A stretch of DNA of 55,608 bases from Verrucomicrobiota bacterium (lineage in GTDB: Bacteria; Verrucomicrobiota; Verrucomicrobiia; Limisphaerales; UBA9464). The notes beneath the pieces are model-generated. The model was not told the DNA's origin. It saw only the letters and a list, made by a program, of their open reading frames with translations, and made no database searches. The translations under genes were made by a program, and so were the position numbers. Positions 1-55,608 of the stretch are shown here, in pieces (positions within the stretch are counted from its first letter, which is position 1; each line of letters starts with the position of its first letter). The stretch covers positions 1-55,608 of the forward strand of contig JAFLEF010000051.1 in NCBI GenBank assembly GCA_017309115.1, given 5' to 3'.

Positions 1-126
1 AGCTCGAGCCGAGCGCTCCAGTCCCGCCACCTGCGGGTGACTCACCAACTGGAGAGCCGGATGCGGGAGATCCGCACGTCCGGTTCGGAGGGAGGGGTGG
101 GGTCAATCCCCCATTCCTACCTCTAT
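1..126 (+). mobile_element. Group II intron, 3' end (end of domain IV, domains V and VI)
   Basis: The left edge of the window carries the 3' end of a bacterial group II intron. Domain V (54-86) is directly recognisable. After a short linker, a G-rich arm near 90-102 pairs with a C-rich arm near 107-117 to form domain VI. An unpaired A at 119 lies seven bases before a CTCTAT end at 126, which fits the branch-point adenosine and a 3' splice site ending in AT. The intron-encoded reverse transcriptase would lie upstream, outside the window. The 3' exon should begin at about 127. The exact boundary and the intron class are inferred. Confidence 0.85.
54..86 (+). ncRNA. Group II intron domain V hairpin
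   Basis: GAGCCGGA (54-61) pairs with TCCGGTTC (79-86). After a two-base internal bulge (CG, 77-78), GCGG (63-66) pairs with CCGC (72-75) around a GAGA-type loop. This is the catalytic domain V signature of bacterial group II introns, including the AGC-type lower stem. One G-T wobble is present in the lower stem. Confidence 0.88.
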
Positions 127-232
127 ATAGGCTTCCCGCTTACCTCTCAGCCCTCAGCTGTTTTCTCGCCGCCGGAGCGCGGTCACCGGTTTGTGATTTG
201 TGACGGCGGGACGTTTCGGTAGCGTGACCGCG

Positions 233-1810
233 ATGCGTGCGCTGGCGTTGTACCGATTCCGTTCGTGGGGATGGTTGATCGTCGTCCTGAGCTTGGGTCG
301 GCTTCAGGCCGAGGTGGCGAGTGGAACCGTCTTCGAGGACCGCAATGGCAATGGAGTTCGGGACAAGGGGGAACCCGGATTGCGCGGGGTGCGCGTCTCC
401 AACGGACTCGAATTCGTTTCAACGGATCGCGCGGGTCACTGGGAGTTGCCCGTGTTGGACGGGCCGGAGACCACCTTCTTCGTTATCAAGCCTCGGGGAT
501 TCACCCCGCCGCTTTCGGAACAGCAGCTGCCTCGGATCTCCTATAGTCATAAACCAGCCGGCTCGCCGAACCTCAAGTTTCCCGGCTTGCCCGCCACCGG
601 TCCCTTGCCCGCGTCCATTGATTTTCCTTTGCGCCGTCAGCGCGAACCCGACGCGTTTCAAGCCATCTTCTTTGGCGATACCCAGCCCCGGGATGTTCGG
701 GAAGTGAACTACTTCAAGCGCGACATTGTGGAGGAGTTGATCGGGCAAACCAACGCCCAGTTCGGCGTCACCCTGGGCGACATCGTCTTCGACAATCTCG
801 GGGTGATGGAACCGCATAATGCCGCGGTGGCGTTGATTGGCATTCCCTGGTGGAACGTGATTGGCAATCACGACGTCAATGCCGATGCGCCCACGGCCAC
901 GGATTTCGAAGACACTTACAATCGGGTGTACGGGCCGAGTTACTTCTCTTTCGACTACGGCCCGGTTCATTTCATTTCGCTCAACAACATCGAGTTTGTA
1001 CCCCCGGCCGAGCGCGGCACCAATTCGTCCACCTGGCGCTCGGGAATCGACGCTCAGCAATTGGCTTGGCTCAGAAACGATCTCGCCCTCGTTCCCCGAA
1101 AACAGCTCGTCCTCCTGATGATGCATGTGCCGATCTACAGCATGCACAACCGGGAGGCGGTTTACCGCCTGATTGAAGATCGCCCCTATTGCCTGAGCAT
1201 CGCGGGGCACACCCATTGGACGGCGCACCGCTTCCTGCGGCGGGAAGATGGTTGGATGGGGCCGGAACCGCATCATCACATCGTGAATGTGACCGCTTGT
1301 GGCAGTTGGTGGACGGGTCAGCCGGATGAGTCCGGAATCCCGCATGCCACCATGGCCTGCGGAGCACCCAACGGTTACTCTGTTCTGACGTTTCGTGATC
1401 GGGGCGTGACCGTAGATTTCAAGGCGGCGCGACGACCGGCCAGTTACCAGATGAATGTGGAGATGCCGGACGCAGTGGCTTTCGCCCAAACGGGGACCAC
1501 GCCGATTTACGTGAACGTGTTCAATGGCGCCGAGAACTCCCGGGTGGAGATGCGGATGAACAATCGCGGTCCCTGGGTGACTTTGGAGCGGGTGATCGAG
1601 GAGGATCCGGGCTTCCAGAAAACCCGGCTGCGGGAAGGTACCAATGCGGTGGCGCCTTTCCGGAATTTGCCCAATCCCGTCAAGAGTCAGCATCTCTGGA
1701 AGGGCTTCCTGCCGGCGAACCTTCCGGTAGGAACTCACTATGTCTGCATTCAAGCGCGGGACGTCAACGGAACCCTCCACCCCTCCATGCGGGCCGTGAC
1801 TGTGGAGTAA
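233..1810 (+). CDS. Secreted calcineurin-like metallophosphoesterase
   Basis: A 525-residue protein. An N-terminal signal peptide (roughly residues 1-27, ending near LQAE) is followed by an SdrD-B-like module (DRNGNGVRDKGEPG, a calcium-binding-type loop). A calcineurin-like phosphoesterase domain comes next, with the metal-binding motifs FFGDTQ, TLGDIVFDN, GNHD, MHVPI and AGHTHWT. The C-terminal part is a beta-rich domain of the kind seen in bacterial calcineurin-like proteins. It probably hydrolyses phosphate esters outside the cytoplasm; the substrate is unknown. The ATG at 233 is preferred to the upstream GTG at 200 because it places a positively charged residue stretch just ahead of the hydrophobic core. 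It converges with the S9 peptidase, leaving 13 bp between stop codons. Confidence 0.85.
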   Translation: MRALALYRFRSWGWLIVVLSLGRLQAEVASGTVFEDRNGNGVRDKGEPGLRGVRVSNGLEFVSTDRAGHWELPVLDGPETTFFVIKPRGFTPPLSEQQLPRISYSHKPAGSPNLKFPGLPATGPLPASIDFPLRRQREPDAFQAIFFGDTQPRDVREVNYFKRDIVEELIGQTNAQFGVTLGDIVFDNLGVMEPHNAAVALIGIPWWNVIGNHDVNADAPTATDFEDTYNRVYGPSYFSFDYGPVHFISLNNIEFVPPAERGTNSSTWRSGIDAQQLAWLRNDLALVPRKQLVLLMMHVPIYSMHNREAVYRLIEDRPYCLSIAGHTHWTAHRFLRREDGWMGPEPHHHIVNVTACGSWWTGQPDESGIPHATMACGAPNGYSVLTFRDRGVTVDFKAARRPASYQMNVEMPDAVAFAQTGTTPIYVNVFNGAENSRVEMRMNNRGPWVTLERVIEEDPGFQKTRLREGTNAVAPFRNLPNPVKSQHLWKGFLPANLPVGTHYVCIQARDVNGTLHPSMRAVTVE

Positions 1811-1823
1811 GTCGTGCGGGAGA

Positions 1824-3884
1824 TCAGCGCCCGCCACCCGGCGCGTAGCGGGCGAGCCAGGCGAAGAACTCTTCGAACCACAGCTTGGAATCCTGCGGCT
1901 TGAGGATCCAATGGTTTTGGTTCGGGAAGTAGAGCAGTCGGGCGGGGACGCCGAGAACCTTGAGTGTGTTGTAGTACTGGAAGCCCTGCGTGACCGGGAC
2001 CCGATAGTCCAACTCCCCATGAATCACCAGGGTGGGGGTCTTGAAGTTCTTGGCATAGGTGAGGGGCGACTGCTGATCGAGCAGTTGTGGATCCTCCCAA
2101 GGAAAAGCCCCCAAGACGACGTTGAGGGTGTCCGGGAAGTCGGAGGCCATCATGGCCGGCCAGTCGTAGACCAAGGCGTGGCAGACATGGGCCCGATAGC
2201 GGTCGGTATGGCCATTGAGCCAGGCCATCATGTATCCGCCAAAGCTCCCGCCCGCCGCGGTCAGTCGCTGGGGGTCGATATAGCCGGATTTCAACAGGGC
2301 GTCGGTGGCGCCTTCCACGTCGGCCAATTCCTTTTCGCCATAGCGTTTCAGACTGGCTTCCACGAAGTCCTGACCAAATCCGGTGGAGCCGTGAAAATTC
2401 ACGCCGACGACCACGTATCCCTGGGCGGCGAATACCTGCGGGTTCCATCGGAAATGAAACTCATCCCGCCAGGCACCATGCGGCCCACCATGGACCATCT
2501 GCAAAAGCGGCCATTTCAGGGCGGGATTGAAGTTGGGCGGATAAACGACCCAGGATTGCACGGGACGGCTGTTCCAGCCCGGGAAGTTGGTCGTGATCGC
2601 CAATCCCAGATTCCAGTCGGCGGTCAGTTTGGCATTAAAGGCCTCGATTGGGCGAATCTCGGTACCGGCGGTGGTCGCAGCGAAGACTCGGGGAACCTCC
2701 GTCAAGGTCGAGCGGACGAAGGCGAGAGTCTGGCCTCGCTCACTGAGCGCGAACCCGCCCACGGTGCCGCCTTCCACCATTAACTTCGGTGCCAGTTCGT
2801 CCACTCCTAGTGACCAGAGCGGATTTCGCGCCCGATCTTCGGCAGTGAACCACAAGCGTCGGCTGTCGGGAGCCCAGGTCAGATCGGCCGGAGAAAAGTC
2901 CCAGTTGCCGGCGAGGGTTTGGACCGTTCCGCTGGTTCGATCCCGCAACGTGATGCGTTTGCGGTCGGCATAGAATCCGGGCTTCTCCGTGCGCAGCCAG
3001 GCCAGGGTCCGTCCATCGGGCGAGTAGCGGGGATCGGTATCGTCGGCGGGATTGTTGGTGGTGAGATTGCGAGCGGTTTGGTCCCGGAGGTTCCAGGTGA
3101 GAATGTCCGCGTTGGAGTTCAGTCCGGATACGGCGGCGCTGTCGGCCACGAAGGCCAATTCCTGTTCGTCCGGAGCCAGGTCGTAGAAGTCGGCCGATAG
3201 TCCCGGGGAAGTATCGAAGCGCCAGAGTGACCAGGGAGATCCCGACATGAGATCGGTCACCGTTCCTGAGATCAGATCGACAGCATGTACATGGGCGACC
3301 CGGCCATCGGTCAGCCAGTGATCCCAGTAGCGGTATCCGAGGTCATCAATGATGACACCTTTGGATTTGGCGGCGGCTCGTTCCTTGAGGCGTTGGGCAT
3401 TTTCCTCCGGAGTCTTGAGGTCTGGCCACACCCAGGAAATGAAGGCGAGACGCTGGCTTTTCGGAAACCAGCGCAGGCCGGAGGCGCCGGTAGCCAGTTG
3501 GGTGAGTCGCCGGGCTTCCCCTCCCGTGGGCGAAATCAAATAGACTTGAGTGGCTTCGTCGCCGTCGCGTTGGGCTGTGAAGGCGATCCATTGGCCATCG
3601 GGCGACCACGTGGCGTCCCCCTCGCGGGAGGAATGTTGAGTGAGTTGCCGGGGGGCGGCCCCTTGCGAGTCGAGAACCCACAGGTCTCCGGCGCTGGAGT
3701 TTTCGTCCAGATTATATGACGTCAGACTGATCACGGCCTGGCGACCATCGGGCGACAGGGACGGTCCACTGACCCGCTGAACGGCCCACAGGTCGGTGAC
3801 GGTTAGGGGGTGAGTTTGCGCGGAAACGCGAACCAGCAGCAGGCAAACGCCGGCAGTTCGCATGAGCGGTGAAGGCAGCGCCAT
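1824..3884 (-). CDS. Secreted S9 family peptidase (acylaminoacyl-peptidase / DPP IV-like)
   Basis: A 686-residue protein with a signal peptide (cleavage near VSAQ), an N-terminal seven-bladed-propeller region rich in WSPDG/YSPDG repeats, and a C-terminal alpha/beta-hydrolase domain. The catalytic serine is in GGSFGGYM, the aspartate in GELDYRVP and the histidine in NQNHWI, as in prolyl oligopeptidase family S9. It probably cleaves peptides in the periplasm. The open frame runs further upstream to 4523, but the ATG at 3884 (alternative 3863) gives a proper signal peptide, and the extension overlaps the divergent kinase gene. Confidence 0.9.
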   Translation of the reverse strand: MALPSPLMRTAGVCLLLVRVSAQTHPLTVTDLWAVQRVSGPSLSPDGRQAVISLTSYNLDENSSAGDLWVLDSQGAAPRQLTQHSSREGDATWSPDGQWIAFTAQRDGDEATQVYLISPTGGEARRLTQLATGASGLRWFPKSQRLAFISWVWPDLKTPEENAQRLKERAAAKSKGVIIDDLGYRYWDHWLTDGRVAHVHAVDLISGTVTDLMSGSPWSLWRFDTSPGLSADFYDLAPDEQELAFVADSAAVSGLNSNADILTWNLRDQTARNLTTNNPADDTDPRYSPDGRTLAWLRTEKPGFYADRKRITLRDRTSGTVQTLAGNWDFSPADLTWAPDSRRLWFTAEDRARNPLWSLGVDELAPKLMVEGGTVGGFALSERGQTLAFVRSTLTEVPRVFAATTAGTEIRPIEAFNAKLTADWNLGLAITTNFPGWNSRPVQSWVVYPPNFNPALKWPLLQMVHGGPHGAWRDEFHFRWNPQVFAAQGYVVVGVNFHGSTGFGQDFVEASLKRYGEKELADVEGATDALLKSGYIDPQRLTAAGGSFGGYMMAWLNGHTDRYRAHVCHALVYDWPAMMASDFPDTLNVVLGAFPWEDPQLLDQQSPLTYAKNFKTPTLVIHGELDYRVPVTQGFQYYNTLKVLGVPARLLYFPNQNHWILKPQDSKLWFEEFFAWLARYAPGGGR

Positions 3885-4049
3885 GCGGTGAACCTTGCCG
3901 TCGAGACCGGGGACAATCCACGGCAAAACCGGGCTGATTGCCCCTCGTCGGGACGGCTGTTGGAGGGCGGTGTCCCGGGGATGCCCTGACTGGGGGATCC
4001 GTAGATTCCCCTTTGTATTCCGACGTTCCGTTCCTAGTTTGTCGCGGCC
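3885..4049. promoter_or_regulatory. Divergent intergenic region with hairpin
   Basis: This 165-bp spacer separates the S9 peptidase (reverse) from the kinase pair (forward), so it should hold promoters for both. An 8-bp stem (GGGGGATC at 3992-3999, loop CGTA, GATTCCCC at 4004-4011, one G-T pair) lies about 40 bp before the kinase start. It could be a 5' leader hairpin. No clear -35/-10 pair was found. Confidence 0.4.
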
Positions 4050-4739
4050 ATGAATCGCACCTTCGCCGAACTGGGATTTCCCGGACGGCTGATTGCCGTC
4101 GAGGGTCTCGACGGCTCCGGCAAGTCCACGCAGGTGCACCTGCTGATGAAGTGGCTCGAGCAGCAGGGGTGCAAAGTGTTCTTCTCGGAGTGGAACTCGT
4201 CGGCTTTGGTGAAGAGTGCCACGAGCCGGGGCAAGAAGGAGAATCTGCTCACCCCGACGACGTTCAGCCTCATTCACGCGACCGACTTTGCGGACCGTTA
4301 CGAGCGTCAACTCGTACCGTTGCTGCGGGCGGGTTATTTGGTGTTGTGCGATCGCTACATCTTTACCGCCTTTGCCCGGGACGTGGTCCGGGGTGTGCCT
4401 CCCGACTGGGTTCGCGGTGTGTACAGCTACGCGGCTCTGCCGGACCTGACCTTTTTCTTCAAAGCTCGTTTGGAGGTGTCGCTGACCCGCATTCTCGACA
4501 ACCGACCGGTGCTGAAGTTCCACGAGGCGGGGATGGATCTGAACCTTTCGCCGGATCCGTACGAGAGTTTCCGGCTGTTTCAGGGACGTATTTTCGAGCA
4601 GTACTTGGCGATGAGCACGGAGTTTAAGTTCGTGATCATTGATGCCAACGAACGCATTGAGGCGCAGCAGGACGTCGTTCGTCGGCTCCTGTCGTCCAAG
4701 ATCAAGTTGAACGATTTTCTTGCTCCTACCGCGACCTGA
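4050..4739 (+). CDS. Thymidylate kinase-like P-loop kinase (first of a tandem pair)
   Basis: A 229-residue cytoplasmic protein of the thymidylate kinase fold. The P-loop GLDGSGKST spans residues 19-27 with the usual Lys at 25, and the DRY motif LCDRYIF matches the family's DR[YF/H] motif. The REPGGT substrate motif of bona fide dTMP kinases is absent; the equivalent stretch reads SEWNSSALVK. Its job may therefore be dTMP phosphorylation or phosphorylation of another nucleotide or small molecule. The next gene starts 2 bp after its stop and encodes a paralogue, so the two are surely co-transcribed and may form a heteromer. Confidence 0.8.
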   Translation: MNRTFAELGFPGRLIAVEGLDGSGKSTQVHLLMKWLEQQGCKVFFSEWNSSALVKSATSRGKKENLLTPTTFSLIHATDFADRYERQLVPLLRAGYLVLCDRYIFTAFARDVVRGVPPDWVRGVYSYAALPDLTFFFKARLEVSLTRILDNRPVLKFHEAGMDLNLSPDPYESFRLFQGRIFEQYLAMSTEFKFVIIDANERIEAQQDVVRRLLSSKIKLNDFLAPTAT

Positions 4740-4741
4740 CC

Positions 4742-5500
4742 ATGCCTACCCGGACGCCCCGCACCACTTCACCTGCCCGGACCAGTACCCGGGTTCTGGT
4801 GCCCGAGATCACGCCGAAGAAGTTTTTCGGGCGTGGTCTGCCGGGAGTGGACCTGGAAAAGCTGAATGGCAAACTCATCGTCATTGAGGGCGCGGACGGA
4901 TCAGGCCGGTCGACCCAGATTTCGCAGTTGGTCGAGTGGCTGGAGGGCACGGGGCACGCCACACTTCAGGTTGGACTGAAGCGGTCCACATTGGTCAGCG
5001 AGCAACTTGAGGAAGCCCAACAGGGCAATATTTTGTCCCGGACCACGCTGTCCCTGTTTTACGCCACGGATTTTGCCGACCAGTTGGAGCACTCAATTCT
5101 GCCAGCGCTCCGGGCGGGGGTCGTGGTTTTGGCCGATCGATACATTTACACGCTTATGGCCCGCGATCTGGTGCGCGGCATGGATGAAGGCTGGCTCCGT
5201 AATTTGTATGGAATTGCGCTGATTCCCGATGCGGTTTTCTACCTGGAAGTGTCGCCGGAACAGCTGGTCCAGCGGGTGTTTGCCAAGAATCAGGCACTGG
5301 ACTTTTGGGAAAGCGGCATGGATCTCGGGTTGTCCCGGGATATGTTCGATAGCTTTCTGAAGTATCAGGCGGCGATGCGGGACACCTTTCGGCGACTCCA
5401 GACAGTTTACAATTTCCCGATCATCAGCGGCGAACGGTCGCCGACCTCGATCAACGAGGAACTTCGGAAACGGATCAATCAGGTGTTAGCGGGAGTCTGA
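4742..5500 (+). CDS. Thymidylate kinase-like protein with Arg in the P-loop (second of a tandem pair)
   Basis: A 252-residue paralogue of the preceding kinase with a basic N-terminal extension of about 40 residues. The P-loop reads GADGSGRST, so the lysine that normally contacts ATP phosphates is Arg56. The DRY motif (LADRYIY) is kept and, as in the first copy, there is no REPGGT motif. The ATG at 4742 follows the previous stop by two bases, so translation is probably coupled. It may be a low-activity or regulatory partner of the first kinase, or a true enzyme using Arg; the sequence cannot decide. Its 3' end overlaps the convergent TfoX-like gene by 15 bp. Confidence 0.8.
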   Translation: MPTRTPRTTSPARTSTRVLVPEITPKKFFGRGLPGVDLEKLNGKLIVIEGADGSGRSTQISQLVEWLEGTGHATLQVGLKRSTLVSEQLEEAQQGNILSRTTLSLFYATDFADQLEHSILPALRAGVVVLADRYIYTLMARDLVRGMDEGWLRNLYGIALIPDAVFYLEVSPEQLVQRVFAKNQALDFWESGMDLGLSRDMFDSFLKYQAAMRDTFRRLQTVYNFPIISGERSPTSINEELRKRINQVLAGV

Positions 5501-5896
5501 TTTGAGTGGGGATTTAGAGTGGCGGACCGAGGTTTGGTTCGTGGCTTCGTTCAAGGCTTTGGCCATCCAGAGCGGCAGTTGGGCAAGGTCCTCGAGGATA
5601 TCGGCCGGCACTTGGTGGTACCCCATGGGTTTGGAATCTGGCCCGAACGGTTGGAATGCGGGGGCGTTTCGTTGCTCGAAGTCCTTTCGATTGCCGTCGC
5701 CGGTTTTGAAATAGAGTGTGTCGTTGTCGATCAGGGCGAAGAAACGGCCGCTAGAATACAGCCCGATTCCCCCGAACATGCGTTTCCAGTTAACAGGCTG
5801 GACGCGGCTCAGTTGGTCCACCACGTAGTCTCGATAGGTGTCTCGAACGGCCATGGAATCTTCGGGAAGATTCACCACCGTAGTCCCCACTGTCAC
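5486..5896 (-). CDS. TfoX N-terminal domain protein
   Basis: A 136-residue protein matching the TfoX/Sxy N-terminal domain, with the hallmark stretch MFGGIGLYSSGRFFALI followed by DTLYFKTGDGN. In proteobacteria TfoX/Sxy regulates competence, but stand-alone N-terminal domain proteins are widespread and mostly uncharacterised. The GTG start at 5896 overlaps the TGA of the upstream small membrane gene (GTGA), suggesting translational coupling. An ATG at 5854 is an alternative start. It is the last gene of the moaC operon and overlaps the convergent kinase gene tail-to-tail. Confidence 0.8.
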   Translation of the reverse strand: MTVGTTVVNLPEDSMAVRDTYRDYVVDQLSRVQPVNWKRMFGGIGLYSSGRFFALIDNDTLYFKTGDGNRKDFEQRNAPAFQPFGPDSKPMGYHQVPADILEDLAQLPLWMAKALNEATNQTSVRHSKSPLKSDSR

Positions 5897-6111
5897 GCTC
5901 CCGAATCAGTGGAATCAGTCGTGCCGGGGGAAGAATCCGGGGACGCTGATGGGGCTGAGCCAGGGTTGAAATCGGTGGCGACCCAGTTCCGGCCATTGTG
6001 TTCGGATGCGGAGTCCGGTTGGTTGGACGTCTGCGGTCCGTAGATCCTCCAGACCGCAAAACCCACACACGCCAGAATTCCTCCCAGGCCCAGCAGAAGA
6101 ATCAACGTCAT
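5893..6111 (-). CDS. Small single-pass membrane protein (unknown)
   Basis: A 72-residue protein. Residues 1-25 form one hydrophobic helix (MTLILLLGLGGILACVGFAV), followed by a short, polar, Ser/Asp/Pro-rich tail. The ATG overlaps the moaC stop (ATGA) and its own stop overlaps the start of the TfoX-like gene (GTGA). These two junctions are the best evidence that it is a real gene. No family was recognised and no function is proposed. It may be secreted-anchored, with the polar tail on either side of the membrane. Confidence 0.65.
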   Translation of the reverse strand: MTLILLLGLGGILACVGFAVWRIYGPQTSNQPDSASEHNGRNWVATDFNPGSAPSASPDSSPGTTDSTDSGA

Positions 6112-6575
6112 GGTGCCGGAATCGGTTTCTTGGTTTTCGACAGAAGGCGAACCTCGCCAAGGCACATGGTTTTATCCACCGCCTTGCACATGTCGTAAAT
6201 GGTCAGCGCTGCCAAGGTTACGGCGGTCAGCGCCTCCATCTCCACTCCCGTTCCGGCGACAATTCTGGTGGTGGCCTGGATCTGGATACGATCCCGGCTC
6301 GGGGGAATGTTGAATTCTACTTCACAGTGGGTCAGTGCGAGCGGATGGCAGAGTGGAATGAGATCGCCCGTGCGTTTGGCAGCCATGATTCCGGCCAGTC
6401 GCGCCGTCGCGAGAACGTTGCCCTTGGCTACGGTGTTGGACTCGATGAGTTGCAGGGTGGTTTCGGCCAGCCGGATCTCGCCCGCAGCGATGGCTTCGCG
6501 AGCGAGCGCCGGTTTACCGGAGACATCCACCATACGGGCCTCACCGGAGTCGGTGAGGTGGGATAGTTGCGCCAT
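6108..6575 (-). CDS. moaC: Cyclic pyranopterin monophosphate synthase MoaC
   Basis: A 155-residue protein with the full MoaC signature: MVDVSGKP near the N-terminus, KGNVLATARLAGI, LIPLCHPL, and TGVEMEALTAV...YDMCKAVDK near the C-terminus, including the catalytic Asp and Lys. It converts the 3',8-cyclo-GTP product of MoaA into cyclic pyranopterin monophosphate, the first stable molybdopterin precursor. The ATG at 6575 matches family length; the frame continues upstream to 6686 without similarity. No other moa gene is in the window. It heads a three-gene operon with stop/start overlaps. Confidence 0.93.
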   Translation of the reverse strand: MAQLSHLTDSGEARMVDVSGKPALAREAIAAGEIRLAETTLQLIESNTVAKGNVLATARLAGIMAAKRTGDLIPLCHPLALTHCEVEFNIPPSRDRIQIQATTRIVAGTGVEMEALTAVTLAALTIYDMCKAVDKTMCLGEVRLLSKTKKPIPAP

Positions 6576-6702
6576 GGCGTCACCCTGGGAGACCGAGCGG
6601 ACTTGGCAAGTCGGAGGTGCGGGGGAGTCGCCTCCAGTGAGTTTCGTCCGGGCGCGGCTTGACGTGATGAATCCGGATTCGTTCACTGCGTCAGGTTCCC
6701 CG

Positions 6703-7392
6703 ATGAAACAGATTCGACTTCTTGGCGCCCAATTGCTGGTGGCGATGGTGGGCAGTATCTCCGCTCTGGCAGCGGAGGCTCCTTGGATTGTGTTGTTTGA
6801 TGGCAGTTCGACCGCCGCGTTCCGGGGTTATAAGCAGCCTGGATTTCCCGCCAAAGGATGGGAAGTGGTGGATGGTGCCTTGCACGTCAAAGCGGGCGGC
6901 GGTGCGGGCGACCTGGTGACGCGAGAGCAGTTCCGGGATTTCGAGTTGGAGTTTCAGTGGAAGGTCGCGCCCGGAGCCAACAGCGGCGTGATGTACCGGG
7001 TTTCGGAGGCCTATGACGCTCCTTGGAATACTGGACCGGAGTATCAGGTGCTGGATGACTCGCGTCATGCTGACGGCAAGAATCCCAAGACCAGTGCCGG
7101 TGCCCTCTATGCGTTGGTGGCGGCCAATTCCGCCAAATCTTTAAGGCCAGTCGGTGACTGGAATTCGGCCCGCATCGTCCTCCGTGGCTCGCAATTGGAG
7201 CACTGGTTGAATGGGCAGAAGGTGGTTGCCCTGGATCTTGCCTCACCCGCGGCGAAGGAGCTTATGGCCCAGTCCAAGTTCAAGTCCCTGCCCCGCTTCG
7301 CGCAGGAGGCCTCCGGCTACATTTGCTTCCAAGACCACGGCGACGATGTGTGGTTTCGAGACATTCGAATTCGAAAACTTGATCAACCATGA
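6703..7392 (+). CDS. Secreted 3-keto-disaccharide hydrolase-like protein (DUF1080)
   Basis: A 229-residue protein with a signal peptide ending near ALAAEA and one concanavalin-like beta-sandwich domain of the 3-keto-disaccharide hydrolase family (formerly DUF1080). Family landmarks include the opening WIVLFDGSSTAAFRG, the FELEFQWKVAPGANSGVMYRV core, HWLNGQKV and the final QDHGDDVWFRDIRIR. Such proteins hydrolyse 3-keto-glycosides or bind sugars in the periplasm. The ATG at 6703 gives a compact signal peptide; an in-frame ATG at 6667 is possible. The stop overlaps the start of a paralogue (ATGA at 7389-7392). Confidence 0.88.
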   Translation: MKQIRLLGAQLLVAMVGSISALAAEAPWIVLFDGSSTAAFRGYKQPGFPAKGWEVVDGALHVKAGGGAGDLVTREQFRDFELEFQWKVAPGANSGVMYRVSEAYDAPWNTGPEYQVLDDSRHADGKNPKTSAGALYALVAANSAKSLRPVGDWNSARIVLRGSQLEHWLNGQKVVALDLASPAAKELMAQSKFKSLPRFAQEASGYICFQDHGDDVWFRDIRIRKLDQP

Positions 7393-8105
7393 TCCAACTT
7401 CCGAACTGGCACCGACTCCTGGCCACGGCTGTTTTCACGGCAGCCGCGCTCTCCTGGGCGGCTGCCGAACCGAATCAACTAACCCCGGACGAGCGAAAGC
7501 AGGGCTGGATTCTCCTGTTTGACGGCCAGGGGACCGCGGGCTGGAGGGGGTTTGGCAAACCTGGATTTCCAGCGTCGGGTTGGAACGTGGTGGACGGGTG
7601 GCTGCATCATCAGCCCAAGGGGGGTGGAGGGGACATTATTACCCTCCAGACTTTCTCGGACTTCGAGTTGGTCTTCGACTGGAGGATTGCTCCGGGTGGC
7701 AACAGCGGGGTGAAGTATCTGATCGACGAAAAGCGGGGAGCACCGGTGGGGCATGAGTATCAGTTGATCGACGATGCGGCGCATCCCGATGCGGCGCACG
7801 GGCCGAAGCGGCAGACGGCGGCCTTGTACGATGCCTTGCCTCCGGTCCAGGCCGCTTCGAAGAAGGCGGGTGAAATCAATACCTCCCGCCTAGTGGTCCG
7901 AGGAAATCGGGTGGAGCACTGGTTGAATGGCGTTCTGGTGGTCGAGTACACCCTGGGTTCTCCGGAGCTCGCGCAGGCCAAAGCGGCCAGCAAATTCAAG
8001 GAGGAGAAACGCTGGGGCACGAAGTTTTCAACGCCCCTTCTGCTCCAAGATCACAGTGACGAAGTTTGGTTTCAGAACGTCAAGGTACGGGAGTTGACGC
8101 CCTGA
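7389..8105 (+). CDS. Secreted 3-keto-disaccharide hydrolase-like protein (DUF1080), second copy
   Basis: A 238-residue paralogue of the preceding protein with a signal peptide (cleavage near SWAAAE). It has the same DUF1080 beta-sandwich landmarks: ILLFDGQGTAGWRGF, FELVFDWRIAPGGNSGVKYL, HWLNGVLVVEY and LLQDHSDEVWFQNVKVREL. The start overlaps the upstream stop, so the pair is translationally coupled. The two copies have diverged well beyond the signal peptide, which suggests different sugar substrates rather than a recent duplication. Confidence 0.88.
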   Translation: MIQLPNWHRLLATAVFTAAALSWAAAEPNQLTPDERKQGWILLFDGQGTAGWRGFGKPGFPASGWNVVDGWLHHQPKGGGGDIITLQTFSDFELVFDWRIAPGGNSGVKYLIDEKRGAPVGHEYQLIDDAAHPDAAHGPKRQTAALYDALPPVQAASKKAGEINTSRLVVRGNRVEHWLNGVLVVEYTLGSPELAQAKAASKFKEEKRWGTKFSTPLLLQDHSDEVWFQNVKVRELTP

Positions 8106-8190
8106 GCGGAGCGCCAGCACCAACCGGTTTTTCTTGTTGGTGAACATTCCTCGCTTGGCGTGCGTCGACCCTGGCGACAACGTCCGGGAA

Positions 8191-8829
8191 ATGGCTTTCG
8201 ACGGTACAGATTTTGTGGATGCGGATTACTCGGCCCCGAAGTCATCGACTCCGGCGGGCCGGGCGCCCACGCGCGAAGAACTGGACGCCCAGTTGACCGG
8301 CACCCAGCAGCAGTTGGCGAAGTTGCGGGAGGCACAGGAGCAACTGGAGCGAGCCCGGGCCGCGGTGGAGGAAATGCGGCGGCGCCGTTCCGAGTTTTCG
8401 GTAGGTCGGACGGAAATGCTCCAATCGCTGACCCGGGGTACTCAGATTCTGCAAAAATCCGAACACGAAGCCCTGCAGACGGCGGAGCAAATGGGCAAAT
8501 CGCTCGTGGGATTGCGCGAGGCTTTGGGCGCGGTGGAGAAACTGAACGAGCAGGCGTGGTCGGCCGAGAATTGGGAGCAGGAACTGACCCGAGCGCTGAC
8601 CACCATCGAGAACGCCCGGCGCGAGTACGTGCAGGCCTGCCGTTCGTGGCCGGTCTTGGAGGGAAAGGGTGAAGCGGGTTTAGTGGTGCCGGCGGCCAAG
8701 TCGGAGCCGTCTTTGGTTTCCCTGCCGTTAGGAACGTTGTGCAAATTGGGATTGGCCCTGACCTGGCCGGTGGCCGTGGCTGTCCTGGTGGGCATACTGG
8801 CGTTGGGCCTTTTGTTGATGAAACGGTGA
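8191..8829 (+). CDS. Coiled-coil protein with C-terminal membrane anchor (unknown)
   Basis: A 212-residue protein with no recognised family. Residues about 30-150 are strongly helical and heptad-like (Glu/Gln/Arg/Leu rich, for example QLAKLREAQEQLERARAAVEEM), consistent with a long coiled coil. A single hydrophobic helix close to the C-terminus (VAVAVLVGILALGLLLM) ends in KR, so it is probably a tail-anchored inner-membrane protein facing the cytoplasm. The ATG at 8191 is chosen because the 5' extension to 8134 lacks similar composition. It lies 24 bp before another small membrane protein and is probably co-transcribed with it. Confidence 0.7.
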   Translation: MAFDGTDFVDADYSAPKSSTPAGRAPTREELDAQLTGTQQQLAKLREAQEQLERARAAVEEMRRRRSEFSVGRTEMLQSLTRGTQILQKSEHEALQTAEQMGKSLVGLREALGAVEKLNEQAWSAENWEQELTRALTTIENARREYVQACRSWPVLEGKGEAGLVVPAAKSEPSLVSLPLGTLCKLGLALTWPVAVAVLVGILALGLLLMKR

Positions 8830-8853
8830 AAGGCCGGTTAGCAGAGATCTGCC

Positions 8854-9327
8854 ATGGCCTGGTTTCGCCGGAAAAAATCGGCCGATCCCCTCACGCTCCG
8901 CGAACAGGAGTTGGAGGCGGAGATCGAACGGTTGCGCCGTGAAGTGGGGCGGTTGGCTCACGAAGCCCCCCAACCGGCCGCCCTACCCCCGGCGCCGGTG
9001 AATTCCCCGGAGACGCGTCCCCGGAACTTTGCGGAACCGGTCCGGCCAACACTGGCGCCGGACGTGGAGAAACCCAAGGGTCACTACAATGAGTTTGGCG
9101 TCGCGAAATTCGATCTGTCCGCCGTGCTTCGTCGGTGGCTCTCCCATGTCCGCGGTCCAACCTCGAGCAATCCCCGAATGGCCAAAATGTTGGCCGCAGG
9201 AAGCATTCAAGGTCTCCGCACCCTGCGTTACGAACGCCGGGTGGCTCGGAACCGATTCATCGCCTTATCCGTCATTTTACTCCTCATCCTTTGGGGCTTG
9301 GCTTATACCTATTTGAGGAACCGTTAA
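8854..9327 (+). CDS. Small coiled-coil/Pro-rich protein with C-terminal membrane anchor (unknown)
   Basis: A 157-residue protein. A basic N-terminus (MAWFRRKKSADP) leads into a short coiled coil (REQELEAEIERLRREVGRL), a Pro-rich linker, a conserved-looking middle part (GHYNEFGVAKFDLSAVLRRW), and a C-terminal transmembrane helix (FIALSVILLLILWGLAYTYL). It is built like its upstream neighbour, with coiled coil first and anchor last, and is probably in the same transcript. No function can be assigned. Transcription ends at the hairpin terminator at 9438-9471. Confidence 0.68.
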   Translation: MAWFRRKKSADPLTLREQELEAEIERLRREVGRLAHEAPQPAALPPAPVNSPETRPRNFAEPVRPTLAPDVEKPKGHYNEFGVAKFDLSAVLRRWLSHVRGPTSSNPRMAKMLAAGSIQGLRTLRYERRVARNRFIALSVILLLILWGLAYTYLRNR

Positions 9328-9373
9328 CGTTAACCGAAGATGAGAAGATGGGCTCCCAACAAATCGCGGTTTG

Positions 9374-9471
9374 ACCTTCTGGTGAAGGTGCGCCACTTTG
9401 TGGTTGCTAATTGAGGCTTTTGCCTCGGTTCCTCCTGAACCCGGCGGCAGTTCGTCTGTTGCCGGGTTTTT
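9374..9471 (+). other. Array of four hairpins; possible structured RNA
   Basis: Four perfect or near-perfect hairpins follow each other in about 100 bases: ACCTTC/GAAGGT (9374-9389), CCAC/GTGG (9393-9403), GAGGC/GCCTC with a TTTT loop (9413-9426), and the intrinsic terminator (9438-9468). This is more structure than a simple terminator needs. It could be a small RNA or a processed 3' UTR of the gene ending at 9327. A weak promoter-like pair (TTGAGG at 9314, 17 bp, GAAGAT) lies just upstream. No known RNA family was recognised. Confidence 0.35.
9438..9471 (+). terminator. Intrinsic terminator
   Basis: AACCCGGC (9438-9445) pairs with GCCGGGTT (9461-9468). The stem is extended by five inner pairs, two of them G-U, around a TTCGT loop, and is followed by a T-rich stretch. 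It ends transcription of the forward genes at 8191-9327. It lacks a T-run on the reverse strand, so it does not serve dnaG in the other direction. Confidence 0.85.
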
Positions 9472-9478
9472 CCTTTCC

Positions 9479-11311
9479 TTAGTCCACCGGTGGCGAGTCT
9501 TCTGGCTCAGAGGAAGAAGACTCGATCGGGTCCAAGGGCTCTAGTGGGCGTTTTTTGGCGGCGCGAAGACGTTGTAATTCAACGAGAACCGCTAACCGAT
9601 CCGAGTCGTTGAGGGCGGGATCGGCCAAGTGTCGGGTCGCTTCGGCCATTTGCTGGTCCAACCAATTGTTGCGAAGCCGCAAGAGGGTGTCCGCCAGACT
9701 GGCTTCAGGATTAGGGAGCGCACGACGTTCACTGGCCGCTTCGGTGACCAACGACCGGGCAAAGTCATCCTGTTCCAAGTGACTCAAGAGACCGGCGACA
9801 TCACCTCCTGTGGAAAAGTGGAGCCCGACGATTTTTCGCACAGTGGCATGGGTGAGCCAGTGGGGATCGAGGTGATGGGCGGCGAATTGTCCCAACGCAG
9901 GACTGATCACCAGGTACTTCAGCAGCCATAGTTCGAGTTCAGGAGGTCGGCTTGGGACGGCGGCGGCCTCCTCGAGGGGTGGTTCCACCGGTTCGGCGAC
10001 CGGGTTGGCCGCCCGAGCTTTGCGGAACTCCGCCCGGACCGCACTGACGTCGACCCCGAGTCGTTGCGACACTTTCTGGGCGTAAGTATCGATCAGAACC
10101 GCGTTGCCCGTCTTTTGAACGGCTTCCGCCATGGCTCGGACCACCAGGATTCTTCCACGGTCGGTGGTCACATTGTGTTCACTCAAAAGGTGTCGCAGGT
10201 AAAACTCGAAGTATCCCTCGGCGCGGCTGAGCACCCCCCGGAACGATTCCGTCCCGTGGTTCTTCAGAAAACTGTCGGGATCATCCGGTGGGGGGATACT
10301 GGCCACCCGGACAGCCAGCCCCGAACCCAGCAGGCCGTCGAAGGACCGAATGCTGGCGTCGCGTCCAGCTTTATCACCGTCGAAGCAGAGGACCACCTCG
10401 TCGACGTAACGTTTCAGAATACGGGCATGTTCCGGGGTGAGGGCAGTCCCCTGGGGGGCCACGACATGACGGATCCCGGCGCTATGACAGGCAATCGTAT
10501 CGAGTTGCCCTTCACACACCACGGCATGGCCGGCGTCCAGAATTGCTCGCTTGGCTTTGTCGAGGGCGAAAAGGACCCGGCCCTTGGTGAAGATCGGAGT
10601 TTCAGGGGAGTTGACGTATTTGGCGGTCTTTTCGTCGCCTTGCAGCACGCGTCCGCTGAAGGCGATGACCCGGCCCTGCTCGTCACAGATCGGGAACATC
10701 AGGCGCCCCCGGAAACGGTCGTAGAGCCGCCCGGTTTCGGCCTTGCGAATGATCAAGCCAGCCTGCTCGCACACTGCGGCTTCAAATCCGCGCGATTTGG
10801 CCCAATTTACGGTGTCGTCCCACGCTTCCGGAGCCGCGCCAATCCGGAACTCCTTGATGGCCTCGGCCGCTACTCCGCGTTTGGCGAGGTAATCCCGGGC
10901 GATCTGTCCGGTGGGTTCGTTGGTCAGGCAGTGCTGCCAGCGCAGACAAATGGCTTCGTGGAGTTTGAGCAGGGCATCCTTGGTGCCCCGGGATTCCTGA
11001 TTTCCCCCGCTCCCCTCGTATTCCAGCGGAATTCGGGCTCGTTCCGCCAGCCGTTCGATGGCCTCGGGGAACGAGATGTTTTCGTACATCTGCACGAACT
11101 TGAACACGTCCCCACCCGCGTGGCAGCCGAAGCAATGGAAGATCTGCTTGCTCGAATTAACGTTAAAGCTTGGCGATTTTTCCTTATGGAAGGGGCACAG
11201 GCAGACGAAATTGGCGCCATTGCGCTTGAGCGGCAGGGCGGCTCCGATGACATCCACGATGTCATTCGCCGCCCGAACCCGTTCGCGGAAGTTGTCGGAA
11301 AACCGGGCCAT
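9479..11311 (-). CDS. dnaG: DNA primase DnaG
   Basis: A 610-residue replication primase. The CHC2 zinc-binding domain is at the N-terminus (C39-P-F-H42 ... C60-F-G-C63). The catalytic TOPRIM core follows, with Glu267 in CEGQLD and Asp311/Asp313 in FDGDKAG, the metal-binding acidic triad. The C-terminal part after about residue 440 is the DnaB-interaction region and ends in a low-complexity acidic, Pro/Ser-rich tail. The ATG at 11311 shares its first base region with the TGA of rsmB (TGATG junction), so the two are coupled. The frame continues upstream but overlaps rsmB and shows no similarity. Confidence 0.95.
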   Translation of the reverse strand: MARFSDNFRERVRAANDIVDVIGAALPLKRNGANFVCLCPFHKEKSPSFNVNSSKQIFHCFGCHAGGDVFKFVQMYENISFPEAIERLAERARIPLEYEGSGGNQESRGTKDALLKLHEAICLRWQHCLTNEPTGQIARDYLAKRGVAAEAIKEFRIGAAPEAWDDTVNWAKSRGFEAAVCEQAGLIIRKAETGRLYDRFRGRLMFPICDEQGRVIAFSGRVLQGDEKTAKYVNSPETPIFTKGRVLFALDKAKRAILDAGHAVVCEGQLDTIACHSAGIRHVVAPQGTALTPEHARILKRYVDEVVLCFDGDKAGRDASIRSFDGLLGSGLAVRVASIPPPDDPDSFLKNHGTESFRGVLSRAEGYFEFYLRHLLSEHNVTTDRGRILVVRAMAEAVQKTGNAVLIDTYAQKVSQRLGVDVSAVRAEFRKARAANPVAEPVEPPLEEAAAVPSRPPELELWLLKYLVISPALGQFAAHHLDPHWLTHATVRKIVGLHFSTGGDVAGLLSHLEQDDFARSLVTEAASERRALPNPEASLADTLLRLRNNWLDQQMAEATRHLADPALNDSDRLAVLVELQRLRAAKKRPLEPLDPIESSSSEPEDSPPVD

Positions 11312-12636
11312 CAGACGGGACGGGAAGTAGCCGAGCCGGGCCGCGCTGACGAGCTTGGGCCGCGCAAGCGGGCCACATAAGCTCCGTCCACGCCGTCGCG
11401 CAGCGGATGAAGGGCCTTTTCGGCGTCCTGACTGAACTCTGGGTGCCGGCGGAGAAATTGAGCGACGACCTGGGCGTTCTCGTCGGCTTCCAGACTGCAC
11501 GTGGAATAGACCATCACGCCGCCGGGCTTGAGTCGGTGCGCGGCGGATTCCAGCAATTCGAGTTGAACCGCAGCTAAACGGGCGAATTCCGTGGGTTCCA
11601 GGCGCCAGCGGAGTTCTACTCGTCGGCGCAGGACTCCGGTATTGGAACACGGAGCATCCACCAGGATCCGATCGTACTCCGGTTGGGCGCCACCCAAATC
11701 GCCACAGGGAGTCACGCAGGTGATTCCGAGGCGGGCGCAGTTTTCTGCGACCAACGCGAGCCGTCCGGGCGCTGGATCGTGGGCGGTGATTCGGCCGGTA
11801 TTGTTCATCAGTTGCGCCATGTAGGTGGTCTTGCCTCCCGGTGCGGCGCACAAGTCCAGAATGGCTTCGCCGGGCTGGGGATCGAGCATCCGCACAGCGA
11901 GCAGCGTGCTGGGGTCCTGAAGATAGAAGCCACCGCTCTGGAAACTCTCCAACGATGCCAGAGAAGGGAAGGACTCCAGTTCAAATACGGAACCGGCTTC
12001 GACCCAGTCAAACCGTCCTTCGGCGAAGTCCACCCCCTCATGCAGCCAAGTTTCGGCCAGATCCCGGGCGGTTAACTTCAGGGTGTTGACCCGGGCGAAG
12101 GTCTTGGGCGGGGTGTTGTTCCATTGGCAAAAGGCGGCCAGTTCCTCGGAATCCATGCGATCCGCCCAGCGGTCCACCAACCACCTCGGGAAGGACCAGC
12201 CAGCGGCGGGATCGGTCTGCCGAAGTTCCAACAGGCGTCGCCGGGTCGCGTCCCGATCCCGAGCAAATCCGCGCAACAGGGCGTTAATGAAGCCGCTTTG
12301 GGGGCCGAATCCCAGTTCCCGGGCGAGAGTGACGGTGTCATTGACCGCGGCATGATCCGGTATTCGGTCCAGCCAGAACAACTGGTACAGACCCAGGCGC
12401 AGGAGGTTCTGGAGGGTGGGCTTTTGAGGTCGTCCGTCCGTGCGTTGCGCAATGAGCCAATCCAGGGTCGCGCGCCACCGGAGGATTCCCAAAATCAGCT
12501 CCTGCGCCAGACGGCGATCGACGGGCAGTAGGGCGGTGAAGCCCGGATCCCGTTCGAGGCGGTGTTCGGCGAAGTCCCCGGGGCGGGCCTGATCGTGCAG
12601 GAACCGGGCGGCAAATTGTCTTGGTGCGGAAACCAT
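11311..12636 (-). CDS. rsmB: 16S rRNA m5C967 methyltransferase RsmB (Sun/NOL1 family)
   Basis: A 441-residue protein. An N-terminal NusB-like helical domain (about 1-140, with LILGILRWRATLDWLI and GFINALLRGFAR) precedes the Rossmann-fold methyltransferase domain. The S-adenosylmethionine loop is DLCAAPGGKTTYMA, and the two family cysteines are Cys330 (DAPCSNTGV) and Cys380 (YSTCSLEADEN). It methylates C967 (E. coli numbering) of 16S rRNA. The ATG at 12636 fits family length. It overlaps dnaG downstream and is divergent from greA with only 48 bp between starts. Confidence 0.92.
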   Translation of the reverse strand: MVSAPRQFAARFLHDQARPGDFAEHRLERDPGFTALLPVDRRLAQELILGILRWRATLDWLIAQRTDGRPQKPTLQNLLRLGLYQLFWLDRIPDHAAVNDTVTLARELGFGPQSGFINALLRGFARDRDATRRRLLELRQTDPAAGWSFPRWLVDRWADRMDSEELAAFCQWNNTPPKTFARVNTLKLTARDLAETWLHEGVDFAEGRFDWVEAGSVFELESFPSLASLESFQSGGFYLQDPSTLLAVRMLDPQPGEAILDLCAAPGGKTTYMAQLMNNTGRITAHDPAPGRLALVAENCARLGITCVTPCGDLGGAQPEYDRILVDAPCSNTGVLRRRVELRWRLEPTEFARLAAVQLELLESAAHRLKPGGVMVYSTCSLEADENAQVVAQFLRRHPEFSQDAEKALHPLRDGVDGAYVARLRGPSSSARPGSATSRPV

Positions 12637-12684
12637 CGGGCAGGCATACTGACCGGCCTCCGAAGAGGAGCCAGATTTTAGGCT

Positions 12685-14559
12685 ATGAAAGAGGAAATGG
12701 ACCAATTGGTCGCCGCCGGAAAGATTCAGTCCAAACACGTGGCACCGCTCACCGCGCTGCTCGAGGCCGGGTTCGGTCAACACCGTAGCTGGGGCTTTGG
12801 GAAGGTGCGTACGTTGGACGGCATTGCCGGACGGCTCGTGATCGACTTTCCCGGTAAGGCGGGGCACACGCTGGACTTGGCGTTCGCGGCCGATTCCCTC
12901 AAGCCCATTCCGAAAGACCACATTCTCGCCCGCAAGCACTCCGACCTGAAGGGACTGCAACAGATGGCGGCCCTCCATCATTTGCAGGTGGTCAAACTGG
13001 TGCTCGATAGCTTCGGCGGTCGCGCGACGCCGGATCAGATCCAGGCGGTGTTGGTCCCGGACGTCATCCAGAGTGACTGGAAGAAGTGGTGGGAGGCCGC
13101 CCGCTCCGAATTGAAGAAGGATGGCCATTTTCTGGTGCCGCTGAAAAAGGCGGAACCGGTCGTGTACCAGGCGCAGGAACAGGGATTGGCTCAACGGCTG
13201 GGAACTGAATTCCGCGCGGCCAGAGGTCTCAAAGCCCGGGTGGTCGTCGCGCACGAGATTCTCAAAAACCTGCCCGATATGGCGGACAAGTCCCTCGTGA
13301 GCGAGGTGCTGACTCAGCTAAACTCGGAAATTGTCAGCCATCTGTCCACGCGGCAGGCCGAGGCGTTGGAAGCAATTTTTGTCCGGGACGAACTGCGGAC
13401 GGCGGTGGGATTGCCAACGCCGGAAGGCGAAGTGTCGGCCAAGGATGTTTGGACCCAGCGCATTCGCCTCAAGGAACTGTTCGACGAACTGCCGGCGGCC
13501 AAGCATCGGCGGGCTTTGGAGTCGTTCCGCGACAGCATTCCGGACTGGGCGGCCCAGGTCGTGCTCCTGATTAACGACGTTCCGGCCAAACTGGTCGGCG
13601 AATGCGCCCGGATTCTACTTCAGGAAAGCCGGGAACAGCTGCTCAAGGACACCTTGGCGAGGTTGATTTCGCAGCACGGGGCCAGTAGCGAAATGCTGCT
13701 GTGGTTTGGCAAGGAACGGAGTGATTTCTTCGCCGACCTGCTCACGCCGGAAGTGTTCCGGGCCATGCTGTCGGCCATCGAACGCGATCAGTTCCTGGAG
13801 AAGAAAGCCAACCGCCTGCGCGACTACGTCCTCGAAGATCAGACGTTGTTGCCGGACCTGATTGAATCGGCGGATATCGAGATTATTCGCGATCTGACCC
13901 GGACCTTGCAGCTGAGTCCCAGCTTCGACGACATGGACAAGCGCTCCTTGTTGGCGCGCATCGTAAAGATGTATCCGGCCATCCAGGACATGATCACCGG
14001 CGAGCACGCGAAGGAAGACAAGACCTTCCTGGTGAGCTGGAGAAGCCTGGAACGTCGCAAGTCGGAGTACGAAGACCTCGTACAAAAGCAGATTCCGGCC
14101 AACGTAAAGGATATCGCCCTGGCTCGGAGTTACGGCGACCTGCGCGAGAACGCCGAGTACAAGTTTGCCAAGGAGCAACAAAAGGTCCTGAACCGCCGCA
14201 AACACGAGCTGGAAGCCCAGTTGGCCCGCGCGCGCGGTACGGATTTTTCGACGGCCCGCACGGAGGTGGTCAGCCCGGGAACTTCAGTGGTCCTCGTCGA
14301 TGTCGAGTCCGGCAAGCCGGAGACGGTGCACATCCTGGGAGCCTGGGATGGCGACGCGGCCCGCAATGTCGTGAGTTACCTGACTCCCATGGCCCAGGCG
14401 ATTCTTAACAAGCCGGTGGGCACCGAAGCGGAACTTCCCGGGGAAATGGGTAAGCGTCGGGTGCGCGTGGAGAGCATTGCCAAGGTGGATCTCGTTGAAG
14501 CCTTGGGTGCGGTTCCGGCCCCGGTGGCCGCGGAAACCGTGCCGGCCCCGACCGAGTGA
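12685..14559 (+). CDS. greA: Long-form transcription elongation factor GreA
   Basis: A 624-residue protein. Only the last 150 or so residues are the GreA module: the coiled-coil tip ARSYGDLRENAEY at 480-492 contains the two acidic residues (Asp485, Glu488) that enter the RNA polymerase active site, followed by the FKBP-like C-terminal domain. The preceding 450 residues are a helical domain without a familiar motif. A similarly long GreA is known in Chlamydiae, in keeping with the same superphylum. The protein should rescue backtracked polymerase by stimulating RNA cleavage. The role of the long N-terminal part is unknown. Confidence 0.85.
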   Translation: MKEEMDQLVAAGKIQSKHVAPLTALLEAGFGQHRSWGFGKVRTLDGIAGRLVIDFPGKAGHTLDLAFAADSLKPIPKDHILARKHSDLKGLQQMAALHHLQVVKLVLDSFGGRATPDQIQAVLVPDVIQSDWKKWWEAARSELKKDGHFLVPLKKAEPVVYQAQEQGLAQRLGTEFRAARGLKARVVVAHEILKNLPDMADKSLVSEVLTQLNSEIVSHLSTRQAEALEAIFVRDELRTAVGLPTPEGEVSAKDVWTQRIRLKELFDELPAAKHRRALESFRDSIPDWAAQVVLLINDVPAKLVGECARILLQESREQLLKDTLARLISQHGASSEMLLWFGKERSDFFADLLTPEVFRAMLSAIERDQFLEKKANRLRDYVLEDQTLLPDLIESADIEIIRDLTRTLQLSPSFDDMDKRSLLARIVKMYPAIQDMITGEHAKEDKTFLVSWRSLERRKSEYEDLVQKQIPANVKDIALARSYGDLRENAEYKFAKEQQKVLNRRKHELEAQLARARGTDFSTARTEVVSPGTSVVLVDVESGKPETVHILGAWDGDAARNVVSYLTPMAQAILNKPVGTEAELPGEMGKRRVRVESIAKVDLVEALGAVPAPVAAETVPAPTE

Positions 14560-14608
14560 GGGTCGAGGCCGACCTCGACGGAGTGAAATCCGGGACGAAG
14601 GTGGTCGC

Positions 14609-15466
14609 GTGACCCTGGACGAAAAATTCATCCGCCTGCAGGAGATCCTGCGGGGCTATGGCTCCTGTTTGGTCGCCTATTCCGGGGGCGTGGATTCGGT
14701 TTTCCTGGCCCGGGTGGCCCATGATGTCTTGGGCGAACGGGCGCAGGCGGTGATTGCCGATTCGCCCAGCCTGCCGCGACGGGAGTTGGCCGAAGCGGAG
14801 GCAATTGCCCGACAATACGGAATCCCGCTGCGGGTTCTGCGGACCGCGGAGTTCTCGGATCCCCAGTATCTCGCGAACCCCACCAATCGCTGCTATTTCT
14901 GCAAACACGCCTTGTTTTCCGAGTTGGTGCCTTTGGCCCAGCGGGAGGGTGTGGCCGCGATTGTTTACGGGGAAAATGCCAGTGACGTCGGGGATCATCG
15001 ACCGGGTGCCCAGGCGGCGACGGAGTTCGCCGTGCGAGCTCCCTTGAAGGACGCCGGACTCACCAAAGCGGAGATTCGGGAGCTGAGCGGACGTCTGGGA
15101 TTGCCCACTGCGGACAAACCGCAGATGGCGTGTCTGAGTTCCCGGATTCCCACCGGTGAGGCGGTCACCCCGGAAAAACTCGCCTGGATTGAAGCCGCGG
15201 AATACGAGCTGCGCGACCGGGGGTTTCAGGATGTCCGGGTTCGGCACCACGAATTGAAGCAGGGTGCCTTGGCCCGCATTGAAGTGGGTCCGGCTGAGCT
15301 GCCTCGGTTGCTCGAACCCGAATTACTCAAGGCGGTGGCGGAGCGATTGACGGCCGTGGGATATCTCTTCGTTACGGTCGATGCCGCCGGCTACCGGCGC
15401 GGCAGCACCAATGGAGTGACTGCGCCGATTACCCTGGGTGGGCGCGGCGCCCCACATACCAGTTGA
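14609..15466 (+). CDS. larE: LarE-type sacrificial sulfur transferase
   Basis: A 285-residue PP-loop ATPase. SGGVDS (25-30) is the ATP-pyrophosphatase loop. Cys175 in ACLSSRIP corresponds by position and motif to the sulfur-donating cysteine of LarE, and Cys95/Cys98 (NRCYFC) are also present, a combination compatible with the iron-sulfur type of LarE. LarE transfers sulfur to pyridinium dicarboxylate during synthesis of the nickel-pincer cofactor. Neither larB nor larC is in the window, so the cofactor role here is inferred from family only. The GTG start at 14609 fits family length; the upstream in-frame extension overlaps greA and is Arg/Pro-rich without similarity. Confidence 0.85.
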   Translation: MTLDEKFIRLQEILRGYGSCLVAYSGGVDSVFLARVAHDVLGERAQAVIADSPSLPRRELAEAEAIARQYGIPLRVLRTAEFSDPQYLANPTNRCYFCKHALFSELVPLAQREGVAAIVYGENASDVGDHRPGAQAATEFAVRAPLKDAGLTKAEIRELSGRLGLPTADKPQMACLSSRIPTGEAVTPEKLAWIEAAEYELRDRGFQDVRVRHHELKQGALARIEVGPAELPRLLEPELLKAVAERLTAVGYLFVTVDAAGYRRGSTNGVTAPITLGGRGAPHTS

Positions 15467-15490
15467 GAGCTGGGAGCTGAGAGCTGAGAG
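15463..15490 (+). repeat. Short degenerate tandem repeat (GAGAGCTG units)
   Basis: Three imperfect copies of a 7-10 bp GAGAGCTG-like unit begin inside the larE stop codon region. A reverse-complement relative (CTCTCAGCCCTCAGCTG) is present at 144-160 just after the group II intron. Both are intergenic. Such CAGCTCTCAG-type tracts look like dispersed spacers rather than coding sequence. Confidence 0.5.
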
Positions 15491-15497
15491 AAAAAGG

Positions 15498-15514
15498 CCA
15501 CCCCGCCCGGGTGG
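15498..15514. repeat. Small hairpin upstream of MITE-like element
   Basis: CCACCC (15498-15503) and GGGTGG (15509-15514) form a six-base-pair stem with a five-base loop. It overlaps the left end of the 92-bp inverted-repeat element and could act with it as a terminator for larE or as a duplicated element end. Confidence 0.4.
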
Positions 15515-15601
15515 GGCGACGCTCCGCGGAGCCGTTCCCATGTGGACTCCTGACGCGTTATTCGCCGAGATGCGAACGGCTCGGTGTAACCTCGCCCTAC
15601 C
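15510..15601. repeat. MITE/REPIN-like element with 28-bp imperfect terminal inverted repeats
   Basis: The 28 bases at 15510-15537 match the reverse complement of 15574-15601 at 22 positions. Both arms start GGTRGGGCGA and end AGCCGTTC. The 36-bp centre is non-coding. The left arm contains a perfect 12-bp palindrome (15521-15532). There are no room for a transposase and no obvious target duplication, so it is either a non-autonomous mobile repeat (MITE or REPIN) or a long transcribed hairpin. Copies elsewhere in the genome are predicted but cannot be checked here. Confidence 0.6.
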
Positions 15602-15716
15602 CCGCTTCGCATCCTCAACCGTTTTTTGCTGGGCAGAACATTCGACCCGCTTCCTGGGGTTGAAGCTGGCCTCGCGGGAACGGAGTCGCTTTATTCGCGG
15701 GGTTCCCTGGATTCCT

Positions 15717-17792
15717 ATGTCGCTGTTCTCCAACCTCACTTCCCGTTCCTGCTTGGTGTTGTCGGCGTGTTTCCTGGCGATCCTGAGCGGTGCCGAACTC
15801 CAGGCCGATCCGCCTCCCACGTACACCGAACGGTGGCGGCCGCAGTACCATTTCACGCCGCCCGACACTTGGATGAACGATCCCAACGGCATGGTGTACT
15901 ACGACGGCGAGTATCACCTGTTCTACCAGAACAACCCCTTCGGCAATCGCTGGGGCCACATGAGTTGGGGACATGCCGTCAGCAAGGATCTGGTTCACTG
16001 GGAGAATCTGCCGCTGGCGCTCGCGGAGGAGAACGGAGTCATGATCTTCTCCGGCAGTGCCGTGGTGGATTGGAACAACACCAGCGGTTTTGGTCGTCCC
16101 GGACAACCGGCGATGGTCGCTATTTACACCGGACATTACACCGGCAAGCCGCTCCAGAATCAGCAGATCGCCTACAGCACCGATCGGGGGCGAACTTGGA
16201 CCAAGTACTCGGGCAACCCAGTGCTGGATATCGGCGAAGCGGACTTCCGGGATCCCAAAGTGATCTGGCATCAGCCGACGGGACGCTGGGTGATGGCGGT
16301 GTCCTGGCCGCACAAGCGTCAGGTTCGATTCTACGCCTCACCCGATCTCAAGTCGTGGACGCATCTCAGTGACTTTGGTCCGGCCGGATCGACTTCGGGC
16401 ATCTGGGAGTGTCCGGATCTTTTTCCAATTCGAGTCGAAGGTCAGCGGGATCCCCGTTGGGTATTGGTGGTCAACGTGGGTTCGGGTGCGCCGGCGGGTG
16501 GATCGGGAACTCAGTATTTCGTCGGTGACTTTGATGGGACGCGCTTCATTCCCGATCCCATTTCCACACCGAAGCCCCAGCCGGAATGGGTTCCTACGGG
16601 CACGGTGTTGGCCGATTTCGAGAAGGGATATGGCGACTGGCAGACCACGGGGGAAGCGTTCGGATCCGGACCCGCCACGGGAACCTGGGACGGTCAACAG
16701 GCGGTGGATGGTTTCCAAGGCCAGGGATTGGTGAACACGTTTCGCGGCGGAGATGGCGCCCAGGGAACGCTGACTTCACCTCTGTTCCAGGTGGACCAGG
16801 ACTACTTGAGTTTCCGCATTGGCGGTGGGCGTTTGCCGGATCAGGTTGGAGTTAACTTGTGGATCAACGACCGCATCGTCCGCAGTGCGACAGGGGCGAA
16901 TGCCGAACGGTTGGCGTGGCAATCGTGGGACGTCCGGGAGTTTCGGGGTCAGCAGGCTCGCCTGGAATTGGTGGATCGGGCTACCGGCGGCTGGGGGCAC
17001 TTGAATGCCGACCACTTCATCCTGGCGTCGGCTCCGGCGCGAAATGCCACCGAGGCGGCGTTGTGGGCAGACTTTGGGCGGGACTTCTACGCGGCCGTAA
17101 CGTGGTCGGATGTTCCCCCGCGGGACGGCCGGCGACTGTGGTTGGGCTGGATGAGCAACTGGAGTTACGCCAACGACGTTCCGACTTATCCGTGGCGGAG
17201 TGCCATGACCGTTCCCCGCGCCCTCACGCTGCGGTCGACGCCGGCCGGGTTGCGGTTGGTGCAGACTCCGGTGGAGGAGTTGGCGGAACTCCGGGAAACG
17301 CGACATCAGTTGAAGCGGGTGAAACTGGACACCGCCGCGGCGTGGCTGGAGACGCTGAACTTCCCGACGGGCTTGGCGGAAGTGGAGTTGGATCTGGAGA
17401 AGGTTCCGGACTCCGGATCGGTCGCCCTGACGCTGCAGCACGGCACCACTGGCATCACGGTAATCCGGGCCGATCTGGCTGCGGGAACCCTTCAAGTGGA
17501 TCGGACCCAGTCGGGACGGAGTGATTTCCATCCGGCGTTCGCGGGAGTGCACACGGCGCCGCTGCGGGTGGACCGGGGTCGATTGCGGCTCCATGTCCTG
17601 GTGGATGTGTCCTCGGTCGAAGTCTTCGCTCAGAATGGCGAGACGGTGATGACCGACCTGATTCTGCCGCCGACGTCGGATCTGAGAGTCGGCTTGTCGG
17701 CTGAGGGTGCTGCCCGCGCGCTACAAATTCGTTCCGCCTCGCTTTGGGCATTGCGTGCTGCTCCGCCCTCGAACAAAACTTCCGTACCATGA
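15717..17792 (+). CDS. Secreted GH32 fructan hydrolase (levanase/inulinase type)
   Basis: A 691-residue glycoside hydrolase family 32 enzyme with a signal peptide (about 1-30). The five-bladed propeller carries the nucleophile Asp55 in WMNDPNG, the RDP motif at 178-180 (transition-state stabiliser) and the acid/base Glu231 in WECPDL. A beta-rich module of about 145 residues (about 298-445) is inserted within the propeller, and the C-terminal beta-sandwich ends the protein. It should release fructose from levan, inulin or sucrose outside the cytoplasm. The ATG at 15717 gives the signal peptide. Its stop overlaps the pseudopilin start (ATGA), and a fructokinase gene follows. Confidence 0.92.
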
Positions 17793-18583
17793 ACCCCTGC
17801 CATGATCCCGGCCAACCGGCGCGCCGCGCTGGCTTTACCTTGATCGAACTGCTCGTGGTGATCGCGATCATTGCCATTCTCGCGGGAATGCTGTTGCCCG
17901 CCTTGGCGAACGCGAAGGAGAAGGCGAACCGGACTTCCTGTCTGAACAACCTGCGTCAGGTGTCCCTGTTCATGCAGTTCTACACCGACGAATACCGGGA
18001 TACGTTCCCGGCGCACCGGAATCTGGGCCAGGGTGATGATCCGGCCCGAGCGGTCACGAATTGGTGGGGAACTTCCATCGTTAGCTTCGCCAACAACGCG
18101 TCGAATCTGTTCCGTTGTCCGAGCATCAAGGGCAAGCGCACCGACACTGGGGTCAAATGGGAGTGGAAGTTCGACGCCCACAAGGTGGGCTACGGATACA
18201 ACGGATATTTCCTCGGACGACATCCGTACGGACCGGAGTCGATGACCGTCGGAGGAATAAAGTTCGACGTGGCGCCCTGGTTCAAGCGGACGGCCATTGT
18301 GAGCCCGGCGATGAACCTGCTCATTGGCGATTCGATTCCCAAGGCTGATGGATTCTGGAGCAGCAGTCTTTGGTGGCCCTTCAGTAGCATGGTGAAGGGG
18401 CAAGGTCTGGAAGGGGTCGACAACAATCGGCACCGAGGTACTGGCATATCCGTTTTTAACGACGGACACGCCGAGGCTCGCAAGGACAAGCAGATCAATC
18501 CACCGATCAATCCGTCATCCGGGAGCGCTCGAGGACTGGAGAATTCGGAGTACTGGGATCCGCTAAACCGCGCCCGGCGGTAG
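17789..18583 (+). CDS. Type II secretion-like pseudopilin (prepilin N-terminal methylation, DUF1559-like)
   Basis: A 264-residue protein with a short basic leader ([20 protein letters not shown]) that is a classic type IV prepilin cleavage/methylation site, followed by a hydrophobic helix and a soluble domain. The ending, with [15 protein letters not shown], is typical of the large planctomycete/verrucomicrobial pseudopilin family containing an H-x-G-x-x-x-x-x-x-D-G-H-like block. It would be processed by a prepilin peptidase and assemble into a pseudopilus or remain membrane-bound. It sits translationally coupled between the GH32 enzyme and a fructokinase. Confidence 0.85.
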
Positions 18584-18591
18584 ACTAGGCT

Positions 18592-19491
18592 GTGTCGAGT
18601 CCCCTCGTGGTCAGTCTGGGAGAAGTCCTCTGGGATCTCCTGCCGTCCGGTCCCCAGTTAGGCGGCGCTCCGGCCAATTTTGCCGGTCAGGTGGGTTCAT
18701 TGGGCGGCGCGGCTGCGCTTGTCTCCCGGATAGGTTCGGACCCACTCGGTGAGCGGGCTCGGGAACGATTGGTTCGGCTTGGAGTGGAACTCAGCGGCCT
18801 CCAACAAAGCCCTCACGCTCCAACCGGTACGGTGGGCGTGACAGTCGATGCCGCGGGTCAACCCCGCTACACCATTCACGAAGGCGCGGCGTGGGATGAA
18901 TTGGAGGTCACTGAGGCGGCCGTTTCCCTCGTGAAGGATGCCCGGGCGGTTTGCTTTGGCACTTTGGCTCAGCGGAGCCTTCCGTCCCGAACCACCCTCC
19001 GAGCGCTGCTCGATCGGGTACCGGACTCGGCCCTGATTCTCTGTGATCTGAATCTTCGGGCACCCTTCTATGACCGCACGCTTGTCGAGGACAGCCTCCA
19101 ACGGGCCACGGTGGCTAAACTCAACGACCAGGAATTGACCGTCCTCGCGGACTGGTTTGGGTTCCCGGACTCGCTGGAAGGCCAGGTTCAGGCCTTGGCG
19201 GAACAGTTCAATCTGGAGGAAGTCGTGCTGACCCTAGGCGCGGCTGGCAGCGGCTTGTGGAGTCACGGACGGTTTATTCGTGGACCGCAGGTCACTGTGA
19301 CGGTGGTGGACACCGTCGGAGCGGGAGATGCTTTTGCGGCGGCCTATTTGTTGGGTCGGTTGCGGAATTTTTCCCCCACCGATCGGCTGTATCACGCCAC
19401 CCAGGTCGCCGCCTTCGTCTGTACCCACGCTGGGGCCTTGCCCGAGTTGCCGGAGGCGTTGACGACTCCCTTCCGGGTAGCCCGGTCCTGA
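18592..19491 (+). CDS. PfkB-family carbohydrate kinase, probable fructokinase
   Basis: A 299-residue ribokinase/PfkB-family sugar kinase. The N-terminal substrate region LGGAPANFAGQVGSLGG and the C-terminal signature DTVGAGDAFAAAYL, with the catalytic base Asp246, are intact. Fructokinases of this group phosphorylate fructose to fructose 6-phosphate. The assignment to fructose rests mainly on its position just after the GH32 fructan hydrolase. The start is a GTG nine bases after the pseudopilin stop. Confidence 0.85.
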   Translation: MSSPLVVSLGEVLWDLLPSGPQLGGAPANFAGQVGSLGGAAALVSRIGSDPLGERARERLVRLGVELSGLQQSPHAPTGTVGVTVDAAGQPRYTIHEGAAWDELEVTEAAVSLVKDARAVCFGTLAQRSLPSRTTLRALLDRVPDSALILCDLNLRAPFYDRTLVEDSLQRATVAKLNDQELTVLADWFGFPDSLEGQVQALAEQFNLEEVVLTLGAAGSGLWSHGRFIRGPQVTVTVVDTVGAGDAFAAAYLLGRLRNFSPTDRLYHATQVAAFVCTHAGALPELPEALTTPFRVARS

Positions 19492-19515
19492 TCCCGCAGG
19501 AACGCGTGGCGGTTG

Positions 19516-20805
19516 TCAGGCGCCTTCGCCGAAGAGATTGGCGAGACGGCTGGACAATTTCCGGCGCGCCACCGTGTAGGAGAAATACTTCAGTCCGAGC
19601 GCGTAGTTCGTGCCGGCCCAGTCGGAACGGAGCGCGGGATCTTGGAGCACTTCCCGGGTTTGCTCGACCACCTCGCGGGTGAGCAGCTGATTCATCTCGA
19701 TGATCTTGAAACCAAGGGGATCGATGTCCCGGGCGTAAACGGCATAGGTGTTCACGACCACGGGCTTTCCAAAGTAAATCGCCTCGAGGAAGGCATTGCC
19801 AAAGCCCTCGTAGAGGCTGGGGTAGGTCACAAGGTCGGCGTGTGGGTAGACGTCAAATAGAGTGTAGATCTTGCGTCCGTCCGGGGTGACTCCGCGGGTT
19901 TCTCCGACGCGATCGGCGATAAAGCGGACGTCGATGCGGGCGTCGGCGATGCGGTCCTGGAGCATGGCGAGGTAGGCACTGCCTTCGTCGCCGGCGGGAT
20001 GGGAGATAACCAGTTTGGCCCGGGGATCATTGAGTCGGCGGACGAGATCAATAGCGTGTTCGATGCCTTTGCGCGCGACCACTCGAGTGGGTTGCAGGAT
20101 GAACCAGTCATCCTCGCGGAGCCCAATCTCCGTTCGTAGGTCGGCATTGTAGGTGTCAATTCCAGGAGGTTTTACTTCGAACTCCACGATGTTGGGAATG
20201 ATGTGGGAGGGAATTCCCAGGCGTCGGGCGAGTTCCTTTTGGGCCATGGAATTGATGACCACGTGATCCATCCCAAAGAACGCCGGTGGGAATGCCGCGG
20301 CCAAATAGTCATTCACTCCGTTCAACGTGAACCGCTCCCGTTCCCAGGCGAAGTCGTGGTGATGGGCGATCACGGGAATGGTGGTCTCGGCAATGACCTC
20401 CGTCATGGCCAACCCCAATGGCACATGCATGGGAATGGCCAGGATGTTCTCGGGGATCAGCACCTCCAGATTGAACTTCCGAATGAAGTGGTAGAGTTCG
20501 TCCTTCAGCCGCTCCTTGAGAGCTTGGATTTCGTTGGTCACCGCGCGGGAGCGAAAGGCCACGCCGAACAACTGACTTTGCACGGCGGCGATCTCAGGAT
20601 GATTGAAGAAGGCGAGCGGGGCGGCGTAGCTCCGCTCGGGCGGAGCGTCCAGGAGTCCGGCCATCCAATAGCAGGAGTGGCCCATCCCCTCGAGAATCTG
20701 TGCCCATTTACGGGCTTCCAAGGTCACGCCGTCGGTTCCGTGAAACCGGGTGGAGATGAATCCGATTCGTTTGGGGTTAGAACCGGAGGGAAGGGGAGGA
20801 TTCAT
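19516..20805 (-). CDS. GT4 glycosyltransferase, possible mannosylglucosylglycerate-type transferase
   Basis: A 429-residue retaining glycosyltransferase of the GT-B fold. The N-terminal acceptor domain opens KRIGFISTRFHGTDGV. The C-terminal donor domain has TRVVARKGIEHAI and the E-x7-E motif in YEGFGNAFLEAIYFG, typical of family GT4. It closes an operon with a HAD hydrolase and another glycosyltransferase. The divergent arm makes and cleaves glucosylglycerate, so this enzyme may add a second sugar (for example mannose) to that solute. The donor and acceptor are inferred from context only. The ATG at 20805 overlaps the HAD stop (ATGA). Confidence 0.75.
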   Translation of the reverse strand: MNPPLPSGSNPKRIGFISTRFHGTDGVTLEARKWAQILEGMGHSCYWMAGLLDAPPERSYAAPLAFFNHPEIAAVQSQLFGVAFRSRAVTNEIQALKERLKDELYHFIRKFNLEVLIPENILAIPMHVPLGLAMTEVIAETTIPVIAHHHDFAWERERFTLNGVNDYLAAAFPPAFFGMDHVVINSMAQKELARRLGIPSHIIPNIVEFEVKPPGIDTYNADLRTEIGLREDDWFILQPTRVVARKGIEHAIDLVRRLNDPRAKLVISHPAGDEGSAYLAMLQDRIADARIDVRFIADRVGETRGVTPDGRKIYTLFDVYPHADLVTYPSLYEGFGNAFLEAIYFGKPVVVNTYAVYARDIDPLGFKIIEMNQLLTREVVEQTREVLQDPALRSDWAGTNYALGLKYFSYTVARRKLSSRLANLFGEGA

Positions 20806-21596
20806 GGAGTTGAAAGCTTGGTTGCAGGAGAAGTGGCGGGGGCTGACGACGGGCTGCGCTCTGGAGCACCGGTTTGAAACTGAGACAGCAAGGAGGTCCA
20901 GGGCCCGCCGTTCGGAGCATCCGCCGTGGTCACTTGCCAAGTCTGCCAGCCAAAACGGCTGGCGGGTTGAATGTCGTTGTCGGAACGGTCACCCACCATC
21001 AAGGCCTCCGAAGGCGCGATTCCCCGGGCCTCGAGACGGGCGGTCAGAAGTTGAAAAACGTGGGGATCGGGTTTGCTGAACCCGTGTTGAAAGGACCAGA
21101 AGCAAAGCTCAGGTTGGAATATTTCCAGGCTGAGGGCATGGCGGGCCAATTCCGAATCCAGCTCCCGCAGGGTATAGGCTTGGGAGTTGGAGGCGATTCC
21201 GAGCGTAGTTCCGCGACGTGCCAACTTTTGAAGGGTCGCGGCCGCAGCAGGATCGAGTTGGATGGTGCGTCCGGTTTGAATGTGGGCGTAGATGAACTCC
21301 TCCTGGTCCGCCTCGGGCAAGTGCCGCAACTCCGGGATCAGGTCACCGACGATGGAAGGCCACTGGATCTCTGGCCACGAGATTCCCCGGGCCCGGGCTT
21401 CGGCGTGTCGGCGGGCGATGACTTGACTGCAAGCGGCAGAGAACTCGAGGCGACTCCAGCGGATCGGTCGAGGCAAGAAAGTCGACCAAAGCTGTTCCCA
21501 TCGGGCTTCGGCGTCGCTGGGCGGCGGACCAACCAGGAGAAGCGTGGAATACACGTCGAAAACAACGGCTCGCGGGTTCAGGTTTCGGGATTCCAT
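20802..21596 (-). CDS. HAD superfamily hydrolase with D-x-Y nucleophile motif
   Basis: A 264-residue haloacid dehalogenase-superfamily protein. Motif I is FDVYSTLL, so nucleophile Asp14 is followed at +2 by Tyr16 instead of the acid/base Asp of typical phosphatases. Motif II is GIASNSQ, the motif III lysine is in FSKPDPHVF, and motif IV is VGDRSDNDI. The D-x-Y form resembles L-2-haloacid dehalogenases. However, the genomic setting between two glycosyltransferases and next to gpgS suggests dephosphorylation of a sugar-phosphate ester such as glucosyl-3-phosphoglycerate. It overlaps both neighbours and ends in a Ser/Pro/Thr-rich tail. Confidence 0.78.
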   Translation of the reverse strand: MESRNLNPRAVVFDVYSTLLLVGPPPSDAEARWEQLWSTFLPRPIRWSRLEFSAACSQVIARRHAEARARGISWPEIQWPSIVGDLIPELRHLPEADQEEFIYAHIQTGRTIQLDPAAAATLQKLARRGTTLGIASNSQAYTLRELDSELARHALSLEIFQPELCFWSFQHGFSKPDPHVFQLLTARLEARGIAPSEALMVGDRSDNDIQPASRFGWQTWQVTTADAPNGGPWTSLLSQFQTGAPERSPSSAPATSPATKLSTP

Positions 21597-23131
21597 AGCA
21601 GAGGATAGAGGTACTCCGATTGGAGTTTGGCGTTCAACAAGTCCTCCTGACAGCGCTGGCTTTGGGCGGGAGTGGGCGGGACTGCGATCTGTGCAAAGAG
21701 GCGTTGCATTCGTTCACCGTAGGCATCGTTCCCCAACCACGCCTCGGATCTGCGAGGCCAAGGGGAGGGCCTTAAGCGACCTTGGGATGCTGCTTCACGC
21801 CAGGCGATCAACTGCGGATTCAGCGGCGCACAACGGGACCACGAGGCCGCGACCGGTTGACGGAGGACTTCGAGTTGAGCGGTGAGTGTCAGTCGGCTGA
21901 ACGGAACCGAACCATTGGTAGGAGTCCACCAAGCCGGCTCGGGAACTTGGCGACGAACCGGGGTTGGGAGGGCTGCGCACCAACGGAGAAACAAATCCCG
22001 TTGTCTTCGTTGTTCCGCCTGATGGTCAAAGAGGGAGAGATCTACGGCGAGGTCCAGATAACATTGTGGGAACCGGAAGCCGAACTTGGCCAAATCTGGA
22101 GCAATGTGGCTCAAGGAGCGGGCAATCAGCGGTCGTCCCGCGGCCGCAGCCTCCAGGTAAGGTAATCCGAACCCTTCCTGCGCCGACGTCAGCAACACAA
22201 CCTCCGAGGCAGCGAGCAAATGGGAAATTGGAGGATGCGAGCGCGCGTTTTGAAGGAGTCCAAGGCGCAGTTTCCAGCCGGCCTTTTGTGCGGCGCGGTG
22301 CAATTCATGGGCATAGGGCAATTCCGCGGCGGAACTGACGCCACCGGTTGTGACCAGCCAAGCCTCGGGGCGAAGCCAGCGTGCCAATAGCAGGGCCTCC
22401 GCCAGATTTTTGCGACGCAGCAGACGGCAGGGAACCAGCCAAACTGGATCCGAGGATTTCAAATGTCGCTTCAACCAATTCCGAGCGGTATCCGTCTCCT
22501 CTGGACTCGGCTGTTCTCGGTGTCCACTGGGATTCGGCAACCAGGCAGTAGCGGGGCCGAGGTTGCGCTTAAGGAGGGCGGCTTCGGCCTGGTTGATGGC
22601 GGCATGACGCACCCAGGGACTGGCTGGAAAGATCGTTTGCGCCACGGCGGCCAACGTACGGAATCCAGAGGCGCGCATCTCCGGCCAACGCGGCCAGCGA
22701 TTGTCGAACCACCAATCGTGGTGATGGAAGAGCAGGGGAAAGCGAAGTCGATCACAGGTTTCCGTCAATGCCCGGGTCAGCAGAAGATTGCGGCCCAAAC
22801 CTTGATTGTGCGCCCACACGACGGCTCCGGCGGCGGCGAGAGGATCAAGCTGGGCGGCAAGTTGCGCTGGGATCTCCTGTCGAAGCACTCGCGAGGCGGT
22901 GGACTGTTCCGAGAGATAACCCAGGGACGAATGAGTTGCGCGGACGAGGGGCACGCCGGGCAGTTGTGGTCGCAAACTTCTCCACCAGGCGTCCTCGGGA
23001 GCCTCACCCGACAGGAGGAGAATGCGGGTGATTCGAGGTCGGATCCAAGTGACGATGCTTGGCAGTGCGAGTTCGATGACGCGACGAACGCCTCCGGGGC
23101 GAAAATGATTGTGGACGACGACCAGGTTCAA
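21578..23131 (-). CDS. GT4-like glycosyltransferase (second of the locus)
   Basis: About 517 residues. The N-terminal domain begins NLVVVHNHFRPGGVRRVIE, a glycine-rich loop typical of GT-B enzymes, and the C-terminal domain contains LLRRKNLAEALLLA and the E-x7-E motif SAQEGFGLPYLEAAAAG. A C-terminal extension of roughly 130 residues is Trp/Pro-rich. The start is uncertain: no ATG is near. A TTG at 23131 with GAGG ten bases upstream is preferred because it begins just before the first conserved strand and leaves the divergent promoter free. The frame stays open to 23443. Donor and acceptor are unknown; the context suggests a solute glycoside. It overlaps the HAD gene by 19 bp. Confidence 0.7.
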   Translation of the reverse strand: MNLVVVHNHFRPGGVRRVIELALPSIVTWIRPRITRILLLSGEAPEDAWWRSLRPQLPGVPLVRATHSSLGYLSEQSTASRVLRQEIPAQLAAQLDPLAAAGAVVWAHNQGLGRNLLLTRALTETCDRLRFPLLFHHHDWWFDNRWPRWPEMRASGFRTLAAVAQTIFPASPWVRHAAINQAEAALLKRNLGPATAWLPNPSGHREQPSPEETDTARNWLKRHLKSSDPVWLVPCRLLRRKNLAEALLLARWLRPEAWLVTTGGVSSAAELPYAHELHRAAQKAGWKLRLGLLQNARSHPPISHLLAASEVVLLTSAQEGFGLPYLEAAAAGRPLIARSLSHIAPDLAKFGFRFPQCYLDLAVDLSLFDHQAEQRRQRDLFLRWCAALPTPVRRQVPEPAWWTPTNGSVPFSRLTLTAQLEVLRQPVAASWSRCAPLNPQLIAWREAASQGRLRPSPWPRRSEAWLGNDAYGERMQRLFAQIAVPPTPAQSQRCQEDLLNAKLQSEYLYPLLWNPET

Positions 23132-23189
23132 CGATTGAAAGCCTCGCTGCGAGGAGGCGATTGAGCGAACAGTTTTGGTCGGCGAAGGT

Positions 23190-23236
23190 CTCCTGATCTT
23201 GTCTGTTTCAAAAAGTTTTCTGTTCGAAATCAGGAG
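23190..23236. promoter_or_regulatory. Inverted repeat upstream of gpgS
   Basis: CTCCTGAT (23190-23197) and ATCAGGAG (23229-23236) form a perfect eight-base inverted repeat with a 31-bp AT-rich spacer. It lies between the divergent arms of the solute locus and just upstream of the predicted gpgS -35 box, a good place for a regulator binding site controlling both arms. Confidence 0.4.
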
Positions 23237-23242
23237 GTTCCC

Positions 23243-23270
23243 TTGACGCTTTGAAGGTGGCCCTGACAAT
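23243..23270 (+). promoter_or_regulatory. Predicted sigma-70 promoter of gpgS
   Basis: TTGACG (23243-23248; 5 of 6 to consensus) is followed, after a 16-bp spacer, by GACAAT (23265-23270; 4 of 6). This would give a leader of about 125 bases before the gpgS ATG. It is the best promoter match found in the window. Confidence 0.5.
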
Positions 23271-23401
23271 GCGTGCGTAATCCACAGTAGTTGCGGTGAG
23301 GGTCCGGTAGCGAGTGTTGCCGGAGGAAAGTTGGAATGGTCGGGCCGCCATTCCGTTGGAACCCGGTGAGCACTTCGCTGAACCGGATTGCCGTTTGTTT
23401 C

Positions 23402-24610
23402 ATGGCAGATTTTTTTCAGACCGGCGCTATCGCCACCCTTCATCGTCTTGGATCGACCAATTTGAGCCGGTTGGAGTCCGAATTATGTGAGTTTGCCCAG
23501 AACACCCCCATCGCCTTGGTCCTTCCATGTCATGTGCGCGAGCTGGGAACACCAGCGCTCCGATTGATTCTAAAGGAACTCCGCGGGGCCCGGTATCTGA
23601 AGGAGATTGTGGTGGGCATTGATGGAGCGAATCCGCGCGATTGGCGCCGGGCCCGCAAGATCTTCGCGAGCCTGCCTGATCGCCCGGTGCTGCTGTGGAA
23701 TAATGGACCGCGCATGCAACGGATCTATGCGCAACTCCAAGAGGCGGATCTCGATATTGGTCCGCAGGGCAAGGGTCGCAACGTTTGGACCTGCTTCGGC
23801 TATGTGCTCGCGAGCGAAAAGTCGGTCATGGTGGCATCTCATGACTGTGATATCACGACCTACAGTCGGGAACTGCTCGCCCGGTTGTGTTATCCGGTAG
23901 CCCATCCGCACCTCGGATTCGATTTCTGCAAGGGATACACCGCCCGCTACAGCACCAAGCTGCATGGGCGCGTCATGCGGTTGCTGTTCACGCCTCTGAT
24001 GCGTTCATTGGAGGCCATTCTCGGACTGCAACCGCTCCTGGTGTATCTCGACACGTTTCGCTACCCGCTCTCAGGCGAAATGTGTCTCGATCTGGACTTG
24101 GTTCGCCGGGTGCGGGTTCCTTCCGATTGGGGCCTGGAAGTAGGGATGCTGGCCGAGGTGTATCGGAACTCCGCGGCTCGGGCAATTTGCCAGAGCGAAC
24201 TGGCCGAACGGTACGACCATAAACATCAGGAACTTTCCATCCGCGACAACGAGAAGGGGCTGAACAAGATGGCGGTCGACGTTACCAAGACCATTTTTCG
24301 CGTCATGGCCGCCGAGGGGATCAAGCTCGACAGCGGATTGTTCGACACGTTGCTAAGCGCCTTTGTGCGCAAGGCCGAGGATACGCTTCGTCATTACAAC
24401 GCCGATGCCGCCGTCAACGGTCTGCATTACGATCGGCACGAGGAAGAGCAGGCGGTGGCGACCTTTGCCAAGAGCATCCGGGTTGCGGCCCGGGCTTTCT
24501 CTGATGATCCCTTGGGAACGCCGCTCATCCCGAACTGGAACCGGGTCCAATCGGCCCTGCCGAATTTGCTCGAAGAGCTGCAGGAGGCGGTGCGACTCGA
24601 CAACGCCTGA
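23402..24610 (+). CDS. gpgS: Glucosyl-3-phosphoglycerate synthase
   Basis: A 402-residue GT81-type glycosyltransferase. Family landmarks seen are ALVLPCHVRE, IVVGIDGANP, the GKGRNVWTCFGYVLA block, the metal-binding SHDCDITTYSRELLARLCYPVAHPHLGFDFCKGY region and LDTFRYPLSGEMCLD. It transfers glucose from an NDP-glucose donor to 3-phosphoglycerate, giving glucosyl-3-phosphoglycerate, the first step to the compatible solute glucosylglycerate. The ATG at 23402 fits family length. A good promoter precedes it, and the phosphorylase gene starts six bases after its stop, so synthesis and breakdown genes are co-transcribed. Confidence 0.9.
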   Translation: MADFFQTGAIATLHRLGSTNLSRLESELCEFAQNTPIALVLPCHVRELGTPALRLILKELRGARYLKEIVVGIDGANPRDWRRARKIFASLPDRPVLLWNNGPRMQRIYAQLQEADLDIGPQGKGRNVWTCFGYVLASEKSVMVASHDCDITTYSRELLARLCYPVAHPHLGFDFCKGYTARYSTKLHGRVMRLLFTPLMRSLEAILGLQPLLVYLDTFRYPLSGEMCLDLDLVRRVRVPSDWGLEVGMLAEVYRNSAARAICQSELAERYDHKHQELSIRDNEKGLNKMAVDVTKTIFRVMAAEGIKLDSGLFDTLLSAFVRKAEDTLRHYNADAAVNGLHYDRHEEEQAVATFAKSIRVAARAFSDDPLGTPLIPNWNRVQSALPNLLEELQEAVRLDNA

Positions 24611-24616
24611 CCCATC

Positions 24617-26260
24617 ATGGAACCCCATCCTTCCCCGGAGGAGCTGCTCACGCAGATTTACGGTGAGGCTACGGCCCGAAACCATCGGATGCGCTTGGAG
24701 TCGCTTCTGAGTGGTCCGACCACGGTCCGTTCCGAATTCGGTCTCTCAGAGCGCGACGCGCTCCTGATCACGTACGCCGACCAAATTCAGGAGCCGGGTC
24801 GGGCCCCGCTACAAACGCTGGCTGACTTTGCGGAACGGCACTGGAAGGGCGTGTTCAGTGGCGTGCATATTTTACCGTTCTATCCCTCGACTTCCGACGA
24901 TGGATTCTCGGTTCAGGATTATCTCGCGGTCGATCCGGCGCTGGGTACTTGGACTGATGTTCGCCGGTTGGGCCGGAACTTTGATCTGATGTTCGATGCC
25001 GTTTTCAATCACCTGTCGGCAAAAAGCGACTGGTTCAAACGGTTCTGCGAGGGCGATCCGGGTTACCAGGATTTCTTTGTGACGGTCGAAGGACATCCTG
25101 ATCTGTCCCAAGTCATCCGTCCGCGCGCTCTTCCGCTTCTAACGGACTTCGTTACGTCCTCTGGGAATCGCCGTGTCTGGACCACGTTTAGCGCCGACCA
25201 GGTCGATCTGAATTTTCACAATCCCGAGGTCTTGTTCGCGGTGTTGGAGGTGTTGCTGTTTTACGTTCGTCAGGACGCACGCTTTATCCGATTGGATGCC
25301 ATCGCCTTTTTGTGGAAGGAGATCGGCACCACTTGCCTTCACCGGCCGCAGACTCACGCGGTGATTCAGTTGTTCCGGGCCGTGCTGCGCCGGGTTGCCC
25401 CGCACGTCTGTTTGATCACGGAGACCAACGTTCCCCATGCGGACAACGTTTCCTATTTTGGCGATGGCACCAACGAGGCGCAGTTGGTCTATAATTTCGC
25501 CCTGCCGCCCTTGGTTCTGCACAGCCTGACCACGGGTCGGGCCACGGCGCTGACCCACTGGGCCCAGCAGCTCCGGCTGCCGTCCAACGAAGTGACCTTC
25601 TTCAACTTTCTCGCCTCCCACGATGGCATTGGGATCAACCCGGTTCGGGGTATTTTGACGGAGGCCGAGATTGAGGCGTTGGTGACCCGAAGTCGCGCCC
25701 ACGGCGGATTCGTTTCTGACAAGCATCTGCCTGACGGATCTCGAGTGCCCTATGAGCTCAACATCAATTGGGGTGATGCCTTGAGCGAAGTGTCCGACAG
25801 CGTGGAGGTTCGGGTTCGGCGCCTGCTGTGCTCGTTCGCCATCCAGTTGGCCCTACAGGGAGTTCCGGGACTGTACTTTCATTCGGCGATGGGTTCGCGA
25901 GGAGATCGCGAGGGCGCACTGCGAAGTGGAATTCCACGTCGGATCAATCGCGAGAAACTGCTCCGAGAGAGGTTGGAGGAGGAGTTGGCTGAGGCTGGAT
26001 CCGAGCGCGCACGGGTGTGGGCTGGCTTGAAGGATCTGTTGTCGTTCCGGCGACGCCATTCGGCTTTTTCTCCACGGGGACTTCAGCGAGTTCTGCTGGA
26101 AGACGAACGGATCTTCGCGGTGGAACGGACCAGTCCGGATGGCTCGAGTCGGGTCAACTGCTGGCACAATGTCTCCGCCCATGTGGTGACGATTCAGTGT
26201 GGTGGTGGTGAACTTAGGCTCGGTCCTTGGGAATTTCGTTGGGAGCCGTCATTGGCCTGA
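24617..26260 (+). CDS. GH13_18 phosphorylase, probable glucosylglycerate phosphorylase
   Basis: A 547-residue sucrose-phosphorylase-like enzyme. GH13 catalytic residues are visible: nucleophile Asp227 in FIRLDAIAF, acid/base Glu269 in CLITETNVPH, and stabiliser Asp336 in LASHDGIGI. Upstream, DAVFNHLSAKSDWF and HILPFYPSTSDDGFSV are subfamily 18 hallmarks. The subfamily contains sucrose, sucrose 6'-phosphate, glucosylglycerol and glucosylglycerate phosphorylases. Linkage to gpgS favours reversible phosphorolysis of glucosylglycerate to glucose 1-phosphate and glycerate, but the sequence alone does not settle the acceptor. It is co-transcribed with gpgS. Confidence 0.85.
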   Translation: MEPHPSPEELLTQIYGEATARNHRMRLESLLSGPTTVRSEFGLSERDALLITYADQIQEPGRAPLQTLADFAERHWKGVFSGVHILPFYPSTSDDGFSVQDYLAVDPALGTWTDVRRLGRNFDLMFDAVFNHLSAKSDWFKRFCEGDPGYQDFFVTVEGHPDLSQVIRPRALPLLTDFVTSSGNRRVWTTFSADQVDLNFHNPEVLFAVLEVLLFYVRQDARFIRLDAIAFLWKEIGTTCLHRPQTHAVIQLFRAVLRRVAPHVCLITETNVPHADNVSYFGDGTNEAQLVYNFALPPLVLHSLTTGRATALTHWAQQLRLPSNEVTFFNFLASHDGIGINPVRGILTEAEIEALVTRSRAHGGFVSDKHLPDGSRVPYELNINWGDALSEVSDSVEVRVRRLLCSFAIQLALQGVPGLYFHSAMGSRGDREGALRSGIPRRINREKLLRERLEEELAEAGSERARVWAGLKDLLSFRRRHSAFSPRGLQRVLLEDERIFAVERTSPDGSSRVNCWHNVSAHVVTIQCGGGELRLGPWEFRWEPSLA

Positions 26261-26287
26261 CCTTTCGGCTTTGTTTAGGATCATGTC

Positions 26288-26725
26288 ATGCACGTGAACG
26301 AAGTTCTGGAGACCTGTTTGTACGCCGATGATTTGGAGGTCGCAGAGAAGTTCTATCGGGAAGTGCTCGGCCTGAGGTTTGTGCTGCGCGAAGAAGGGCG
26401 GCACGTTTTTTTGCGATCGGGTCGCGGGATGGTGTTGTTGTTCCGGGCGGAGGAGACCTTGCGAGCCGATTCGCATCTGCCTCAGCACGGATCTCGTGGT
26501 CCGACCCATATGGCCTTCGCGGTGCCGGCGGCGAGTTTGGATCAGTGGGTGAGCTGGCTCCGCGACCACCGGGTGGAGATTGAGCGGGATCATCCTTGGC
26601 CCAACGGAGCGCGTTCGCTCTATTTTCGGGATCCGGCTGGGAACAGCCTGGAACTGGCTTCCCCCCGCCTTTGGGGCTTGAAGGAACGGTTTGGCGAATC
26701 GAGTTCCCCGCCGGCGGGAAGATAA
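26288..26725 (+). CDS. VOC (glyoxalase/bleomycin-resistance/dioxygenase) family protein
   Basis: A 145-residue vicinal-oxygen-chelate protein with the paired beta-alpha-beta-beta-beta modules: an N-terminal VLETCLYADDLEVAEKFYREVLGL, a central HMAFAV strand and a C-terminal RSLYFRDPAGNSLELA. Metal-ligand positions (for example His in HMAFAV and Glu in NSLELA) are present. Family members include glyoxalases, ring-cleaving dioxygenases and antibiotic-binding proteins; the substrate cannot be told. It lies 27 bp after the phosphorylase and may be transcribed with it. Confidence 0.8.
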   Translation: MHVNEVLETCLYADDLEVAEKFYREVLGLRFVLREEGRHVFLRSGRGMVLLFRAEETLRADSHLPQHGSRGPTHMAFAVPAASLDQWVSWLRDHRVEIERDHPWPNGARSLYFRDPAGNSLELASPRLWGLKERFGESSSPPAGR

Positions 26726-26873
26726 GAGGTAGGGGGCAAGCGTTCAGGTATCCCGCCGTTCCGGACTATCCCCAATTGGGAACCGCGGATCCGGAGTTAG
26801 CTGTGGCTCGACCTGTCCGGGAAGACGGCCGTATCTTTGGGCTCGGTCCCAGGGTATCTCCTTGGGTCATGTT

Positions 26874-27593
26874 ATGAACCAAGATACTGCGGGTACGGAG
26901 ATGCAAGCGGTGGGGCGACGGGGAAACTCCGGGCTCCGACAGTTGGGGGTAATTCTGAGTGTCCTTCTGCTGTGGTGGGCGGCACGGGCCCAGGCCGAGA
27001 CTCTGGAGTCGGGGTGGGTGCCGCTGATGTCTGGGCAGGATTTGCGGGGTTGGACGAATCCCTTTCCCTGGGGGATCGCGGTCGTTTCCAGCAACGAAAT
27101 CCACCTGACGGCCGACCGGAAGTTCTTTCTCGTGACCGATCGGGTTTACACCAACTTTGTGTTTGAGGGGGAGGTCTTGCTGCCCCCGGGCGATGCCAAT
27201 AGTGGATTCATGTTTCGCGCCCAAGTGGCGCCGAAGCGGGTCTGGGGATACCAAGCTGAAGTGGATGGGGACGAGACGCGCCGATGGTCGGGTGGGTTGT
27301 ATGACGAGGGCCGGCGCATGTGGTTTATCAGCCCGATTCGGGGGGATTCGGCGAGCGTAGCGGCATTTCGGGAGCGGGCTGGCGAGGCCTTCAAACGTCA
27401 TGACTGGAACTCGTATCGGATTACTTGCCAGGGCAGCCGAATCCGGATCGAGGTCAACGGGGTGGTGACAACGGACGTGGAAGACTCGCAAGATCCCTCG
27501 GGAGTAATCGCCCTCCAGCACCATGGCGAGAAGGGTAAGGTGTACCGGTTTCGCAATTTGCGGGTGAAGGAGTTGCCGGCTTCCGTTCCCTGA
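26874..27593 (+). CDS. Secreted 3-keto-disaccharide hydrolase-like protein (DUF1080), third copy
   Basis: A 239-residue protein with a signal peptide (hydrophobic core GVILSVLLLWWAARAQAE) and a DUF1080 beta-sandwich: VPLMSGQDLRGWTNP, FVFEGEVLLPPGDANSGFMFRA and VIALQHHGEKGKVYRFRNLRVKEL. It is more distant from the two copies at 6703-8105 than they are from each other. Starts at 26874 (ATG) or 26901 (ATG) are both workable; the first is chosen as it retains the basic residues ahead of the core. It is separate from the solute genes upstream. Confidence 0.82.
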   Translation: MNQDTAGTEMQAVGRRGNSGLRQLGVILSVLLLWWAARAQAETLESGWVPLMSGQDLRGWTNPFPWGIAVVSSNEIHLTADRKFFLVTDRVYTNFVFEGEVLLPPGDANSGFMFRAQVAPKRVWGYQAEVDGDETRRWSGGLYDEGRRMWFISPIRGDSASVAAFRERAGEAFKRHDWNSYRITCQGSRIRIEVNGVVTTDVEDSQDPSGVIALQHHGEKGKVYRFRNLRVKELPASVP

Positions 27594-27667
27594 CGGTGTC
27601 GCGCGGCGTCGCGAATCGCTTCGTCCGCCTTCTTGCTCGTTTCGCGGGAGATTCCTACTGTGGCGCC

Positions 27668-28129
27668 ATGCAGTTGACCGCCGAACAGCAACAACAGGCC
27701 CGCCAATGGGTTGCCGATGGGATGAAGTTGGCCGATTTCCAAAAGCGACTGGAGTCCGAGTTTGGGATTCGGATGACCTACATGGACGTCCGGATCCTGG
27801 TGGCGGACTTGCAGGTGATGCCTAAGGATCCCGAGCCGCCGCAGCCGGTTGCCCCTGCTCCCGGGGCGCCATCGTCAGATTTGGTTCCGCCTTCGCCGAC
27901 GGAACCGGGTCCGGCGGGAGTGAAGGTTGTTTTGGATACCGTGACTCGGCCGGGCGCCATGGTGAGCGGCAAGGTCACCTTTAGCGATGGGCAAAAGGCG
28001 ACGTGGCTTCTGGATACGTCGGGTCGACTCGGATTTATGCCGGAGACCAAGGGCTATCGCCCCAGCCCGGCGGATAGCCAGGAGTTCCAGATCGCGCTGG
28101 AGCAGGAACTGGTTCGAATCGGAATGTGA
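27668..28129 (+). CDS. Hypothetical protein with Pro-rich linker
   Basis: A 153-residue protein of unknown function. The N-terminal 55 residues are a helical region (LTAEQQQQARQWVADGMKLA) ending in a hydrophobic strand; a Pro/Ala-rich linker follows. The C-terminal half looks like one small beta domain (VKVVLDTVTRPGAMVSGKVTF ... ATWLLDTSGRLGF), and the last residues form an amphipathic helix (FQIALEQELVRIGM). No signal peptide is present, so it is probably cytoplasmic. The ATG at 27668 is chosen over the open frame to 27596. Its family is not identified, though it has the look of a conserved lineage-specific protein. Confidence 0.6.
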   Translation: MQLTAEQQQQARQWVADGMKLADFQKRLESEFGIRMTYMDVRILVADLQVMPKDPEPPQPVAPAPGAPSSDLVPPSPTEPGPAGVKVVLDTVTRPGAMVSGKVTFSDGQKATWLLDTSGRLGFMPETKGYRPSPADSQEFQIALEQELVRIGM

Positions 28130-28138
28130 TTCGAGACT

Positions 28139-28179
28139 GGGCTGTTCCCGACCAGCCCTGGAACCCGCGGCGTTGCCGC
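28139..28179. terminator. Two hairpins between convergent genes
   Basis: GGGCTG/CAGCCC (28139-28158, eight-base loop) and GCGGC/GCCGC (28167-28179, three-base loop) lie in the 53-bp gap between convergent genes. Neither is followed by a T-run, so they may terminate weakly in both directions or mark Rho-dependent ends. Confidence 0.4.
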
Positions 28180-28182
28180 AGG

Positions 28183-28869
28183 TCAGGACTGAAGCGCCTT
28201 GGGAGGTTCCAGCACGAGGGACGCCAGGATCGCCTGTCGAGCTGAGGCGGGGTTGCGCAAGCTGGCCACGAAGGCGGCCAACTCGGGAGTTTGCGTCACG
28301 CGGACCGGCGCCGGTCTGAGGGCCGGATTCCGGACTTGGGCCTCGACCCCGTGCAGGTAGCCCTGAACCCGGTCCTGCAGACTGAACCCGTTGTGGGGAG
28401 AAGTGGCGGTGGCTGCGACGAGTTCCTGTGACTCCGTGGCCAAGGTGGCGGCTTCAAGGTCAGCCGCCGTCAGTTCCTCCACGGTGGTTTGGGCTGAAGT
28501 CATGGGAGACGGAGGAATCCACGGTGCGGACGTCGGCAGCGGCAACACCGGCGGGGGCGGGGCAGGAACGGGAGTTTCCCTTCGAAGGACTCGCTCCAGT
28601 TCTGCTTCCCAGGGACTGAGCGGACGAGTCTCCGTGGGGGAGTAGGGTGACGGCACTGGAGTGTTCGGACGTTCGTAGCGGCCCACGACGCGCCCGCCGG
28701 TTACTTCGTCCCCTTCGTTCAACGGCTCGGATGGCCAGTCGCCATGCTCGGACCGGTCTCCTCGCTGGCTCCGCTTGTAAAGAGTGTGGAGGAGCGAAAG
28801 CGTGAGAAAGAAGAAGAAGACGATAAAGGGGATCAGGGGTCCCCAACCGGCGGCGAACAGGGAGTACAT
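28183..28869 (-). CDS. Membrane-anchored Pro-rich protein in the nfeD-floA operon (unknown)
   Basis: A 228-residue protein. One N-terminal transmembrane helix (LIPFIVFFFFLTLSLLHTLY) is followed by a basic patch (KRSQRGDR), which predicts a cytoplasmic tail. The tail is mostly low-complexity Pro/Thr/Glu/Ala sequence, with a short ordered segment at the end (ELAAFVASLRNPASARQAILASLVLEPPKALQ). That C-terminal piece looks helical and could be an interaction motif. No family is recognised. It lies 15 bp after floA in the same direction, so it may work with the flotillin microdomain. Confidence 0.65.
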   Translation of the reverse strand: MYSLFAAGWGPLIPFIVFFFFLTLSLLHTLYKRSQRGDRSEHGDWPSEPLNEGDEVTGGRVVGRYERPNTPVPSPYSPTETRPLSPWEAELERVLRRETPVPAPPPPVLPLPTSAPWIPPSPMTSAQTTVEELTAADLEAATLATESQELVAATATSPHNGFSLQDRVQGYLHGVEAQVRNPALRPAPVRVTQTPELAAFVASLRNPASARQAILASLVLEPPKALQS

Positions 28870-28884
28870 GGCGCGGGCAGAGGG

Positions 28885-29910
28885 CTACTTGGAGGGAGAG
28901 ACGCCGGCAATGTTCTCTCGCATGGAGGTGTCGGCCTGGATGTTCTTCATCCGGTAATAGTCCATGACGCCGAAGTTGCCGCCGCGGAACGCTTCGGAGA
29001 GCGCCAAGGGCACCTGGGCCTCGGCTTCCACTACCCGGGCTCGCATCTCGGCCACTTTGGCGATCATTTCCTGTTCCAGGGCGACGGCATTGGCGCGCCG
29101 GACTTCCGCCTCCGCTTGAGCCTTTAGCTTGTTGGCTTCGGCCTGCTCGGCTTGGAGTTTCGCGCCGACGTTCTCTCCGATGTCGACGTCCGCGATATCG
29201 ATCGACAAGATTTCAAACGCGGTGTTCGCATCCAGGCCCTTGTCCAAAACTGTCTTCGAAATGCGGTCGGGATTCTCAAGAACCAACTTGTAAGTCTCCA
29301 CCGAGCCGATGGTCGAGACGATGCCTTCGCCCACCCGAGCGACGATCGTTTCCTCGGTGGCGCCACCGACGAACCGGTCGAGGTTGGTTCGGACCGTCAC
29401 TCGGGCCCGGGCTTTGATCACGATGCCGTCTTTCGCCACCGCATCGATGGTGTTCTTGCCGGCTATCGGATTCGGACAATCGATGACGCGCGGATTCACC
29501 GAGGTTTTAACTGCGTCGACGACATTTTTGCCGGTGCCCTTCGTGGCGAGATCAATGGCGCAGGCGCGGTTGAAGTCGAGGTGGATGCCGGCGCGTTGGG
29601 CGGCGATCAGCGCCTGAACGATCATGTCGACGTTGCCGCCAGCCAGGAAGTGCGTGGAAAGGTCATCAATGGTCAGCGGGAGTCCTGATTTCACGGCGGT
29701 GATACGGTTGTCCACAATGTGGCCGACCGGAATGCCGCGAAGTCTCAGGGCGATAAGTTCCACGAGGCCGACCGGCGCGCCTGATGCGAGTGAGCGCAAC
29801 CAGATGGAGCCGAAACTGGCGATTATGGAGAGCAGGGCGAGGCCGCAGACGCCCAGGACGGCGATGATGGCTACGGTACCGACATCCATTTGAGCGAAGA
29901 GGGGTTTCAT
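28885..29910 (-). CDS. floA: Flotillin-like protein FloA
   Basis: A 341-residue flotillin-like protein of the FloA (YqfA) type. An N-terminal membrane segment ([25 protein letters not shown]) precedes the SPFH/band-7 domain, with the FloA-typical [27 protein letters not shown] and [29 protein letters not shown]-terminal coiled coil rich in Glu/Ala ([20 protein letters not shown]) mediates oligomers. It organises functional membrane microdomains. An nfeD gene just upstream, in the same direction, is the usual partner. Confidence 0.92.
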
Positions 29911-29952
29911 GAGGATATAAGAGTCAGGAGATGGGGTTGAAAGTAGAGAAGG

Positions 29953-30408
29953 TCAAACGGCGCGAACCAGGATTCGGGATCCCTCGACGTTCGTCACTCG
30001 TACCCGCTGGCCTTTTTCCAGGGGTTCGCCCGACGTGACAACGTCCACCCGTTCGGGCCCGAATTGAGCCATGCCGCCCGGGCGGAGGGGAGTGAGAGCG
30101 ATGCCGTCCGTGTCCAGGAGGTAGGACTTCGCCGCGGTCTCGTTGGGGACTACGTGGTCGGACTGCACACTCCGACCGACGCGGGTCTGGGGAAGCTTTT
30201 TGAAGTACCACCAGGCGCCCGACAGGAACACGGTGAGCACCGCCACCGAACTCCAATTGCCCGTCGAAACGCCGTAGCGGGAATAAATGAGCAACACGGC
30301 AATCACCCAGCAGACCAGTCCGACGGTGCCGGCGATGAGTTGAGGGAAGATGGGCTCGAGCAGCATCAACACCGCACCGGCGACAAGTAGGAAGGCGATG
30401 GTCTCCAT
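29953..30408 (-). CDS. NfeD-like membrane protein
   Basis: A 151-residue short-form NfeD protein. Three hydrophobic segments (IAFLLVAGAVLMLLEPIFP, LIAGTVGLVCWVIAVLLIYS and a third near VAVLTVFLSGAWWYF) precede the small C-terminal OB-fold domain (GGMAQFGPERVDVVTSGEPLEKGQRVRVTNVEGSRILV). Short NfeD proteins pair with flotillins, and here floA lies 42 bp downstream. It lacks the protease domain of long NfeD proteins. Transcription presumably begins in the 30409-30499 gap, where no clear promoter was seen. Confidence 0.85.
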   Translation of the reverse strand: METIAFLLVAGAVLMLLEPIFPQLIAGTVGLVCWVIAVLLIYSRYGVSTGNWSSVAVLTVFLSGAWWYFKKLPQTRVGRSVQSDHVVPNETAAKSYLLDTDGIALTPLRPGGMAQFGPERVDVVTSGEPLEKGQRVRVTNVEGSRILVRAV

Positions 30409-30499
30409 GGGAGACGCAGGCTATGAACCGATCCTAGAGCAACAAGTGGAATCTCAGGCAGTTATTTGCACGGAGACTGCGGCTTGCGCGTTGTGATCT

Positions 30500-31330
30500 C
30501 TAGAATTGCGTACCGGTGCTTTCCCGGAAATCGAGCTGATAGCGGCGGATTAGCGCGTCGGGATCGTTGGGGAGGAGATAGATTTTCTGGCGAATTCGTT
30601 TGGTTTCTCCGGGATTCAGACCGCCGATCAACGGGTCACTGTGGAGGCAGACATAAACCCCTTCGAAGAGTTCATGAGTCCGGTCACTGGCAGTGGCGAG
30701 GAGCCAGCGGTTATCGGCCGAGACGCAGCCGATGAGTCCGTTGGTCAAACGATCTGGGGATACGGGTCGAGGGTTGGCATCAGCCAGTTCGGTCCAGGGC
30801 GGCAAGTAAACCTGACCGCCGCGGTAGCGGGCCTCCTCGGTCCGAAGGATTTGGTCCAAGCGGGTTTGGCCCCGAGCCGTAAACACAAAACTCCGGCCGA
30901 TGTAGTTGGATTGGCCGGCCCCGGTGAAAGCGGCCAAACGGATACAGGCCGGTTGGAACCATTGGATCGGCACCGCATTGGTGCCGGCGTTGGTCAGGAG
31001 AAACCGGAGATCCAGACCATCCCCAGTGACCACCACTTCGTGCAGGACTTCAACCGCCGGATCCAGGCGGGTACGAAATCGCAGTTCGCTGCCATCGGGT
31101 GTTGCCGTGAGGAGTTCGGTTCGATGACGCAGGGTGGTCTGGCCCCAATCCCGGTCGTGTGCGCCCGGACGCAGGAAGGCCTCCAAATACCAAATCTCCA
31201 GCTGTCCTCCAGGCAGCCGGGCATCACGCCAGGTGAGCAAATTATTGGTCCATCCCAGAGTTCCTCCTGCCCAGCTATTCCCCACGGAGAGCCAGACCGC
31301 CAGGAACAGATGGAACCGAAAGGGAAGCAT
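30500..31330 (-). CDS. Secreted protein of unknown function
   Basis: A 276-residue protein with a signal peptide (FHLFLAVWLSVGNSWAGG) and a predicted all-beta domain. Sequence features include a strand-rich core with WYLEAFLRPGAHDRDWGQTTLRHRTELL, a bulky LRFLLTNAGTNAVPIQWFQPACIRL, and a C-terminal KRIRQKIYLLPNDPDALIRRYQLDF. The wording of the middle part (loss of a ratio of terms with nearby WTELADANPRPVSPDRL) is like uncharacterised periplasmic verrucomicrobial proteins. The ATG at 31330 gives the signal peptide; the frame is open much further upstream but overlaps the preceding gene. It follows the alkyltransferase-like gene by 8 bp. Confidence 0.7.
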   Translation of the reverse strand: MLPFRFHLFLAVWLSVGNSWAGGTLGWTNNLLTWRDARLPGGQLEIWYLEAFLRPGAHDRDWGQTTLRHRTELLTATPDGSELRFRTRLDPAVEVLHEVVVTGDGLDLRFLLTNAGTNAVPIQWFQPACIRLAAFTGAGQSNYIGRSFVFTARGQTRLDQILRTEEARYRGGQVYLPPWTELADANPRPVSPDRLTNGLIGCVSADNRWLLATASDRTHELFEGVYVCLHSDPLIGGLNPGETKRIRQKIYLLPNDPDALIRRYQLDFRESTGTQF

Positions 31331-31338
31331 GCCCCGAA

Positions 31339-31833
31339 CTATTGACGGATCTGCGGAACTGTCGATTTCGCTTTGCGGGACCGAACCGTTGGAGAGTGGA
31401 GCAGGGAAGGAGGGGTTGCTGCCACGTGTTCTCGGTCGCGTTGTTTCTGAATGAACTCCTTTCCGCAGGCGAGTTTCCGGGCCAGTGGGCTTTGGGGATC
31501 CACCACTCGCCAAAATGGGGTGATTTGCGTGAGGTCCTGATGCGCTTGGAATTGCTCCCAGGCCGCCTCCGCTACGATCCGGAGAAAAATCCCCGTGGTC
31601 AGGGGACATGTGTGGTCCGCTTGAGCCAAACGGGCCAGTTGTTGCCGGAGCTCTTTCACGGTCAAGGTGGTTCCGGACGGCAGGGTGCGTACGAACTGGT
31701 CGACGACGGCAGGCGAGGGGATCAACAGATGGCTTCCGGACGGGACATCCGCGAAGGATCGTTCCAGGAGGACTGTGTGTGGGGCCGGGGCTTGGAGGAG
31801 TTTTTCCGACCACGTGGGACGACCGCGTTTCAT
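31339..31833 (-). CDS. MGMT-fold alkyltransferase-like protein without active-site Cys
   Basis: A 164-residue protein resembling the DNA-binding winged-helix domain of O6-alkylguanine-DNA alkyltransferases (MGMT). Key blocks are SGTTLTVKELRQQLAR (recognition region), CPLTTGIFLRIVAEAA, and TPFWRVVDPQSPL at 105-117. In MGMT enzymes the last block reads PCHRV; here Cys becomes Phe107 and His becomes Trp108, so no methyl transfer is expected. This recalls alkyltransferase-like proteins that bind damaged DNA and recruit nucleotide excision repair. The ATG at 31833 is used; a TTG at 31839 is possible. It shares an operon with a secreted protein of unknown function. Confidence 0.65.
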   Translation of the reverse strand: MKRGRPTWSEKLLQAPAPHTVLLERSFADVPSGSHLLIPSPAVVDQFVRTLPSGTTLTVKELRQQLARLAQADHTCPLTTGIFLRIVAEAAWEQFQAHQDLTQITPFWRVVDPQSPLARKLACGKEFIQKQRDREHVAATPPSLLHSPTVRSRKAKSTVPQIRQ

Positions 31834-32001
31834 GGGCAAACGGTGACCAGTGGGAAATCTTCCGGCAAGGGTTGGGCTGGGTCCGAATGGCGCCCGGGGG
31901 CCGTTTAGTTACCGATAATTTGCCATCGAGAGGCCGCAAGCAACTTGCCTTCTCGGGGCGAGTAGGAACAACCTTTCTCACTGCCTCAAAGACGGAGATC
32001 T

Positions 32002-34737
32002 ATGAAATCAATACCACTTGTTCGCGGGATTCATCCGCCGGTGCGGATGCCCTTCACTCAGTTACGCGGGACCTGTTCTGCCTTGTTAGCCACTGCAGCC
32101 GTGTTCGGTGCGGTGGGAAGTGTCCAGGCCCAGTCCGACAATTTCGATTCTGGAGCCCTTGGGCCGGCTTGGTCCAAGGCGGAGTTTTTTCCGCAGAACT
32201 ATACGTTTGTGGACTCGGGGGCCGGCAAGGCGTTGCGGATCCGCGCGAACCCGGTTCCGGAAGCGGCGCCAGCAGCGGCGGCCATTACTCAGACCAATAT
32301 CTACACCGACTTTTACGTCGCCCTGGATGTGGTGGATTGGGCGATCAAGGATCAGGCCCTAGTGTTGCTCGCCCAGTGGACCCCGGGAGGCGCTGCTGGC
32401 TTGGCCGAAGGCACGGGAATGATCCTGAACTATGATGTGGCTCAAGACGGAGAAGGCGACGGCGACCGCAAAGGCGGGCAACTCCAGATTAATTCGATTG
32501 CGCCCGGATTTGCCGCTTCCACCAAGGCGGCGGCCGATATCACGCTCGAACCTGGGCGTTCGTATCGGATGGTGTTCCAGGGCGTGGGAACAATCTATAC
32601 CGGCAGGGTCTACGATCTTCATGACCTGACGAAGCCCCTGGTGACCATTCAGGTGGATGATTCGACCTACAGTACGGGTCAGTCCGGTTTCCTCTCGTTT
32701 AGCCGCAATGGCACGGTCGGTGTCACGGACGTCACCATCGACAACTACGTCGCGGGCGTGACTGATCCCCATACAGCACTTGCTCCTGCCTTGCCGCATC
32801 CGGTTGCGGGAACGCCGTTCGTGGTGACCCGGACTCCCGCCAAGCGCTTCACCAATTTTCACCCAGTGGCTTCGGGAATCAGCTTCCAAGCGCAGACCCT
32901 GACCTCTGGTCAGATCAACGCGGCGGCGACCAAACTGTTCCTGAATGGCACCGATGTCTCCGCGTCGCTGGCGCCGCTTCCGGCCAATGGTTCCACGGTG
33001 AGCTTTACCACTGCGGCGGGAACCCTGAAGTCCAACATGGTCTATTCGGCCCGGATTGAAGTTCAGGACACCACCGGCGCCCTGCGGTCCACGAACACCT
33101 TCTGGTTCGACACTTTCACGGACGCCTACCTCGCTGCGGCCCCAGTTCGAACCATCGAAGCCGAAGATTACAACTACGGTGGCGGCCAGGCTCAGCTGGG
33201 TGCCATCCCGGTGTCGGGTCTGGACTTGAACGGGAACTTGGTCGGCGGAAATGGCTCGGGCTACTACGGCGCCGTGGGTACCGCGGAAGTGGACTACTTC
33301 AAACCTGGTGGCTTCTACAATCTCGACTACGCCGAGTATCGCCCGGAGGACCGCGTGCAAATTACCCAGGGGGCGTATCAGACCCTCAGTCGGGATGAAG
33401 CAGCCGACATTTTGGACATGAACACCATGGCCAATGAGACCTATCGCATCCACGACACCCAACGTTCCCAGTACACGACGGCCAAGGTTTATGAGTATCA
33501 AGTCCGGTTGACCACCCCGGGTGACTGGATGAATTACACGCGCACCTTCGCCGCCGGGAAATACCAGGTTTACGTACGAGTCGGCAGCTTTGACTCCACC
33601 GTCGTGCATTTGGATCGGGTGACGAGTGATCCCACAGCCCTGAATCAGACCACCACCCGGCTGGGGAATTTCAACATTCCCAATCAGTTCATGCGGCTCA
33701 ATTATCAATACGTTCCGCTGGTCACGGACGCCGGTGCTCCGGCCGTGGTGGACCTTTCCGGAACGCAAACCTTGCGCCTGACCTTGGGCGGGAATCCGAC
33801 CAAGGACGCCCGCTTGGTGTCGCTGGACTATCTGTTGCTCGTGCCCGCGGCGGCTGAGGACACGACCACCATCTTCGACGACTTCAATGATGGAACCGAC
33901 ACGGCCAACCCGGCATGGGAACATTATGATCCCATTGGCGGTCTCACGGCGCCTCCTGCTCAGTTTACCTTTCCGGACGGGCACTATCGCATCATTGCCC
34001 CGGCCCAGCAGGCTCCAAACTGCGACGCCGGACCGGCTCGGGCGGGCAGCTTTATTCGCGGGGCCACCTATGATGATTTCCACGTCTCCGTGGATGTCAT
34101 TGATTTCGACGACACGGTGCGACAGGCGTTCGGTATCGGGGCGCGCATTGTGAACCCAGGTCTGGGAACGACCGGTGGCTATTTCTTCAGCTGGGAACCG
34201 GGTGGCGGCGTGCTGCCGGGTGAAAACAACGGCGACCTCGATATCTCCATCCTGGTCGACGAAGCCGCCGTCGGACAGATCGAGACGGCCCCCAGCGGAT
34301 TGCACCTCTCCAAGGGTAAGAACTACCGGTTCGTCTTCATGGGCACGGGCAACAACTTTGAAGCCCGGGTGTACGAACTGCCGGATACGTTCAATCCCCT
34401 GATCGTCCTACCGGGCACGGATCCCGACAACACCTACACCAGCGGTCAGGTGGGTCTGATTGTCGCCAGCAACGGCGATTGCGAAGTGGGTGCGGATGCC
34501 ACGTGGGACAACTTCCTGGTCAAGATTCCGGATCCCACGCCGAGCCTCGCCATTAGCACCTCCGGCAATAGCGTGACGCTGACCTGGGCTGGCGAGACCA
34601 ATGTGCTCCAGAGCTCGCCGAGCCTCTCGAACGCCCAGTGGACTGCGATTACTACCGGCATCACCGTGGTCAACGGACAGAGCTCCTACACCACGACAAT
34701 GGGAACGGGCGCATACTACCGCGTGGTCACGCCGTAG
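32002..34737 (+). CDS. Large secreted protein with duplicated LamG-like domains and a CBM-like centre
   Basis: A 911-residue secreted protein (signal peptide ending near VQAQ). The N-terminal domain (about 45-250) and a C-terminal domain (about 625-840) are clearly related: both start with a DDF/DNF-G-tract, contain a YDDFHVSVDVIDFDD- or YTDFYVALDVVDW-type strand, share GRSYRMVFQGVGTIYTGRVYDL / GKNYRFVFMGTGNNFEARVYEL, and end in DNF/DNY. They look like concanavalin/laminin-G beta sandwiches. In between, RTIEAEDYNYGGGQ and the TPGDWMNYTRTF run suggest a CBM6-like sugar-binding module. The tail NVLQSSPSLSNAQWTAIT...GAYYRV is a common verrucomicrobial secretion/anchoring tail. A carbohydrate-binding or surface role is inferred. 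Confidence 0.75.
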   Translation: MKSIPLVRGIHPPVRMPFTQLRGTCSALLATAAVFGAVGSVQAQSDNFDSGALGPAWSKAEFFPQNYTFVDSGAGKALRIRANPVPEAAPAAAAITQTNIYTDFYVALDVVDWAIKDQALVLLAQWTPGGAAGLAEGTGMILNYDVAQDGEGDGDRKGGQLQINSIAPGFAASTKAAADITLEPGRSYRMVFQGVGTIYTGRVYDLHDLTKPLVTIQVDDSTYSTGQSGFLSFSRNGTVGVTDVTIDNYVAGVTDPHTALAPALPHPVAGTPFVVTRTPAKRFTNFHPVASGISFQAQTLTSGQINAAATKLFLNGTDVSASLAPLPANGSTVSFTTAAGTLKSNMVYSARIEVQDTTGALRSTNTFWFDTFTDAYLAAAPVRTIEAEDYNYGGGQAQLGAIPVSGLDLNGNLVGGNGSGYYGAVGTAEVDYFKPGGFYNLDYAEYRPEDRVQITQGAYQTLSRDEAADILDMNTMANETYRIHDTQRSQYTTAKVYEYQVRLTTPGDWMNYTRTFAAGKYQVYVRVGSFDSTVVHLDRVTSDPTALNQTTTRLGNFNIPNQFMRLNYQYVPLVTDAGAPAVVDLSGTQTLRLTLGGNPTKDARLVSLDYLLLVPAAAEDTTTIFDDFNDGTDTANPAWEHYDPIGGLTAPPAQFTFPDGHYRIIAPAQQAPNCDAGPARAGSFIRGATYDDFHVSVDVIDFDDTVRQAFGIGARIVNPGLGTTGGYFFSWEPGGGVLPGENNGDLDISILVDEAAVGQIETAPSGLHLSKGKNYRFVFMGTGNNFEARVYELPDTFNPLIVLPGTDPDNTYTSGQVGLIVASNGDCEVGADATWDNFLVKIPDPTPSLAISTSGNSVTLTWAGETNVLQSSPSLSNAQWTAITTGITVVNGQSSYTTTMGTGAYYRVVTP

Positions 34738-34763
34738 TCGGGACAAACGTCACCGTCCTCCAC

Positions 34764-34796
34764 ACAGCCGGATCCGAAAGGGTCCGGCTGTTTTGT
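34764..34796 (+). terminator. Intrinsic terminator
   Basis: ACAGCCGGATCC (from 34764) pairs with GGGTCCGGCTGT (to 34791) around a GAAA loop, with one G-U pair. It is followed by TTTGTTG (34792-34798). It ends the 911-residue secreted protein gene. It has no T-run on the reverse strand, so it is not a terminator for the convergent PanB-like gene. Confidence 0.85.
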
Positions 34797-34813
34797 TGTC
34801 TGGGTCAGGACCC

Positions 34814-35629
34814 TTAGGACTTATTCGTGTGCGAACGAATGACGTCCTCCAGAAGTGGCGCTTCCATTTCGACCAAGTGGCGGCGTTCCGGGAACTGTCC
34901 GTTCTGGACGTCGGCAATGTATTCCCGGAAGGCGGCGATGCGCTCTTGCTGCAACCGCTGATACTCCGCCGCGAAGTTTCGGTAGGCCTTGGCGTGGCGC
35001 GGCGGGCGTTCCTCGTAGTCGCCGAGAATGTCGTCGGAGAACAGGAATTGCGTGTCGCAACCGCTGCCGGAGCCCAGCGACATCAGGAGCATCGTGGTCT
35101 GGGAACAGAGAAATCGGGCAAGGTTGTGCGGCACCACTTCGAGTTCGGCGGCGTAGGCCCCGGCACGTTCGAGTTCCTTCATCTGCTGGTACAGCTTCCG
35201 GGCTTCCTCCGCGGTTCGGCCGAGAGCGCGATAGCCGGTCCAGGTCACATGACGCGGCACCAGTCCGAGATGGCCGACCACCGGAATGCCTTCCCGGGCC
35301 ATGGCTTCGATGATGAAGGGACTGGCCGAGCAATAGACCGAACTGGCGCCGAGTTCGAGCGCGCGAAAGGCGACGCGAATGCCTTCCTCGGGTGAGGCGA
35401 GTCCGTGCGGTGTGGCGGCGGAGAGAAAGCTGTTCGGTGCGGCGGCGACCAGCAGGGGCAGGCGGGCCTGGGCCTCCGGGCTGTCGAAGCTGCAACTCAT
35501 CAGATCGACCCCGGCCTCGGCGGCGGCCGCGGCTTCTTCGGGTGACTTGACGTGGATATGGGTCAGGCAGCGTTTGCCCTTGAGCTGCCGGAGATCGTAG
35601 ACGGTGTATTTCTTTCGGGGACGAAGCAT
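34814..35629 (-). CDS. PanB-superfamily protein lacking the metal-binding residues
   Basis: A 271-residue protein related to ketopantoate hydroxymethyltransferase (PanB, phosphoenolpyruvate-mutase/isocitrate-lyase fold). The clearest match is VVGHLGLVPRHVTWTGYRALGRT, followed by AELEVVPHNLARF and a C-terminal FREYIADVQNGQFPERRH. However, the PanB metal ligands are missing: the GDSLG aspartate region reads DLMSCSFDS, the LLLADLPF aspartate position reads FLSAATPHG, the VKIEGG glutamate region reads VYCSASP, and VPVELA reads VPHNLA. Another reaction, or a non-enzymatic role, is likely. An ATG at 35629 is the start. It is an operon neighbour of the sigma-factor fusion. Confidence 0.7.
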   Translation of the reverse strand: MLRPRKKYTVYDLRQLKGKRCLTHIHVKSPEEAAAAAEAGVDLMSCSFDSPEAQARLPLLVAAAPNSFLSAATPHGLASPEEGIRVAFRALELGASSVYCSASPFIIEAMAREGIPVVGHLGLVPRHVTWTGYRALGRTAEEARKLYQQMKELERAGAYAAELEVVPHNLARFLCSQTTMLLMSLGSGSGCDTQFLFSDDILGDYEERPPRHAKAYRNFAAEYQRLQQERIAAFREYIADVQNGQFPERRHLVEMEAPLLEDVIRSHTNKS

Positions 35630-35709
35630 CGCCCGGCAGATGTAGGCGAACCGCCGTCCGGTGTGAATCGGATCTTTGGGACGGAGGGAGGTCAGCGGCT
35701 GCGAAGCCT

Positions 35710-38700
35710 CTACGGCGTCACTTCCAGAGTGCCGGCGTCGAGCGGAGTTTCGGAGGGTTCCGGTGGCACGACGACCAGAGCCGGGCTAAGAGCGAGTCGA
35801 GCAAACGGGGGAAGCGAGTTGGTGCCATACAGATGAACTGAAAGCCGATACTCACCAGCCGGGACCTCCAGAAACCGAGCTGAGCCGTCGGATTCAATCT
35901 TTGCGCCAATTATACGGTGATGGCTTCGGAATCGACCCGTGGGTGCATCCACAAAGGGGGCTTCGGTCAGCCGGGCAAACGAGCGAAGGCGCTGGGCTTC
36001 CGGCATTGAGTCAGGCCAGACCACTCGCGCCAGCACCGTGCGGCGTGGAGACGTGACCTGGAGGCGGTTGGTCTCGCTGGATGTGGACACAACCCTCTGG
36101 AAGAAGCTGGTCCGTTGCGAATTTCCCTGGCGGTAACCCAGGAACAAGGCGTGTTGGCCCGGCGGCACTTGAGTGAAGGAGAAGTTGCCTTGGGAGTCCA
36201 CCGACGCCTCGGAATCCATTTGCCCGTGGTTGGGGACAAGTCCGAGCGATTGACCATCACTCAGGGCGATGAAGGACACGGGAGTTTCACTAACGGCGCT
36301 CAAGTGACCTTCGATCCGGCCCCAACGCTCCAGGGTAAGCGTGGACTGCGCCCGAAGATCTCGAGCGGAAAGGAGGGCGAATCCCTGCGGCGCTGCGATC
36401 GCGACTCGTTCGATTCCGGGGTGGAATGGAAGGGTGACCCGCCCGGCGACGTCCGTCTTCAACAGCTCGTCATCCGAGTTTCTAACGTGGAACTGACCAT
36501 TGGCGAAGGCTACTTGGCTGCGGGCGGTGAGCGGAGCCACGGTAGCGCCGGGAACTGGGTTCCCGTCGGTGTCCACGACCCAACGCTCCAGCGGTTCGAG
36601 CCGATGAAGTTGAAAATGAATCTCAGCGCCGGGGGCGTTACTGGGGATCCGGGCGCTAAACGAAGGGGCATAACCGGGAGCCAGGCAGCGGAGGACGTGT
36701 TCGTAGGATTCCCCTGCTTGGCGGAATTCCTCCAGTACCAACTGATAGTGTCCGTTGCGAAACTGTTTGGGTTGTTGCGGAGGCCACAGGATGTGCCAAG
36801 TGCCCATCGGAGACAGATCCCGGTAGAGACCGGCTTCGACTGAAAAGCTGGAAATGTTGTTGCCTGTCGCGGCGTCCGTGACGGTGCCGTGAAACGTTCG
36901 TGCCGGGTTGAGCTCGAGAGTCTGTTCCGCTTTCGAAGTGTCGATGGTCATGGAAAATCGCTCATAACCGGTAGCGTATCCGTTCACGGACAAGGCGGAG
37001 GTGGGTGCGTTGGTCCAGACGACCCATCCGTTGGTATCGGATTTCCGAATTCCGCCCGGGACATAGTCCGGCGGTTCGCCGGTCTGCAAGTAAACGAACG
37101 CACCTGTGACTGGCGTTTGCTCGGGGCCGACTACTCGGAGCTTCACGGTTCGTCCGGGCATCAGAACGATCCGATGGTCCATCAAATTGGTCGCATTGAG
37201 GGCGAACGGGGTGAGGGGGTAGCCGTTTCCCAGAACAAAGAGTCCCGAATGACCCGGCTGAATTCCATTGAGGAGGAACCGGCCGTCTTCGTCGGTGCGT
37301 GTTTCCGGACAGTTTGAACAAGTCGATGGCTCGCTCGTGGTGGACACCATGGCATCCGCCACGGGCTGACCTTCGGGATCGACGACGATTCCTCCGGCCG
37401 TCATCGACGGAGTTAGACGCACTTCCCAGCGGGCTTCCCGGAGCTGCGCATTCTCTTCGGGATTTCTAAGGGGAAGCTTGTTTCCGTAATTGCCGAACTC
37501 CGCATGGGACGCCTGGAAATGAAGCCCGTTGAGAGCCGACTCGGCGACCCGCCGGGTTTGCCAGTGGCCCGAGGCATCGGTCTCCACCTTCACGCGGGGC
37601 AAGAAGCTGCGAGGCCCTTGGCGATCCGTTCCCCGCTCGTTGTATTGGATGATTTGGATTTGAGCTCCGGCGATCGGCGACTCCTCCGTGTCGAGAACGC
37701 GTCCTCCGAGAAGAATGCCTGGTTGCAGCTCCAACACGTATTCGGCGGGAGGCAGTTCGCCTTCGCTCAGCTTCCAAGACAGTCGGACGTCGGCGTAGCC
37801 TTCTCGTTCGGTCTGAATCTCCAGCACCGACAGGTTGGTGGCGTAGGGAATCCAGACGAATCCGCGGGTGTCGTTGGTGAGGACCTCGTTCTGGCCGCTC
37901 CGGGATCCCATCCGCACCACCCGCAACAGGGTGTTGGTCACCGGGCTTTGTTGGGGATTCCGGATGGTCAGCCGAAGTCCGGTGGTATCCGCGTCGGGAG
38001 CGCTTGCGACGGTCGCGGTCCCCTGGTTGGAAGGTGCCAGGCCTTCAGATTCATTCTGGCCGACAAGGTTGATCGCCGCCCGGGGCGAGTCCTCTGAACG
38101 GGTTGCCTTGGGGTTCCGGTCGCTCAGGTTCCACCACGTCAGACCCGAGACGAGCGCCAAGCCCACCGCCACCCGGGTGGGATGGAGAAGCCAGGCGAGC
38201 AGACCGCCGCCGACGGTGGCCACGGCCGCGGGGGCGGTGGCGCGGAGAGCGATTCGTTCGACCCAGCCCGCAGGAGGGGAAGCGACGGCGTGTTGTCCGA
38301 GAACGAGTCCCAGGGCGGCCGCAGTTGAGGGAATGCCCCGTTGTTGCAGGTTTTCGCGGAGTTTCTCCAACGCCCGTTCCACGCGCATTCGGGCGGCATT
38401 CTCCTGAATGCCCAACCGATGGCCGATTTCGGCATGGCGCGCCTTTTCGAAGAATCGCCACAACACCAGTTCGCGGTCTGGCGAGGGAAGGGATTCCAAG
38501 GCGCGGTCCAATTCGGGGCGGAATTCCTCCCATGCTGGCTCCGTTTCTGGGGCGAGCGGTCCACTAGCACTGGCCAGCTCCCGTTGACGCTGCCGAACTC
38601 GAGCTCGCCGGTGGTTGAGGACGACGTGTCGGGCCGTCTGAAAACACCAGCCGGCCAAGCTGGGATGCTGAGCCAACTCCTTCGCTTGGCGGGCCAAGCG

Positions 38701-38883
38701 CAGGAACACTTCCTGGGCAACGTCTTCGGCTTCGGACGAGTCTTCATCCAAATGACGGTGCGCGACCCCCAAAACCAAAGGTAGGTGGCGTCGGACCAGG
38801 TGTTCGAACGCGGTGGGGTCGCTGCCCTGGAGATGGCGTCGCAGGAGTTCCGAATCTGAATCGGGCATGACTGAGGTCTTCAT
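35710..38883 (-). CDS. ECF sigma factor fused to a membrane segment and large carboxypeptidase-regulatory-like region
   Basis: A 1057-residue fusion. Residues about 10-100 are sigma region 2 (AEDVAQEVFLRLARQAKEL, then AGWCFQTARHVVLNHRR). Residues about 125-178 are sigma region 4, with the helix-turn-helix HAEIGHRLGIQENAARMRVERALEKL. A linker typical of verrucomicrobial ECF proteins leads to one or two hydrophobic helices (about 217-252). The remaining 800 residues contain several carboxypeptidase-regulatory-like beta domains (for example ILLGGRVLDTEESPIAGAQIQI, AGGIVVDPEGQPVADAMVS, ERWVVDTDGNPVPGATVA). This makes a membrane-bound sigma factor with its sensor in one chain. Start at 38883; an ATG at 38868 is the alternative. 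It is divergent from a secreted propeller-like protein. Confidence 0.85.
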   Translation of the reverse strand: MKTSVMPDSDSELLRRHLQGSDPTAFEHLVRRHLPLVLGVAHRHLDEDSSEAEDVAQEVFLRLARQAKELAQHPSLAGWCFQTARHVVLNHRRARVRQRQRELASASGPLAPETEPAWEEFRPELDRALESLPSPDRELVLWRFFEKARHAEIGHRLGIQENAARMRVERALEKLRENLQQRGIPSTAAALGLVLGQHAVASPPAGWVERIALRATAPAAVATVGGGLLAWLLHPTRVAVGLALVSGLTWWNLSDRNPKATRSEDSPRAAINLVGQNESEGLAPSNQGTATVASAPDADTTGLRLTIRNPQQSPVTNTLLRVVRMGSRSGQNEVLTNDTRGFVWIPYATNLSVLEIQTEREGYADVRLSWKLSEGELPPAEYVLELQPGILLGGRVLDTEESPIAGAQIQIIQYNERGTDRQGPRSFLPRVKVETDASGHWQTRRVAESALNGLHFQASHAEFGNYGNKLPLRNPEENAQLREARWEVRLTPSMTAGGIVVDPEGQPVADAMVSTTSEPSTCSNCPETRTDEDGRFLLNGIQPGHSGLFVLGNGYPLTPFALNATNLMDHRIVLMPGRTVKLRVVGPEQTPVTGAFVYLQTGEPPDYVPGGIRKSDTNGWVVWTNAPTSALSVNGYATGYERFSMTIDTSKAEQTLELNPARTFHGTVTDAATGNNISSFSVEAGLYRDLSPMGTWHILWPPQQPKQFRNGHYQLVLEEFRQAGESYEHVLRCLAPGYAPSFSARIPSNAPGAEIHFQLHRLEPLERWVVDTDGNPVPGATVAPLTARSQVAFANGQFHVRNSDDELLKTDVAGRVTLPFHPGIERVAIAAPQGFALLSARDLRAQSTLTLERWGRIEGHLSAVSETPVSFIALSDGQSLGLVPNHGQMDSEASVDSQGNFSFTQVPPGQHALFLGYRQGNSQRTSFFQRVVSTSSETNRLQVTSPRRTVLARVVWPDSMPEAQRLRSFARLTEAPFVDAPTGRFRSHHRIIGAKIESDGSARFLEVPAGEYRLSVHLYGTNSLPPFARLALSPALVVVPPEPSETPLDAGTLEVTP

Positions 38884-38986
38884 ACCGTTTACATCGCCAC
38901 TGAACCAGAAAACGCACACGGAGGTTGGGGAAGTTTACCCATGGCATTGCGAATGCTTTACGAAGTTCCACTTCCAACTGAATTCT

Positions 38987-40324
38987 ATGAAATCTCGAAT
39001 CCTTCGCTTTAGTCAGATCCTCCTGGTCGCCATCGGATTGAGCGCGACCTCCGCCGGGCAAACGGCAATGGCTACGCTCGAGCCCGTAGGGCCCGCCACG
39101 AGCTTAACCAACAGTTTTGCCACGGCGGTGTCGGACGACGGACAGGTAGTTTATGGTAATGCCCGGTCGCCTTCGTTCACTCGAGCCTTTCGCTGGCAGC
39201 CCTCCACCGGCCTAACCTGGATGAGGACGCTTGAGGGAAACCGGGATGAGTCGGTGGTCTATGCGACCACCGCAGACGGCAGCCAAGCGGTTGGCTATCT
39301 GCGAAACTCGAATTTCGAACGGCGGCCCGTCTGGTGGTCGCCTCAGGGCCCACGACTTTTGCCATTAATTGATGGGGCGGACGGAAACGGGACCGCTTAC
39401 GACATTTCGGCGGACGGACGGGTGATCCTAGGAAAGGGGGTGCGCGCCAAAGACGGCGACGGCTACGCCGGGTACGCCCTGCTCTGGATTGATGGTCAGG
39501 CTCCTGTCAAATTGTACCCGCTCCCTTTGGTGGAAGATGGGGTGGCTCCGCAGTTGTCGGCCGATGGATCAACGGCAGTCTTTGGAAGTGGGGGTTGGAT
39601 CATGCGGTGGAGTTCCGCGGTCGGAGTAGTGCCACTGCGGCTCAGTCCGGCCTATCCCGACAGCACGCCAGCAATCCGTAGCCTCGCGCTCAGCTCAAAT
39701 GGAGAGATTCTCACCGGTACTGCCTGGGAGGCGATGGGTGCGGCGCCGGGACGAATCTTCCGCTGGACCGGACTCACCGATGGTTTCCCCCTGCCCGTAC
39801 GAGTGGCGGACGCACGTTCCTTCTCGGGACTGATCATGAATGGACCGGGAACCCTAATGGCAGGTTCCAGCGCGCCTGGTGTCACCGGCCAAGGTTGGCT
39901 GATCCCAGCGTACGGACTGCTGCCTTTCGACGGAGTTTTGCAAGCTCAGGGAGCAGACCTCGGTCCCTGGAAATCCGTCACCAATTTGGCCGCTATGTCC
40001 CCGAACGGGCGATGGATTGTTGGGTCTGGCATTCGTCGCGGCAGTGGGGAGGTGCCGGATCGCCACCAAGCCTTCCGCGCACAAATTACCCTCAACACCG
40101 ACGCGAAGCCCGTGCTCCGTTTCGAAGTCCTGCCGACGGGTACCATCCGGCTGCGTTGGCCTGTTACCGAAGTGCAGGTGACCGTGGAATCAGTCCCTCT
40201 TTTGAATCCTGCTGTTCCTTGGGTTCCGGAAACCGGGGTTCCTGCCGTGGATGGCACTGACATAGTCTTGGATTTGCCGGGGCTGCCTGAGGGTCGGCTT
40301 TATCGATTACAGTCGGTTCCGTAG
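38987..40324 (+). CDS. Secreted HAF-repeat/propeller-like protein
   Basis: A 445-residue protein with a signal peptide (ILLVAIGLSATSAGQT). The body repeats a motif in which a strand such as VSDDGQVVYG, ISADGRVILG, LSADGSTAVFG, SSNGEILTG or MSPNGRWIVG is followed by a bulky FRW/WRW-type strand (AFRWQPSTGLTWM, IFRWTGLTDG). This is the HAF-repeat pattern of extracellular propeller-like proteins. A C-terminal beta-sandwich-like segment with an LPTGTIRLRWP block ends the protein. It is transcribed away from the sigma-factor fusion with 103 bp between starts, so it is a candidate member of that sigma factor's regulon. Its function is unknown. Confidence 0.75.
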   Translation: MKSRILRFSQILLVAIGLSATSAGQTAMATLEPVGPATSLTNSFATAVSDDGQVVYGNARSPSFTRAFRWQPSTGLTWMRTLEGNRDESVVYATTADGSQAVGYLRNSNFERRPVWWSPQGPRLLPLIDGADGNGTAYDISADGRVILGKGVRAKDGDGYAGYALLWIDGQAPVKLYPLPLVEDGVAPQLSADGSTAVFGSGGWIMRWSSAVGVVPLRLSPAYPDSTPAIRSLALSSNGEILTGTAWEAMGAAPGRIFRWTGLTDGFPLPVRVADARSFSGLIMNGPGTLMAGSSAPGVTGQGWLIPAYGLLPFDGVLQAQGADLGPWKSVTNLAAMSPNGRWIVGSGIRRGSGEVPDRHQAFRAQITLNTDAKPVLRFEVLPTGTIRLRWPVTEVQVTVESVPLLNPAVPWVPETGVPAVDGTDIVLDLPGLPEGRLYRLQSVP

Positions 40325-42796
<2,472 letters not shown>

Positions 42797-42897
42797 GTTG
42801 AACCGGTTGAGAGCGGACAAAACAAGCTGTCAGCCCCTTGCGCAGAGATCGGATAAGGGCTCAGAGACCCATCCGATCTTGCCTTCAGGAGGGCTTC

Positions 42898-42937
42898 AAA
42901 GCACCGACTGTCGTCTTTGACGGTCGGTGCTTTTTTA
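42898..42937 (+). terminator. Intrinsic terminator of katG
   Basis: GCACCGAC (42901-42908) pairs with GTCGGTGC (42923-42930). The stem is extended by inner pairs around a TCTT-type loop and followed by TTTTTT. It is about 105 bp after the katG stop. The rest of the 335-bp gap up to 43131 shows nothing else recognisable. Confidence 0.88.
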
Positions 42938-43131
42938 TTGGCGGGCGCCAGGAGCAGTGTGCGTGAACAAATGTATTTCGCGCCGTGAAGGGTTTTCGTC
43001 CTCGTTGGTACTAGGAAAAAGCCATCGGTTCGCGGACGGAGGCTCTGGTGCCTCACGGGGTTCACGGGCGAGTCGGATGGATTCCTTTTCGTCATCCTGA
43101 CGATTACAAGGTAGACTCCGGCCTTCGAACC

Positions 43132-43401
43132 ATGAGCGAACCGATCAAACCATTCCGGGACGAGGTCACTGGCCTCCATTTCCAGTTCTTCCAACCTCCG
43201 CCCCCGTCAGCCGTCGAGGCGGCAGCCAAGTTCGCCCAGTGGCAGGCTTCGGAGAAGGAGACGTTGTTCGAGATGTGGAAGGCGCGCAAAATGAACCGAA
43301 GATGGCAAGGTGACAAAAACGCCAAGAAGGAAGTCATCTTCCAGGAGGCCCACGCCAAGTCCCAGGACGCCGCTCGGCCCATTACGATCTTCGAAGTTTA
43401 G
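43132..43401 (+). CDS. Small hypothetical protein
   Basis: An 89-residue protein with no recognised family. It starts MSEPIKPFRDEVTGLHFQFFQ, is basic and helical in the middle (FEMWKARKMNRRWQGDKNAKKEVIF), and has no signal peptide. Codon and composition look native. The start at 43132 follows a stop-free extension to 43048 that appears non-coding. It is real with moderate confidence only; no ribosome-binding site is obvious. Confidence 0.5.
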   Translation: MSEPIKPFRDEVTGLHFQFFQPPPPSAVEAAAKFAQWQASEKETLFEMWKARKMNRRWQGDKNAKKEVIFQEAHAKSQDAARPITIFEV

Positions 43402-43638
43402 TTCGGCCTTTGGCCCACCATCCGGCCCGCATGCGTCCAACGAGCGATGCGACCGATGGGCCGTTCTCCCGCGGTTACCGTTCTGAAATAGGCGGGAATT
43501 TTCAGATCGCTTCTCCGGGTTGATCGGACGGCTCTAGGGTTTTTGCACGCCGGTCTGGTGTTCTTCCTGGGCTACCCCATTTTCGGGGTGGCAACGTCCG
43601 GTCGACTCCCGACAATCGCTGAGTAGTCAGCCCGATTG

Positions 43639-44166
43639 ATGGATTCCATCACAACCGCGATCGCGGCATTTGAGGAGACCTTGGTGACGCCCAATTCCCG
43701 GTTCGACCTGTGGTTGAAGGGAAATCCCAAGGCTCTGACCTCCGAGGAACTCGCCGGCTATAAACTCTTCAAGGAGAGTGGATGTGTGGCCTGCCACAAT
43801 GGGCCGGCGGTGGGCGGAAAATCCTTCCAGAAGATGGGCCTGATCGAACCGTACCAGACAACTAATGCAGCAGTGGGTCGGGCTGCCGTTACGGGGGAGG
43901 ATGCCGATCGGTTCATGTTCAAGGTGCCTACCCTCCGCAATGTGGAGCTGACCTATCCCTATTTCCACGATGGCGGTGCCGCCACCCTCACTCAGGCAGT
44001 TGATGTGATGGGGCGGTTGCAACTGGGCCGGCAATTTACACCGGAGGAGAATGTGCGGATTGTGGCCTTCCTCCGCTCCCTCACTGGGGACCAACCCAAG
44101 TTCCTGCTCCCGATCCTGCCACCCTCCGCCGACAGCACTCCGCGGCCGATCCCATTCGACAAGTGA
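43639..44166 (+). pseudogene. C-terminal fragment of a di-haem cytochrome c peroxidase (MauG/CcpA type)
   Basis: A 175-residue open frame matches only the C-terminal half of bacterial di-haem cytochrome c peroxidases. It includes the start of that half (TTAIAAFEETLVTPNSRFD), the second haem site CVACH with the downstream GPAVGGKSFQKMGL, and the closing KVPTLRNVELTYPYFHDGG and MGRLQLGRQFT blocks. The N-terminal haem domain and any signal peptide are missing: a TAG stop lies at 43624 in the same frame, and no matching sequence was found upstream. Without export and the first haem it should be inactive, so it is called a remnant. Confidence 0.75.
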
Positions 44167-44201
44167 TGAAGTTACCCACTGCCTAGTCTAGGTTACCTTC
44201 A
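44167..44201. terminator. Imperfect hairpin between convergent genes
   Basis: TGAAGTTACC (44167-44176) pairs imperfectly, with one bulge and one mismatch, with GGTTACCTTCA (44191-44201). It fills the gap between the peroxidase remnant and the convergent phosphatase gene, overlapping the latter's stop. There is no clear T-run, so termination in either direction is only possible, not certain. Confidence 0.35.
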
Positions 44202-45815
44202 CGGGACGAGAATGCGGACACACGGCAGGCCGAACGACCCGGGAGGTTCCTCACAGCGCAGGGCCGAGGCGAGCGTGGCAGCAATGTCGGTGATGTAGAA
44301 CGCGTCAGCGTAGCGCCCAGGTCTGAAGGCTGTGCCGTAAAACAGAATGGGAACTCGGGTGTCGTAAGAATATAGGCTGCCGTGCGTGGTGCCAGTCTTG
44401 GAGCCCCCGGGTAAGGCAAAGGGCTTGAAGACCAGAACCAGATCGCCGCTTCGTTCCGGATTGTATCCATTCAGCACGCATTGGCCGATCCAGCCGGGAG
44501 CTTGGCCATTGAGCAGTTGCTCGCGGGTGAAGCAGGCTTGGATCAGTCCGGTGCCCAAGGCGTAATCGCGAATGAAGGACGAAACCGCGGCGACCGAAAG
44601 CTGCTTCTCCCGAAGCGTGTCATGGTTGAGGTAGATGTTTCCGTAGTGCAGCCCGGGCGAGAGGAAGTATTTGCCGGATCCGTACTGCTGATCCATTCGG
44701 GTCATGAGTTCGGTCATGAAGGACCCGCCTTCCGTCGAGCCGTCGAGACCTTTGGATTTCGCATATTCGACGGTGGGCGCCACCCCATGATCAGCCGTCA
44801 AAACGACCATGACGTTCTCCATTCCCAGTCGTTGGTGGAGGTGGTTGAAGATACGTTCCAACTGCCGATCTAGTCGGATAACCTGATCCTGAACTTCGTG
44901 CGAAAAGGGACCGAACGTGTGCCCGACTCCGTCCAAGGAGGAAAATGACAGGCAGAGCAGGTCGGTACGCCCTTGTCGCCCCAACTCTTCGGCGTCAATG
45001 GCGGCCAGGGCAAACTCGGCGGTATATTCGTCTCCGAACGGCGTGGAGAAGAATTGGACGACTCCGTTGGTGGTGACCGTCACCGTGTGGTTGAAGACAC
45101 TGTTGGTTTCGCCTTCCAGATGTCCTTCGCCGACGCCGACATCAGTGAATTGATACTCTTCCGGTGGCAGCAGGCGTTCCCAAGTTCGATTGGCGTAGGA
45201 TTGGGGGAGTTGTCGTTGATTGAACTGATCCACCCAGGCTGGGAGGTTGGTCAGGTAGTAGGTGCTGGAGACAAATCCGGCCGTCGAGGCGTCGTACCAG
45301 TAGGCAGCGGCCGGCTTCTTGCCGGCTGGTAAGATCGCGCCGCGATCCTTGAGGGCGAGGCTGATGACCTTGGAGTCGAACTGTAGGCGCATCTGATCGG
45401 CCAGGGTGGCACCGATGAGGTTTCGTGGAGAAGCCTGTCCGGCGGAGTTGGTGGTGCCGACGCCTTGAACGGATGCATCGGCGACGCAGCCAATGTCCTT
45501 TCGGGTCTTCTTGTCGAACCAACTGTTGCCGAGAATGCCATGAACGGCAGGTCCGCAACCGCTGAGGTAGCTGGCATGACCCGGACCGGTGACGGTGGGG
45601 TAGTAGTTGTACCGCCCGAAGGTCATGAAGGCGCCGCGTTCCGTCAGCAGGCGAAATCCATTGGTGGAGAATTGATGGCCAAACCGTTCCAAATAGTCGT
45701 AGCGCATCTGATCCACCGCGATGGCTACGACCAGTCTCGGTGTCTCGCCTTCAATTCGGAGCGACCCCAGCATCAGCCAAGCGCTGAGAAACCCCATCCA
45801 TCCCACGATTCTCAT
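44199..45815 (-). CDS. Secreted alkaline phosphatase/nucleotide pyrophosphatase superfamily enzyme
   Basis: A 538-residue protein with a short signal peptide (MGFLSAWLMLGSLRIEGE). Alkaline phosphatase superfamily residues are visible: a metal-binding Asp in VAIAVDQMRYD, the nucleophile Thr in PTVTGPGHASYLSGC, the Asp/His pair in SSLDGVGHTFGP, and DHG in LTADHGVAPTVEYA, plus a late His in THGSLYSYDTRVPILFYG. It is of the PafA/type I phosphodiesterase kind and acts on phosphate mono- or diesters in the periplasm. The ATG at 45815 gives the signal peptide. Confidence 0.88.
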   Translation of the reverse strand: MRIVGWMGFLSAWLMLGSLRIEGETPRLVVAIAVDQMRYDYLERFGHQFSTNGFRLLTERGAFMTFGRYNYYPTVTGPGHASYLSGCGPAVHGILGNSWFDKKTRKDIGCVADASVQGVGTTNSAGQASPRNLIGATLADQMRLQFDSKVISLALKDRGAILPAGKKPAAAYWYDASTAGFVSSTYYLTNLPAWVDQFNQRQLPQSYANRTWERLLPPEEYQFTDVGVGEGHLEGETNSVFNHTVTVTTNGVVQFFSTPFGDEYTAEFALAAIDAEELGRQGRTDLLCLSFSSLDGVGHTFGPFSHEVQDQVIRLDRQLERIFNHLHQRLGMENVMVVLTADHGVAPTVEYAKSKGLDGSTEGGSFMTELMTRMDQQYGSGKYFLSPGLHYGNIYLNHDTLREKQLSVAAVSSFIRDYALGTGLIQACFTREQLLNGQAPGWIGQCVLNGYNPERSGDLVLVFKPFALPGGSKTGTTHGSLYSYDTRVPILFYGTAFRPGRYADAFYITDIAATLASALRCEEPPGSFGLPCVRILVP

Positions 45816-45953
45816 CTTCGGGTGGGAGACTGACTGTCAGGCGGGAATCACCCAAAGCTTTTTTGCACCCCGATCGCGGTCGGTAGGTGCCCAGCGTTTC
45901 CGTAGATCGTGGGCTGCGGGAGGGGAAGGGGAAGGTTTCCCCGGGAATCCGAC

Positions 45954-47042
45954 CTATTCGTTGGCCGGAATACCGGGCAGCAATTTCCGGATCCGGGCCG
46001 AGAAATCGTCGGCGTCTCCGGCAGCCCGGGCGGCCTCGTTGATGTGCGAGCGTTGCCGCAATTCGGAAAAGGGCAACGAAGTGTCGAGAATGCCCAAGCC
46101 GAAAAGGTAGGCATCAATCAGGCCATTCAAGAAATGCTTAACCTCAAACCGCCGGTGCGGTCCGCCGACCGCCCGCGAGTAGCGGATTACGTTGATCGTG
46201 CAGCTGCTCTTGAGCAGGTGATACCATTCCGGCTTCTCCGATAGGCTGTTAATGCGGTCCAGGTAAACCCGGAACAAGGCGCGTGCGGATTCGGGCGGGA
46301 TACGGAGGCGGTACATGAACACCTCTTCGTCGCGGTGATCGGTCCGCAACCGAATGAGATCGCGCTCATCGCCTACCACGTAGACCAGTTCAAACTGTTT
46401 GAACAGCGAGGCCAGCGGGTCGAATCCCTCGCCAACTTCCGGGCGAGTTTCGATTGAGATGCAAACGGGAAGCGTCCCGTCGTCGAAATTGAAGCTCAGG
46501 AAGGTGTGCGCCACCGGTCCAACCTTCCAATAGGAGACGAGCAGATCCACTGAGGATAGCCGGGAGATGTCCACTTCGCGCTCCTCGTAGCGGATGTCAA
46601 AATCATCGCGGCTGCGGTAGGTAAAGTGCCGATAGTCCATGAAGCGTACCCGATCACCATTCACCACCACGCGCGGTGGCCGCGCAACTTCAGCCCTCCA
46701 CGGACGGTCATTGGACGGCGGAATCAGGGTATACCAGATGACCACCACCGTGAACGCGCCGACCAGCGTCCAGCGCCATTTCGGGCGGGGCGCGATCCAC
46801 AGGGCGAAGACGGCGAACGCTCCGAAGGCGAGAGCGAGAATGAGCCGACCGGCGGGCCAGGGGAGATTCGAAAAGAAAATCGCCAAAGATCCCCAGGCAA
46901 TCAGGAGGAACTGACCAAAATACTTGAGGACTCGCAAAATGCCTCGCAGGAGCCGGGGAATCCAGCCGATGGCGTTTTTTGCCGGTCGCTCAGGAGGCGT
47001 CTGATCGCCGGGCAACGGCGACGATGAAGTGGGGTGGGTCAA
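45954..47042 (-). CDS. DUF4105 family membrane protein
   Basis: A 362-residue protein with three hydrophobic helices in the first 115 residues (FGQFLLIAWGSLAIFFSN, LILALAFGAFAVFALWIA, LVGAFTVVVIWYTLIPP). A DUF4105 domain follows, with VAHTFLSFNFDDG, KQFELVYVVGDERDLIRLRTDHR, and the Cys-containing block WYHLLKSSCTINVIRYSRAV. These conserved Asp, His and Cys residues are thought to form a thiol-protease-like site, but the function is unknown. No ATG is near the N-terminus; the TTG at 47042 is taken as the start, with moderate confidence. Confidence 0.72.
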   Translation of the reverse strand: MTHPTSSSPLPGDQTPPERPAKNAIGWIPRLLRGILRVLKYFGQFLLIAWGSLAIFFSNLPWPAGRLILALAFGAFAVFALWIAPRPKWRWTLVGAFTVVVIWYTLIPPSNDRPWRAEVARPPRVVVNGDRVRFMDYRHFTYRSRDDFDIRYEEREVDISRLSSVDLLVSYWKVGPVAHTFLSFNFDDGTLPVCISIETRPEVGEGFDPLASLFKQFELVYVVGDERDLIRLRTDHRDEEVFMYRLRIPPESARALFRVYLDRINSLSEKPEWYHLLKSSCTINVIRYSRAVGGPHRRFEVKHFLNGLIDAYLFGLGILDTSLPFSELRQRSHINEAARAAGDADDFSARIRKLLPGIPANE

Positions 47043-47108
47043 GAAAGGGAAAGTACCGGGAAGCCGAATGATTCCGGCTGGGGTTGTGATTTTGGGACCG
47101 TCGTCGGT

Positions 47109-47651
47109 CTAGTTGGGCGGGAAGTTTCGAAACGCCCTTTCAATGGCTTGATTAACGATCGCCGTATTCCGTTGCGGATTGGAGCTGAGCGCGCTCGTCG
47201 CCACGCTGCGCCAGACCAGCGAGTTGCTCGAGGCATCCCAAATATCGATGACCAACGTGCCCTGGGTGACCGTGGTGGGTCGGGTAGTTGAGGAGGCTAC
47301 ACCAAACCCCAGACTATCCACACCTCGGCGCGGACTGTTCCAGGAACTGACCCCGGTATAGGTCGTGTGGAAGTGTACTTGCTGATCGGTCGAACCGTAG
47401 TAGGTCACAAAAACATCCGGGTTCTCCTTCACCTCCTTAAGTCCGGAGGAGATCATTCCAGCGGTGATAGCAGCCACGATCCGTTGATGCAGGAGAGGCG
47501 AACTTGCAGCTAGGGAGTCTGCGGAATCCCGATACTCGAACGTTCGAAATCTTGAGAACGTGGTTCCCTGAGCAAAGTCGGTGGTGACCCGAGGCGACGA
47601 GCAACCAGCGAGAAACACCACCAGGAGGAGAAGCGACCAGATTTGTTTCAT
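47109..47651 (-). CDS. DUF4136 lipoprotein
   Basis: A 180-residue protein with a lipoprotein signal peptide (LLLVVFLAGC; Cys17 is the lipidation site) and a DUF4136 domain (TTFSRFRTFEYRDSAD ... ALSSNPQRNTAIVNQAIERAFRNFPP). Proteins of this family sit on the periplasmic side of a membrane and have no known function. It is 67 bp before the DUF4105 gene and in the same direction. Confidence 0.85.
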   Translation of the reverse strand: MKQIWSLLLLVVFLAGCSSPRVTTDFAQGTTFSRFRTFEYRDSADSLAASSPLLHQRIVAAITAGMISSGLKEVKENPDVFVTYYGSTDQQVHFHTTYTGVSSWNSPRRGVDSLGFGVASSTTRPTTVTQGTLVIDIWDASSNSLVWRSVATSALSSNPQRNTAIVNQAIERAFRNFPPN

Positions 47652-47678
47652 GAAGTCTCGCGGCCGGCGGCGGCCCGG

Positions 47679-48173
47679 TTATTCCTGTTCGCTGCCAAAG
47701 GCCTCGCGCAGTTCGGCTTCCTGGGCCTCGGAAAGATTCGAGGTGATCAGTTCCATCTTCACGTTTTGGAAGGCTTCCTGAATTTTCTCGCGGTTGGCCG
47801 CTCCGGTCAGGAGAAACAGTGCGGAAGTGCCCTCGGTGACCTTCGACTGCACGTCTTTGATGAAATCGTCGTTGATTCCGTAATCCTTGAATCGGCCGGA
47901 AATCCCTCCCACAGCGGCGCCGACCGCCATCCCCACCATTGGCACGAAAAAGAGAAACCCAAACAACATTCCCCAGAACGCACCATCCAAGGCGCCGCGG
48001 CCGACGAGGTCAACGGCCTGCCGAGTGCGGGGCTGCTTCTTGCCTTTGGGCCACGTCACCGTGGCAGCGTCGATGAGGATGATCTGATGCTGGCGCTGCA
48101 ACTCAGCCAGAGTGGTGAGAGCATCCTTCGCCCCCGACGATGTTTCGAATTTCCAGACAGTGATATTGGCCAT
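47679..48173 (-). CDS. DUF1269 family membrane protein
   Basis: A 164-residue protein. A ferredoxin-like N-terminal domain (ANITVWKFETSSGAKDALTTLAEL) leads to a Gly-rich hydrophobic hairpin (GAFWGMLFGFLFFVPMVGMAVGAAVGGISG). A second domain with TEGTSALFLLTGAANREKIQEAF follows, and the tail is acidic. This matches DUF1269 proteins, which are widespread and of unknown function. The Gly-zipper hairpin probably inserts in a membrane. The ATG at 48173 is chosen over an upstream start at 48194. It lies 27 bp before the DUF4136 lipoprotein. Confidence 0.82.
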   Translation of the reverse strand: MANITVWKFETSSGAKDALTTLAELQRQHQIILIDAATVTWPKGKKQPRTRQAVDLVGRGALDGAFWGMLFGFLFFVPMVGMAVGAAVGGISGRFKDYGINDDFIKDVQSKVTEGTSALFLLTGAANREKIQEAFQNVKMELITSNLSEAQEAELREAFGSEQE

Positions 48174-48362
48174 TTTAGGTCCTAGTTGGTGCAAAAGTGA
48201 ACTTTGAGGCGGTCATTCCGCGCCCAGCGCTCCGAGACACTGCCTTCGGGACGAAGCCTGCCTCAGGAGCGTCGGTCGAGCTCAGTTCGTCCCGCAAGTT
48301 TGTCTTCTATTGAGGCTCGGCTGTGGTGACAAGCAATGTTTTGGCTAGAGGGGCTCGTTTCC

Positions 48363-48385
48363 GCTGGTTTCCACCGGAAACCGGC
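48363..48385 (-). terminator. Hairpin at the 3' end of the RND pump gene
   Basis: GCTGGTTTCC (48363-48372) pairs with GGAAACCGGC (48376-48385) around an ACC loop, with one G-U pair. It begins directly after the stop codon of the reverse-strand RND gene. No T-run follows on that strand, so it may stabilise the transcript end rather than terminate on its own. Confidence 0.45.
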
Positions 48386-51300
48386 TCACGGTGCGTTCGT
48401 CCCGGCAGGTTCCTTAATGTTAAAGAAAATGGCGTAAAGCACGGGAGTTACAATCAAGGATAGGACGGCCGCGAAGGACAACCCGAACATGATGCAGACC
48501 GCCATCGACCCGAAGAAGGGATCGGTGAGCATCGGGATCATTCCAAGGACTGTGGTCAAAACAACCATGCACACCGGCCGCATCTTGGCCGTACCCCCGT
48601 CAATCAAGGCCTGGTAGGGCGGTGTTCCCTTCTCGATCAACGTGAGGATCTTGCTCAGGACGACAATCTGATTCTTGATCAGTTCACCGCCCAAGGCGAG
48701 GACACCCAGCGTCGCCATGAAGCCGAACGGCATGCGCGTCAGCAGCAGTCCCACGGTCACTGCGATGATGAAGAGCGGGATGATCAGCCAGATCAAGACC
48801 GTGGTGCGGATGGAATTGAACAGGCACACGACGATAAAGACCATCAAGGCCAGGACGTAGGGCAGCGGTTCGGCGAGCGCAGCCCGGGCGCGGGTGGAAT
48901 CTTCAAATTCGCCACCCCAATTGAGTTGGTAGCCGGGTGGGAGTTCAATCTGTTCGATCTTGCTCTTAACCCGTTCGAGCAACTGACTGGGCAAGCCAGA
49001 TCGGGGATCCGCATGGACCGTAAGGGTCGGGAAACGATTGCGACGAGCGATCAGGGGGTCTTCCCAGACCACTTCCGATCGCGCCGTGACTTGATCCATA
49101 GGGATCATTCGGCCCGCGACCGGGCTCCAGATCTGAAGGCTATTGATCATTCCCGCATCTTCACGCTCGGAGCGAGGGGGACGAGCGACGATGGGGAGCA
49201 GGCGGGTTTCCTGGGGAAAAACGCCGGCGCGAGCGTCACCGGGTTCGCGGTAGAATCCGACGGCGCGTCCCTCGAAACTGCTTTCCAAGGCCCGCGATAC
49301 TTCCACGCGAGTGATGCCATTGCGACGAGCTTGGAGGTCTAGAATCTGCGGTCTGATCACCTGCACCCGATCCTGCCAATCGCTACGTACGCACAGGGCA
49401 CCGCCGTCGTCCCTCAGGACCTTCATCGCTTGGTCGCCCAATTGGCGCAGGATGGCTGCGTCGGGACCACTGAAGCGCGCTTGGATGCGGCCCCCCGCGC
49501 CTGGTCCCAAAAGGAACTTCTTCGCGATGGTGTTGGCGTTCGGATAATTCGCGTCGAGATGGGTTTGAATCACGTTGATCATCCCCTGGATTTTCTGGGG
49601 ATCATCCACATCGACCAGGAACTGCACGTAAGCTCGATTCTCGTTCTCGGGGGAATAAACGAGCAGGAAGCGCAAGCCGCCGCTGCCGATGAATGAAGTG
49701 ACGTGGGTGACTCCCGGCAGTTCCTTGATGAAGCGCTGAACTTCGCCAGCGAACGACTCAGTTTCGCGGATATGGGTGCCGGCGGGCAGGAAGGCGTCCA
49801 CCATGAACTGGGGCCGGGTTGCCGGCGGAAAGAAACTTTGGTCGACCTTGCGGAAGCCATAAATCGAGGCCACGAAGGCCACGACACACAGGATCACCAT
49901 GGCCCAGCGAAACCGCAGCGCGATTTTGAGGAACTTCCGGTACAGCTGAAACGGCAGCGCCTTGTACGGATCGCTATTTTCGGTCTTCGCGCCGCCGGCC
50001 AGGGGCTTGAACATCAGGTAGCTCAGAAGCGGGGTGGCCGTCACTGAAGAGACCCAACTGAGGCTCAGAGCAATCAGGATGACCCAAAAGAGCGAGTTGG
50101 TGTACTCGCCGGTGGAGTCTTCCGAGAGGCCAATCGCGGCGAAGGCAATCACGCCGATGGCCGTCGCGCCGAAGAGGGGCCACATGTTTTCCGCGACGAC
50201 TTCCCGAACGACCTCAAGTTTGTCCCGGCCGGATTCAATCCCGACTTTGATGCCTTCGATGACAATGATGGCATTGTCCGTCAGCATGCAGAGCGCGATG
50301 ATGAGAGCGCCGAGTGAAATGCGCTCCATGAGGAGGTCGCCCTTCATGTACATGACGAGGAACGTCGCCATGATCGTGAGGAACAAGACCATTCCGATGA
50401 TGAACCCGGTCTTGCGGCCCATCGCGAAGATCAGCACGACGAAGACGATCGTGACGGCCTTGCCCAGATTGAACATGAACTCGCCGACCGCCGAGGAGAC
50501 CGCCTCAGGTTGGAAATTGATCTCGCCGATCTCAATGCCGACGGGCTGATTGCTCTCTAGCTCCGCGAGTTTTTCCCGCAGGGCCTTGCCCATCTTCACA
50601 ACGTTGCCGCCGGGAACGGTGGAGACACCCAGTCCGATGGCGAGTTTGCCGTCATATCGAAGCAAGCGACGCGGAGGGTCTTGGTCGCCTCGTTCCACAG
50701 TCGCGATGTCGCGGAGGCGGAGTTGACGGCCCGTTTGATCCGAGCCGATCACTAAATCCAGCATCTCCTCCACCGACGCAAAGGCTCCGGTTGGATCTAG
50801 GGGAATATGCTGATCGCCGACGCGAATCCGGCCACCGTCAGCGGCAATGTTTCGCTCCTGAAGCTTGCTGTAGATGACCTCTTCGTTGAGCCGCAGCTGC
50901 GCCAGGCGTTGCCGGGAGATTTCCAGAAAGACCACCTCCCGTTGTTCGCCGAAAAGCGCCACACTCTTGACGCCTGGGACCTGGAGAAGTTCCCGGCGCA
51001 GGAACTCCACGTAGCGACGGAGTTCCGGAAAGGTAAAGCCATCGCCGGTAACAGCGAAGAAGATGCCGAAAACATCGCCGAAGTCGTCGATCACCATCGA
51101 CTGCCCGCGCACTGCGGGCGGGAGTTGGGATTGAACGTCCGAAACTTTGCGCCGTAGTTCGTCCCAGACCTGCGGCATGCGAGTTTTGTCGTACCGATCC
51201 TTGATGGTGACGGTCACCACGGAGCGGCCCCGCGAGGACTCCGACTCGACGCGATCCAACTGGGCCAACTGCTGGCAGGCGATTTCGATAGGATTACTAA

Positions 51301-51487
51301 CTTCCTGAGCGACCTCTTCGGCGTTGGCACCCGGGTAGGGGGTAATAATGAGGGCCTGCTTGATGGTGAATTCAGGGTCTTCAAGACGCCCAATATTCAG
51401 GTAGGCAATGATTCCACCGATCATGGCCAGGGCCATGGCCACCAGGATGATTCGGTCGTTTTTGACCGAGAACTCGCCGGGGTTCAT
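48386..51487 (-). CDS. RND-family efflux transporter, inner-membrane permease
   Basis: A 1033-residue resistance-nodulation-division permease. It has the usual 12-helix plan, with two large periplasmic loops after helix 1 and helix 7. Helix 1 is IILVAMALAMIGGIIAYL. The helix 4 region reads ALCMLTDNAIIVIEG, with the first proton-relay Asp kept and the second replaced by Asn. A Lys is kept in helix 10 (GELIKNQIVVL). It should export hydrophobic compounds with the adaptor protein encoded just upstream. No outer-membrane factor is in the window. The ATG overlaps the adaptor's stop. Confidence 0.92.
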   Translation of the reverse strand: MNPGEFSVKNDRIILVAMALAMIGGIIAYLNIGRLEDPEFTIKQALIITPYPGANAEEVAQEVSNPIEIACQQLAQLDRVESESSRGRSVVTVTIKDRYDKTRMPQVWDELRRKVSDVQSQLPPAVRGQSMVIDDFGDVFGIFFAVTGDGFTFPELRRYVEFLRRELLQVPGVKSVALFGEQREVVFLEISRQRLAQLRLNEEVIYSKLQERNIAADGGRIRVGDQHIPLDPTGAFASVEEMLDLVIGSDQTGRQLRLRDIATVERGDQDPPRRLLRYDGKLAIGLGVSTVPGGNVVKMGKALREKLAELESNQPVGIEIGEINFQPEAVSSAVGEFMFNLGKAVTIVFVVLIFAMGRKTGFIIGMVLFLTIMATFLVMYMKGDLLMERISLGALIIALCMLTDNAIIVIEGIKVGIESGRDKLEVVREVVAENMWPLFGATAIGVIAFAAIGLSEDSTGEYTNSLFWVILIALSLSWVSSVTATPLLSYLMFKPLAGGAKTENSDPYKALPFQLYRKFLKIALRFRWAMVILCVVAFVASIYGFRKVDQSFFPPATRPQFMVDAFLPAGTHIRETESFAGEVQRFIKELPGVTHVTSFIGSGGLRFLLVYSPENENRAYVQFLVDVDDPQKIQGMINVIQTHLDANYPNANTIAKKFLLGPGAGGRIQARFSGPDAAILRQLGDQAMKVLRDDGGALCVRSDWQDRVQVIRPQILDLQARRNGITRVEVSRALESSFEGRAVGFYREPGDARAGVFPQETRLLPIVARPPRSEREDAGMINSLQIWSPVAGRMIPMDQVTARSEVVWEDPLIARRNRFPTLTVHADPRSGLPSQLLERVKSKIEQIELPPGYQLNWGGEFEDSTRARAALAEPLPYVLALMVFIVVCLFNSIRTTVLIWLIIPLFIIAVTVGLLLTRMPFGFMATLGVLALGGELIKNQIVVLSKILTLIEKGTPPYQALIDGGTAKMRPVCMVVLTTVLGMIPMLTDPFFGSMAVCIMFGLSFAAVLSLIVTPVLYAIFFNIKEPAGTNAP

Positions 51488-52791
51488 GGCTGGCTACCCC
51501 CGAGTGCGTTGCCGAGATCACGGACTTTCATGCCCTCGCGGAGGGAGTTCATCCCGGCCACCGCAATGCGGTCCCCGGGCTGCAATCCGTTCAGAATCTC
51601 GATCCGTCCGCCCGTGACCTCGCCGGTCTTGACCGGCCGACGCGCGACCGTTTGGTCGGCCCCGAGGACCCATGTCACCTGTTCTCCGGAACTGAGGTTG
51701 GCGACTGCCGAAATGGGGACCAAAACGCGGTTACCCAAAATCTCGGCGCGGCGATAGGTCGCAGTGACGGTGGCCGTCATTCCTGGGAGTACGGTAACCC
51801 CGGGAGTGGCCTTCATGGCGACGCGGACGTTGAACGTCTGGGTGGTTGGATCCGCGACCTGGGCGATCTCGCGAACCCGCACAGGAATCCGCAACCCGGG
51901 GGCTCCGCTCAACTCCGCGAACATCTCCACGATATCCGCGGTGCGAATGTCGGAGATCATGACCGACTCGGGAACATCCACGGCGATGTCGATCTCGTTC
52001 GCGTCCTGGAACCGAACGATCGGCTCGTTGGCGCGGATGTTCTGCTTCACTTCGACGAATCGGCGGGCAATGACACCGTCGTAGGGAGCGCGGAGAGTCG
52101 TATCGTTAACTTGAATGTTGGCCTCCACCACGCGGCCTTCAAGCGCCCGAACCTCGGCCTCACGGGCTTCGATGTCCTCTTCGCGTCCAATAATCCCCAT
52201 CTCCAGCGACTGGAGGGCAGCTTTATACTCTTCCTGGGCGACTCGGTACGCCGTCTCACCTCGGTCAAATTCTTGGCGCGAAATTGCCTGGGTTTGCAGC
52301 ATTCGTGCATTGCGTTCGGATTCGAGGCGAGCGTTGGCGAGGCGAGCCTCGGCGGCGCGCACTTGGGTTTCCCGCCTTAATCGCTCCTCCGGTCGTTCGC
52401 CCGACTGTAGAGACCGAAGCGCCGCTCGGGCTTGGTCCAATTGCCCCTGCAGGGTCTGCAATCGAGCTCTAAACTCGTCGTCCCGGAGTTGGGCGATGAC
52501 CTCGCCTTTGGCCACCTTTTGTCCCTCGGTGACCGGGAAACTGACTAACACCCCCGACACGGAGAACGTCAGATCCGCGTTTCTGGAGGACTCGACGCGA
52601 CCGGAGAACAGCCGTGTGCGGGCTTCCTCTCCGGCGGCCACGACCATCGTTTTGACCGGGCGAACAACATCCGGTCGCACCGGTTCCTCCCGCGAACATC
52701 CTCCGGCCAGAAACAAAGTCGACAGGAGAAAAGGTGCCATCGGGCCCAGCCCGACCCGATTCCGTCGTCTACGAACGATTGATGTGTTCAT
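51484..52791 (-). CDS. RND periplasmic adaptor (membrane fusion) lipoprotein
   Basis: A 435-residue HlyD/AcrA-type adaptor with a lipobox (LFLAGGC, Cys32). A lipoyl/barrel-sandwich domain is split by a coiled-coil hairpin (residues about 100-230, with LQTLQGQLDQARAALRSL and REAEVRALEGRVVEANIQV). It is followed by beta-barrel and membrane-proximal domains (VLPGMTATVTATYRRAEILG, LQPGDRIAVAGMNSLREGM). It docks the permease to an outer-membrane channel. It is the first gene of the pump operon and overlaps the permease start by four bases (ATGA). Confidence 0.92.
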   Translation of the reverse strand: MNTSIVRRRRNRVGLGPMAPFLLSTLFLAGGCSREEPVRPDVVRPVKTMVVAAGEEARTRLFSGRVESSRNADLTFSVSGVLVSFPVTEGQKVAKGEVIAQLRDDEFRARLQTLQGQLDQARAALRSLQSGERPEERLRRETQVRAAEARLANARLESERNARMLQTQAISRQEFDRGETAYRVAQEEYKAALQSLEMGIIGREEDIEAREAEVRALEGRVVEANIQVNDTTLRAPYDGVIARRFVEVKQNIRANEPIVRFQDANEIDIAVDVPESVMISDIRTADIVEMFAELSGAPGLRIPVRVREIAQVADPTTQTFNVRVAMKATPGVTVLPGMTATVTATYRRAEILGNRVLVPISAVANLSSGEQVTWVLGADQTVARRPVKTGEVTGGRIEILNGLQPGDRIAVAGMNSLREGMKVRDLGNALGGSQP

Positions 52792-53302
52792 CTTAAAATA
52801 ACTGCCGTGTCCGGTTAAATTGCCCTGCGATACCGATCTGATTTTACTACTAATTAGAACAATGAGTTGCCCTGCCTGATAACCTGCTGCGGGCGGCGCT
52901 CGCTACGTTTTTATGGGTGGCGATCAATGGTAATCTTTCCGGGAACGGCCTGAATTTGTGCTGGGTGTTTGCCGCGCGCGACACCCAGTTGAAGCTGGCC
53001 CCTGTCGAAGCGGTGGGAGAAGCGCGGAAATGTCACCTTGACAGTCTGGGAATTGAGCAGTTTTGCAAAGTTTTTTGGGGTGCAGGCCTCGTTCCGTGGG
53101 GGTGACAGCTGGAAGCAAGGCGAATGCCCTCCCGGCGAGACCGATCGCGGCCCGGCCGCGCCGATCACCGAGAAAAGTACATTGATTACTTGCCGCATTA
53201 GGCAGCAGTCTATCGGGACTGTTGAACGAGGAGCAACGACATATTTCCGGCCACCGAAATATGAGTTGCTGTGAAAACAGGCCTAATACAAACATTGATG
53301 CC
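52792..53302. other. Long intergenic region between the RND operon and the dipeptidase
   Basis: A 511-bp divergent gap. The first 100 bp next to the RND adaptor are AT-rich and contain an 8-bp palindrome CTAATTAG (52850-52857), a possible repressor site for the pump. No regulator gene is adjacent. The middle shows a weak TTGACA box near 53037 without a good -10 and a short TGCC/GGCA inverted repeat (53191-53204). The last 75 bp contain a long hairpin described separately. Open frames here look non-coding. Confidence 0.45.
53232..53270 (+). promoter_or_regulatory. Long inverted repeat upstream of the dipeptidase
   Basis: AGCAAC (53232-53237) plus CATATTTC (53240-53247) pair with GAAATATG (53256-53263) plus GTTGCT (53265-53270), with two bases against one between the pairs and an eight-base GC-rich loop. 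The 14 paired bases, about 30 bp before the ATG, could be an operator or a 5' leader hairpin that affects translation. Confidence 0.5.
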
Positions 53303-54679
53303 ATGACACCGGACGCCATCCTCCAGTACCTGACCACTCACGAAGAGCGCTTTATCGAAGAGCTCTTTGAGTATACTCGCATTCCGAGCATCAGTGCTCA
53401 ATCAGACCACGCGGAGGACATGGAAAAATGCGCCAAGTGGTTAGTCGGTCGGTGCGTCAAGGCGGGCCTAACGGCCGAGGTGCGAAAGACCTCCGGTTGT
53501 CCCGTGGTACTCGCCAAAACGCCGAACCCGAATCCCAAAAAGCCGACCTTCATGGTGTACGGGCACTACGACGTGCAGCCGCCGGATCCCCTGGAACTCT
53601 GGACCTCGCCGCCGTTTGAGCCGCGCCGGGTCGGCCGCAATGTCTACGCCCGCGGGATCAGCGACAACAAGGGGCAGCATCTGGCCCACATCAACGCCGT
53701 CGAGGCCTGGCTCAAGACGGGCAACGAGTTGCCGTGCAACGTGAATTTTCTGATCGAAGGCGAAGAGGAAGTGGGTTCCAAGGCGCTTTACGAGTTCCTG
53801 CCTCAGAATGCCAAGGAGCTGGCGTGCAAAGCATTGGTGGTTTCGGATACCGAGATCCCCAGCATGAAGCATCCGGCGCTTTGCTACTCGCTGCGGGGCA
53901 TGGCGCCGTTGGAGATTCGCCTGGATGGGCCCGATCGTGATCTGCACTCGGGTCTGTACGGTGGGGCAGTGGACAATCCGGCGATGGTCTTGTGTCAGTT
54001 GCTCGGGCAACTTCGGGACAAGCGCGGTCGGTTCACGATTCCTGGATACTATGACGACGTGGTGAAGCTTTCGGCCTACGAGCGGAAGCAGATGGCCAAG
54101 GTGCCGTTTAACGAGGCGAAGTTTCGTAAGTCGGTGGGTGTGCCGGCGCTGTTTGGCGAGGCGGGTTACACGCCGGATGAGCAGCGCGCGGCGCGGCCCA
54201 CCTTCGAAATCAATGGCCTCACCAGCGGCTACCAGGGGGAAGGTGGCAAAACGATCATTCCTTCCTGGGCCAGCGCCAAGCTCACCATGCGCCTCGTTCC
54301 GAACCAGGATCCGAAAAAGATCATTGCCCTGGTGAAGAAGCACTTGAAGGCCATTTGTCCGCCCACCGTGAAGCTCACCATCACCGAAGGCCAGGGTGGA
54401 GGGCCCTACCTGGTGGATCCCACCGGACCGCTGGCCCAGGCCTGCATGCGGGCGGCCAAAGCGGGCTTCGGCCACGAATGTCTGCTGGCTCGCGGGGGCG
54501 GGAGCATTCCCATCATTGCCGCGTTCAAACAACACCTGAAGGCTGATTCCCTGATGTTGGGTTTGGCGCTGCCAGACGACAACGCGCATTCGCCCGATGA
54601 GAAGTTCTCCCTCGATGCCTACATGGCTGGCATGCGGATGGGAGCGCAGCTGTGGCCGGAATTGGCGGCGGTGGCTTAA
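53303..54679 (+). CDS. M20-family dipeptidase
   Basis: A 458-residue zinc peptidase of the M20/ArgE-CPG2 family. Metal and catalytic residues can be seen: His in VYGHYDVQPPD, Asp in ARGISDNKGQ, Glu-Glu in EGEEEVGS, Asp in VVSDTEIPSM, and a late His in DDNAHSPDEKF. The dimerisation lid domain is in the middle (about 195-350). It is the carnosinase/CNDP-like dipeptidase type and should cleave dipeptides in the cytoplasm. The ATG at 53303 is preferred; the frame is open to 53222 across the upstream hairpin. Confidence 0.92.
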   Translation: MTPDAILQYLTTHEERFIEELFEYTRIPSISAQSDHAEDMEKCAKWLVGRCVKAGLTAEVRKTSGCPVVLAKTPNPNPKKPTFMVYGHYDVQPPDPLELWTSPPFEPRRVGRNVYARGISDNKGQHLAHINAVEAWLKTGNELPCNVNFLIEGEEEVGSKALYEFLPQNAKELACKALVVSDTEIPSMKHPALCYSLRGMAPLEIRLDGPDRDLHSGLYGGAVDNPAMVLCQLLGQLRDKRGRFTIPGYYDDVVKLSAYERKQMAKVPFNEAKFRKSVGVPALFGEAGYTPDEQRAARPTFEINGLTSGYQGEGGKTIIPSWASAKLTMRLVPNQDPKKIIALVKKHLKAICPPTVKLTITEGQGGGPYLVDPTGPLAQACMRAAKAGFGHECLLARGGGSIPIIAAFKQHLKADSLMLGLALPDDNAHSPDEKFSLDAYMAGMRMGAQLWPELAAVA

Positions 54680-54849
54680 CGATCCGATCCAAGGAGGCCT
54701 TTCGATTTCGATTTGCCTCCGGGAAAGGAATCTCGGTGGCGCCTGATCTCCGACCATGGTGATCTTCCCAGATGGCGGTGGCCTGAAGATGCCATCCTGT
54801 TGCCGCTATCCGGTGCTTCCCGAATTCTTGAGTTCTCTCGCCTTTCACC

Positions 54850-55515
54850 ATGAATACTGAACTTGCCGTCGTCCTCGGCCTGTTGATCTCCGCGGTCACG
54901 ATGTTCGTGATCAACAAGCCGAGGATGGACGCGGTCGCCTTGATCATGCTGACGGCGCTTCCATTCACGGGGGTGGTTACCATGGGCGAGACGTTGCAGG
55001 GATTCAGCGATTCCAACATCGTGCTGATTGCCGCCCTGTTCGTCATCGGCGAGGGATTGGTGCGCACAGGGGTGGCCCAGCGGTTGGGTGACTGGCTCGC
55101 GGTCAAGGCCGGTAGCAGCGAGGCTCGCCTGCTCGTTTTGCTGATGTTGGCGGTGGGCACCCTGGGCTCAGTGATGAGTTCGACGGGAGTCATCGCCATC
55201 TTCATTCCGGTCGCCCTGCGCATCGCTCAAGGTACGGGCACGTCGGCCAGTCGTCTGATGATGCCGATGAGTGTCGCGGCGTTGATCAGCGGCATGATGA
55301 CACTGGTGGGGACTGCGCCCAATCTGGTCGTCAATAGCGAGCTCGTGCGTGGAGGAACGGAAGGCTTTCGCTTTTTTAGCTTCACGCCGTTTGGGGTTCC
55401 GATTCTTGCGTGCGGCATTCTGTACATGCTCTTTGCCCGCCGCTGGCTTTCCTCGACTACTGAGGGGGGGGCGCAAGTTGCTTCGACCCCCGCCCCGTGC
55501 ACCACGATTTCCTAA
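54850..55515 (+). pseudogene. SLC13/DASS-type permease, truncated after its N-terminal third
   Basis: Only 221 residues are in frame. They match the start of SLC13-type permeases (YfbS-like, usually about 600 residues with two TrkA-C domains): VVLGLLISAVTMFVINKPRMDAVALIMLTALPFTGVV, LIAALFVIGEGLVRTGVA, STGVIAIFIPVALRIA and GMMTLVGTAPNLVVNSELVR. After ILYMLFARRWL the sequence loses similarity within about 30 bases, next to an eight-G run (55464-55471), and stops at 55515. No following frame resembles the missing TrkA-C part. Either an insertion/deletion boundary lies here or the gene is decayed. It should not work as a transporter in this form. Confidence 0.7.
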
Positions 55516-55533
55516 GGAATTCGCTCAAATCAG

Positions 55534-55608
55534 ATGACTGGGCAGAAACTGGGCAAAGTCTACACCGCCCGCAATGGGTCGGTTTTCGTTCCCGTTTACC
55601 TCGAGAAA
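55534..55608 (+). CDS. Start of an unidentified gene (cut by window end)
   Basis: An ATG at 55534 opens 25 codons to the end of the window (MTGQKLGKVYTARNGSVFVP, then VYLEK). The opening is basic with aromatic strand-like residues and could be the N-terminus of a site-specific integrase arm-binding domain, but 25 residues are too few to be sure. Its position right after a truncated permease makes it a candidate for the gene that interrupted it. No clear ribosome-binding site is present. Confidence 0.25.
   Translation, partial: MTGQKLGKVYTARNGSVFVPVYLEK

Follow-up and report, generated by a model that had tools for sequence, protein, structure and literature searches.

The window, that is, the whole stretch of 55,608 nucleotides from a Verrucomicrobiota bacterium that was analysed, encodes a 1057-residue protein that we consider fairly probable to be a one-piece transmembrane sigma factor, with the sigma part inside and a chain of beta domains outside, held at the membrane, then activated and self-amplifying. 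Computation established the domain order of this protein, the family to which it belongs, a promoter element in front of the family's genes and a covariation between the recognition helix and the -35 bases of this element. The large family with its differing outer modules and the promoter/helix covariation are not visible from a single window.

Domains and reading frame

The gene, the domains of its product and its predicted promoter are as follows.

35710..38883, minus strand: gene of the putative membrane-tethered ECF sigma factor, 1057 aa (single open frame)
38593..38799, minus strand: sigma region 2, residues 29-97 (Pfam Sigma70_r2, E 3.2e-13)
38353..38502, minus strand: sigma region 4, residues 128-177 (Pfam Sigma70_r4, E 9.6e-9)
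38371..38397, minus strand: recognition-helix stretch AARMRVERA, residues 163-171 (helix/-35 covariation, structure comparison)
38218..38322, minus strand: charge-poor linker with predicted helices, residues 188-222 (AlphaFold, charge, conservation)
38122..38172, minus strand: one likely membrane helix, residues 238-254, its exact position in the stretch 215-254 being uncertain (AlphaFold, family alignment, hydropathy)
35713..38016, minus strand: chain of carboxypeptidase-regulatory-like beta domains, residues 290-1057, probably periplasmic (Pfam CarboxypepD_reg, AlphaFold)
38909..38923, minus strand: predicted -35 block of the gene's own promoter, CTCCGTGTGCGTTTT (two-block fits)
38889..38902, minus strand: predicted second block, on the -10 side, whose end lies about 5 nt upstream of the ATG (two fits, placements one base apart)

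With regions 2 and 4 both present, the 1057-aa protein is an ECF (group 4 sigma-70) factor; it scores 83.5 bits with TIGR02937 (sigma70-ECF, cut-off 42.9) and its PDB matches include ECF sigma factors. R165 (x1) and M166 (x2) are the two recognition-helix positions that covary with -35 bases, and the AARMRVERA stretch lies, according to a structure match and to passages of PMC6713349, in the structural neighbourhood of R171/S172 of sigma-E. In the linker that follows region 4, residues 181-220 belong to an AlphaFold block with pLDDT 81-92, the charge is very low across 96 family members and P204 is nearly invariant in 70 members. The many carboxypeptidase-regulatory-like beta domains proposed in the earlier note were borne out: Pfam CarboxypepD_reg matches in four stretches (E 3.1e-25, 88.8 bits against a cut-off of 32.3), and AlphaFold predicts mostly strands in this region (pLDDT 70-97, with some low loops).

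The open frame on the minus strand (35710-38883) counts 1057 aa from the ATG and 1069 from an upstream GTG, the ATG, also the start taken in the earlier note, being favoured because the promoter-like block at 38909-38923 overlies the GTG. The frame contains no N and no internal stop, and neither GC nor GC3 shows a step at the junction of the sigma and beta parts. Nine long relatives of 1094-1121 aa from other genomes (L069, L086, L087, L100, L113, L115, L125, L136 and L137) can be aligned with the beta region across 592-823 columns, with identities of 25-30%. The earlier note had named a frameshift or assembly join between the two parts as fatal to its reading; these full-length relatives, the lack of an internal stop and the smooth GC and GC3 rule it out. 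The note's description of an unbroken frame that runs from both sigma regions into beta domains is confirmed by the frame, the Pfam matches and the relatives. The cysteines of the protein are found only at positions 80, 522, 525 and 733, and the linker has none.

A paralogous family with differing outer modules

The genome from which the window comes holds 21 members of one paralogous family (at least 105 bits; the next ECF factor scores 53 bits), and the family was found in 28 of the 58 sampled genomes of the order, which named relatives place in the Verrucomicrobiota. A further member, L145, comes from Pelagicoccus mobilis, a cultured relative. Common to the members is a cassette of sigma part, linker and helix, and their outer parts vary, comprising beta domains, the TonB C-terminal domain, SLBB and coiled coils. 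CarboxypepD_reg is present in 9 of the 21 own-genome members; outside this class, TonB_C occurs in 10 of 72 members and SLBB_2 in one of the 72. The C-terminal classes fit the sigma tree better than shuffled labels do: they call for 14 changes, and each of 100 label shuffles for 27 or more. The count was made on 79 labelled rows of 99 and on a weakly resolved tree.

HEAT matches in two members (L048 and L049) stayed below the Pfam cut-off. Pseudopilin-like and secretin-like C-termini, read by eye in some members of class A, were unconfirmed by Pfam, PDB and genome searches. Pfam Secretin reached just 0.0045 in L107, below cut-off, a PDB search with profile A8 returned no match under E 0.46, and the class A C-terminal domain, searched in its own genome, found itself and one short match in a decayed member. 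A literature search that covered few subscription papers found no description of this family in print, which is a weak negative.

Membrane helix and topology

AlphaFold places a helix of the cassette at residues 238-254 (block pLDDT 51-64), and this stretch sits opposite the membrane helices of other members in the family alignment. The best hydropathy windows of the protein lie slightly earlier (215-233, score 1.54; 226-244, score 1.53) and are weak for the family, whose membrane helices average 1.94 across 96 members (three of 99 proteins were dropped from the topology count). One membrane helix is likely within residues 215-254, and its exact place is unsettled because AlphaFold and the alignment point to a different stretch from hydropathy. 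Two further short helices (188-198 and 207-216) are predicted by AlphaFold between region 4 and the membrane helix, so that the 'one or two hydrophobic helices' of the earlier note was a fair hedge, now narrowed to one likely membrane helix preceded by two short extra ones.

In the 96 members, K/R stand at 0.16 in the five residues ahead of the membrane helix, and D/E are absent there. Raw K/R counts in 15 residues are higher after the helix in 52 of the 96, higher before it in 20 and equal in 24. An orientation with the N-terminus inside and the C-terminus outside is favoured by net charge only, and the raw K/R counts speak against it. TonB_C and SLBB are known as periplasmic domains, and because relatives carry them at this place, a single membrane pass that leaves the outer part periplasmic is favoured and, as a prediction from sequence, well supported. 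Contact of the chain with the membrane, as first proposed, is likely, and beta domains on the outside are the best reading of the TonB_C and SLBB relatives and of the net-charge pattern.

Alternatively, the hydrophobic stretches after region 4 could form a membrane hairpin, with the C-terminal part serving as a cytoplasmic protein-interaction arm. The hydropathy of the first stretch does reach 1.6 in 35 of 96 members, and some members end in coiled coils or in weak HEAT (below cut-off) or weak TPR matches. Such a hairpin would, however, put TonB_C (10 of 72) and SLBB_2 (one of 72) in the wrong compartment, the basic, acid-free residues ahead of the last helix disfavour a periplasmic loop, and for the first stretch the model shows short helices of good confidence; we regard this topology as improbable.

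A shared promoter element that covaries with each gene's own recognition helix

A two-block element is present in 161 of 175 fitted promoters, 178 loci having been reduced to 175 once near-identical upstream regions were removed; the other 14, among them own-genome members L041 and L057, scored 3 or less and were excluded from the covariation counts. With a seed read by eye from the own-genome set and given identically to the controls, the two-block fit reached a LLR of 699 in the named relatives (77 of 78 used, L079 having too little upstream sequence); the far-upstream control gave -47, and 20 shuffles ranged from -53 to -23. The corresponding values for the own-genome set were 134, 27.5 and 16-50. 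Fitted without a seed, the own-genome set scored 40.1, its far-upstream control 15.9 and five block shuffles 10.6-17.8. Plain 6-mer counts upstream showed no excess (6 versus a mean maximum of 5.87 in shuffles). The search for promoter motifs recommended in the earlier note has yielded a shared element, located upstream of the sigma genes themselves, and no further target.

Lys occupies x2 in exactly those cases in which C is the first variable -35 base, a rule without exception in 161 of 161 cases, including 76 of 76 loci fetched after the pattern had been noted. Mutual information between helix and -35 amounts to 0.97, compared with a maximum of 0.08 in 500 permutations, a procedure that leaves relatedness in. 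Supported branches of the tree provide three independent pairs, all three of which agree, too few for significance. The named set has no x1/x2 variation because the helix was set to ARMRV in the pattern used to gather it; the own-genome and order sets supply the variation. Given this covariation of the -35 block with their own recognition helix, the family members look like working, self-activating sigma factors.

Search for targets and partners

In the own genome, the strict motif has three matches, all before family genes, and its reversed control also has three; the relaxed motif has 50 (four before family genes) against 58 in the reversed-pattern control, and the KM-type motif 5 against 13. 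No convincing target was seen at 16 own-genome loci that were inspected. The QK-type motif gave 51 matches in the order genomes, compared with three in the control. Thirty of these were examined: nine precede family sigma genes (the L254 frame is broken and L257 was recognised by eye), and 17 of the other 21 lie inside coding-like frames. Among the 21 matches that remain, seven sit by coordinates just upstream of family genes. The excess over the control is explained in part only. Motif scans of the own genome and of the order genomes found no target gene beyond the family's own genes.

One could imagine that each member chiefly activates its own gene and that the C-termini are passengers gained by fusion. 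The three strict matches at family genes only, the relaxed counts below the reversed-pattern control (50 versus 58; 5 versus 13) and the many unrelated C-termini would fit such a self-serving family. We nevertheless think this quite unlikely, since the long beta class shows conservation over its full length across genomes and the C-terminal classes follow the sigma tree (14 changes versus at least 27 in 100 shuffles); moreover, the own-genome scans used motif patterns and may have missed targets.

No anti-sigma family appears among the Pfam matches of the seven frames around the window gene, which are only a PanB-like enzyme, a peroxidase and a cytochrome c peroxidase fragment, or among 25 of the 49 Pfam families listed for 41 frames adjoining the 21 members. 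This supports, for these frames, the earlier statement that no anti-sigma factor lies nearby. No recurring neighbour family stood out across loci in the 41 frames, which were called with a simple ORF script and supplemented by hand with the divergent neighbour of the window gene. A gene for an RseP-type protease is present in the genome, as it is in 14 of 14 control genomes.

Proposed mechanism and known fused ECF factors

In the mechanism that we favour, the cytoplasm would house sigma regions 2 and 4, the short linker of helices would lead into a single membrane helix, and the C-terminal chain of beta domains would serve in the periplasm as a sensing or docking part. A sensing role had been proposed in the earlier note, whose interpretation is supported in part. 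We infer an off state, a signal, cleavage and positive feedback: at rest, the sigma part would be kept at the membrane and would probably adopt a closed conformation; activation would follow a change in the outer part, most likely through stepwise cleavage ending in the membrane with an RseP-type protease; and the freed sigma part would transcribe from its own promoter and so amplify itself. No protease partner or cleavage site was identified. The predicted arrangement of sigma2 and sigma4 fits CnrH/CnrY, SigW/RsiW, SigG1 and RpoE/NepR with an rmsd of 6.6-8.8 (149-157 residues), versus 22-29 for polymerase-bound ECF factors; some anti-sigma-bound ECF factors fit the model poorly (SigK 13.4, BldN 13.5).

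The sigma part could also be active while tethered, the outer part altering its shape or clustering without cleavage and polymerase being recruited at the membrane. ToxR and CadC, both membrane-bound activators, provide a model for tethered action. The architecture evidence is shared with the cleavage mechanism, no cleavage site was identified, and a conserved linker after region 4 is expected if it relays a shape change. Against this, IutY, the sole characterised fused membrane ECF factor in the available passages of PMC8999054, is cleaved by Prc and RseP. The sigma part would, in addition, have to hold both polymerase and promoter at the membrane, and we consider tethered activity rather unlikely.

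The anti-sigma region of IutY of Pseudomonas putida (ECF243) is of the FecR type, whereas the window protein has no FecR match (Pfam up to E 1) and no receptor gene among the seven flanking frames. IutY works with a cell-surface signalling receptor and is fused to its membrane anti-sigma factor. Like the window protein, it unites a sigma part with a membrane helix and a periplasmic part in a single chain, and it is the model case for sigma release by Prc and RseP (PMC8999054). In the actinobacterial groups ECF48, ECF52 (SCO4117) and ECF53, too, the C-terminus of the sigma factor is fused to one or two membrane helices and to an outer region, which in SCO4117 is carbohydrate-binding (PMC8999054, PMC5826349). 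These groups are described as carrying a zinc-finger domain, and their extensions reach at most 400 residues. In contrast, the window protein has no zinc-finger match (Pfam up to E 1), extends about 800 residues past the membrane helix and belongs to another phylum. ECF57 resembles it in that its ECF core is extended at the C-terminus by a long run of repeats (PMC8999054). This extension is WD40-like, however, and the window protein has no WD40 match (Pfam up to E 1). Regulation by an own C-terminal extension, as proposed here, occurs in ECF41, ECF42 and ECF56 (SigJ, SigG1), whose extensions are soluble and short. The sigma arrangement of the window model resembles that of SigG1 (149 residues, rmsd 8.3), the extension of which is SnoaL_2 according to PMC7730460.

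Implications

Verrucomicrobiota may well possess a large set of one-component transmembrane sigma factors, in which a shared cassette is combined with exchangeable periplasmic sensors (beta chains, TonB C-terminal domains, SLBB and others) and each member activates its own near-leaderless promoter. The -35 would then be readable from two helix residues, and for up to 21 sensors in a genome the wiring could be predicted and re-programmed without anti-sigma factors. With the helix/-35 rule the family can be tested directly, and the rule supplies candidate parts for orthogonal promoters. The members with a TonB C-terminal domain pose the question of whether a sigma factor is directly coupled to outer-membrane receptors. 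ECF signalling usually takes two proteins, a sigma and an anti-sigma factor. In a phylum whose regulation has been little tested, sensor, anchor and sigma factor in one chain, with 21 members per genome and many outer modules, would, if true, represent a further large route for signals across the membrane.

The window gene and its family

The window features considered here are as follows:

38883..35710, minus strand: ECF sigma gene, 1057 residues, single unbroken frame
40616-42796, plus strand: Peroxidase-family gene, 726 aa (Pfam)
43636-44166, plus strand: frame matching a di-haem cytochrome c peroxidase end and cytochrome c (Pfam)
32002-34737, plus strand: 911-aa open frame with a start resembling that of a secreted protein and zero Pfam matches up to E 0.01

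The earlier note described the sigma gene as an unbroken 1057-residue frame joining sigma regions 2 and 4 to beta domains. Both the frame and Pfam agree, the latter finding region 2, region 4 and four CarboxypepD_reg stretches. Among the 25 of 89 NCBIfam rows listed, the general ECF model is the only one whose cut-off the protein exceeds. An assembly join between the two parts is contradicted by the GC content, which crosses the sigma/beta junction without a step, and by nine relatives (1094-1121 aa) that align with the beta region over 592-823 columns at 25-30% identity; the long architecture is therefore a conserved type. The structure prediction proposed earlier for the beta region gave beta domains to the end of the chain. 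In this full-length AlphaFold model (56 aligned sequences, the window protein and named relatives; mean pLDDT 81, pTM 0.56), the sigma domains are followed by two short, confidently predicted helices (188-198 and 207-222), a low-confidence stretch (223-287) and the beta domains. Foldseek matched the full model to, among others, cell-surface pilins, alpha-2-macroglobulins and ushers, every one with a low TM-score; these matches say little because beta-sandwich chains match widely.

The window sigma factor belongs to a family rather than standing alone. A search of its own genome with residues 1-267 returned 21 members of at least 105 bits, the window gene counted, with frames of 393 to 1173 aa; the next match reaches 53 bits. 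Profile A1, built from these members, matches 28 of 58 sampled genomes of the order at E 1e-60 (own genome counted). In a phylum sample scored on at most 22 candidates per genome, 15 of 115 genomes match at E 1e-25 and seven, own counted, at 240 bits or more. Named genome contigs, scanned with one conserved 9-residue pattern, yielded 78 distinct loci, of which 74 are labelled verrucomicrobial, three plain 'bacterium' and one 'Proteobacteria'. The label or binning of the last (L079:144-1025, MAG contig 'Proteobacteria bacterium PHREA1') is probably wrong, since its sigma part is identical to that of own-genome member L042.

The own genome also carries a decayed extra member on contig C34 (47525-48075, minus strand; loci L033 and L148), a sigma N-terminal fragment with an internal stop, close to which lies a short segment of a C-terminus of class A, one of the C-terminal classes. 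Two ECF-like matches in long frames of 579 and 588 aa (C101:5317-6033, L032; C29:50917-51531) fall outside the tethered-sigma family by score.

Outer parts and topology

Clustering of the sequences beyond residue 262 of the 21 own and 78 named proteins (99 in total) gave clusters of 43, 24, 12, 3, 2 and 2, plus 13 singletons, with the window protein in the cluster of 24; nine of the 21 own-genome members have CarboxypepD_reg. Among 72 members outside the window's cluster, scanned one by one against Pfam at E 0.01, TonB_C occurs in ten (best 2.8e-21) and SLBB_2 in one (7e-10), and HEAT_2 matches in two are under the Pfam cut-off. Two of the TonB_C-ended sigma factors are:

L083:5992-7311, Pfam E 1.4e-17
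L084:1733-3025, Pfam E 2.8e-21

For such proteins, direct coupling to outer-membrane receptors is possible. The C-termini of L044, L095, L099, L101, L117, L121 and L141 share a conserved domain with a YGFADGHSE-like motif; its likeness by eye to a Verrucomicrobiota pseudopilin end was unconfirmed by Pfam or PDB profile search. On the sigma tree, which has many weak branches, the three main C-terminal classes (79 labelled of 99 rows) need 14 changes, against at least 27 in 100 label shuffles, suggesting that the classes were mostly inherited, with several exchanges.

Across 96 members, the ~50 residues beyond region 4 carry hardly any charge. The last hydrophobic stretch has a mean hydropathy of 1.94 (at least 1.4 in 91 of 96), and the five residues preceding it show K/R at 0.16 and D/E none. 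Because net charge (K/R minus D/E, member means) is about +1.0 before the helix and +0.2 after it, and because TonB_C and SLBB stand beyond it, we read the topology as N-inside, single pass and C-outside. Raw K/R counts per 15 residues speak against C-outside, since 52 of the 96 members have more K/R after the helix than before it and 20 have fewer. Of the 'one or two' helices of the earlier note, we thus retain one for the family, but that of the window protein is weak and its position varies by method: hydropathy peaks at 215-233 and 226-244, and AlphaFold places a helix at 238-254. The latter comes from a model of the cassette only, that is, sigma regions, linker and membrane helix (70 sequences, mean pLDDT 84.6; 51-64 for the helix block).

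Fused membrane ECFs are already known, as described in PMC8999054 for IutY and the predicted ECF48/52/53, but the anti-sigma domains that define IutY, and likewise ECF48/52/53, are absent from the window protein by Pfam. C-terminally extended ECFs are portrayed in PMC8103513 as many and scattered across groups, their characterisation only begun.

A predicted promoter element that covaries with the recognition helix

A shared element upstream of the own-genome family genes was first spotted by eye. For the 21 own-genome genes, a seeded two-block fit gave an LLR of 134, compared with 27.5 in a control taken far upstream and 16-50 in 20 shuffles; for 77 named relatives the LLR was 699 (-47 far upstream, -53 to -23 shuffled). 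The named-set consensus is TTTTTTGTGCGGTTT, a 6-7-base gap and CGGCGGGTGCTAT; the median distance from element start to start codon is 45 in the own and 46 in the named set. As the consensus ends about a dozen bases 5' of the start codon, we infer that the mRNA leader is very short or absent. The suggested promoter-motif search produced an element upstream of the family's sigma genes and no further target, none being found beyond these genes in pattern searches of own-genome and order-genome DNA.

Own members with a different recognition helix show different -35 bases. After this pattern was noted, 80 members were fetched from other genomes of the order, and all loci were refitted with the four variable -35 bases kept neutral; 161 of 175 scored >3. 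With the helix written AA-x1-x2-R-V (x1 and x2 are R165 and M166 in the window protein), mutual information is 0.97 between x2 and the first variable base (maximum of 500 permutations, 0.08), 0.80 between x1 and the second (permutation maximum 0.13) and at most 0.105 for columns other than the four variable bases. In all 161 loci (split 61 and 100), Lys at x2 and C at the first variable base are either both present or both absent; this holds in 76/76 of the later-fetched set (54 and 22) and 19/19 of the own set (7 and 12), while the named set, chosen for an ARMRV helix, adds no x1/x2 variation. All 18 loci with Lys at x1 have C as third variable base, as do 4 others; 95 of the 99 with Arg have CG as second and third (5 others share it), and 31 of the 41 with Gln, and no others, have GG.

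Typical -35 cores by x1x2
RM: TGTGCGG or TGTTCGG
KM: TGTTACC
KK: TGTCCC
QK: TGTCGGA
RK: TGTCCGG

The permutation figures overstate independence, because only 3 independent pairs stand on supported branches, all three agreeing with the x2/base rule; on a tree with the two helix residues masked, x2 and its base change 9 times each.

Superposing the window model on sigma-E region 4 bound to -35 DNA (2h27; 69 residues, rmsd 2.0, offset 5-6) places x1 and x2 at or adjoining sigma-E R171 and S172. According to the contacts given in PMC6713349, S172 touches base -34, and R171 touches -31 and -32. With the first variable base taken as -34, the predicted x2 contact would match S172 exactly; the strongest base for x1 would lie one step off the reported R171 contacts, a good if not perfect fit. 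We found no published helix/-35 rule for this tethered-sigma family in the literature searched. Todor et al. (2020) reportedly addressed the prediction of ECF promoter specificity, so helix-based reading is not new in principle.

Working model

The predicted sigma arrangement, compared for the window model alone, lies at rmsd 6.6-8.8 over 149-157 residues from CnrH/CnrY, SigW/RsiW, SigG1 and RpoE/NepR and at 22-29 from polymerase-bound ECFs; anti-sigma-bound SigK and BldN fall in between (13.4 and 13.5). This compact arrangement appears closer to that of several ECFs in an anti-sigma-bound or self-inhibited state than to that of polymerase-bound ones. The own genome has an RseP-type protease, which indicates only that a cleavage step could occur, because all 14 control genomes have such proteases too. 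Most likely, the outer part would act as a sensor or docking part, and the sigma part, kept closed at the membrane, would be freed, probably via cleavage, and would then initiate transcription of its own gene.
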